From Candidatus Undinarchaeales archaeon SRR5007147.bin71 (GTDB lineage Archaea > Undinarchaeota > Undinarchaeia > Undinarchaeales > Undinarchaeaceae), in assembly GCA_014189675.1 (NCBI GenBank), contig DVAE01000035.1, positions 1 through 33,757 on the forward strand: 33,757 bases of DNA. The letters are read 5' to 3'. Under the pieces are notes generated by a model. That model worked only from the letters and a program-made list of their open reading frames with translations, was not told the origin of the DNA and did no database searches. Positions within the stretch are counted from its first letter, which is position 1; each line of letters starts with the position of its first letter. A program made the translations under genes and the position numbers. Shown in pieces: positions 1 through 33,757 of the stretch.

Positions 1-1
1 G

Positions 2-709
2 ATGAATATTTTTGAACATTGCTCAGAGATAGGGCTCGAAGATATATGCCTAAAATTAGAAAAAGAGGCTATGTTTCTTGATGAGCCTGATTCCAAGGCC
101 GAAGTTTTCATAGCCGCTTCCAGTCACTATAGCTCGGCAGGAAAACCCGCTATCGTAACTCATCCAACAGGTAATTGGGGTAAAGCGGAGCTCGGAGGGG
201 AAGAGCGAACACTCTCCCTGTCTTATCCAGCAGGCCAGAAAAAAGGACTCCAATACTTTGCGCAAAATCCCTTGGATGGCTTCGAAGTAACAATGGAAGT
301 AAGCCACCACGGTCCTACGAACTGGGAAAAGCCCTTATTTTTCATAGAAATAGGTAGTTCAGAAAGAGAATGGAAAATAAAAGATGCTGGTGAGTTAGTA
401 GCATCTGCAATTTCAGAAATAATAGATGATTCTAATGAGTACGACAGCGCCGTAGCCTTCGGCGGAACACACTACTGTCCCAGCTTCAACAGAATACAAA
501 TAGAAAACTCAAATATCGCAATAGGCCACATCGCTCCAAGATATGCCTCTGAATTCCTTGACGAAAAAATTGTACTGGAAGCTGCTAAAAAAAGCAGTGC
601 AGAACTGGCTATAATCGACTGGAAAGGTCTCAAAAGCGAGGCTAGGGGAAGAGTAATTTCAGCCCTTGAAGGGGCTGGAATTGAGTGGAAAAAGAGCTCA
701 GAACTGTAG
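2..709 (+). CDS. dtdA: D-aminoacyl-tRNA deacylase, DTD2/GEK1 type (5'-truncated by window edge)
   Basis: Hydrolyses D-amino acids mischarged on tRNA, a cytoplasmic proofreading role. Visible family motifs are THPTGNWGKA (about residues 53-62), SHHGPT (about 101-106, metal/active-site region), FFIEIGSSEREW, GGTHYCP (about 154-160) and GHIAPRYA. Family proteins as I remember them start about 13-14 residues before the MNI seen here, so the ATG at position 2 is probably internal and the true start lies upstream of the window. Between MNI and TGNWG the protein is about 25 residues shorter than the Pyrococcus homologue I recall, so an N-terminal strand/loop may be reduced. The stop codon is followed at once by the TATA box of the tRNA gene. 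Confidence 0.9.
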   Translation: MNIFEHCSEIGLEDICLKLEKEAMFLDEPDSKAEVFIAASSHYSSAGKPAIVTHPTGNWGKAELGGEERTLSLSYPAGQKKGLQYFAQNPLDGFEVTMEVSHHGPTNWEKPLFFIEIGSSEREWKIKDAGELVASAISEIIDDSNEYDSAVAFGGTHYCPSFNRIQIENSNIAIGHIAPRYASEFLDEKIVLEAAKKSSAELAIIDWKGLKSEARGRVISALEGAGIEWKKSSEL

Positions 710-710
710 G

Positions 711-719
711 TTTTTATAC
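711..719 (+). promoter_or_regulatory. TATA box for tRNA-Gln
   Basis: TTTTTATAC is centred about 28 nt before the first base of the tRNA at 743, the usual archaeal TATA-to-start distance. It begins directly after the dtdA stop codon. It is the only good promoter candidate for the tRNA and probably also serves the glutaredoxin gene behind it. Confidence 0.6.
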
Positions 720-742
720 AGGCAGAACCACCAAATAATTGC

Positions 743-815
743 AGCCCCGTGGTGTAGTGGTCAATCATACCGGGTTTTGGTCCCGGCGACCTCGGTTCGA
801 ATCCGAGCGGGGCTA
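743..815 (+). tRNA. tRNA-Gln (anticodon TTG)
   Basis: The acceptor stem AGCCCCG (743-749) pairs perfectly with CGGGGCT (808-814), followed by discriminator A815. The anticodon stem is CCGGG/CCCGG (770-774/782-786) with seven-base loop TTTTGGT, giving anticodon TTG at 777-779. The T stem CTCGG/CCGAG encloses TTCGAAT. No intron is seen and CCA is not encoded. The 3' end lies only 5 nt before the glutaredoxin start codon. Confidence 0.96.
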
Positions 816-820
816 TTCAA

Positions 821-1063
821 ATGAAACTGTACATATACGAAACATGCCCCTACTGCATGAAAGTCAGAAATACAATGAAGGAGCTTGGCTACGAGGAAGG
901 TAAAGATGTCATTCTTCTTGATGCCAACAAAGAGGAAAACGCCAAGGAACTCATAGAACTCGGTGGAAAGCTCCAAGTTCCCTTCCTAATAGATGGAGAG
1001 ACTATGATGTATGAAAGTTCTGACATAATGGAGTACCTGCGTGAAAAGAAAAATGAAAATTGA
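821..1063 (+). CDS. Glutaredoxin-like thiol-disulfide oxidoreductase
   Basis: An 80-residue protein with a complete thioredoxin fold of glutaredoxin type. The redox motif CPYC is at residues 9-12, the cis-Pro motif VPFLI near residue 53, and an ESSDIMEYL segment resembles the usual glutathione-contact region. Expected to reduce protein disulfides or mixed disulfides in the cytoplasm; the physiological reductant cannot be read from sequence. The ATG starts 5 nt after the tRNA-Gln 3' end with no room for a separate promoter or Shine-Dalgarno, so the mRNA is probably freed by tRNA 3' processing. It overlaps the next gene by 11 nt. Confidence 0.88.
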   Translation: MKLYIYETCPYCMKVRNTMKELGYEEGKDVILLDANKEENAKELIELGGKLQVPFLIDGETMMYESSDIMEYLREKKNEN

Positions 1064-2129
1064 TGTAGAGGCTATTTGGGACGCCGTAGAAATGCCCAAA
1101 CCTCTCCGAAGGCACTGTAAAACGGTCAAAAAAAGCTGTGACAGAGTCGTAAAGGCTTTGGAAGCTAGAGGCATTTATCCTGACCGTGAAATTGTAAACT
1201 ACGGTGCTCTTCTCCATGATGTCGGGAGAGTCATCGATGGAGGTGTAAGACAAGGTTTCGAAGGTTACAAGATACTTCTTGAACTCGGTGTCCCTGAAGA
1301 AGTTGCACTCTGCGCAAGAAACCACGTCGGTTCAGGAATCCCCAAAGAAGAAGCAGTTGTAAAAGGACTGCCTGAGGAAGATTTCATACCTGAAACACTC
1401 GAGCAAAAAATAGTCGCATACGGAGATAATCTGGTGGCCTTTGATAAAATAACAAGCTACACAGAATTCAGAGCCGGTTTTGTGGAAAAATTCGGAGAAG
1501 TTTCAACACAGGTTGAAATGAGCGACCTACTCAATTCTGAGCTGGCTGATTTCATAAGTCGTGATGAAATGCTAAATGCTGAACAAGCTTCCGAAATTCC
1601 TGTCCGCAAGCTTATGGATAATGTCGGAAAAGGTCTCGCAGAAATTCTTGACAAAAGATTCGGAGTCGAAGGAAAAAAAATAGCTATTTACTGCGGTCCC
1701 GGAAATAATGGAGGAGACGGCTATTCGGCAGCGCTTTATCTGAAGGAAAAGGGAGCAAATATAGAAGTTCTCTCCTTTGGAGAACCACACAGCCCTGAAT
1801 CAAAAGAGTTTAAATCCCTCTCTCTTGAAAAAAAGACAAATATTGCAGCCGTTCTTAGATCAAAGGATATTGAAAGCATAAAAGCCGATATAATTATTGA
1901 CTGTCTTCTGGGAACTGGCTCAGAAGGACCTGTAAAAGATCCAATAAAAAGCGCAATATCTAAAATAAACAATTCAAAAGCAGTGATAGTTTCTGTTGAT
2001 CTTCCTTCTGGTATAGGTACCAATGTCCACGTAAAACCCGACCTGACTGTGGCAATTCACAAAATAAAAAGAAAAATGGTCGGCTTCGGAAAAGTTGGCG
2101 ATACAATACTCCTCAATATAGGTCTTTAG
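1053..2129 (+). CDS. Fusion: HD-domain phosphohydrolase + NAD(P)H-hydrate epimerase (YjeF_N/NnrE)
   Basis: The first about 155 residues form an HD hydrolase of the archaeal TIGR00295 kind: H21, the HD pair in ALLHDVGR (H55-D56), a later His in RNHVGSG and an Asp in AYGDNLVAFD. From about residue 160 a YjeF_N domain follows: nucleotide-binding GPGNNGGDGYSAA, IDCLLGTGSEG and SVDLPSGIG, ending in a short C-terminal strand. This domain epimerises damaged (R)-NAD(P)HX to the repairable S form. The ADP/ATP-dependent dehydratase half (NnrD) is absent here. I chose ATG 1053; the longer frame begins with GTG at 1041 inside the glutaredoxin gene. The HD substrate is unknown; the fusion suggests metabolite repair. 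Confidence 0.82.
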   Translation: MKIDVEAIWDAVEMPKPLRRHCKTVKKSCDRVVKALEARGIYPDREIVNYGALLHDVGRVIDGGVRQGFEGYKILLELGVPEEVALCARNHVGSGIPKEEAVVKGLPEEDFIPETLEQKIVAYGDNLVAFDKITSYTEFRAGFVEKFGEVSTQVEMSDLLNSELADFISRDEMLNAEQASEIPVRKLMDNVGKGLAEILDKRFGVEGKKIAIYCGPGNNGGDGYSAALYLKEKGANIEVLSFGEPHSPESKEFKSLSLEKKTNIAAVLRSKDIESIKADIIIDCLLGTGSEGPVKDPIKSAISKINNSKAVIVSVDLPSGIGTNVHVKPDLTVAIHKIKRKMVGFGKVGDTILLNIGL

Positions 2130-2131
2130 AT

Positions 2132-2809
2132 CTAATTTTTCTCAGAAAGAACATAAAGGTCTTCAAAAAGATTTTCCTGAACAAGCTTTACCTTTCTGTC
2201 ATTTGCCAAATGAAGAAGCGGCATTAAAGTGTTTATCATATCTTCCCTAGTTTTCGAAGGTAAAAGGTCGTCAAAAGGTATTTTATCCCCATCACTCCCC
2301 ATTATTTTTTGATAAAGTTCCTCTATCTTCTCAGTTATATCAACTTCGTCAAATACCAGGACAAAGGGCTCCACCTTCACCTTCCTTTCCTTGGGTCGCA
2401 TAGAGACTTCAAGTTTCCCTATAAGATCTTCAAGCGTTATTTTTCGGAGATGCTTTCTCTTAGTTATTAAAGTAAGAAGAGGAACTTCCTCACTTGGTCC
2501 GCTTTCCTCGTCATCGTCTCCAAAGAGGAATTCTTCATCTCCTCCGAGAAGTTCCGCATATGCTTCCCTTTCTTCAGCGTCAACCAACCTGTCAGCTTTC
2601 ATTCTGAGTAGGATCGCCGCGGCCAAAAGAAGCCTGGCCGGAACTTTTAGATCAAACTCCTTCATCTGGTTAATTCTTTCTGTATACTTCTCTGTAAGCC
2701 GAGATATGTCAATATCCCAGGGATCTAAATTTTCCGAGCGAACAATATCCAGAAGAACATATTCCCAGGCTCTCTCACTTTGCAATATTTGGTCCAGATT
2801 AAGCTCCAT
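2132..2809 (-). CDS. scpA: Segregation and condensation protein A (ScpA, kleisin)
   Basis: 225-residue kleisin that bridges the SMC head domains in the chromosome-condensation complex. The N-terminal part has the typical LLDIVRSENLDPWDIDIS and the LLLAAAILLRMKADRL helix. An acidic linker lies near residues 85-105, and the C-terminal stretch beginning FDDLLP forms the winged helix that binds the other SMC head. The start codon overlaps the smc stop in TAATG, so the pair is one operon with coupled translation. No scpB is next to it, which is common in archaea. It ends 2 nt from the stop of the convergent HD-NnrE gene. Confidence 0.92.
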   Translation of the reverse strand: MELNLDQILQSERAWEYVLLDIVRSENLDPWDIDISRLTEKYTERINQMKEFDLKVPARLLLAAAILLRMKADRLVDAEEREAYAELLGGDEEFLFGDDDEESGPSEEVPLLTLITKRKHLRKITLEDLIGKLEVSMRPKERKVKVEPFVLVFDEVDITEKIEELYQKIMGSDGDKIPFDDLLPSKTREDMINTLMPLLHLANDRKVKLVQENLFEDLYVLSEKN

Positions 2810-5298
2810 TAATTTATTTGTCCTCCCTTTTCTTCCAGTTCTCCCATGTCCATACCGACAAGCTGGGAGGTCCCTCCATCAGTCATTGAAACACCAAATA
2901 GTCTGTCTGCTTTTTTAATGACAGCATTATTGTGACTGACCAACAAAACCTGAGAATCTTTCATAATATCCGTTAGAAGATTTATGAAGCGCATTGAATT
3001 GTTTTGGTCAAGTGCGGCATCAACTTCATCAAGAACATAGAAGTGCGCTGGCTTGTATCTCTGCAGAGCGAAGATGAAAGCCAGAGCTGTCACAACCTTT
3101 TCCCCTCCGCTGAGAAGTTCAAGACTTGTGATTTTCTTCCCTGCGGGGCTTGCCTCTATATTCAGACCTCCAGAAAGAGGGTCCTCATCATTTTCAAGAT
3201 ACAATCTTCCCTCTCCCTTCATAGATAGTCTGGGGAAAATTGTGCTGAATTCCTCTGAAACTTTATCAAAGACTTTCATAAATACATCTTTCTTTTTTAG
3301 CTCAATATCTTCTATGAAATTAAGAACTGCATTTCGTTCATCCTGTAACTTTGTAAAGCGCTCATTAAAGGATTCAAAATCAGAAAGAGAAGTTTTGTAC
3401 AAGTCTATAGCTTTCATATTTACAGGCTCTAACTTTTCCATCTGCCTTTTTATTGTAGAAAGAGTCTTCTCCATTTTGTCAGAATCTATCTCCTGCATCT
3501 CTCGACCCTCAAATTTTTTCATACTTATCTGTAAATCAGTAAGTCCGGCATCCACTCTGGCCTTTTCTATTCTAAGATCACCAATGGATCTTCTGGCATT
3601 GTCACGCTGGGAAGATAAATCATCTCTTTTAACCTTAAGGCTGCTTATCTCTTCGAGAAGTGTTTCTCGCTCTTTCTGAAATCCTTCAAAATCCTGACCA
3701 AGTTGCTCAGACTGTACCTGTTTATGTTTCAGTTCTTTTTCAATCTCAGAAGTCTGCAGTTGTAGCTCCCCTATTTCATCCAGAAGCTTGTCCCTACTCT
3801 TTACATACTCATCTATTTCTGATGTAGCAGTTTTTCTTCTCTTCTTGAATCCTCCAGTTATTGCTCCGCTCCTCTCAGCCACATCTCCGTCGAGCGACAC
3901 CATTCTCATCTTCCCTATGAGACTCTTTACCTCTTTTAGGCTCTTGACAATATAGGTATTTCCAAGAACATAGCTGAATACATTGCTGTAGCGCTCATCA
4001 CAACTTATGAGCTTCCTGGCCGGACCTACTATTCCACTTCCACTTCTTGGCTCGGGCTTGGGACCTCGCATCTTATTAATTGGGAGGAAGGTTGCTCTTC
4101 CCATTTTTTCAGATTTCAGGAACTTGACACATTTTATAGCAGTGTCCTCATTTTCAACAATAATAAAATTGTTTCTGCTCCCAAGAGCTGATTCAATAGC
4201 TACTGCGTATTTCTGATCCACTGTAAAGAGTGATCCAACTGTTCCATAAACTCCATCTACCTCATCCTTCAGAGTATTGCAAATAGCACTTGTCCTCTCG
4301 CCACTCATAGACTGAAGCTTTGCTATAAGTCCGTCGAGGTGAGATATTTCTGACTGTTTTGACTCAGTCTTACTACCATTAATGGAAATTTGCCCGCTAA
4401 GGTGCTCTATCTCCGTAGATATATTGACACGATCTTCCCCTCCTTCTTTTATGAGTTTTGAATCTATATCAGAAAGGTGTTCTTCTTTGCTATCAAGATT
4501 TGAGCCTGTCTGTGAGTATTCCTTTTCTACTTCTGAAAGCTTTGCCTCCTCAGACGATAACTTCTCCTTGAAGCGGGCATCCTCCTTCTCAATATTCTTA
4601 AGTTTTGTATAGAGTAGATTCGCCTCAGTTTCGGAGAGCTCGTCTTTAAGAGAAAGATAAGTTTCCGCATCCTCTTTCTCCTTCTTTAGTCCGCTAAGAT
4701 GCTTCTTCCGCTCCCCCATCACTATAATAAGTTCTTTTACACGTGATTCTACCACATCGAGATCTTTTTGAGCCTTCAACTTTTTATCATCATATTCAGA
4801 TATCCCTGAAATATCATCAATTATCTGGCGCCTTCCTATAGGATCCATATCAATAAAATTCGTAACATCTCCTTGGAGGATTATATTATGCCCCTCTGGA
4901 TCAAAATCAGAAAAGGACAGCAAATCAACAATCTCAGTCCTCGTAACTTTCTTATTATTTATCCTGTAACTCATGGTCCCTTTTTGTGTGAGTCTTCTGC
5001 TTATGCAGACCTCATCCTCATCATAAGGGAGCTTCTTTAAAGAATTATCAAGAATCAGGGAAACTTCTGTTCTTGTAGCCGGTTTCTTCCCCTTCCCTCC
5101 GTTGAAAATTAACTGAGTCAGCTTTCCGGCCCGCATGGATTTTGCTGAGGTCTTTCCAAGAACAAAACAAATAGCATCGCTTATATTTGATTTTCCGGAG
5201 CCGTTTGGACCAACTACTGCTGTGAATCCTTTAGAAAGTGGAATAGATAATCTCTTATCAAAAGACTTGAAACCCTCAAGCTCTAGTCGTTTTATCAT
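2809..5298 (-). CDS. smc: Chromosome segregation ATPase SMC, short-armed
   Basis: Complete SMC of 829 residues. Order: N-terminal ATPase with Walker A GPNGSGKS (30-37) and ILQGDVTNFIDM; first coiled coil (about 170-340); hinge (about 345-485, from VDGVYGTVGSLF to SGAITGGF); second coil (about 490-685); C-terminal ATPase with signature LSGGEKVVTALAF (near 730) and Walker B FYVLDEVDAALD (near 755). Typical prokaryotic SMCs have about 1150-1200 residues, so each arm is roughly 100-150 residues short while heads and hinge are intact. No frameshift is needed to read it. A TTTAAG element near 5329-5334 is placed for a start just before the ATG. Partner ScpA is downstream. Confidence 0.95.
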   Translation of the reverse strand: MIKRLELEGFKSFDKRLSIPLSKGFTAVVGPNGSGKSNISDAICFVLGKTSAKSMRAGKLTQLIFNGGKGKKPATRTEVSLILDNSLKKLPYDEDEVCISRRLTQKGTMSYRINNKKVTRTEIVDLLSFSDFDPEGHNIILQGDVTNFIDMDPIGRRQIIDDISGISEYDDKKLKAQKDLDVVESRVKELIIVMGERKKHLSGLKKEKEDAETYLSLKDELSETEANLLYTKLKNIEKEDARFKEKLSSEEAKLSEVEKEYSQTGSNLDSKEEHLSDIDSKLIKEGGEDRVNISTEIEHLSGQISINGSKTESKQSEISHLDGLIAKLQSMSGERTSAICNTLKDEVDGVYGTVGSLFTVDQKYAVAIESALGSRNNFIIVENEDTAIKCVKFLKSEKMGRATFLPINKMRGPKPEPRSGSGIVGPARKLISCDERYSNVFSYVLGNTYIVKSLKEVKSLIGKMRMVSLDGDVAERSGAITGGFKKRRKTATSEIDEYVKSRDKLLDEIGELQLQTSEIEKELKHKQVQSEQLGQDFEGFQKERETLLEEISSLKVKRDDLSSQRDNARRSIGDLRIEKARVDAGLTDLQISMKKFEGREMQEIDSDKMEKTLSTIKRQMEKLEPVNMKAIDLYKTSLSDFESFNERFTKLQDERNAVLNFIEDIELKKKDVFMKVFDKVSEEFSTIFPRLSMKGEGRLYLENDEDPLSGGLNIEASPAGKKITSLELLSGGEKVVTALAFIFALQRYKPAHFYVLDEVDAALDQNNSMRFINLLTDIMKDSQVLLVSHNNAVIKKADRLFGVSMTDGGTSQLVGMDMGELEEKGGQIN

Positions 5299-5349
5299 AG
5301 TACCCGGGAATCCTATAGTTAGTATTTGCTTAAATCTCTTACTTGCCAG

Positions 5350-6663
5350 CTAAGGATGCAGTCTCTTCAAATCCCGTGGAAATAGAACTGTTTCTCTTAT
5401 GTTGTCCACTCCGCTGATAAGCATTGTAAGCCTGTCAACACCAATCGCCCATCCTGCGTGGGGCGGCATTCCATATTCGTAGAATTTTATTATATCAGCG
5501 AAGCTATCTGGATTTAGGTCCTTCGCCTTAAGATTTTCAATATACTGCCCTGCTTCGTGAATTCTTCTTCCACCTGAGCAGATCTCAATACCGTCAATAA
5601 GAAAGTCAAATCCATAGGAGAGCTTAGGATCATTTTCATGGTGTGCTATATAGAAAGGTTTCATCTCCATAGGATAATCATGAACAATGACTGGACCCTT
5701 ACTATGGTCTGTCAGCATTTTTTCCTGTTCACGACTTGTATCATCTCCCCACTTGAATTTTGTTCCTTTCTTATTTAGAAGATTAACTGCGTCGTCATAA
5801 CTCATTTTTTTAAACGGCATTTTCGGAACCTTTATCTTTTGTCCAAGTACTCCAAGCGCATCTTTTTGCTTTTTTGAAATATCTGAATAAATTCTAGTTA
5901 TAAGTCCCTCTAAAATTTTCCAGGTATCTTCTTCTGTTGCAAAACCCATCTCAATATCCATCTGTGTAACTTCAGAAAGGTGGTGTATTGTATCAGAGGG
6001 TTCCGCTCTGAAAACATGTCCTATCTCAAAGACTCTTTCAAAACAAGCTGTCATCAGTTCTTTATAAAGCTGGGGGCTCTGCCTCAGAAATGCTTCTTTC
6101 TCATAATATGACACCGGAAAAAGTGCTGCTCCTCCTTCTGAAGCCGATGCAATTATTTTCGGAGATTCAATTTCAATAAATCCCTGCTCTGTGAAGTATT
6201 TTCTGGAAGATTCGAGAATCTGGTTTCTTATCTTGAAAACAGCAAGATTCCTAGGCTTCCGTAGGTCAAGAACTCTCGAGTTCAGCCTCGTATCAAGGTC
6301 TGAGGGCGTCTTTTCGGTTATTTCCAATGGTAGTGGGGTTTTCGACTTGTTGAGAACAAGAATTTCAGAAGCAAGAACTTCAACACCTCGTGTAGTTTTC
6401 TCACTCTTCTTTATTTTTCCCTTAATTGCAATTACATCCTCTCGGTTCAGCTTCTGAGCCCTTTCAAATACCTTCGTTGTCTTCGGAAGAAAAGTTACCT
6501 GGCAATCCCCACTTCTATCAGCAAGAACTACAAATACCAAATTCCCTAGAAGTCTTATTTCTCTTGCCCAGCCCATTAACACTACGTCTTTGCTATCAAG
6601 AGTCGGAACTATTTCAGTAGCATAATGCGTCTTTCTGAGCTTTCCTATATTGTCTAAGTCCAT
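5350..6663 (-). CDS. aspS: Aspartyl-tRNA synthetase, archaeal/eukaryotic type
   Basis: 437-residue class IIb synthetase. An N-terminal OB-fold anticodon-binding domain (about 1-105, with VLMGWAREIRLLGNLVF) is followed by the catalytic core: motif 1 around the FIEIESPKI region, flipping loop ASEGGAALFP, QSPQLYKE, motif 2 FRAEPSDTIHHLSE, and motif 3 GWAIGVDRLTML with the FPRD ending. Length matches archaeal AspRS without the bacterial insertion domain. By rough alignment from memory, two OB-fold positions linked to tRNA-Asp versus tRNA-Asn discrimination (W26 and K85 in Thermococcus) are Arg and Thr here, so specificity is open. Its start overlaps the stop of the upstream small membrane gene (TAATG). 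Confidence 0.95.
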   Translation of the reverse strand: MDLDNIGKLRKTHYATEIVPTLDSKDVVLMGWAREIRLLGNLVFVVLADRSGDCQVTFLPKTTKVFERAQKLNREDVIAIKGKIKKSEKTTRGVEVLASEILVLNKSKTPLPLEITEKTPSDLDTRLNSRVLDLRKPRNLAVFKIRNQILESSRKYFTEQGFIEIESPKIIASASEGGAALFPVSYYEKEAFLRQSPQLYKELMTACFERVFEIGHVFRAEPSDTIHHLSEVTQMDIEMGFATEEDTWKILEGLITRIYSDISKKQKDALGVLGQKIKVPKMPFKKMSYDDAVNLLNKKGTKFKWGDDTSREQEKMLTDHSKGPVIVHDYPMEMKPFYIAHHENDPKLSYGFDFLIDGIEICSGGRRIHEAGQYIENLKAKDLNPDSFADIIKFYEYGMPPHAGWAIGVDRLTMLISGVDNIRETVLFPRDLKRLHP

Positions 6664-6929
6664 TAGATATTAAAGATAAGAACCCACGTAAACAGCCAGA
6701 AGCTTATAAAGGGGTATAGGGCATTAGATAGCCACCATTTTTTAGTATAATCTACTTCAGGATAAAGTGTTGGTATAAGTCTCGAGCTAAGTTGGGATGA
6801 TACAGCAAGAAAAATGACTACAACAAGAACACTTGTTAGTCCTCCCCCTATCAAATTAGAAGTAAAACCTACGATAGATCCGAGCCCAACGTGAATCAGT
6901 GCGGTTTTTTGTTCTATACCAAATTTCAT
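6663..6929 (-). CDS. Small integral membrane protein of unknown function
   Basis: 88 residues that I do not recognise. Hydrophobic segments lie at about residues 13-46 (Gly/Val-rich, long enough for one or two helices) and 70-88, separated by a charged loop containing YPEVDYTKKWW. It overlaps the end of rnhB by ATGA and the start of aspS by TAATG, so rnhB, this gene and aspS form a tightly coupled three-gene unit. No catalytic motif is visible. Confidence 0.7.
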   Translation of the reverse strand: MKFGIEQKTALIHVGLGSIVGFTSNLIGGGLTSVLVVVIFLAVSSQLSSRLIPTLYPEVDYTKKWWLSNALYPFISFWLFTWVLIFNI

Positions 6930-7585
6930 TTATATTCCCCTAAATTTTTCTGCGTCTTATTTCCCAGTTTCGTAGAAACAGTTTTCCAACTATGCCTAAC
7001 CCACACAGGGAAGCTATTATGTTCATTGAGCCAGCGTGTTAAAAACTCTTTCGTTAATGGGTCACTGGGATAACCACTTCCAAAATCACCTACTTTGTTC
7101 TTCAGTTCAGAAACAGCATCCTCTCTTGCCTCTTTTGCAAGTATTGAAGCAGCACTTACTATCGGATATGTTGAATCTGCCTTATGCTCAATAACAAGTT
7201 TTGGATCAACACTAAGGTGATTAGCAAGCCTTCCCTTATATTTTAAAGGAGTAGTATCAACTGCATCAATAAAGACAGTGTCCGCCTTGAGATTATTTAT
7301 TATTTCAGAACTTTTGATTGCCTCTAGCTCATTGAGATTTATTCCTTCTTCTTTAGAACTATCAATTTCTGCCGCAGAAACTACTTCAAGCCTAGATTCT
7401 GCGAGAATTTGATCCAATTGCTCGTGTAATTCACCCCGTTTTTTATGAGTAAGCAACTTAGAATCCTTAACTCCAAGTTCTATTAGTTTCTCCTCATCCT
7501 TCTCATCAATAAGAGCTCCGGCAACAATTAAAGGTCCTATCACAGCTCCCCTTCCAGCTTCGTCCACTCCAAGAATCCTCGTCAT
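6926..7585 (-). CDS. rnhB: Ribonuclease HII
   Basis: 219 residues. Removes RNA primers and single ribonucleotides from DNA. Catalytic acidic residues are visible in GVDEAGRGAVIGP (Asp8, Glu9) and VFIDAVDT, with the typical DSKLLT and STYPIVSAASILAK segments and the GSGYPSDPLT motif. The extreme C-terminus QKNLGEYK resembles a PCNA-interacting QxxLxxY peptide, a known feature of some archaeal RNase HII enzymes. The start codon lies about 27 nt from an A/T box at 7608-7617 that is readable in both directions, so the mRNA is probably leaderless. Confidence 0.95.
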   Translation of the reverse strand: MTRILGVDEAGRGAVIGPLIVAGALIDEKDEEKLIELGVKDSKLLTHKKRGELHEQLDQILAESRLEVVSAAEIDSSKEEGINLNELEAIKSSEIINNLKADTVFIDAVDTTPLKYKGRLANHLSVDPKLVIEHKADSTYPIVSAASILAKEAREDAVSELKNKVGDFGSGYPSDPLTKEFLTRWLNEHNSFPVWVRHSWKTVSTKLGNKTQKNLGEYK

Positions 7586-7607
7586 AGCGCATACTTTAAT
7601 GGAATAG

Positions 7608-7617
7608 TTTAAATATA
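7608..7617. promoter_or_regulatory. Shared TATA box between rnhB (-) and the lys operon (+)
   Basis: TTTAAATATA on the plus strand matches the archaeal TATA consensus very well; the complement TATATTTAAA also reads as a TATA box. On the minus strand its centre is about 27 nt from the rnhB ATG. On the plus strand it predicts a start near 7638, giving the lys mRNA a leader of about 118 nt. Confidence 0.55.
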
Positions 7618-7687
7618 ATAGTAACTAGGTTCAGGGGAAGCAAATGCATTCAGAAATATCTAAATCAAAGTGATACTAGAATCAGCT

Positions 7688-7732
7688 GGTTTTAGAGTGT
7701 CCTCTGTTTTTCAAAACCTTTTCACTCTAACC
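7688..7732 (+). promoter_or_regulatory. Stem-loop in the lysW leader
   Basis: TTAGAGTG (7692-7699) pairs with CACTCTAA (7723-7730), extended by GG/CC after a two-base bulge. A short inner pairing of GTTT with AAAC (about 7706-7717) may sit in the loop. The structure lies 12 nt upstream of the lysW Shine-Dalgarno AAAGGAGG (7744-7751). It could be a regulatory leader responding to lysine, arginine or a charged regulator, but no known riboswitch is recognised. Confidence 0.4.
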
Positions 7733-7756
7733 AAGTTTTATTCAAAGGAGGTAAAA

Positions 7757-7921
7757 ATGACCAAATGCATAGAATGTGAAGCAGAAATAAATCTTCCATC
7801 AGGCCTTGAAAAAGGAGAAGTCATCGACTGCCCGGAATGCGGCGTCGAGCTAGAAGTAGTCAATGCTGAAAAGGGAGAACTAAGAGTCGCTGAAGTTGAA
7901 GGCGAAGACTGGGGACAATAA
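7757..7921 (+). CDS. lysW: Amino-group carrier protein LysW, with C-terminal Gln instead of Glu
   Basis: LysW is the small acidic carrier on which alpha-aminoadipate (lysine route) or glutamate (ornithine/arginine route) is held through an isopeptide bond while LysX, Z, Y and J modify it. This copy has the standard 54 residues, a zinc ribbon with C4, C7, C25 and C28, many acidic residues, and a tail ending EDWGQ. The normal tail is EDWGE, and the side-chain carboxyl of Glu54 is the attachment point. The final codon is CAA (7916-7918) followed by TAA. The ATG at 7757 is set by the strong AAAGGAGG six bases upstream; a longer frame from GTG 7670 is not credible. The lysX ATG follows the stop with no gap. 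Confidence 0.95.
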   Translation: MTKCIECEAEINLPSGLEKGEVIDCPECGVELEVVNAEKGELRVAEVEGEDWGQ

Positions 7922-8764
7922 ATGCTACGTGTAGGCTTTCTCTACTCCAAGATAAGACAGGATGAAAAACTGCTTCTAGAGGAGATGAGAAAAAGGAATT
8001 TAGAAATCGTCAAAATAGATGACAAAGAGCTAAACTTGAGTCTGGAGAAGCAAGACTTTGGAATAGATATCTTACTAGAAAGAAGTGTAAGTCATTCCCG
8101 AGCACTATATGCTCTAAAATTCTTCCAGAGTTACGGAATTCCCACTGTAAACACCTTTGATGTTGCCACAGTCTGCGGTGACAAGGCATATACTTCACTA
8201 GCACTTGAGAACCACGGAATTCCAACACCTAAAACAAGGGTTGCTCTTACAGAAGAAACGGCTATCCAGGCTATGGAAGAGCTTGGCTGGCCCTGCGTCA
8301 TAAAACCTGTAACTGGTTCATGGGCAAGAATGTGCGCAAAACTCAATGACAAAGATGCTGCGGAAGCAGTTCTTGAGCACAAAAAAGTTCTCGGAGAATA
8401 TATGCACTCAATTTTCTATATTCAGGAATACATAGAGAAGCCTGGAAGAGATATAAGAGCCTTCGTAGTCGGTGATGAAACTATTGCAGCAATTTACAGG
8501 GAATCAGAGCACTGGATTACTAACACTTCCCGCGGAGCAAGCGCCAGAAACTGCGAAGTTACTGAGGAATTAAATGAAATTTGTCTCAAAGCGTCAGAGG
8601 CAGTCGGCGGCGGAGTTCTTGCAATGGACGTTTTCGAAGGAAAAGATGGTTTAATGATGAATGAAGTTAATTATACAATGGAATTCAAAAATTCTGTTGA
8701 ACCGACTGGCGTTGATATCCCTAAAAAGGTAATTGACTACGTCGTGGAGAAGGCACGTAAATGA
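7922..8764 (+). CDS. lysX: LysW ligase, LysX/ArgX family (ATP-grasp)
   Basis: 280-residue ATP-grasp ligase that joins the alpha-amino group of aminoadipate or glutamate to the C-terminal side chain of LysW, using ATP. Motifs: [16 protein letters not shown], the ATP-binding Lys in [30 protein letters not shown], and the metal/substrate region [21 protein letters not shown]. Length is normal for the family. Whether it accepts aminoadipate, glutamate or both cannot be settled by eye. It directly abuts lysW and overlaps lysY by ATGA. Confidence 0.93.
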
Positions 8765-9753
8765 AAGCAGCAATTATTGGAGCATCTGGTTACACAGGAG
8801 CAGACTTAATAAGGATTCTTGATAGTCATCCGGATGTCGAAATAAGCGCGATCACATCCAGGAAGTATATTGGAAAATCCGTCTGGAAGGCTCATCCTAG
8901 CATGCGAAATCTGAATCTAAGATTTACTGAATACACAAAAGATGCAGACGCAGATGTTATATTTTTAGCTCTGCCTCATACAGCTTCAATGGAAAAAGTT
9001 CCGGAACTTCTAGAAACTGGTGTCAAGGTTATTGACCTGAGCGCAGATTTCAGGCTTAAAGACCTCAAAATTTGGGAAAAAACCTACGGAGCAAAACACA
9101 CAGCTCCAAATCTTATTGAGAAAGCAGTGTACGGACTTCCTGAGCTTCATCGTGAAGAAATTAAGAAAGCAGATTTTGTTTCAGGAACTGGCTGCGAAGC
9201 AACTGCAGGTATCTTAGCTCTAGCTCCTCTTCAGGGAAAGGCTGACAAAGCAATTATTGATGTCAAAGTCGGAGGCTCAGCTGCCGGATCTACAGGAAAT
9301 GCCGGAACTCACTATCCTGCCAGAGCAGGGAATGTCCGTCCTTACTCTCCAAGTAAACACAGACACCAGGAGGAAATTAAACAGGAAACCGGCTTTGAGG
9401 TTTCAATGACAGCTCATGCGGTTGATTTAGTCAGAGGAATCCTGGCGACCTGCCACATACCCAATTTTTCCGAAGATGTTTCAAAGCTCTACAGAGATTT
9501 CTACAAAGATTCTCCCTTCATCAGAATTACACCAAAGGATCCAAAATTCCTTCCAAATCCAAAATATGTTGTCGGCTCAAACTACTGCGATATCGGCATC
9601 GTGACTGATGAAGAGCACAAAAGAACAGTAGTATTCTCTGCTATCGACAATCTTGTTAAAGGCGCATCCGGCCAGGCTATCCAGTGCATGAACTTGATGT
9701 TTGGATTAAAGGAGGAGACTGGATTGGAGGCACTGCCTCTATATCCAGCTTAG
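8761..9753 (+). CDS. lysY: LysW-bound acyl-phosphate reductase, LysY/ArgC family
   Basis: 330 residues. NADPH-dependent reduction of the carrier-bound aminoadipyl or glutamyl phosphate to the semialdehyde. The N-terminal Rossmann motif is [16 protein letters not shown]; the catalytic Cys is C145 in [10 protein letters not shown]; the family signature [24 protein letters not shown] is complete, with His-rich SKHRHQEE and [10 protein letters not shown] following. Member of the LysW operon, overlapping lysX by 4 nt and ending 1 nt before lysZ. Confidence 0.93.
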
Positions 9754-9754
9754 G

Positions 9755-10534
9755 ATGTTCATAGTCAAAATCGGTGGAAGTGTTTTGAGCCAGAGCGAAG
9801 AAATTGTAAAAGATCTTGCAAACTATAAAGATTTTATTGTCGTTCACGGAAGCGGTCCCCAAGTTGACAAACTAACTAAGGAGAGGCTCGGAAAAGAGCC
9901 ACGCTGGGTCTATTCTGTCAGCGGAGTAAAGTGCAGATATACTGACTCTGAAGTTATTTTGCTTCATCAGGAAGTATGCAGAGAGCAAAGTTCAAAACTC
10001 GTTGAACTCCTAAAAACTAATGGGATGGACGCAGTCGGCTTCGCTGAAAGTCCAATAATTTTTGCCAAAAGAAAAGAAGCTATCAAAGTTATTGAAAACG
10101 AAAAAAAGAAAATTCTAAGGGGAGACCAAAGCGGAAAAATTGAGAGAATAGATTCCGAGGGTCTAAAATCAGTACTTTCTAAAGGAAAAATTCCAGTTAT
10201 ACCTCCTCTAGCAATTGGTCACAATGGAGAGCCCCTGAATGTTAATGGAGACCGAGTATGCGCTTACCTTGCCCGTGAGCTTGGGGTTGATACAATAATT
10301 AATCTGAGTAATATTCCAGGATTCCTAAGAAATGAAAAAGTAGTTCCTGAAATAAAACTTAATGAACTTGAACAACTTAGAAAGGAAACACGGGGTGGCA
10401 TGTCAATCAAACTTATTGGAGTTCAAGAAGCCATGAACTTTGGAGTTCAAAAATTCGTAATCTCATCCGGAGAAATAGATAAGCCAGTAAGCTCCGCACT
10501 AGCTGGAAAAGGAACGGTGTTCTTACATGGATAA
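9755..10534 (+). CDS. lysZ: LysW-bound aminoadipate/glutamate kinase, LysZ/ArgB family
   Basis: 259-residue amino-acid kinase that phosphorylates the distal carboxyl of the LysW-linked amino acid. Visible are N-terminal VKIGGSVL, VVHGSGPQVDKL, the IPVIPPLAIGHNGEPLNVNGDRVCAYLA region and the GGMSIKLIGVQEA segment. The basic and bulky residues near KCRYTDSE are typical of the LysZ branch, which contacts LysW rather than an acetyl group. It overlaps the start of lysJ by 8 nt. Confidence 0.92.
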   Translation: MFIVKIGGSVLSQSEEIVKDLANYKDFIVVHGSGPQVDKLTKERLGKEPRWVYSVSGVKCRYTDSEVILLHQEVCREQSSKLVELLKTNGMDAVGFAESPIIFAKRKEAIKVIENEKKKILRGDQSGKIERIDSEGLKSVLSKGKIPVIPPLAIGHNGEPLNVNGDRVCAYLARELGVDTIINLSNIPGFLRNEKVVPEIKLNELEQLRKETRGGMSIKLIGVQEAMNFGVQKFVISSGEIDKPVSSALAGKGTVFLHG

Positions 10535-11687
10535 GGAAGATAAATTTATTGAAAGCGTCTATTCAAAGAGAAAGATAGAGTTAGTTCGCGGCAAAGGTGC
10601 CATAGTATTCGATTCTGAAGAAAGGGAGTATATTGACTGTTTTGACGGACAAGGAGTTGCACTAGTCGGTCACGGCGTCGAAGAAATCAATTCCGCTGTA
10701 AAAGAGCAGATGGATAAAATTTCAGTTGTAGCTCTTAGTTTCTATAATGAGGTTCGCGCAGAGTTCGGAGAAAAACTTGCTTCAATCTCACCAAAAGGAA
10801 TGACGCAAGCTTTTCTGGCGAATTCAGGAACAGAAGCAATCGAATGCGCGATCAAACTTTCAAAAAAGTACACAGGAAAGCCAGGAATTGTTGCAATGAG
10901 TGGGGGATTCCACGGAAGAAGTCTCGGAGCCCTGAGCGCGACCTGGAAACCGATGTACAGAAAACAATACGAACCACTTCTTCCTGACTTCAGTCACGCA
11001 AAGTTCAATGATATTGAAAGCCTAAAACAGACAATTACAGATAAAACAGGAGCCGTTATGCTCGAGCTCGTTCAGGGAGAAAAAGGGGTAGTACTTTCAG
11101 ACAAGGAGTACGTAAAAGAGCTCAGGGAATTCTGCACTGAGAAAGAACTCTTGCTAATTATTGACGATGTACAGGCTTTTGCCCGTACAGGAAATTTCTT
11201 CAGCTCACAGACCTACAATATTGTGCCAGATATTACTACAATTGCAAAAGGGATGGCAGGTGGAATCCCAATGGGTGCCTGTATTGCAAGCCCGGAGATT
11301 ATGGACGCATTCAAGCCCGGAGATCACGGGACTACAATGGGCGGAAATCCAATTGCTTGTGCTGCCGGAACTGCAACTATTGATTATATACAAAAAAACA
11401 ATCTTATTGAACATGGCGCTTCCATGGGAGAAAGGATGCTGAAAGGTATGAAAGAACTCGAAAGCTTCGATGTAGTCAGAGAAGCAAGAGGTATCGGGGC
11501 AATGCTGGCTCTGGAATATAAGTTTAAAATGGCCGGAGTTCTTCCAAATATACAAGAGAATGGAGTAATACCTCTAACTTCAGGAAAAAGAGCTCTCCGA
11601 TTTCTTCCGCCCCTTTGCATAAGTGAAGAGCAAGCCGATAAAGTCATTGAAGTTACTAAAAAGGTCACGGAGGAGTTCAAACAATGA
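10527..11687 (+). CDS. lysJ: LysW-bound semialdehyde aminotransferase, LysJ/ArgD family
   Basis: 386-residue class III PLP aminotransferase. Converts the LysW-linked semialdehyde to LysW-lysine or LysW-ornithine, usually with glutamate as donor. Motifs: ANSGTEAIECAIKLS (phosphate binding), GGFHGRSLGALSAT, IIDDVQAFARTG (the Asp contacting the PLP ring N), and the Schiff-base Lys K241 in TTIAKGMAGGIPMG. The last step normally needs LysK to free the product; no LysK follows. Instead the next gene overlaps this stop codon by ATGA. Confidence 0.93.
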   Translation: MDKEDKFIESVYSKRKIELVRGKGAIVFDSEEREYIDCFDGQGVALVGHGVEEINSAVKEQMDKISVVALSFYNEVRAEFGEKLASISPKGMTQAFLANSGTEAIECAIKLSKKYTGKPGIVAMSGGFHGRSLGALSATWKPMYRKQYEPLLPDFSHAKFNDIESLKQTITDKTGAVMLELVQGEKGVVLSDKEYVKELREFCTEKELLLIIDDVQAFARTGNFFSSQTYNIVPDITTIAKGMAGGIPMGACIASPEIMDAFKPGDHGTTMGGNPIACAAGTATIDYIQKNNLIEHGASMGERMLKGMKELESFDVVREARGIGAMLALEYKFKMAGVLPNIQENGVIPLTSGKRALRFLPPLCISEEQADKVIEVTKKVTEEFKQ

Positions 11688-12352
11688 AGATTCTGATTTA
11701 CGATTGTCACAAGGGCAAAGTTCAGGAAAGCGAGAAAATTAAGAAAGCACTTCTAAGAGGGCATCCTGATTTAGAAATCGACATAGCCGAAGTAAGGAAA
11801 TTTCAATTTCCGGACACAGGGAATTACGATGCTTTTATTGTTTCCGGAGCTGACGGGCATTCTGAAAAGCACGCTTGGCCAAGACTAATTAAGGAGCAGA
11901 TTTCTAAGATTATTGAAATCGGTAAACCTGTACTCGGCGTCTGTTTCGGGAGCCAAATTCTTGCGGAACTTAATGGCTTTGAAATTATTACACTAAAAAA
12001 GCCTGAGATAGGTTGGGTACAAGTTAACTTAACAGATCTCGGAAAAGAAGACCAACTATTCAAGGAACTTCCTACCAGCCTGCCTATATACCAATACCAT
12101 ATTAGGGCAGTAAAAGGAGACGGCAAGGTGCTTGCAGAGAGCAAAAATTGCATACAGGCCGTCAAATACAGTGACACTATTTACGGGATACAATTCCACG
12201 CCGAGGAAAGCCCCGAATCCGGAAAAGAATATTTAAAAACAGACCGAAAATGTGAAAACTATGACGAAGCTAGTGCTCTGGCTCCAGAAGAATACATCGA
12301 ATGGAAAATTTATCGAAATTTTATCGATATTATAACCAAAACCGTTAAATAG
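11684..12352 (+). CDS. Stand-alone class I glutamine-amidotransferase-like hydrolase in the LysW operon
   Basis: 222 residues of the COG0518/class I GATase fold. The triad looks complete: nucleophile C87 in GVCFGSQ, H172 and E174 in GIQFHAEE. The segment from EIGW through QYHIRAVKGDGKVLAES matches the usual GATase core. No synthetase domain is fused or adjacent. Its start overlaps the lysJ stop (ATGA) with a GGAGGAG ribosome site at 11669-11675, so it is made together with the LysW enzymes. It occupies the position where LysK might be expected. Known family members hydrolyse glutamine or gamma-glutamyl amides. Possible roles are deamidating Gln54 of LysW or releasing the product from LysW; an unrelated amidotransferase role is also possible. 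Confidence 0.85.
   Translation: MKILIYDCHKGKVQESEKIKKALLRGHPDLEIDIAEVRKFQFPDTGNYDAFIVSGADGHSEKHAWPRLIKEQISKIIEIGKPVLGVCFGSQILAELNGFEIITLKKPEIGWVQVNLTDLGKEDQLFKELPTSLPIYQYHIRAVKGDGKVLAESKNCIQAVKYSDTIYGIQFHAEESPESGKEYLKTDRKCENYDEASALAPEEYIEWKIYRNFIDIITKTVK
12344..12352 (+). promoter_or_regulatory. TATA-like element for initiator tRNA
   Basis: GTTAAATAG overlaps the stop codon of the amidotransferase-like gene and is centred about 29 nt before the tRNA start. It is the best-placed A/T box for the tRNA. Confidence 0.45.
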
Positions 12353-12376
12353 ACAGTCCATCAGAGACTTTTATCT

Positions 12377-12451
12377 AGCGGGATGGGGCAGCTTGGAGTG
12401 CCCGTCGGGCTCATAACCCGGAGGTCGATGGTTCAAATCCATCTCCCGCTA
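12377..12451 (+). tRNA. Initiator tRNA-Met (anticodon CAT)
   Basis: The acceptor stem AGCGGGA (12377-12383) pairs with TCCCGCT (12444-12450), with discriminator A12451. The anticodon loop CTCATAA gives CAT at 12412-12414. Three consecutive G-C pairs flank the loop (GGG/CCC), the hallmark of initiator tRNA, and the A1-U72 end is typical of archaeal initiators. No intron and no encoded CCA. A protein gene starts 16 nt downstream. Confidence 0.95.
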
Positions 12452-12467
12452 CTAAGGTCACATTGTT

Positions 12468-13025
12468 ATGCCAGAGAAAATCCAGGTAAAACTGCCTGAT
12501 TCATGGATACATTTTTCAAAAGCAGGAGTTTCAATTCTCATTATGCTCCTTCTTATCAGGCTCGGCTTCGGAGTCGCCTGGAGCACACTTCTAACTATTT
12601 TAGCCTACATAGTCGCAGGTATGCTCTCAAGACTCCCTGTCAGATACGGTGGTTCCTCAGTCGCCGGTATAGAGCTTGCCACAACCCTGACAATTATTAC
12701 CTCAATACAATACGGTCCTATGGCCGGTTCAATAGTCGGCGCTTTTTCATACGGGCTTCCTATAATGTACACACGAGAATCTCCAAGTGATGTTTTCGTC
12801 GGAACTCTTGGCTACATTGTAATAGGACTTTTCGCAGGAGGACTTTATGGAATGCTCGGAAACCTCGCTATGACAGCTCTCGTAATAGTTATTCTCTATG
12901 ACTTAATTGAAAACCTCATATATCTCACACTAGGTCACACCTTAATTGGCTGCATCAAATTCTCTGTAATACACATACCTGCAGTCTATCTAATAACTAA
13001 ATATCTTGGCATAATTCTTCTCTAA
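12468..13025 (+). CDS. Integral membrane protein, possibly ECF-transporter S-component-like
   Basis: 185 residues, almost entirely hydrophobic, with about five or six membrane helices starting near residue 18. Small-residue motifs such as AGSIVGAFSYGLP and GLFAGGLYGMLGN recall the substrate-binding (S) subunits of ECF vitamin transporters, or MreD-like proteins, but I do not recognise a specific family. No ATPase or EcfT gene is nearby. A weak AAGGT ribosome site lies between the tRNA and the ATG. No promoter is seen after the tRNA, so the gene may be cotranscribed with it. It is followed by a hairpin shared with the convergent MC1 gene. Confidence 0.7.
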   Translation: MPEKIQVKLPDSWIHFSKAGVSILIMLLLIRLGFGVAWSTLLTILAYIVAGMLSRLPVRYGGSSVAGIELATTLTIITSIQYGPMAGSIVGAFSYGLPIMYTRESPSDVFVGTLGYIVIGLFAGGLYGMLGNLAMTALVIVILYDLIENLIYLTLGHTLIGCIKFSVIHIPAVYLITKYLGIILL

Positions 13026-13055
13026 AAAAAGTGAGAGGGGCTTCCGCCCCAACTC
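13024..13055 (-). terminator. Hairpin with T-tract ending the MC1 transcript
   Basis: On the minus strand GGGGC-GGAA-GCCCC forms a five-pair GC stem closed by a GNRA-type loop, extended by a second GAG/CTC pairing, and is followed within a few bases by seven T residues (plus-strand A tract 13024-13030). It sits between two convergent genes. This resembles an intrinsic terminator, mainly for the MC1 mRNA. Confidence 0.65.
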
Positions 13056-13060
13056 CTAAA

Positions 13061-13351
13061 TTATATCTTGTTTATTCTCTCAACTCCGGACTTTCGGACA
13101 ACTGGTTTCTTGACTCTTGCAGGTAGCCAGCTTGGCCTGTTTTCAGGTGCATCCACAACTTTTACTGAGCCTTTGAAACAGTGGACTGAGTAAGTGCCAT
13201 CTTTATTCCTGCGCCCTCTTTCTCTTAGCATGATGCTAGAGTTTCCACGAGTTGCAGCTTTAAGAGCGGCCTGTCTTGGTGAAGAACCACTAAAAACGTG
13301 CTCAGTGTCACCACTCCTGTTCCTTAGAACATAGTACTTTTTTTCTGCCAT
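13061..13351 (-). CDS. Non-histone chromatin protein MC1
   Basis: 96-residue DNA-binding and DNA-bending protein of the MC1 family known from Methanosarcina and haloarchaea. Family features: YVLRNRSGDTEHVFSG, SPRQAALKAATRG, MLRERG, a basic centre, and VVDAPENRPSWLPARVKKP near the end, with the conserved Trp and Pro residues that shape the bend. I chose ATG 13351: it has AGGAGGTG (13358-13365) six bases upstream. The longer frame starts with GTG at 13360 within that ribosome site. It has its own promoter, leader hairpin and terminator, consistent with an abundant single-gene transcript. A histone is encoded about 3.7 kb away. Confidence 0.92.
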   Translation of the reverse strand: MAEKKYYVLRNRSGDTEHVFSGSSPRQAALKAATRGNSSIMLRERGRRNKDGTYSVHCFKGSVKVVDAPENRPSWLPARVKKPVVRKSGVERINKI

Positions 13352-13373
13352 AATTTCCACCTCCTATGACTTT

Positions 13374-13389
13374 ACCGCATGATAGCGGT
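13374..13389 (-). promoter_or_regulatory. Hairpin in the MC1 mRNA leader
   Basis: ACCGC and GCGGT form a perfect five-pair stem around a six-base loop, eight bases upstream of the strong ribosome site. It lies within the roughly 45-nt leader predicted from the TATA box at 13418-13427. It may stabilise the mRNA or act in autoregulation. Confidence 0.4.
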
Positions 13390-13417
13390 TTTGAACAAAA
13401 ACTGTTATGGGCTACCC

Positions 13418-13427
13418 CTTTATAAGT
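13418..13427 (-). promoter_or_regulatory. TATA box of the MC1 gene
   Basis: Minus-strand ACTTATAAAG predicts a transcription start near 13396. A perfect TTAGAA-ATAA-TTCTAA inverted repeat (13435-13450) lies just upstream, where an activator or repressor could bind. Confidence 0.5.
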
Positions 13428-13488
13428 ATATCGATTAGAAATAATTCTAAACTGAAACGCAAGATACTGGTTTTTCAGATGAAAATCC

Positions 13489-13818
13489 TTAGTCCTGCAC
13501 GGAAAGTATTGCTTTTGCTATATCATTCCCAGAGCTCTTGAGAGCTTCACGAGCTACATCTTCAGAAACACCAGTCTGCTTAACCACCATTTCAATATCA
13601 GACTCACTGGGTTCGGACTGTCCTTCAGAAACTGTGCCTGATATCTGGAAACTATCCTGCCCTTGCATGTTCATCTTTGCAACCTGTGGGTCTATGATTG
13701 TTATCTGACCGCCATCTCGGAGCTTTATCAGAACTTCCTCAGCGTCTATTTCATCGACGCTCATTCCCATTCTCTTCATTGCTTTCTCAAGCTGTTTTGG
13801 ATTTAGATTTGGAAGCAC
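13489..13818 (-). CDS. nac: Nascent polypeptide-associated complex protein (archaeal alpha-NAC)
   Basis: 109 residues. Homodimeric ribosome-associated chaperone that shields emerging chains. The N-terminal basic NPKQLEKAMKRMGM segment contacts the ribosome; the NAC barrel runs from EEVLIKL to ISGTVSEG; a C-terminal UBA domain (about 70-109) has the typical DIEMVVKQTGVSEDVAREALKSSGNDIAKAI. The start is GTG at 13818, preceded by GGGTG; no ATG would keep the conserved N-terminus. The first 32 nt overlap the end of dnaG in another frame. Confidence 0.92.
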   Translation of the reverse strand: MLPNLNPKQLEKAMKRMGMSVDEIDAEEVLIKLRDGGQITIIDPQVAKMNMQGQDSFQISGTVSEGQSEPSESDIEMVVKQTGVSEDVAREALKSSGNDIAKAILSVQD

Positions 13819-15229
13819 TTTTCTTCACCCCTTTTTCTTTCTTAACTGCACTCTTCTTTACGACTGGTTTTTTCTCAGCCTTTTTATCCTTTGCCACGGG
13901 TTTTGGTTTCAGTGTTTTTCGTTCTGCCTTAGCCTTAGGAGTCTCAGAGCTCTTAGGGCTACCACTACGTTCCTTGTTCTTCTCTATTATATGTCTAAGG
14001 AAGGTATAATCCATAGCAAGAACACCAGGCCTCTTCTTCAGGAATCTTGGCTTTATAGAACCAATTATGAAGTTTATCCCCCTGTCTGATGCCTCTGTTA
14101 CCATTGTTTGCTCAAGCGGTCCGTCTACAAGAATTCCCTGGTACTGGTCTTCAGAAAGGTTTTTTATAACCTCTTTCAAATCTCCTTTTGGAATACTCCC
14201 CGCTTTCTTGAATTTTGAGCCTGTTTTCTTCAGAAGAAAAGCGTCTCCACTTCCTCTAAAATCTTCGGTCACGAGCTTGTTAAGAGCTTCCATCTCAGGA
14301 GTTATCTCTATCTGAGGTCTTGGTCTGTCATCCCTTCTTCGATCTCTTCTGCGGTCTCCTCTTCGTAAGTCCCTTCCCTTTGGAGCTTCTCTCCTTGGAG
14401 AACGCCCCTTTCCAAGAAAAACATCAAGTGGAACCTGACTTCTAAGAGCTTTCAGTATCTCTTTTTGTGTAATTTCTTCTACTTCAGTACCATTTGGAGC
14501 CACTGCGACATTTACAATATCTATAAGGTTTGTCAGTGCCTTCAATATCAAAATTCCTCCACGGTCTCCATCGAGAAATACACTTACCTTCTTACCTTTA
14601 CAAAGATCTTTTAGAGATTCAGGAACTTTTGTTCCTCCTGTGCTAAGGCAATTTCCAATACCTCCTTTTAGAAGGTTCAGGACATCTGCCCTTCCTTCAA
14701 CAAGGATTATCTCACTTGCATTCTCTACATCAGGACCGCCAGAAAGTTTGTCAGGACCGTAATCCTTTATTTCGCCGGTTTTTATTGCTGTCCGAACACG
14801 TGAAGAAAGTTCCTGTGATTCTGGAACACCCGCTCCAAGTTTCTCAAGAAGTGCCTGGGCTCTATCTACAACGTAGTCCCTTTTGGAAGACCTTACGTCT
14901 TCAATAGCCTCTACAGATATTGTAGAATTACTTGGGCCTATTCTTTCAATTGTCTCAAGACCGGCCGCAATTAGTGCGGTGTCTTCTTTGCTCAAGGAAG
15001 TTGGAATTTCTATCTTACCTTCAGTCTTACCGTCTTTTGTTTCCAGTTCGACCTCTATTCTTCCAATTCTTCCGTTTTTTTGAAGTTCGCGCAGGTCAAG
15101 ATCCTCTCCTAGCAAACCTTCTGTCTGCCCAAAGACTGCCCCGATTACGTCCGGGCGCTCAACCACTCCAGTAGTGGAAATTTTAGCGCGAACCATATAT
15201 TTTATTGCTGCTACTCCGATTTTTGCCAT
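13787..15229 (-). CDS. dnaG: Archaeal DnaG primase (Toprim), exosome-associated
   Basis: 480 residues. DnaG-type primase of archaea, also known as a core exosome subunit. The N-terminal domain has DVIGAVFGQTEGLLGEDLDLRELQKNGRIGRIEVE. The Toprim domain starts at ILVEGRADV (E178) with FLDGDRGG further on. An Arg/Asp-rich linker and a TOPRIM-distal domain containing ILVDGPLEQTMVTEASDRGINFIIG follow, then a Lys-rich disordered tail of about 50 residues. I chose ATG 15229, which has AGAGGT six bases upstream; the longer frame begins with TTG at 15259. The Lys-rich tail overlaps nac by 32 nt. Confidence 0.92.
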   Translation of the reverse strand: MAKIGVAAIKYMVRAKISTTGVVERPDVIGAVFGQTEGLLGEDLDLRELQKNGRIGRIEVELETKDGKTEGKIEIPTSLSKEDTALIAAGLETIERIGPSNSTISVEAIEDVRSSKRDYVVDRAQALLEKLGAGVPESQELSSRVRTAIKTGEIKDYGPDKLSGGPDVENASEIILVEGRADVLNLLKGGIGNCLSTGGTKVPESLKDLCKGKKVSVFLDGDRGGILILKALTNLIDIVNVAVAPNGTEVEEITQKEILKALRSQVPLDVFLGKGRSPRREAPKGRDLRRGDRRRDRRRDDRPRPQIEITPEMEALNKLVTEDFRGSGDAFLLKKTGSKFKKAGSIPKGDLKEVIKNLSEDQYQGILVDGPLEQTMVTEASDRGINFIIGSIKPRFLKKRPGVLAMDYTFLRHIIEKNKERSGSPKSSETPKAKAERKTLKPKPVAKDKKAEKKPVVKKSAVKKEKGVKKSASKSKSKTA

Positions 15230-15291
15230 TTGTTTACCTCTTTTTCGGGCAGCGCTCAAAAGGAAAAGTATTCTGGAGACTTCTTTAGAGA

Positions 15292-15579
15292 TTACTCTTC
15301 GTTCTCTCTATCGTTTTTAGGGGAGAATGTTTTTCTAATTTCTTCCCATGTTGAGTCTGACTCCAGCACCTTTATCCTTGTGGTGCCTCCCGATATGATG
15401 TGAATGGAAGATTTTCTTCCAGTTGATTTCCGTATGGATTTTGTGAGAAACGAAAGGAGTTCTTTATTCGCTTTTCCCTCTTTCGCTTCGGATTGAACCC
15501 ACACAGTGAGTTCATGAGATCCGGTCACCTGTGCTCTCTTAGCGGGCGACCGCGGCTTTACTTTTACAGTAAACCTCAT
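15292..15579 (-). CDS. DUF167/YggU family protein
   Basis: 95 residues of the DUF167 family: N-terminal VKVKPRSPAK, TVWVQSEAKEGKANKELLSFL and the RKSSIHIISGGTTRIKVLE strand are characteristic. The fold is known from structures but the function is not. The ATG is only 4 nt downstream of a long RNA helix (15584-15671), with no separate ribosome site. Its synthesis may therefore depend on folding or processing of that RNA. Confidence 0.88.
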   Translation of the reverse strand: MRFTVKVKPRSPAKRAQVTGSHELTVWVQSEAKEGKANKELLSFLTKSIRKSTGRKSSIHIISGGTTRIKVLESDSTWEEIRKTFSPKNDRENEE

Positions 15580-15583
15580 GATT

Positions 15584-15671
15584 AGTACCCAACTCGTTGC
15601 TAACTCCCAACTTCATAGACTGGCTAAGGCCGTCCTCCGTTGAGTAACCCTCGCAACGAGAATTGGGTACT
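15584..15671 (-). ncRNA. Compact structured RNA or leader element before the DUF167 gene
   Basis: The ends form a 17-pair helix: AGTACCCAACTCGTTGC (15584-15600) against GCAACGAG (15653-15660) and TTGGGTACT (15663-15671), broken only by a two-base bulge. Read on the minus strand, an asymmetric loop (GAGGGTTA against AGTTA), a six-pair stem CTCAAC/GTTGGG and a hairpin GACGGC-CTTA-GCC-A-GTC lie inside. A TATA box at 15691-15700 places the transcription start at the helix 5' end. The minus strand is therefore the likely sense. The stacked stems with an internal pocket recall H/ACA guide RNA, but no clear ACA box follows. It could instead be a leader controlling DUF167. Confidence 0.6.
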
Positions 15672-15690
15672 GAATTAGTTGGATTACTAC

Positions 15691-15700
15691 TATAAATACC
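15691..15700 (-). promoter_or_regulatory. TATA box for the structured RNA
   Basis: Minus-strand GGTATTTATA is centred about 24 nt from the 5' end of the long helix at 15671. This supports separate transcription rather than readthrough from the CBS gene. Confidence 0.55.
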
Positions 15701-15720
15701 TATTTTTAGTTTCGTGTCAA

Positions 15721-16284
15721 TTAATCTGAGGACCTTGCACAGGATCTACACAAAAATTTATCATCAACCTGCACAATCTCCTCTGCAAAATTACTACAGT
15801 TTTCACACTCTCCAGATCCTGTTTCTCTCAGATACTCATTAACATCGTCGAACTTTATAGATACCAGCTCCATCAGGAGCTCCAACTCTGCCGGTGCTAT
15901 CTTGGCTATATCCTCTGAAGTTATAATCCCTTTTAATTGATTATTCTCAACAACAGGAAGTTTCCGTATTTTGTTTGAACCCATGAATTTTGCAGCGTCT
16001 ATTATACTGGAATCAGGGGAAATAGTGAAGAGAGGTGAAGACATTACATCCCCTACTTTTGTTTCATTTATATCTGTACCATTTGATACAAAAATAACGA
16101 AATCATGCTCAGTAACAATTCCTACTGCTTCAGCCCCGTCCAGAACTATGATAGCCCCAATATCTTTATCTCTCATAAGTTTGGAAGCTTCCAATAAAGA
16201 GCTATCTGGTTTTATCGTTATAACAGGGGAAGACATAGAATCCCTCACAGAAACGTCCGATGGTCTTGTATTCTTTGGTGCCAT
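15721..16284 (-). CDS. CBS-pair protein with C-terminal zinc ribbon
   Basis: 187 residues. Two CBS motifs in tandem (about 12-65 and 75-130; DSMSSPVITIKPDSSLLEASKLM and the similar VGDVMSSPLFTISPDSSIIDAAKFM) form a Bateman module that typically binds adenosine nucleotides. After a helical linker come two CxxC pairs, CENC and CRSC, forming a small zinc ribbon. Such proteins are common in archaea and probably regulate partners by energy charge, but the partner is unknown. Promoter TTTATAGTAC lies at 16311-16320 and a GAGGGAG ribosome site precedes the ATG. Confidence 0.85.
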   Translation of the reverse strand: MAPKNTRPSDVSVRDSMSSPVITIKPDSSLLEASKLMRDKDIGAIIVLDGAEAVGIVTEHDFVIFVSNGTDINETKVGDVMSSPLFTISPDSSIIDAAKFMGSNKIRKLPVVENNQLKGIITSEDIAKIAPAELELLMELVSIKFDDVNEYLRETGSGECENCSNFAEEIVQVDDKFLCRSCARSSD

Positions 16285-16310
16285 TTCTCCCTCATAATAA
16301 ATAGTTCTCA

Positions 16311-16360
16311 GTACTATAAAACTCTTGTCTCGATAAATTTTTTTAAGAAAGCTTTTTAGC
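16311..16360. promoter_or_regulatory. Divergent promoters for the CBS gene (-) and the dUTPase-family gene (+)
   Basis: Minus-strand TTTATAGTAC (16311-16320) lies 32 nt from the CBS ATG, leaving a short leader with GAGGGAG. Plus-strand GCTTTTTAGC (16351-16360) lies about 28 nt before the ATG at 16383, implying an almost leaderless mRNA. The assignment of the plus-strand box is the weaker of the two. Confidence 0.4.
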
Positions 16361-16382
16361 TAGCTTAGCATATTATTAGGGT

Positions 16383-16871
16383 ATGATTCTTGGAAATTCT
16401 GAGATAAAGCGCTTGATTGAGGATAAAAAACTCATAGAAGAGCACGAAGAACGAAATGTTCAGGGAGCGGGAGTAGATTTCAGGGCAAGAACCTTTTACA
16501 GACCAGCCGGAGACACAAAAGTTCATAAGGAAAGCAGAACTCTTCCAGAGATATCAGAAATATCTGGAGACAAGGTTTCAATAAATCCAAACGAGCTGAT
16601 ACTTGTAGAGACTATGGAAAAAGTGAATATGCCTTCAGACATAGCCGCAAGGATACTCCCCCGTTCAACCCTCTGCAGGTGCGGTGTCTATCTTCTTACA
16701 GCATTTATTGACCCTGGCTTCAGTGGCCGCCTTACTGTCGGTCTGAAAAATATGTCAAATCACAGTTTCGAGCTCGAGAAAGGGGCAAGAATAATGCAGG
16801 TTATGTTTGAGAAGACTGAAGGAGATACTGTCGACTACGAGGGAAGATATCAGGGCGGAAAAGTAGTATAA
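16383..16871 (+). CDS. dCTP deaminase/dUTPase family protein, probably dUTPase-like
   Basis: 162 residues of the trimeric Dcd/Dut fold: QGAGVDFRAR, LPRSTLCRCGV, FIDPGFSGRLTVGLKN, ARIMQVMF and a C-terminal YQGGK lid motif. It lowers cellular dUTP or supplies dUMP. In dCTP deaminases the residue in the TLE segment (E138 in E. coli) is a required catalytic Glu; here the matching position in LTVGL is Gly. I therefore expect pyrophosphatase (dUTPase) rather than deaminase activity, although databases often label such proteins dCTP deaminase. It is useful beside an archaeal PolB, which stalls at uracil. Its stop directly abuts the stop of the histone gene. Confidence 0.8.
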   Translation: MILGNSEIKRLIEDKKLIEEHEERNVQGAGVDFRARTFYRPAGDTKVHKESRTLPEISEISGDKVSINPNELILVETMEKVNMPSDIAARILPRSTLCRCGVYLLTAFIDPGFSGRLTVGLKNMSNHSFELEKGARIMQVMFEKTEGDTVDYEGRYQGGKVV

Positions 16872-17072
16872 TCAACGACCTGCAAGAGCGACGTCTTCTT
16901 TTCTCACAGTTTTTCTTTTCGCGTGGATAGCGTAAGATACTGCTTTTCGTGCCAAGTCAAGCGTTTGTTCTTCAACAGTGTCTCTTAGCCTTTCAGCGGC
17001 TTCCTCTGAAACGCGACCTGCTCCTGCTTTTTTCAAAAGACGCTCAAAAGGGGCTATAGGAAGTTCTGCCAT
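16872..17072 (-). CDS. Archaeal histone
   Basis: 66 residues forming a minimal histone fold: [56 protein letters not shown]. Basic residues and the Arg-Thr pair near the C-terminal loop fit DNA wrapping by dimers and polymers. No tail is present. A TATA-like TATTTAAC (plus-strand 17094-17101) lies about 26 nt from the ATG, so the mRNA is likely leaderless. It coexists with MC1, giving two chromatin proteins in one window. Confidence 0.95.
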
Positions 17073-17142
17073 ATTTCTACATTGGAAAAAACTGTTAAAT
17101 ACTTGTCGGAATTGTTAATAAGCTCCTCTTCTAATTCACTTT

Positions 17143-18009
17143 ATGTTTGGATACATAGCCCTTACTATACTTCTTACTGGCTCTATAGTTGGAAGCTGGA
17201 CAGACATAAAAATACGTGAAGTTTCTAACTGGCTGTCCTTCGGTCTAATTTTCTCAATGCTCGCAATACGTCTCGGGCAGGGAATTTATTTAGGGCAATA
17301 CGGCTACCTTCTAGAAGCTGCTACTGCCGGATTTCTCTTCCTAAGTCTTGGTGTTATTCTCTTCTATTCCGGACAATGGGGAGGGGCGGACTGGAAACTG
17401 CTAACAGCATATGGAATCGGATTCGGTTCTTTATGGGGGGAATTCAGTCCACTCTTCGAACCTATCTGGCCATTCTACTTAACTCTCCTGATGAACATAC
17501 TAGTAGTATCAGTTCTCTACACACTTCCTCTGGCTCTGCTATACGCACTGAGAAACAAAAAGGTTTTGTCAAAATGCAGGAAGGCAGTGGGAAGAAATGA
17601 AAATTTAGCTATGCTTCTAGGTTTCGGGGCTTCTGCTCTGGCAGTATCCTATACAGGAGAATCTGTTCTCTGGGTTTTCTCTCTTCTCGCACCTCTATAT
17701 GCTCTCTCAAAATTCCTCAAGCCAATTGAAAATACCTATCTTACAAAACTGAAAAAAATAAATGAACTAGTTGAGTTTGATATTCCTGTAAAAGATATAA
17801 AAGTCGGCGGAAAACTCATCATCTCCTCAGAGGGACCAAACGGAATGACACTTGCGAATCTAAAACAACTCAAAAAACTGGAAAAGTCAAAAAAGATTCC
17901 AGGAACAATGCTGGTTAAATGGGGATTTCCACTGGCTCCGGCATTTCCAATTGGCCTTGCCTTGAGTCTAATTTTTGGAGACTTTATAATCGCTTTTGCA
18001 TCTCTTTAG
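17143..18009 (+). CDS. Prepilin/prearchaellin peptidase, A24 family (FlaK/PibD-like)
   Basis: 288-residue membrane aspartic protease that cuts class III signal peptides of archaeal type IV pilins or archaellins. Catalytic Asp residues are D21 in SWTDIKIREVSNW and D83 in GGADWKLL, both at cytoplasmic ends of membrane helices. About six helices are visible, with a soluble domain around residues 195-260 (VEFDIPVKDIKVGG) as in archaeal FlaK, then a last membrane segment. No pilin gene is evident nearby. TTGTTAATAA (17112-17121) is placed about 26 nt before the ATG. The 3' end overlaps the convergent kinase gene by 4 nt. Confidence 0.88.
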   Translation: MFGYIALTILLTGSIVGSWTDIKIREVSNWLSFGLIFSMLAIRLGQGIYLGQYGYLLEAATAGFLFLSLGVILFYSGQWGGADWKLLTAYGIGFGSLWGEFSPLFEPIWPFYLTLLMNILVVSVLYTLPLALLYALRNKKVLSKCRKAVGRNENLAMLLGFGASALAVSYTGESVLWVFSLLAPLYALSKFLKPIENTYLTKLKKINELVEFDIPVKDIKVGGKLIISSEGPNGMTLANLKQLKKLEKSKKIPGTMLVKWGFPLAPAFPIGLALSLIFGDFIIAFASL

Positions 18010-18944
18010 AAATAGTCAAGAAGGGTTCCTTTTGTTTTTCTTTTTCCATTTGATGCATGTGTTTCCTTAGCCCTCTTTACAGTTTTCAGTATTTTCTCTC
18101 TCTGTATATCCAAGGGAAACCAGGCGCCTGATTTTTGCATTGTGAAGCTGGCAAGTGCACTTCCAAGCCACCCAGCCTTGGCAACATTTCCAGTTCTTAG
18201 ATATTCTGAAATAAATCCCCCTGCAAAACTGTCCCCACATCCTGTTGTATCTGTTCTACTAGTCTTCAGAGCAGGGAAAAGGTGTATTTTTCTGCTTGTA
18301 CAAATTGCGGAGCCAAGTTCACCCTTTGTAAGAACAATTATTTTTGGCCCCTTTTTCTGCACGACCTTTACTGCATCATAAATATTTTCTTCATTGGAAA
18401 TTGATGAAATTTCATGGTTATTGCAGAAAAGTACGTCTGTCTTTTTAAGAAGATTAATAAAATTATCTGTATAGGAATCTAAATAAGTAGACCAAAGAGT
18501 CAGTGAAACAGACTGGTTTTTTCTATTTGAAAGACTCTCAAGAAAATTTTCCTGATGCTGAGGCTTCGCCGCCGAAAGGTGTATTTGTCTTGCATTCCTG
18601 TATGAATCTGGCATATCTGAGAAAGATAGAACGGAATCCGAGCTGAAGACCTCATTAAACTTTATTAGTCTCTTATTTCTGTTGTATGACAGCTCAAAGC
18701 GGGTGGATGTCTTCTTCTTTCCTAGGCCAGATGCATCGACACCAGACTTCTTGAGTTCATCAAGCCATCCAGAAGGATAATCTCTTCCAAGCTTTGAAAC
18801 TATTCCACACTTAGAACCGTTTGCGACCGCAGCAGTTGCTACTGCCGCCGCCGAGCCTCCCGGAACTCTGTAACATTTTTTATCAACTAAAATTGTATCT
18901 ATAGAGATGTTCCCGACTGTGACTAGGTCAAACTTTGATGCCAT
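18006..18944 (-). CDS. PfkB/ribokinase-family sugar or nucleoside kinase
   Basis: 312 residues. N-terminal VTVGNISIDTILVD and GGSAAAVATAAVANG (substrate side) and the C-terminal signature DTTGCGDSFAGGF with the catalytic Asp define the PfkB fold. The phosphoryl acceptor cannot be told from sequence. The extreme C-terminus, KGTLLDYF, looks like a PCNA-interacting (PIP) peptide, which is odd for a metabolic kinase. A GGGAG ribosome site precedes ATG 18944, with A/T boxes near 18961-18990 as possible promoter. Not in operon with secD (57 nt gap). Confidence 0.82.
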   Translation of the reverse strand: MASKFDLVTVGNISIDTILVDKKCYRVPGGSAAAVATAAVANGSKCGIVSKLGRDYPSGWLDELKKSGVDASGLGKKKTSTRFELSYNRNKRLIKFNEVFSSDSVLSFSDMPDSYRNARQIHLSAAKPQHQENFLESLSNRKNQSVSLTLWSTYLDSYTDNFINLLKKTDVLFCNNHEISSISNEENIYDAVKVVQKKGPKIIVLTKGELGSAICTSRKIHLFPALKTSRTDTTGCGDSFAGGFISEYLRTGNVAKAGWLGSALASFTMQKSGAWFPLDIQREKILKTVKRAKETHASNGKRKTKGTLLDYF

Positions 18945-19001
18945 ATTGAATCTCCCACTCTAAAATAAAATAGAAAGTTAGAGGTTAAATAATTGTTCCT
19001 G

Positions 19002-20558
19002 CTACTCTAAAATTATTTCAATTGCTCTGGCGTAAGCCGGTCTTGCCACAAGAATTCCAATGAGAACTCCAATTATTGTAACTATTGCAAAACCACGAAG
19101 AGCATATAGGCCTGAGAATGCAGGATAGGCAAGGGACAGCATTGCGGCTATAGTTGTTGAAGCAGCCACCATAATTATAGTAAAAGCTTTCTTAATGTTC
19201 CTTCTCAGATTCCACAACTTCTCCTTTCCGCCCCTAAGAGCCCAGTCTGTTATGATTATTTGCTGGTCGACCCCTGTTCCAACAGCTGCTATGATTCCGG
19301 CAATTGCAGGAAGATCTATTGACCACTTTATCAAAGACGCAATTCCAAGAATTATTAGGACTTCAGAGAATACTATCAGCATTATCGGAAGTGTTATTTT
19401 GAGGAGCCTGTATCTAATAAAAACAACAAGTCCTACAGCCAGAAGAGCTCCAATAGAGGATATTAGAGCACCCCTCAGGAAATCCTTCCCTAATTTAGGG
19501 TCTATATAATCCTGTGATACAATTCTCAGTTCTTTAATTTCTCCGGGAAGTCGTCCTGCTTCAAGAACAATCTGAACCTCTTCCGCAAGTTCCTGTCCTC
19601 CCGTCTGAACAACAAGGTCCTTCGTAACTTCTCCAAACTTCCAGGTTTGATAAAGAGAAAATGATGCAGGGGCTGAAAAAGTTTCTCTGTCATCCAGCAG
19701 CATTCTTATATTTGGAAGGCAGATTCCTCCTGCAATAGTTGAGCTAGCACAACCATAACCCTCTGAGCAGTCAGTGTCCGAAGTGCACGAAGCCGGGCTT
19801 TCCGATGAAGCGCCGACATAAACATCCCTTAGCTGCCCTGCTGCCTTTGTATTAATTGTAAAAGGTACTTCCCATGAACCAGATTGGACATTTTTCTGCG
19901 GTTCTCCAATTGGGGGGACTATAGCTTCTCCGGAGAAAACAGATTCATTAATTATTTTCAGCTCGAATTTTCCAACAGATTTTACTATTCCTACAACTTT
20001 CTCAGAACCTTCTCCTGCCATTTCAACATCAATAAAACTTCTTCCAGACGAATCCGCAATAGTTCTTACAACCATATTCTTCAGCCCGTATACATTGAGC
20101 CTTGCTGTAAGAACTGAAGCAGTTGATGAAAGGACATCCTGAGTTATTGGAGTTCCATTAACCGTTATCGGCTCAAGCGTTACTCTTGCCCCTCCCTTTA
20201 AATCAAGTCCAAACTCAAGATTTACTCTGGAAGTTTCTCTTACAGTTATTCCCAGATCTGTAGTGTTCATCAGAAGTCCCCTATAGGTTCCTCCTTTAGT
20301 CTGAAGTGTAACTTGCGAATCAGGAGCAAGTTCTGATACAGCCGAAGTATACTGGTCCAGGGTTTTTATGGAATTTCCATTCAGCTCATATACATATTCA
20401 CCCTCATTTATATCTGCAAACACAGAATTGTCAGAAACATAGGCAACTTCCACTCCATCAGGCTGATATGTTGGAAGAACAAATAAAGATAACACTATGA
20501 AAAAGATAAGGGTCAAAACCCTTGGGTGCTTCAATATCCTCGTTATTTTTGATGCCAT
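19002..20558 (-). CDS. secD: Protein-export membrane protein SecD
   Basis: 518 residues. With SecF it uses the proton or sodium gradient to help pull proteins out through SecYEG. An N-terminal membrane helix (about 13-30) is followed by a PDZ-like segment (EGEYVYELNGNSIKTLDQY), then the external domain beginning FGLDLKGGARVTLEP. Five further membrane helices start at about 367, including the conserved AGIIAAVGTGVDQQIIITDWALRG. An external insertion carries Cys258, 264, 270 and 280 with an EGF-like spacing, unusual for SecD. It follows secF with a 16-nt overlap, the archaeal gene order. Confidence 0.93.
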   Translation of the reverse strand: MASKITRILKHPRVLTLIFFIVLSLFVLPTYQPDGVEVAYVSDNSVFADINEGEYVYELNGNSIKTLDQYTSAVSELAPDSQVTLQTKGGTYRGLLMNTTDLGITVRETSRVNLEFGLDLKGGARVTLEPITVNGTPITQDVLSSTASVLTARLNVYGLKNMVVRTIADSSGRSFIDVEMAGEGSEKVVGIVKSVGKFELKIINESVFSGEAIVPPIGEPQKNVQSGSWEVPFTINTKAAGQLRDVYVGASSESPASCTSDTDCSEGYGCASSTIAGGICLPNIRMLLDDRETFSAPASFSLYQTWKFGEVTKDLVVQTGGQELAEEVQIVLEAGRLPGEIKELRIVSQDYIDPKLGKDFLRGALISSIGALLAVGLVVFIRYRLLKITLPIMLIVFSEVLIILGIASLIKWSIDLPAIAGIIAAVGTGVDQQIIITDWALRGGKEKLWNLRRNIKKAFTIIMVAASTTIAAMLSLAYPAFSGLYALRGFAIVTIIGVLIGILVARPAYARAIEIILE

Positions 20559-21406
20559 AGTAGAAGATTTCCGTTTAGTATCCAGGTGTTTACAAGGTCT
20601 GCAATCAGTCCTATAAGAAGAACCAGACCAATTTGCTGAAGGACAATAGAGTTTGAAAGAATAACCAAAACCAACATGGCAGATATGGTACTCGCACTCA
20701 TCACAAGACCAGTTTTCATCGCGTCATATATTCTGTCGATAACCAGTCCTCCAGACTCCTTCAAAATTTTATTCGCAAGAAGTATATTCGAGTCAACTCC
20801 GTATCCAAGAATCATTAGAAGAGCAGCAATTGTTGCAAGGGACAATTTTATTCCAACAAGGGACATAAATCCCAATATAACCAGGATATCACAGAAAATT
20901 GCAAGGACTACAGTAAAAGAAGGATATGGAGTTCTGAAATAGATGAATACAACACTGGCCATGAAAATGAAAGCAAAAGTAAATGCCCACTTTGCCTGGC
21001 TCCAGAAAGTTATTGCAAGAGAAGAGCCGAGCATTTTTATAGAATATGTATTCGGAGCAAGAGTGATTCCAAAATAATCTTCGGCGGCTTCTACCAGATT
21101 CTCACCTTCTATATCTCCACTTGCAGATATGATGACTGTTTCCTGTTTTCTTGATGCTGGATTAGTCGTCGTTACAACATCAACATCAGCAACTCCTAGA
21201 AATTCTCTAATATTAGATTCTGCCTTAGAAATATCAACGGGATTTGAATAATGAATTGTTATCTGTGTCCCACCTTCCAAATCAATACCCTTCACAAGAA
21301 ATTCGCCTGTGTTGGAATAATTTATGAACAACATGGATACTGATGCTAAAATTAAAATTATTGGGATAACGACCAGCTTTTTATACGTTGATTCTGAAAT
21401 CTTCAT
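20543..21406 (-). CDS. secF: Protein-export membrane protein SecF
   Basis: 287 residues. One N-terminal membrane helix, then the external domain starting GIDLEGGTQITIHY, then five membrane helices with the conserved ILGYGVDSNILLANKI and the closing LIADLVNTWILNGNLLLW. Length is normal. First gene of the secFD operon; a TATA-like TATTAATACC at 21431-21440 lies about 30 nt before its ATG. The perfect palindrome GCAACGTTGC is beside the start codon. Confidence 0.93.
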   Translation of the reverse strand: MKISESTYKKLVVIPIILILASVSMLFINYSNTGEFLVKGIDLEGGTQITIHYSNPVDISKAESNIREFLGVADVDVVTTTNPASRKQETVIISASGDIEGENLVEAAEDYFGITLAPNTYSIKMLGSSLAITFWSQAKWAFTFAFIFMASVVFIYFRTPYPSFTVVLAIFCDILVILGFMSLVGIKLSLATIAALLMILGYGVDSNILLANKILKESGGLVIDRIYDAMKTGLVMSASTISAMLVLVILSNSIVLQQIGLVLLIGLIADLVNTWILNGNLLLWHQK

Positions 21407-21407
21407 G

Positions 21408-21440
21408 GCAACGTTGCATATAAATCAGAAGGTATTAATA
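21408..21440. promoter_or_regulatory. Interlocked divergent promoters with palindrome, secF (-) / E1-like gene (+)
   Basis: Only 43 nt separate the start codons. The plus-strand box CATATAAATC (21417-21426) is about 29 nt before ATG 21450. The minus-strand box TATTAATACC (21431-21440) is about 30 nt before ATG 21406. The ten-base palindrome GCAACGTTGC (21408-21417) touches the secF start and could be an operator. Confidence 0.5.
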
Positions 21441-21449
21441 ACTTAGCCT

Positions 21450-22421
21450 ATGTCCTCAGAAATTCATGCCCGCCAGCAGCTGGCTATAGGGAAGAAGGAG
21501 CAGACAAAGCTTGAAAACTCAACTGTCTGTATAGTTGGAGTCGGCGGAACCGGCTGCGCAGTTGCAGGTCTTTTAGGAAGAGCAGGTGTCGATCTCATCC
21601 TTATAGACAGGGATATAGTTGAGAAAAGCAATCTCGGCAGACAGATACTCTATACTGAAAAAGACATAGGGACTCTCAAGGCTATAGCTGCCAAAAAGAA
21701 TATCTTGGCTGCAAACTCAGATGCAAAAATAACCACTATAACTGACGAGCTTAAAGCAGAGAATGCAGAGAGATTTCTTAACACTGACCTTATTATTGAT
21801 TGCACAGACAACATTGCTGCTAGATTTCTTATAAATGAAGTCTCACTTAAGAAAAAAATTCCCTGGATATACACTGGGGCAATAAAGAACGAAGGGATGG
21901 TCGCAATCTTCTCCGGAGCTGGAAAACCTTGCTTCAGGTGCATGGTTCCCCGTGTTCCAAAAGCGGGAAGCCTTGAAATTTGCTCAACAGCCGGAGTTCT
22001 CGGTCCTCTTCCCTCTGTTGTTGGAAGCATCGCCGCAAGAAGCGCTATTAAAACTCTTCTAGGTCATTCAGAAAACGGAAAACTTCTCAAAATAGACGAC
22101 ACCTTTGAAATGCTGAATATCAAAGGACGCGAATGGTGCGATACTTGCAAAAAGGAATTTCCAATACTCACAGGAAGGGAAAACCTTGAGAAAGCAATGC
22201 AGTTCTGCGGGGCAATTGTTCTCAAAAGCGATGTTCCGTTTTCTGAAGCACGGAAAAGGATGAAGAAAAATTCCAAAATCATCTCATCAAGCGGAACAGC
22301 AATTGTTGCCGAGCACAAAAATTCCAAGGTAATACTTCTAAAGAGCGGGAAAATCATCTTCAGAAATGTTCGCACTAAGAAAGAAGCAAATATTATATAT
22401 TCAAAACTAATTGGTAATTGA
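21450..22421 (+). CDS. E1-like adenylyltransferase (ThiF/MoeB/UbaA family)
   Basis: 323 residues. Adenylates the C-terminal glycine of a ubiquitin-like/sulfur-carrier protein for protein modification or for molybdopterin and tRNA thiolation. Motifs: GVGGTGCAVAG (ATP loop, 30-40), SNLGRQ, DCTDN (118-121), zinc Cys pairs C161/C164 and C230/C233, and catalytic Cys C178 in EICSTAGVLGP. A C-terminal extension of about 80 residues (after 240) ends in GKIIFRNVRTKKEANIIYSK and may bind the partner. No ubiquitin-like gene is adjacent. First gene of a cluster running to trmI. Confidence 0.88.
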   Translation: MSSEIHARQQLAIGKKEQTKLENSTVCIVGVGGTGCAVAGLLGRAGVDLILIDRDIVEKSNLGRQILYTEKDIGTLKAIAAKKNILAANSDAKITTITDELKAENAERFLNTDLIIDCTDNIAARFLINEVSLKKKIPWIYTGAIKNEGMVAIFSGAGKPCFRCMVPRVPKAGSLEICSTAGVLGPLPSVVGSIAARSAIKTLLGHSENGKLLKIDDTFEMLNIKGREWCDTCKKEFPILTGRENLEKAMQFCGAIVLKSDVPFSEARKRMKKNSKIISSSGTAIVAEHKNSKVILLKSGKIIFRNVRTKKEANIIYSKLIGN

Positions 22422-22425
22422 TAAG

Positions 22426-22638
22426 ATGTCAGTATTACTAGATCGATGGAGAAGAAGGCACGTAGTTCTATTTTCCCTTATCATAGGTCTTTCAACTCTT
22501 TCCTTTGCCTGGGGAACCTGGAGACTTATGGATATTTACCTCTTCCCTACAAGTCCCGAAACAGCAGCCTGGTCTGCAATTTTCCTTGGTTTTTTCATAC
22601 TCTCAATAACTGGTTTTGTTAGTAAGGAATTAATATGA
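22426..22638 (+). CDS. Small membrane protein, two predicted helices
   Basis: 70 residues that I do not recognise. A basic start (LLDRWRRRH) is followed by two membrane segments at about residues 13-31 and 44-65, implying a cytoplasmic N-terminus. I chose ATG 22426, just after the E1-like stop, over the TTG at 22411 inside the previous gene. It overlaps trmI by ATGA, so it is translated in the same operon. Confidence 0.6.
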   Translation: MSVLLDRWRRRHVVLFSLIIGLSTLSFAWGTWRLMDIYLFPTSPETAAWSAIFLGFFILSITGFVSKELI

Positions 22639-23378
22639 AAATACGGAAAAATGATTTAGTTCTCCTTATCGGAGACCGTGACTATCTTGTCCAAGCAGGA
22701 GCAGGAAAATTCGGAACCCGTAGAGGCGAGATAGACCTGAAAGAACTAGTAAAAAAGAAATACGGAGATACAATAAAAACTCACCTGGGCCAGTCCTATA
22801 CCGCCATCAAGCCTAGAACTGGAGACATATTAAAAAAAATAAAGAGGGCTCCACAGATAATCGGCCAAAAGGATGCCGGCTATATAATTGGGCGTGTTTG
22901 TCTGGGAAAAGATGACCTGGTTCTCGAAGCCGGAACAGGCTCGGCAGCGATGACAATATTCATGGCAGGAATTGCCAAAAAAATAGTTTCATACGAGCTT
23001 CGCGAAGATTTCTACAAAATTGCAAAGGGAAATCTTGAAAGATTTGGAATCAAAAATGTTACTATCCGGAACAAAAGCGCGGAAAAAGGATTTACAGAAC
23101 GAAATGCAGATATTGCCATGCTAGATATGGGCTCACCTGAACTCGTTATTCCACACATTCCAAAATCCCTTAAACCAGGGGGCTATCTGGTTGTATATTC
23201 TCCTGTCATAGAGCAGGTTCAGAGAGTTTACGACGCAATAAAAAATAGCAATTCATTCACTCAAGCTGATACTGAGGAAGTAATGATGAGGCGCTGGGAC
23301 ATCGGTGGAAACAAGACAAGGCCGAAGACCCAGATGCTTGGCCACACAGCTTTTCTGACATTTGCCAGAAGAATTTAG
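22635..23378 (+). CDS. trmI: tRNA (adenine-N1)-methyltransferase, TrmI
   Basis: 247 residues. SAM-dependent enzyme that makes m1A at positions 57/58 of the tRNA T loop in archaea. A small N-terminal beta domain (about 1-75, with GKFGTRRGEIDL) precedes the Rossmann methyltransferase domain with VLEAGTGSAAMTIFMA (SAM loop) and IAMLDMGSPE. The YVVYSP-type strand and C-terminal RRWDIGGNKTRPKTQMLGHTAFL are typical. Length and order match archaeal TrmI. Last gene before the pyrBI promoter. Confidence 0.92.
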   Translation: MKIRKNDLVLLIGDRDYLVQAGAGKFGTRRGEIDLKELVKKKYGDTIKTHLGQSYTAIKPRTGDILKKIKRAPQIIGQKDAGYIIGRVCLGKDDLVLEAGTGSAAMTIFMAGIAKKIVSYELREDFYKIAKGNLERFGIKNVTIRNKSAEKGFTERNADIAMLDMGSPELVIPHIPKSLKPGGYLVVYSPVIEQVQRVYDAIKNSNSFTQADTEEVMMRRWDIGGNKTRPKTQMLGHTAFLTFARRI

Positions 23379-23383
23379 AAATC

Positions 23384-23392
23384 CTTTTAAGC
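23384..23392 (+). promoter_or_regulatory. TATA box of pyrBI
   Basis: CTTTTAAGC lies between trmI and pyrB, centred 32 nt before the pyrB ATG. A GGGAG motif stands two bases before the ATG, so the leader, if any, is very short. Confidence 0.5.
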
Positions 23393-23419
23393 TTTTCAAT
23401 CAAAGAGTAGTCGGGAGAA

Positions 23420-24346
23420 ATGGATCTGAAGGGGAAAGATATCATAACACTGGAAGATGTCAGCAAAGAAGATATAGAGTTCATTCTTGAAAACGCTGAA
23501 ATTTTTGAAGAGAAATTAAAGAAGGGACCTCTCAAAGTTCTTGAGGGTAAAATACTTGCAACAATTTTTCTTGAGCCCTCAACAAGAACAAGGCTGTCAT
23601 TTGAGAGTGCCATGCACAAACTAGGAGGCCGGGTTCTGACAGTTTCAAAAGACGAGATGACCTCCCTTGCAAAAGGGGAAAATCTCTCTGATATGGCTAG
23701 GGTTATAGAAGGTTACTGTGATGTCATAGCAATAAGGACTCCTATTGAAGGTGCTCCAAAAATGATTGCTGACATGGTAAGCGTTCCAGTGATAAATGGA
23801 GGGGACGGAGCCCACGCTCACCCAACTCAACCTTTCTTAGATTTGTATACACTAAAGAAGGAATTCGGAAAACTTGAAGGCTTAAAAGTTGCAATTATCG
23901 GAGATTTAAAATACGGAAGAACAGTTCACTCTCTGGCATATGCTCTCGCAATGATGGGAACGGAAATGGTCTTTGTATCTCCCAGGGAGCTCAGGATGCC
24001 AGATTCTATAATAAAAGTTCTGAAGAATAAATTTGGCGTTGAAGTTGAGGAGAAAACAAAAATTGAGGATATTATTTCCGAAGTTGATGTTCTCTATATG
24101 ACTCGAATACAAAGAGAAAGATTTCCACATGAAAGCGAATACAAAAAAATGAAAAACGTCTACAGGCTGGACAGCAAACTTATGAAAAACTCAAAAGAGG
24201 GAATGAAAATACTCCATCCTCTTCCAAGAATAGATGAGATTGCTCCGGAACTTGATGCAACAAAACATGCCTGTTATTTCAGTCAGGCACACAATGGTGT
24301 TCCCGTTCGCATGGCAATACTTGCAGGAGTTTTAGGAAAAATATGA
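23420..24346 (+). CDS. pyrB: Aspartate carbamoyltransferase, catalytic subunit
   Basis: 308 residues. Joins carbamoyl phosphate and aspartate, the first committed step of pyrimidine synthesis. The carbamoyl-phosphate loop is S54-T-R-T-R58 in FLEPSTRTRLSFESA. The 80s loop (DEMTSLAKGENLSD) supplies Ser and Lys to the neighbouring active site. HPTQPFLDLY and HPLPRIDEI are present. Complete and of normal length. It overlaps the regulatory subunit gene pyrI by 4 nt. Confidence 0.96.
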   Translation: MDLKGKDIITLEDVSKEDIEFILENAEIFEEKLKKGPLKVLEGKILATIFLEPSTRTRLSFESAMHKLGGRVLTVSKDEMTSLAKGENLSDMARVIEGYCDVIAIRTPIEGAPKMIADMVSVPVINGGDGAHAHPTQPFLDLYTLKKEFGKLEGLKVAIIGDLKYGRTVHSLAYALAMMGTEMVFVSPRELRMPDSIIKVLKNKFGVEVEEKTKIEDIISEVDVLYMTRIQRERFPHESEYKKMKNVYRLDSKLMKNSKEGMKILHPLPRIDEIAPELDATKHACYFSQAHNGVPVRMAILAGVLGKI

Positions 24347-24807
24347 TAGAAAAAAAGGAAATAAAAGTAAGTAAGATAAGGAATGGGACAGTTCTTGATC
24401 ATCTTAATGAAGGTTCAGCACACAGAGTTCTTGAAATGCTAGGGGTGTATAATGATTATGGTAGCACAGTAATCGTGCTGATGGGAGCCAAAAGTAATTC
24501 CATAGAAAGGAAAGATGTAATAAAAATAGAGGATAAATTTCTTGAACCGGAAGAGACCGGAATGCTTGCCTTAATTTCTCCAAATGCCACAATTAGCATA
24601 ATAAAGAATTATAATGTAGTAAGCAAGCGGAAAGTCGTTCTTCCAAAAAAATTCATCGGAGTAGGTCAATGTCCAAATCTTAAATGCGTAAGCAATCAAA
24701 ATGAGCCAATATCAACAGTTTTCAAGGTTGAGACAAAAGACCCACTTACACTTAGTTGCGGATTCTGCGAAAATGTTGTGGATAGTTCTGATATTTCAGC
24801 GCATTAG
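24343..24807 (+). CDS. pyrI: Aspartate carbamoyltransferase, regulatory subunit
   Basis: 154 residues. Binds nucleotide effectors in its N-terminal domain (HRVLEMLG and ERKDVIKIED lines) and clamps the catalytic trimers through a C-terminal zinc domain with C110, C115, C139 and C142. All four zinc ligands are present, so a regulated dodecameric enzyme is expected. Translationally coupled to pyrB. Its stop overlaps the end of a small convergent ORF on the other strand. Confidence 0.95.
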   Translation: MIEKKEIKVSKIRNGTVLDHLNEGSAHRVLEMLGVYNDYGSTVIVLMGAKSNSIERKDVIKIEDKFLEPEETGMLALISPNATISIIKNYNVVSKRKVVLPKKFIGVGQCPNLKCVSNQNEPISTVFKVETKDPLTLSCGFCENVVDSSDISAH

Positions 24808-24920
24808 CCTGCAAGGCAATTTAATTCAAAATAGAAAAGATCATCGTCAAGCAAGACATTGAAAACAGGATGACTTTCTTCTAAAATACTATCTTCTTCA
24901 AATTCCACCACTTCTCTCAT
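24804..24920 (-). CDS. Small acidic ORF of 38 codons coupled to HMG-CoA reductase
   Basis: Starts with an ATG that overlaps the HMG-CoA reductase stop as ATGA, the same coupling used throughout this operon, and ends with TAA overlapping the pyrI stop on the other strand. It encodes MREVVEFEEDS... to ...LNCLAG, with 11 acidic residues and a hydrophobic FNVLL/LFYF centre. It is the only reading of the 109-nt gap that would fill it completely. I do not recognise a family. It may be a real small protein or chance. Confidence 0.42.
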   Translation of the reverse strand: MREVVEFEEDSILEESHPVFNVLLDDDLFYFELNCLAG

Positions 24921-26110
24921 AACTTTTCCTTGGAATCTGAATTATTTAAACTTGATGTAGTTCCAGTTTTCTCTGATTCAGCCTTTTTTGAATGGAGTTT
25001 CATATGCCCCCTCTGTATTCCCTCAGTTGAGAGCGCTTTAAGAGCCGCCAAATTCTGGCAAAGTCCTACAGCTCCTATAATTTCAGCCAGCTCAGATGCA
25101 GAAGAGACTCCAAGAACATTCAGATTAGCCCTCGCTACAGGATGAGTTTTTGTTGCTCCTCCAACAATTCCAACGGCCATTGGAATCTCGAGCTCTCCTA
25201 TCAAATCTCCCTCACTATTTTTTCTGAAGCTTGTCACAGGAATATAACTTTCTCCTCTACCGGCATATGAGTGAACTCCGGCTTCAACAGCTCTTGTGTC
25301 ATTTCCGGTCGCTAGAACAAGCGCGGAAATTCCATTCATTACACCTTTATTATGAGTCGATGCTCTGTAAATATCAGCCTTCGCTATTTCCGAAATCTCA
25401 ACTATCGAATCAACAACATTCTCTCCTCCAAGCTCTTCTTTGTCAAAGACCGCCGAGCTTTTCACAAGCCTGTGAACAGCAAGATTCGAAAGGATTCTCA
25501 GAACAGCTTTTCCTCCAGACAGTTCTTCAAGAAGAGGGGCAATCCTCTCAGTCATAGTATTAACAGCATTAGCTCCCATCGCATCTCTACAGTCCACAAG
25601 AAGGTGAACCACCATAGTTTTCTCCAACTTCCTAATCTCCAAACCCTTTGCACCTCCTCCAAGACTTACAAGAGTGCTGTCACAGGAATTGCAAGTTTCA
25701 ATAATCTTCTCTTGTTCAGAAAGTATTTTCTTCTCTGCCTCATCCTGATTACTTACTCCGGAAAGATGAATCTGACCTATCATAACAGGAGCAGTAGTTT
25801 CAGATTTGACTCCTCCCTTTACACGGGAAATTTTCGCCGCGTTGCTCGCTGCCGCGATAACTGAAGGCTCTTCTGTTGCCATCGGAACAAGGTAGTCCTT
25901 ACCATTTATCTGAAAGTTTGCGGCAAAACCCAAAGGAACTGGAAGTGAGCCTACAGCATTTTCAATCATCTTATCAGCCTGCTCTGCCGGAAGAAAAGAT
26001 TTCTCAATAACTCCCCTATCCTCTCCAGAAAGGCCTGAGAACTCTGCAATAGCATCGAGCCTTTCCTTAGGGCTCAGTTTATAAAAACCTGGAATTCTTG
26101 AAGAAGTCAT
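24917..26110 (-). CDS. mvaA: Hydroxymethylglutaryl-CoA reductase, class II
   Basis: 397 residues. Reduces HMG-CoA to mevalonate for archaeal isoprenoid lipids. The N-terminus RIPGFYKLSPKERLDAIAEFSGLS and AANFQINGKDYLVPMATEEPSVIAAAS are class II (Pseudomonas mevalonii-like) signatures, unlike the class I enzyme of most archaea. Catalytic residues are seen in ATEEPS (Glu), DCRDAMGANAVN (Asp), STHNKGVMNG (Lys) and EGIQRGHMKLH (His). A polar tail of about 20 residues ends the protein. It overlaps the DUF35 gene by ATGA. The cofactor (NADH or NADPH) is not certain. Confidence 0.93.
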   Translation of the reverse strand: MTSSRIPGFYKLSPKERLDAIAEFSGLSGEDRGVIEKSFLPAEQADKMIENAVGSLPVPLGFAANFQINGKDYLVPMATEEPSVIAAASNAAKISRVKGGVKSETTAPVMIGQIHLSGVSNQDEAEKKILSEQEKIIETCNSCDSTLVSLGGGAKGLEIRKLEKTMVVHLLVDCRDAMGANAVNTMTERIAPLLEELSGGKAVLRILSNLAVHRLVKSSAVFDKEELGGENVVDSIVEISEIAKADIYRASTHNKGVMNGISALVLATGNDTRAVEAGVHSYAGRGESYIPVTSFRKNSEGDLIGELEIPMAVGIVGGATKTHPVARANLNVLGVSSASELAEIIGAVGLCQNLAALKALSTEGIQRGHMKLHSKKAESEKTGTTSSLNNSDSKEKL

Positions 26111-26499
26111 TTTCGTGGTCTGAATTTATACCCGTAGCTTATCGCTCCGGCCTTTCCGTCCTCAGATATTTTTCGGAAACAGGATTCAACTTCAGCTCCG
26201 ATACTCACCTCTCCTTTATGGGCATCAACTATCTGGGCTGTAAGTCTGGGACCTTCTTCAAGCTCGATTATTGCAAGATAGTATGGTGTTTCATGTTCAA
26301 AACCCTCTGCCGCTGCGTGTATTTTTGTATAGGTTAATATCTTACCCAGTCCGCTGAGCTTGCTGGCCTCAAAATCAGATACTCCACAGTCCTTACATCG
26401 TTCTCTTCTCGGAAAATTGATTAAGTTACAGCCTGTACATTTCCCCCCTGCCAGATTGTATCTGGAAGGTATTTCTCTCCAGAATCGTGAAACACTCAT
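26107..26499 (-). CDS. DUF35 OB-fold/zinc-ribbon protein of the thiolase-HMGCS complex
   Basis: 130 residues. A rubredoxin-like zinc ribbon with C21, C24, C35 and C38 is followed by an OB fold ([28 protein letters not shown]). In a methanogen such a protein is known to bridge thiolase and HMG-CoA synthase so acetoacetyl-CoA is passed directly between them. It lies here downstream of both partners, in the same operon, overlapping each neighbour by ATGA. Confidence 0.92.
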
Positions 26500-27656
26500 C
26501 GTGAAAATATATGGACAGCAGCAGTTCCGCCCGAACCTCCTACATTATGAGTCAAAACATATTCTACATCATCTATCTGCCTGTCTCCAGCCTCTCCCCT
26601 AAGCTGAAGTGAAGCCTCTATAGCCTGAGCGATTCCTGTCGCCCCGACTGGATGACCCTTTGTTTTCAATCCGCCTGATGTATTCACAGGCACTGATCCC
26701 TTAAGTCCGGTCTCTCCCTGCTCAGTAAACTTGCCACTGTCTCCCTTCTCACAGAATCCAAGGTCCTCAATAGCGCAGAGTTCCGCAATCGTAAAGCAGT
26801 CGTGAACTTCAGCCGCTCCAATGTCTTTTGAAGTAATTCCAGCCTGCTTATATGCCTGCCTTCCTGCCTCAACTGTTGCATTAAGAGTCGTCAGAGATTT
26901 TCTGGAATGAAGTGAAAGTGTATCGGATGCCTGTCCTGAACCAGCTATCCACACAGGGTTTTCACAAAGTTCCTTCGCTTTCTCGGCACTTGCCAGAACC
27001 AGAGCAGCTGCTCCGTCGCTTACTGGTGAGCAATCAAAGAGCTTTATAGGATCAGCCACCATCGGGGAGGAAAGAACAGACTCAATTGTTATCTCATTCT
27101 GAAACTGAGCCTTCGGATTTTTAGAACCATTATAATGATTTTTTACAGACACGCTCGCAAGCTGTTCTTCGGTGGTTCCAAATTCGTGCATATGCCGTCT
27201 CGCAATCATTGCATAGAGTCCCGGAAAAGTTGCTCCGAAACCTGCTTCCCACTCTTGGTCAGCTGCAGTTGCAAGAGCTCCCGTAGTTCTCGACGGAAGA
27301 ACATCTGTCATTTTCTCAGCCCCGGCGGCTATGACTACATCGTGCATTCCAGATTTTATGGACATATAGGCAGTCCTTAGTGCAAGTCCACCAGAAGCGC
27401 AGGCCGCCTCGACTCTGGTCGCCGGCTGGGGCGTCAAATTAGAATGGTCCATAATCAATGAAGCCAGATGCTCCTGCCCGATAAACTGTCCTGCACTCAT
27501 ATTTCCTCCAAATAGCGCTCCAATTTCCGTAGACTTGACTCCGGCATCTTCAAGGGCCTCGGCTCCGGCTTCAACAAAAAGCTGTCTGAATGAGCGGTTC
27601 CACAGCTCCCCAAATTTTGTCATTCCTATTCCAATTATCGCTACTTCCTGGCTCAT
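26496..27656 (-). CDS. Acetyl-CoA C-acetyltransferase (archaeal thiolase)
   Basis: 386 residues. Condenses two acetyl-CoA to acetoacetyl-CoA. Active-site Cys lies in [14 protein letters not shown]; His residues occur in EVHDCF and near the end in [14 protein letters not shown]; the closing segment contains [13 protein letters not shown]. This is the archaeal thiolase branch that partners HMG-CoA synthase and DUF35, rather than a beta-oxidation thiolase. Overlaps HMG-CoA synthase and DUF35 by 4 nt each. Confidence 0.94.
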
Positions 27657-28696
27657 TCCTTCTTTATTTTCCCCCTGTATTTCGCATAAGTTGCATAGTC
27701 AATGTAGTGCTTGTGCTCTATCTGAGATTCAACAGATGGTGCATTCTCTCGTACTTTCTCCAAACGTCCTGTCGTCTCCAAAATAAAACTGTCAGATCCG
27801 GCTCCCGAACCATAAGATGTAAGAAGAATTTTATCTCCTTCTTCAGCCTGGTCAAGAACTGCGGCAAGTCCAAGAACACTTGCCCCTGAATAAGTATTTC
27901 CTATTTTCTCAACCAAAAGCGATGGTGAAACCTGCTCCTCTGTAAATCCGAGTTTCTTCGCCGCAATCCTCGGAAACTTCCCATTGGGTTGGTGCGGAAC
28001 AAAATACTTGAAATCTTTAACTTCGTGTCCAGAATCTTTGAGAATTTGCTCAGTACAGCTTACAATGTGTTTGAAATATGCCGGTTCTCCTGTAAATCTG
28101 CCACCATGCTTAGGATAGGATTCACCAGGTCTTCTCCAGAAATCAGGAGTGTCCGTCGTAAAAGATGAAGTTCTTTCAATCTTAGCCAGCAAATTATCTT
28201 TCCCGATAATAAATGCAGCTCCTCCGGCCGCTGCTGTGTACTCAAGAGGATCGCCAGGAGCTCCCTGCGAACTATCAGCCCCGACAGCAAGTCCGTATTC
28301 TGCAATTCCGGATCCAACAAGCCCCATACAAATCTGCATTCCCGCTGTTCCGGCCTTACACGCAAACTCCAAATCCGCCGCTGTCATAGTTGGTGTTGCT
28401 TCAATAGCCTCAGCAACAATAGTCGAGCTGGGCTTTACAGAATAAGGGTGCGACTCAGAGCCGACATAAACAGCTCCAATTTTCTCAGGATAAATATCTG
28501 CCAGCGCAAGTGCATTCCTCGATGCCTCAGTCGCTATCGTTACAGCATCTTCATCAGGTCCCGGGACAGACTTCTCACTGACCATTAAACCTTTCTTAAT
28601 TGACTCAGGATTTGCTCCCCAAACACGGGCTATTTCCTCAGTCTTAATCCTGTAATAAGGTATGTAACTGCCATACCCCACAATTCCCACATCCAT
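27653..28696 (-). CDS. Hydroxymethylglutaryl-CoA synthase
   Basis: 347 residues. Forms HMG-CoA from acetoacetyl-CoA and acetyl-CoA. Archaeal-type thiolase-fold enzyme with start [15 protein letters not shown], catalytic Glu region [14 protein letters not shown], nucleophile Cys in [13 protein letters not shown], His in [12 protein letters not shown] and the closing [14 protein letters not shown]. First gene of the mevalonate operon; the next three genes run thiolase, DUF35 and HMG-CoA reductase, all overlapping. TATA-like CTTAAATAAAG (28719-28729) lies about 27 nt from the ATG, indicating leaderless mRNA. Confidence 0.94.
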
Positions 28697-28718
28697 CGCC
28701 TTGAAGGTTGGTTTATCT

Positions 28719-28729
28719 TTATTTAAGTC
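28719..28729 (-). promoter_or_regulatory. TATA box of the mevalonate operon
   Basis: Minus-strand CTTAAATAAAG is centred about 27 nt upstream of the HMG-CoA synthase ATG, fitting leaderless transcription. The same A/T-rich block could also serve the small plus-strand gene at 28772. Confidence 0.5.
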
Positions 28730-28771
28730 TTTGGAGAAACTTTAAGAACGCCAAAATCTAGTATATAATTT

Positions 28772-28897
28772 ATGGCAATTTTCCTTAGGAAAAAAACCTG
28801 CAGTGTTTGCGGAAAGGAATTTTCTCAATTCAAAGGCAGACAAAAAGATAAGGAGTGGTTCTGCAGTAAAGAGTGCTATCGCACAGTTACAGATTAA
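28772..28897 (+). CDS. Tiny zinc-finger protein, 41 aa
   Basis: Encodes a basic N-terminus then two cysteine pairs, CSVCGKEF (C10, C13) and WFCSKECY (C31, C35), with FKGRQKDKEW between. The spacing resembles small TRASH/MYM-like zinc fingers that are common as tiny archaeal genes. It fills the gap between the mevalonate operon promoter and tyrS and overlaps the tyrS stop by 11 nt on the opposite strand. Function unknown: metal, nucleic-acid or protein binding are all possible. Confidence 0.72.
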   Translation: MAIFLRKKTCSVCGKEFSQFKGRQKDKEWFCSKECYRTVTD

Positions 28898-29888
28898 ACA
28901 AGGTTTTCTTCAGCTTCGCTACATCCTGGTTTTTCTTAAAATAAGTTCGAACCGGCTTCAGATAATCTGACATCGCTCCGGAAACAGCTTTTTTCAAATC
29001 TGCCGGATGCAAGTCTCCCTTCTTGAAAGCATCTTCCAATTCCTCATAATTTTTAAAACTCAAATCTCCACCGTACTTCTCAGGACGCTCAGCTTTTAAC
29101 TTTCCAAGTCTCGGGAAAATAATATAGCGGGCAATCTGAAGAACAGGATTTCCATCAAGATCGTCTGTTGTACAATAAGCCTTGTTAATCCTCTTCTCAA
29201 TCACTTCAGGACTGTCATCTACCATTATCATTGTCTCCGGAATAGAACTACTCATTTTATTTTCCGGACCTTTCAGCGAAACTATCAAAGGAGTATGGAC
29301 GCAAATCGGTGTCTTATACCCAAGTTTTGGAAGCTCCTCTCTCGCAACCATATGGATCTTCCTCTGCTCTATTCCTCCATAGGCAATATCGAGCTCCATA
29401 TGAGCTATATCAAGAGACTGCATCAGAGGATAAAACATCTGCGAAACGTGGGCGTGCTCAACATCCCTTGCTACCTGCTGCATACTCCTCATCGCCCGGT
29501 TTACAGTCGTATTCGTCGCCATACTGAAGAGATCCCGCATATATTTTTCAGTGAGTTGGAAATCAGAGCCAAGAACATAGTCAACTTTCTTCAGTCCCAG
29601 CGCCTTGAAACAATGTTTCCAGTACTCTACAGACTGCTTTATCCACTCAGGGTCGCCTTTCCTGTTCAGCCAAGTATGCATATCGGCAAAAAGAACCTTC
29701 ACTTTAAGCCCCGCTTCCTGAAAGTCCAGAAGTTTCGCAATGGAAAGTAAGTGTCCTAAATGCACAGGACCTGAAGTTTCATATCCGCAGTAAACTGAAA
29801 GGCTCTTCTTTCCCTTCAGAAGCTTTTTCAGCTCATCATTCTCAATAATTTCAAGAGTATTTCTAGCTATGAGGTCGTAGTCTTTCAT
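28887..29888 (-). CDS. tyrS: Tyrosyl-tRNA synthetase, archaeal type
   Basis: 333 residues, class I synthetase of the archaeal/eukaryotic TyrRS branch. HIGH-like motif in SGPVHLGHLLS, Tyr-binding YCGYETS, and KMSSS in GPENKMSSSIPE. The DIAYGGIEQRKIHMVARE region and C-terminal anticodon-binding helices complete it. Length is as expected. TATA-like CTATATAATA (29911-29920) lies about 27 nt from the ATG, so the mRNA is probably leaderless. Confidence 0.95.
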   Translation of the reverse strand: MKDYDLIARNTLEIIENDELKKLLKGKKSLSVYCGYETSGPVHLGHLLSIAKLLDFQEAGLKVKVLFADMHTWLNRKGDPEWIKQSVEYWKHCFKALGLKKVDYVLGSDFQLTEKYMRDLFSMATNTTVNRAMRSMQQVARDVEHAHVSQMFYPLMQSLDIAHMELDIAYGGIEQRKIHMVAREELPKLGYKTPICVHTPLIVSLKGPENKMSSSIPETMIMVDDSPEVIEKRINKAYCTTDDLDGNPVLQIARYIIFPRLGKLKAERPEKYGGDLSFKNYEELEDAFKKGDLHPADLKKAVSGAMSDYLKPVRTYFKKNQDVAKLKKTLFNL

Positions 29889-29910
29889 TAAATTGAGTAT
29901 TACCTGAAAC

Positions 29911-29961
29911 TATTATATAGCTTATGACTTTCTCTCAACACAGAGCCATTACATTTTTAAC
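29911..29961. promoter_or_regulatory. Divergent promoters, tyrS (-) and PEBP gene (+)
   Basis: Minus-strand CTATATAATA (29911-29920) and plus-strand TTTTTAAC (29954-29961) are each centred about 27 nt from their start codons at 29888 and 29984. Both mRNAs should be leaderless. Confidence 0.5.
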
Positions 29962-29983
29962 TTCATAGATACTACAGATTGTT

Positions 29984-30430
29984 ATGAAATTAACAAGCTC
30001 TTCTTTTGAAAACAATGACAAAATACCATCAAAATACACCTGCGATGGCGAAAATATTTCCCCACCTCTAAATTTTTCAGACATACCTCCTGAGGCAAAA
30101 AGCCTCGTCCTAATAATGGACGATCCGGACGCAATGAAGCCCGCCGGAAAAGTCTGGGATCACTGGATTGTCTTCAACATTCCGCCGGAGACTGAGGAAG
30201 TTTCCGAAGGAAACGAACCCCAAGGAACTCAGGGAACAACAAGTTTCGGAAGTACTGGCTATGGAGGTCCATGCCCTCCTGATGCCGAACACGGCTATAT
30301 CTTCAAACTCTATGCTCTTGACAGCGAGCTCGAGCTCTCAGAGGGGGAAAGAAAAGCGGATATAGAAACGGCGATGACAGGGCATATAATCAAAGAAAGC
30401 AAACTAATAGGTAGGTACGAAAGAAAATGA
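29984..30430 (+). CDS. PEBP/YbhB-YbcL family protein
   Basis: 148 residues of the phosphatidylethanolamine-binding/Raf-kinase-inhibitor-like family. Ligand-pocket motifs are complete: NISPPLNFSDIP, MDDPDA, WDHWIVFNIP and GPCPPDAEHGYIFKLYALD. No signal peptide, so cytoplasmic. The prokaryotic role is not settled; anion or phospho-ligand binding is likely. It overlaps the next gene by ATGA. Confidence 0.92.
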   Translation: MKLTSSSFENNDKIPSKYTCDGENISPPLNFSDIPPEAKSLVLIMDDPDAMKPAGKVWDHWIVFNIPPETEEVSEGNEPQGTQGTTSFGSTGYGGPCPPDAEHGYIFKLYALDSELELSEGERKADIETAMTGHIIKESKLIGRYERK

Positions 30431-30702
30431 GATCTAAAAAAATATTGAAACTCTTTGAAAATAGCTATTCAAAAATTTTACATCAAATGTGCCACAGAGA
30501 CCGCGTTGACTCCGAAACAATTGTAGATACAGAAGAAAGAGAAATCAAAGTACTCTGCTTCCGGACAAATTCTATAAATAAAGCCGAGAGCGAAGAGGGA
30601 AACCATGGAATTATTGCAAGTTTCACCGATTTCAAAAACAAGGATATGCGAAAAATCAATATTTTCATTCCAATAGAAAACGTTCACTCACTTACAGAAT
30701 AG
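30427..30702 (+). CDS. Conserved-looking hypothetical protein, 91 aa
   Basis: I do not recognise this protein. It starts with a basic helix (MRSKKILKLFENSYSKIL), followed by HQMCHRDRVDSETIVDTEER and alternating strands (IKVLCFRTNS, GIIASFTDF, INIFIPIENV), suggesting a small alpha/beta domain. No membrane segment. It is translationally coupled to the PEBP gene by ATGA overlap and ends 35 nt before polB. Confidence 0.55.
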   Translation: MRSKKILKLFENSYSKILHQMCHRDRVDSETIVDTEEREIKVLCFRTNSINKAESEEGNHGIIASFTDFKNKDMRKINIFIPIENVHSLTE

Positions 30703-30737
30703 CCTTATCGCTAAGATTTTAAAGATAGCTCTCTAAT

Positions 30738-33179
30738 ATGACTTTTATGAAATACAAACTCTGTCTTCTTGACATAGACTATGTTATTGAAGGCGGAAAA
30801 GCAGTAATAAGGATTTTTGGCCGAACAGAAGGTGGAAAAAGCGCAGTTCTCATTGACAGAAATGTCGAGCCTTGGTTCTTAGTTCTCAGCGATAAAATAG
30901 GGAACGCAGAGAAATCCTTGGAAAATCTAAAAGGCGAGGGCTTTTCAATACAGAGAGTAGAAAAAGAGACTAGAGAATACCTCGGAGAAAAGGTAGAATT
31001 CCTAAAAGCATTTACAAAACTGCCTGGGGAAATCCGCACCGCCAGAGAAAAAGTCCGCACTCTTACTGGAGTAAAAGGAGTTTTCGAAGCAGACATACTA
31101 TTCACCCACCGCTATATTCTTGACAATTCATTGAGACCAATGGGTATGTTAGAAGTTGAGGCTGAGGAGGTCGAAAAGCCCGAAAAATTCGAACTGGACT
31201 TAGTTCTCGAAGCTCGTGGCTCTCCAAAATACACTGAAGGTGATATTCCAAAGCTAAACATCATGAGCTTCGATATAGAGGCATCAAATCCGAGGGGTAT
31301 GCCAAATGCTGACAAGGATCCGATAATAATGATGAGCGTAGCCTCTGATTCTGAAGAAAAAGTTATTTCCCAGAAAAAAACGGATGGTTCTCAGAAATAT
31401 GTTGAAGATGTAAAAGATGAGGCAGGCATCCTAAAAAGATTTGAAGAAATCGTCAGAGAACAAGATGTCGATATACTCGCAGCCTATAACTCGGACAACT
31501 TTGACTTTCCCTATATACGTGACAGAGCAGAAAAACTGAAGCACGAACTCAATATAGGAAGGGCAGGAGGGGCAGTCCGCTTCAAATCCCGTGGAAGATA
31601 CAGCGCTGCAGAAAGCAGAGGAAGAATCCACGCCGATCTCTTCCACTATGTTACAATAATCCTAAGGGGAGCCCTCGGTCAAATTAATTCACGCTCTCTG
31701 AAAAGCGTTGCCGAAAAGTTTCTTCCTGAAGATTCAAGAAAGAAGGATTTGGACTGGCGAAAGATGAACGAATACTGGGAAAAAGGCGGCAAAGAACTCA
31801 GGGAACTTTTTGACTACTCAATGGTTGATGCAACTGTAACAAAAAAACTCGCCGACCTTTTCATGCCCCGTGAATATGAACTCTCAAGGCTCGTCAGAGT
31901 TCCCCTCTTCGACGCAATGAGAACAACCTATGGTAGGCTCGTTGAAAACTACTTAATGTGGAATGCTATAGAGCGCGGACTTGTCATTCCAAACCGTCCT
32001 GAACAAGAGGAAATGGGGGAAAGAGCCGCAACAGGAGCAATAGAAGGCGCCTATGTCAAAGAACCCGAGAAGGGAATGCATGAAAATGTAGCAGTTATGG
32101 ACTTCAAGTCTCTATATCCGAGCATAATAATATCTCATAATATAGACGCAAGCACAGTAAACTGCGATTGCTGCAAAGAAAAGGCAGAAAAAGTCGAGGA
32201 CCTCGGAACCTGGATGTGTACAAAAAGCGAGGGATTAATGCCTATCGTTCTCAAAAACATACTGAAGGAAAGAACTGAACTAAAAAAGAAAATGAAGGAG
32301 CTCGAAAAGAACTCAAAGGAATATCAGACTCTTGACAACCGGCAGTACTCCCTCAAAATTCTGGCAAACAGCGCCTACGGCTATCTTGCTTTCCGCGGCT
32401 CCCGTTGGTACACAAGGAAGGGCGGAAGCACGACAACAGCTCTCGGAAGAATGTATACCCATAAAATTATTGACACTGCTGAGGACTTTGGTCTCAGATC
32501 AATCTACGGGGACACAGATTCACTCTTTGTTGTATCTGAAGAGGGAGATATAGAGAAAAAAGTGAAAAAATTCCTCAAGAAAATAAACTCAGAGCTCCCT
32601 GGAGTAATGGAACTGGAGTTTGAAGGTGTCTACAAACGCGGAATTTTCGTATCCAAAAAACGCTACGCAATGATAGACGAAAAAGGAGACACCCTAATAA
32701 AAGGCCTCGAGTTTGTCAGGCGGGACTGGAGTCCAATCGCAAAGAAAACCCAGAAAGAAGTCATCGAATCAATACTAGAAGATGGAAATTCAGAGAAAGC
32801 CTTCGAAATAGTCAGAGACACAATACGTAAAATCAAAAACCGCGAAATAAGCAAGGAAGATGTTGTCGTCTACACACAATTAACTCGACCACTCGATAAG
32901 TATAAGGTAACGGCTCCCCACATCAAAGTTGCCAAGGATATGAAAAATCGCGGAGAGGAAGTAGTAACTGGAACATCTATCGGCTATATAATAACAGAAG
33001 GTGGCGGCTCAATAAGTGAGCGTGCAAAACAGGTCGATGAAGTCGATGTGAAAAAAATAGACAGAAAATATTATGTCGAAAATCAGATAATTCCTGCAGT
33101 TTCAAGAGTCATGGAAGCCCTCGGATATGGAAAAGAAGATTTATTAGGTAAGAAACAAAGTACTTTAGAGGGATTCTAA
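30738..33179 (+). CDS. polB: DNA polymerase family B with 3'-5' exonuclease
   Basis: 813 residues, replicative/repair polymerase of archaea. Exonuclease motifs: SFDIE (near 178), YNSDNFDFPYI (near 250), YSMVDAT (near 360). Polymerase motifs: DFKSLYPSII (near 458), KILANSAYGYLAF (near 539), YGDTDS (near 590). Cysteines in NCDCCKEK and WMCTK match the usual palm Cys cluster. The C-terminus KQSTLEGF is a PCNA-binding PIP box. No intein. ATG 30738 is the longest start; a second ATG at 30747 (MKYKLCLLDIDY) lies 26 nt from TTTTAAAGAT (30717-30726) and may be the real, leaderless start. Confidence 0.96.
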   Translation: MTFMKYKLCLLDIDYVIEGGKAVIRIFGRTEGGKSAVLIDRNVEPWFLVLSDKIGNAEKSLENLKGEGFSIQRVEKETREYLGEKVEFLKAFTKLPGEIRTAREKVRTLTGVKGVFEADILFTHRYILDNSLRPMGMLEVEAEEVEKPEKFELDLVLEARGSPKYTEGDIPKLNIMSFDIEASNPRGMPNADKDPIIMMSVASDSEEKVISQKKTDGSQKYVEDVKDEAGILKRFEEIVREQDVDILAAYNSDNFDFPYIRDRAEKLKHELNIGRAGGAVRFKSRGRYSAAESRGRIHADLFHYVTIILRGALGQINSRSLKSVAEKFLPEDSRKKDLDWRKMNEYWEKGGKELRELFDYSMVDATVTKKLADLFMPREYELSRLVRVPLFDAMRTTYGRLVENYLMWNAIERGLVIPNRPEQEEMGERAATGAIEGAYVKEPEKGMHENVAVMDFKSLYPSIIISHNIDASTVNCDCCKEKAEKVEDLGTWMCTKSEGLMPIVLKNILKERTELKKKMKELEKNSKEYQTLDNRQYSLKILANSAYGYLAFRGSRWYTRKGGSTTTALGRMYTHKIIDTAEDFGLRSIYGDTDSLFVVSEEGDIEKKVKKFLKKINSELPGVMELEFEGVYKRGIFVSKKRYAMIDEKGDTLIKGLEFVRRDWSPIAKKTQKEVIESILEDGNSEKAFEIVRDTIRKIKNREISKEDVVVYTQLTRPLDKYKVTAPHIKVAKDMKNRGEEVVTGTSIGYIITEGGGSISERAKQVDEVDVKKIDRKYYVENQIIPAVSRVMEALGYGKEDLLGKKQSTLEGF

Positions 33180-33180
33180 A

Positions 33181-33757
33181 ATGGCGCGAAGAAAAAAGGA
33201 GGCAAAACAGGAACTCGAATTCGGAATTATTGTTCTTGCTCTTTTTGTCATAACTCTTCTTCTTACTTTTGTCTGGTATTTTAGTGCATTAGATACTGCA
33301 AAAGCTGACGCTCTTTCCAAAATACACTCATTTAAATCGCCCTGCCAGGACCTGGCAGCTCTCTCATCCGACTGCAGCATAGTGAATGATTTCTATCAGA
33401 TACAACACGATGCAATCTGCAATGATAAAATGGATGCCCAGCTCAGAGATCTGAAGGAAAAAGTCGTGACCAGTCAGAATCTGATTGAAGTTCTCTACAT
33501 CAAAAAAGTCCAGGAGCTCAGACCTCTGGAGGCAATTAATCAGGACTTAGTAACTATTGGAGAAGTTCTTCTTGGAACAGAATATTATCTTGAAAAAATG
33601 TCAGACAAGCAGGAAATAATGTACGATACAGGAATTCTTCTTGGAGACTGTCAGACAAATAGTCGAAAGCTTATGGTTGCCGCAAGCTGTGACCTCAGCC
33701 GCCTGGAGCTACTTCTACCTCTAAGTGGACGGGAGCTTTCACAGGACGCTTTCCAAA
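33181..33757 (+). CDS. Membrane-anchored protein, unknown, cut by the window end
   Basis: Open frame of 192 codons without stop, starting 1 nt after the polB stop. A charged N-terminus (MARRKKEAKQELE) is followed by one membrane helix at about 14-35 (FGIIVLALFVITLLLTFVWYF), then a helical extracytoplasmic part with cysteines in SPCQDL, SDCSI, AICND, GDCQT and SCDLS that could form disulfides. The positive-inside rule predicts the bulk outside the cell. Not a clear class III pilin signal. I do not recognise a family. Confidence 0.6.
   Translation, partial: MARRKKEAKQELEFGIIVLALFVITLLLTFVWYFSALDTAKADALSKIHSFKSPCQDLAALSSDCSIVNDFYQIQHDAICNDKMDAQLRDLKEKVVTSQNLIEVLYIKKVQELRPLEAINQDLVTIGEVLLGTEYYLEKMSDKQEIMYDTGILLGDCQTNSRKLMVAASCDLSRLELLLPLSGRELSQDAFQ

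Follow-up and report, generated by a model that had tools for sequence, protein, structure and literature searches.

The window, the whole stretch of 33,757 nucleotides analyzed here, belongs to the genome of an Undinarchaeum-type DPANN archaeon, phylum Undinarchaeota (G000, contig C21; 0.62 Mb, 83% complete), and contains an operon of the order lysW-lysX-argC-argB-argD-GATase (7757 to 12352) in which neighboring genes touch or overlap; lysX begins immediately past the lysW stop codon, and the GATase gene shares 4 nt with the end of argD (Table 1). The leading gene translates as MTKCIECEAEINLPSGLEKGEVIDCPECGVELEVVNAEKGELRVAEVEGEDWGQ, followed by a stop codon, so that the protein ends in EDWG-Q and the reading frame in CAA-TAA. 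Archaea use carriers of this kind to build lysine, ornithine or arginine, with the cargo held by the glutamate end.

The predicted carrier shares with LysW/ArgW of Thermus, Sulfolobus, Thermococcus and Natrinema its zinc ribbon, its length, the EDWG motif, and the adjoining lysX and argB/argC/argD genes that mark a LysW/ArgW operon; it differs from them in encoding Gln instead of Glu as the last residue, in falling under the NCBIfam LysW cut-offs, and in having no lysK in its operon. The protein reached 55.8 bits against Pfam PF21344 (cut-off 27), with the CxxC...CxxC pattern of this zinc-ribbon family, and stayed below the cut-offs of NCBIfam NF041070 (62.8 bits, cut-off 75) and TIGR01206 (35.8 bits, cut-off 53.2). 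Where a standard LysW has its cargo-bearing C-terminal Glu, the window gene encodes Gln54; by sequence it is filed as a Gln-ended variant and not as a standard LysW.

Table 1. Predicted features of the carrier operon in the window.
Feature	Position	Strand	Evidence and remarks
Shine-Dalgarno-like AAAGGAGGT upstream of lysW	7744..7752	+	From sequence reading
lysW-like amino-group carrier, 54 aa	7757..7921	+	Zinc ribbon Cys4, Cys7, Cys25, Cys28; C-terminal EDWG-Gln; translation, NCBIfam, Pfam
Codon 54, CAA (Gln)	7916..7918	+	Characterized LysW: Glu at residue 54
lysX/argX, carrier-charging ATP-grasp ligase	7922..8764	+	TIGR02144, 352 bits (cut-off 275.6); closest PDB entry 3vpd, E=4e-91
argC/lysY, reductase of carrier-bound acyl-phosphate	8761..9753	+	TIGR01850, 391.8 bits
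argB/lysZ, [LysW]-aminoadipate/glutamate kinase	9755..10534	+	NF010659, 206 bits (slightly below the cut-off of 223)
argD/lysJ aminotransferase	10527..11687	+	TIGR00707, 390 bits (slightly below the cut-off of 410)
Class I GATase-fold hydrolase	11684..12352	+	PF00117; putative carrier-releasing gamma-glutamyl amidase replacing LysK, possibly also Gln54 deamidase

Conservation and selection of the operon

The locus was compared with two other genomes of the genus Undinarchaeum, UBA55 and ARS1358, and with Candidatus Naiadarchaeum limnaeum of the sister family. The carrier genes of UBA55 (L002/L018) and ARS1358 (L003/L019) likewise end in CAA-TAA, which places Gln54 in three separately assembled metagenome-assembled genomes (MAGs) of the genus; the Naiadarchaeum carrier (L004/L020) has GAA (Glu) at codon 54, indicating that Gln is a derived change at the genus or family level. 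The first-pass annotation had read residue 54 as Gln, and this reading holds: two of the observations that it named as fatal were not made, since a profile search of the whole window genome (83% complete) found no second, Glu-ended lysW, and the close relatives have CAA, with GAA in the sister family. Each of the four Undinarchaeota genomes yielded a single carrier in this search. That all of the Undinarchaeum genomes are MAGs might suggest a single-base sequencing or assembly error; this explanation is refuted by the CAA-TAA that the three genomes share despite separate assembly, and by complete ammonia-oxidizer chromosomes whose carriers likewise end in Gln.

Between the window and UBA55, omega (dN/dS) was 0.09–0.13 for lysW, lysX, argC, argD, and the GATase gene, level with the adjacent rnhB (argB was left out, as the UBA55 copy is broken by ambiguous assembly bases); these values place the operon under purifying selection in both genomes. 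ARS1358 presents a different picture (L102:6368-6640): a clean internal deletion fuses the start of lysX to the final codons of the GATase gene and leaves the Gln-encoding lysW intact, which is read from the sequence as a recent loss of the operon. Neither homocitrate synthase nor argininosuccinate synthase was found in the genus (genomes 75–86% complete), so that the likely product of the Undinarchaeum operon is ornithine, or lysine if aminoadipate is supplied. The deletion in ARS1358 and the missing synthases would suit a decaying pathway in which Gln54 is a loss-of-function change. This explanation is improbable: the tested genes have low omega values, Gln is kept between species and also across the ammonia oxidizers, one of which has no other carrier; a sole carrier shared by three MAGs, and an omega of about 0.1 for the five operon genes tested, argue that Gln54 is neither a sequencing error nor a sign of decay.

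In Naiadarchaeum, the corresponding region (L100, G003:C7:22000-36000) reads homocitrate synthase-lysW(Glu)-homoaconitase large and small subunits-lysX-argC-argB-argD-GATase, by gene content a complete-looking operon for lysine synthesis via aminoadipate. According to an earlier description, Undinarchaeota lack genes for amino-acid biosynthesis (PMC7414124).

Glutamine-ended carriers in other archaea

The C-terminal pattern EDWG[EQ]-stop was surveyed in 300 genomes from the phylum to which G050 belongs and in 394 archaeal genomes, with follow-up searches, a survey that sees EDWG[EQ] ends only. Ammonia oxidizers were recognized by AmoA and gene content; archaeal AmoA was found in 12 of 12 tested, confirming the guild for the sampled members of three families (f7, f80, and f83). 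All three families have Gln-ended carriers. In the largest, f7, every one of the 44 genomes contains two EDWG[EQ]-stop genes, as a Gln and a Glu copy in 42 genomes, two Gln copies in one (G133), and two Glu copies in another (G315); at least one Gln-ended gene is thus present in 43 of 44. The neighborhoods that were read have the Gln copy in the order homocitrate synthase-lysW-lysX-lysK, and the Glu copy, an arginine carrier, in argG-lysW-argX-argC-argB-argD. Gln and Glu copies also coexist in all three f80 genomes and in one f83 genome (G336), while another f83 genome (G279) has two Gln copies. The complete 2.84 Mb chromosome of G267 (f83) encodes a single carrier, Gln-ended, together with lysX, argX, argG, argB, argC, argD, and lysK; at its carrier locus (L212, G267:C1:2640000-2656000) lysX and argX are separate genes, with only this one carrier gene. 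Beyond these families, Gln-ended carriers occur in f74 (G167), in the order argG-argH-lysW(Gln)-lysX-argC-argB-argD-lysK, and in f174 (G613 and G661) and f159 (G551). Gln54 had initially been taken as a peculiarity of the window's lineage, an assumption that does not survive its occurrence in ammonia oxidizers and in three or more further groups of archaea.

On a tree of the LysX proteins encoded next to the carriers, Glu and Gln states change at least six times, a count without f159 and G133's second Gln copy (lysX non-adjacent), and Gln-ended carriers arose at least five times in archaea. The lysine carrier of G315 (L216, G315:C47) has Glu at its end where its close relatives have Gln, a natural reversion; with Glu in this lysine copy, the two residues appear interchangeable. 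The tabulation of residue 54 that the first-pass annotation had proposed gave Glu in 127 and Gln in 17 of the EDWG carriers, with Gln recurring beyond the window's lineage, and no other residue, which together with the tree points to more than chance; part of this set was chosen with the E/Q pattern itself, and the carriers recovered by protein search likewise end only in E or Q. No EDWGQ ending was found among the bacterial carriers recovered by protein search. Not being carriers, the EDWGQ matches of G386 and of G090 (at 44093) were discarded, as was one in G267 (1952672). A literature search that covered mainly papers outside subscription journals returned no report of a Gln-ended LysW or of LysW deamidation.

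Candidate enzymes for carrier release

The enzyme that releases the product from the carrier, LysK ([LysW]-lysine/ornithine hydrolase; M20 family, TIGR01902), had no match over the cut-off in Undinarchaeota; the best score in the window genome was 99.6 bits, against a cut-off of 163.1. No M20 peptidase of any type was found in Naiadarchaeum (98% complete). Undinarchaeum has one generic ArgE/DapE-type M20 peptidase, which lies outside the operon and is also present in ARS1358, a genome without the operon; this peptidase could be an alternative releasing enzyme.

In the place of LysK, the Undinarchaeota operons have the class I GATase-fold protein, for which the same role, product release from the carrier, is here proposed. 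It belongs to the class I glutamine amidotransferases (PF00117, 65.4 bits, cut-off 22.8), and its triad of Cys87, His172, and Glu174 is invariant in the three orthologs. At high score, the protein was found only in the three Undinarchaeota that possess the operon, and it is gone together with the operon in ARS1358. By sequence and fold it resembles gamma-glutamyl peptidase 1 (GGP1) of Arabidopsis (PDB 9k7i), alongside the GMP synthase glutaminase and other GATases; in the fold search, GGP1 was one of several GATases with tied Z values, so that a gamma-glutamyl peptidase is not separated from ordinary glutaminases. The Naiadarchaeum ortholog (52% identity) is found at the equivalent position of an operon whose carrier is Glu-ended, so that the GATase is not explicable as a Gln54 activator alone. 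The suggestion that the neighboring GATase is present to activate Gln is accordingly not supported, given this ortholog beside a Glu carrier and the Gln-type ammonia oxidizers, which have LysK instead. For the same reasons (its occurrence with Glu in Naiadarchaeum and its absence from ammonia-oxidizer clusters), the GATase was rejected as a common Gln-specific deamidase; nor do all Gln lineages share any gene that would be a dedicated deamidase; ammonia oxidizers have LysK, and f159 and f174 have none over the cut-off. The GATase looks mainly like a LysK replacement and is a good candidate to release the product.

A second arrangement without LysK was found in f174, where the operon reads lysW(Gln)-lysX-argC-class II GATase-argB/argD (L158:7702-12479; L159:8313-13111), with argB and argD fused into a single reading frame of about 667 residues; the f174 genomes, like f159, yielded no LysK over the cut-off. 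The class II GATase retains Cys2, and its best NCBIfam match is a weak one to EgtC (E about 3e-6); its AlphaFold model (pLDDT 37) was too poor for use. EgtC hydrolyzes a gamma-glutamyl amide. GGP1 and EgtC are likewise GATase folds that cut gamma-glutamyl amide bonds, in their case of small molecules, whereas here the proposed target is the last residue of a protein. That two unrelated GATase folds occur in LysK-less carrier operons suggests that gamma-glutamyl amidases may repeatedly have replaced the releasing enzyme.

Proposed activation and charging of residue 54

The side chain of Gln54 is a gamma-glutamyl amide with ammonia as its leaving group, chemically the same bond as the one cut to free ornithine or lysine from Glu54. 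Since the enzyme that ends the cycle cuts a gamma-glutamyl amide at residue 54, it is the simplest candidate for the first removal of ammonia. We infer a deamidation, its enzyme, and the GATase as LysK substitute as parts of one scheme, for which we see roughly even chances: the carrier would be made as a Gln-ended pro-form, and the releasing enzyme, which would be the class I GATase-fold hydrolase (11684-12352) in the window and LysK in ammonia oxidizers, would hydrolyze the Gln54 amide once, producing Glu54; LysX would then load Glu54 with glutamate or aminoadipate, ArgB, ArgC, and ArgD would transform the carrier-bound cargo, and the same releasing enzyme would free the product and restore Glu54. 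That the Gln-ended lysW encodes a functional carrier produced as such a pro-form is judged an evenly balanced proposition. If the releasing enzyme primes the carrier, Glu and Gln could replace each other over evolution, as in G315 and G279. Pup offers an analogy, and an analogy only, for the window's LysW-family zinc ribbon: it is a small carrier-like protein whose encoded C-terminal residue is Gln or Glu depending on the lineage, but without sequence relation to LysW; its deamidase Dop is glutamine-synthetase-like, whereas the candidates here are GATase-fold or M20 enzymes, and the ligand here is an amino acid.

Some observations count against the deamidation scheme. Gln is kept in 43 of the 44 genomes of f7, a pattern that resembles selection for this residue more than mere tolerance, and the scheme offers no reason for it; a selected role of Gln is possible, for example to prevent confusion of the lysine carrier with the arginine carrier until they are activated. 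The GATase beside a Glu54 carrier in Naiadarchaeum, the missing common deamidase gene, the tied fold matches of the GATase, and the generic M20 peptidase of Undinarchaeum also weigh against the scheme.

The main rival, to which we give a minor but real share of the probability, holds that LysX attaches the cargo to the free alpha-carboxyl of Gln54 by a normal peptide bond, in the manner of RimK with ribosomal protein S6, so that the amide stays and LysK or the GATase acts as a carboxypeptidase. The near-invariance of Gln in the ammonia-oxidizer copy would fit, and by profile match LysX is a member of the RimK alpha-L-glutamate ligase family; its assignment to LysX rests on the TIGR02144 cut-off, with conserved family residues retained, and GSWGR is a variable recognition feature. 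This motif, reported to recognize EDWGE (PMC10433800), reads GSWAR in the window and UBA55, a change in the direction of the rival; its Gly is present in 77 of 79 Glu-type LysX proteins. Beside it, the ARGG motif of Undinarchaeum LysX (window 7922-8764) reads SRGA. These changes are possibly co-adapted to Gln54; a LysX signature common to all Gln lineages was looked for and not found, and among these lineages GSWAR is limited to Undinarchaeum, while the Gln-carrying ammonia oxidizers retain GSWGR, contrary to what alpha-carboxyl charging would suggest. Moreover, an irrelevant side chain should let residue 54 drift, yet just Glu and Gln are seen, and the E54A change abolishes arginine synthesis in Natrinema (PMC10433800); together these argue that the side chain is important and has to provide a gamma-acyl group. 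One ammonia-oxidizer lysine copy ends in Glu although its LysX is closely related (L216 beside L098), and a single ArgB/ArgC/ArgD set serves both kinds of carrier. The restriction to Glu or Gln plausibly fits a gamma-acyl group that ends as Glu, that is, deamidation.

Two further routes appear much less probable. GATase-fold enzymes make gamma-glutamyl thioesters from Gln, and a gamma-Glu intermediate has been deposited for GGP1 (PDB 9k7l); the GATase might accordingly hand such a thioester of Gln54 directly to an amino acid, an ATP-free transamidation that bypasses LysX. This is a long shot: most Gln lineages have an intact LysX next to the carrier, a single turnover would in any case leave Glu at residue 54, and ammonia-oxidizer clusters have no GATase. 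Fainter still is the prospect that incompletely amidated Glu-tRNA(Gln) inserts some Glu at CAA/CAG, enough for active carrier. Archaea make Gln-tRNA by the indirect pathway via Glu-tRNA(Gln), and the window contains a CAA-reading tRNA-Gln (anticodon TTG, 743-815); mis-amidation would load only traces and gives no reason for conservation.

Returning to deamidation, the fuller proposition is that archaea including most ammonia oxidizers make a Gln-ended pro-carrier activated by deamidation, and that GATase-fold gamma-glutamyl amidases of class I (Undinarchaeota) and class II (f174) independently took over release from LysK in at least two lineages and also prime the carrier; taken as a whole, we hold it somewhat more tentatively than the scheme set out above. 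Amino-group carrier chemistry is taught as based on one C-terminal glutamate. Microbes with Gln-encoded carriers must either convert the Gln to glutamate or load the cargo in an undescribed way; if ammonia oxidizers make lysine on a Gln-ended carrier, then either an essential protein deamidation has gone unrecognized or the ligase uses a different carboxyl. If true, the exchange of LysK for a GATase would fill a missing pathway step in Undinarchaeota.

Follow-up and report, generated by a model that had tools for sequence, protein, structure and literature searches.

Immediately upstream of a DUF167 gene on the minus strand of a contig from Candidatus Undinarchaeales archaeon SRR5007147.bin71 lies an 88-nt stretch that folds into a strong hairpin. 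An earlier note on this DNA left open two readings of the hairpin: an independent small RNA with the stem-pocket-stem layout of an H/ACA RNA, or a leader in which the start codon of DUF167 is hidden. The question is which of these the locus encodes. Analysis of the window (the whole stretch of DNA considered here, 33,757 nt) upholds the first reading, on the strength of rRNA complementarity and covariation: the element is very probably a single-hairpin guide RNA of the H/ACA type, with a predicted pairing to helix 69 of 23S rRNA that would direct pseudouridylation of U1915. Helix 69 is a functional centre of the ribosome and carries pseudouridines in all domains of life. The window RNA would be a single-hairpin guide for this helix in a small archaeal genome.

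Fold and conservation of the element

Refolding reproduces the structure that had been drawn by eye, a 17-bp helix interrupted by one two-base bulge (UU at 15662-15661), with two further stems nested inside it (Table 1). The fold reaches -38.5 kcal/mol (z -4.9), and none of 200 dinucleotide shuffles folded as well. The hairpin had also been described as unlike familiar RNAs, with an Rfam search suggested. A tRNA search gave no match, ruling out tRNA identity, and an Rfam scan of the window matched the hairpin to no family, the HgcG/Pab40 model RF00064 included. A repeat or mobile hairpin was likewise ruled out, the own genome having a single copy.

Table 1. Features of the guide RNA locus; positions are those of the window
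Feature	Position	Strand	Basis
dnaG-like Toprim protein gene	13787..15259	-	Toprim matches
DUF167 (COG1872/YggU) gene, directly downstream of the hairpin	15292..15579	-	Pfam PF02594
Predicted ACA-less H/ACA-like guide RNA, whole	15584..15671	-	fold, covariance model matches, target match
Outer extension, 3' strand UUGGGUACU, at the expected ANA box position	15584..15592	-	no ANA there in G000, G001, G002, G005
Lower stem, 3' strand GCAACGAG	15593..15600	-	fold; covarying pairs
Predicted 3' guide AGUUA; GUUA pairs with 23S UAAC	15601..15605	-	target match
Upper stem and its apical loop; residues GGA ... GAA resemble a kink-turn	15606..15644	-	fold; residues kept in most relatives
Predicted 5' guide GAGGGUUA, complement of 23S UAACCCUC	15645..15652	-	target match
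Lower stem, 5' strand CUCGUUGC	15653..15660	-	fold; covarying pairs
Outer extension of lower stem, 5' strand AGUACCCAA	15663..15671	-	fold
Candidate TATA box TATTTATA	15691..15698	-	sequence; region nearly identical in two congeners

The hairpin is present in two congeners, archaeon UBA55 and Euryarchaeota archaeon ARS1358 (G001 and G002), with 96% identity over the aligned stretch. Its 68-nt core differs at two positions in each congener (66/68 identical in G001), compared with 77% identity between the DUF167 proteins of G001 and the window. Both core differences belong to a single exchange of C-G for U-A that leaves the upper stem paired at this position. Of the 17 helix pairs, about 15 are kept in the congeners, the outermost two or three being gone. 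In the order-mate UBA543 (G005, from another family), the hairpin stands at the same place before DUF167, with changed stems and an unchanged pocket. The TATA box seen ahead of the helix by the earlier note lies about 20-27 nt before 15671, and this stretch is almost unchanged in the two congeners (25/26 and 26/27 bases). In G001, much more divergence than in the core is seen at the end of the CBS gene and in the 30 nt that precede the TATA region. The guide RNA may be transcribed from this TATA box, a candidate promoter that could also serve the DUF167-dnaG transcription unit.

The pocket and helix 69 of 23S rRNA

Complementarity to rRNA was among the checks proposed for the GAGGGTTA/AGTTA loop. 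The own 23S rRNA is absent from the assembly, so the target was read in the congeners; helix 69 of G001, G002 and G005 reads UAACUAUAACCCUC. The match is perfect, with 12 of 12 Watson-Crick pairs. When the pocket GAGGGUUA / AGUUA is set against UAAC-[UA]-UAACCCUC, GAGGGUUA complements UAACCCUC at every position, GUUA does the same for UAAC, and the U-A between them is left unpaired. This is the bipartite complementarity around an unpaired UN that an H/ACA pocket requires. The helix 69 site scores 24 in the rRNA loci of G001, G002 and G005, where the next best site scores at most 16, and none of 2000 shuffled guides reached the score of the pocket in the G001 rRNA locus. A match to GAGGGTTA in G030 (L006) was discarded, its surroundings looking like rRNA by eye. 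Separately, a helix 69-like sequence at G003:C34:1771-1793, AACTCTGACCTTC, departs from all others, perhaps because of contamination or because the rRNA itself is divergent.

The most likely target predicted from this pairing is U1915 (E. coli numbering, after PMC2584109). The pocket would base-pair with helix 69 and leave U1915-A1916 unpaired at its top, while Cbf5 would sit on the lower stem, held via Nop10 and via L7Ae at the putative kink-turn, and would isomerise U1915 to pseudouridine; U1917 might be a second site. Cbf5, Nop10 and L7Ae are all encoded in the own genome. In the window and most relatives, the upper stem sets GGA against NNN-GA-A, an arrangement that, read by eye, fits a kink-turn. 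Counted by hand, this stem reaches the second G-A pair after nine layers, not the 10 given as productive in PMC4652768, which speaks against a guide. We infer that the hairpin is expressed as a discrete RNA, assembles into an RNP and brings about modification of U1915.

A different use of the same pocket is conceivable, in which the RNA guides mainly U1917, or serves U1915 and U1917 by alternative pairing, as has been proposed for both positions in the case of Haloferax HP2 (PMC2584109). The guides of several relatives are consistent with this, since their GAGAGUA matches the target starting at A1919 and pairs more weakly at 1917-1918. However, the 5' guide in the window pairs with U1917 itself and frees exactly U1915-A1916, and Pab40 modified the 1915 equivalent in vitro but not the 1917 equivalent (PMC2584109). 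A guide aimed mainly at U1917, or at both positions by alternative pairing, is an unlikely description of the window RNA.

Relatives, covariation and gene order

A first covariance model, built from only three sequences (window genus and G005), found matches in 29 of 297 archaeal genomes at E <=0.05 per genome. Up to about 15 chance matches could be expected at this threshold, so the weak matches needed further support, which came from pair covariation, the fit of guides to their own helix 69 and the presence of dnaG downstream. A second model found matches in 93 of 394 archaeal genomes at E <=0.001. A covariance search over relatives had been suggested in the earlier note, and it yields two-sided changes at 19-20 of 21 pairs. 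Paired cells amount to 84.9-87.5%, against at most 48% in slid controls, and none of 500 shuffles was as good. These counts lean towards structure because A3 and A4, the alignments behind them, had been fitted to the model. The guide-target test is independent of that fitting: across 15 genomes, each genome's guide suits its own helix 69 better than swapped guides do (0 of 20000 permutations).

The first model, built without HgcG, also matches hairpin III of an HgcG (Pab40) RNA, with E 0.008 for that genome; the locus of this RNA carries a moeA gene as well. Guides of the type of this hairpin (Pab40.3) are spread over many archaeal families, and Rfam gave no report of them in the loci scanned.

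The gene order around these matches bears on the idea of a 5' leader acting in cis, which would fold over the start region of DUF167 and control translation of this gene. The DUF167 ATG (15579-15577) does lie 4 nt past the helix, as had been pointed out, and the gene is directly downstream of the hairpin in G000, G001, G002 and G005. Against a leader, DUF167 adjoins the hairpin in only 4 of 29 matched loci, the hairpins of most relatives lying elsewhere, and the pocket is conserved as a complement of 23S rRNA. With no conserved association, hiding the start codon of DUF167 was rejected as the main function of the hairpin, and this explanation is very improbable, although the hairpin may have a secondary cis effect on DUF167.

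Relatives of the guide RNA are linked by gene order to dnaG instead. The order in the window is guide RNA, DUF167, dnaG, and in G003, G004 and many distant archaea it is guide RNA followed by dnaG. Of the 29 matched loci, 16 have dnaG downstream on the same strand, most weak matches included; leaving out the window genus, the count is 13 of 26, with one further divergent case. The guide RNA precedes dnaG in the window (13787-15671, minus strand) and in L056, L057, L059, L066, L067, L069, L071-L075, L077 and L125. Some copies of the hairpin have no dnaG nearby, so a role as dnaG leader is not general. A published link between dnaG and H/ACA RNAs, or a report of such a gene order, was not found, which is weak evidence of absence, 'H/ACA' being poorly searchable. 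Elsewhere in the window, an SMC-like protein of only 829 aa (2809-5298, minus strand) suggests, by eye, shortened coiled-coil arms, and an ORF at 1041-2129 (plus strand) apparently fuses an HD-type N-terminal part to a YjeF_N-like domain, also by eye.

The extended lower stem and known guide RNAs

An ANA box at 14-16 nt is a defining feature of box H/ACA RNAs, which have a lower stem of 7-9 bp and an upper stem with a kink-turn or K-loop for L7Ae. No ANA box is present at the expected spot in G000, G001, G002 or G005, where the window genus reads UUGGG and G005 reads CUUGU. The lower stem of the window RNA has 8 bp, followed by the UU bulge and 7-9 more pairs, and so extends beyond 7-9 bp. Since the ANA box was looked for and is absent, we class the element as an H/ACA-like guide that is ACA-less and homologous to Pab40.3, rather than as a canonical box H/ACA RNA.

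The absence of an ANA box in the window genus and G005 could also mean that the element is a decayed H/ACA RNA that has lost both its ACA box and its function. This is scarcely credible given a core conserved at 66/68, an intact pocket, a conserved extension helix and an exchange between congeners that preserves base pairing. For a functional guide, the extended helix may replace the missing ACA box or shield the RNA ends.

Among 39 aligned matches, the lower stem is followed within 0-5 nt by an ANA triplet in 28, most often at 2 nt, and in 19 of these the triplet is ACA. Family f17 (G080, G264, G018, G060), unrelated to the window genus, is likewise without ANA, and its long lower helix differs in sequence. 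In family f32 (L054, L063, L064, L068, L127, L129, L131), an outer helix of about 8-9 bp encloses the ACA box in an internal loop; the outer helix of L131 differs in sequence from that of the other members, with pairing kept. We tentatively suggest that there could be a recurrent class of archaeal guides without an ACA box, having arisen at least twice (window genus, f17), in which a lower stem of about 17 bp anchors Cbf5 or protects the RNA ends. Natural ACA-less guides offer material to test how Cbf5 is positioned.

Atypical guides are known from Pyrobaculum, where about 14% of H/ACA-like RNAs (sR203-sR210) are without an ANA or NCA box (PMC4652768). They resemble the window RNA in being atypical H/ACA guides, but their lower stem is truncated, whereas that of the window RNA is lengthened. 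Haloferax HP2 (Hvo2), with reported folds of 9/7/9, 11/8/9 or refolded 10/6/9 (PMC4652768), is a guide for 23S 1956/1958, which correspond to E. coli 1915/1917, and a reported homologue of Pf7-stem III (PMC2584109). It shares its target positions with the window RNA, the two being likened by description only. Another close parallel is with the third hairpin of HgcG/Pab40 (RF00064; Pab40.3, Pf7-stem III), which shares the pocket (AGGGUUA / AGUUA) and the 23S target region of the window RNA, and which is reported to guide L2016, the equivalent of 1915 (PMC4652768, PMC2584109). Pab40.3 comes last in a tandem of three hairpins and has AUA after it, whereas the window RNA is a single hairpin with no ANA and an extended lower stem. 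Judged by sequence, it is only this third hairpin of HgcG/Pab40 that is homologous to the window RNA.
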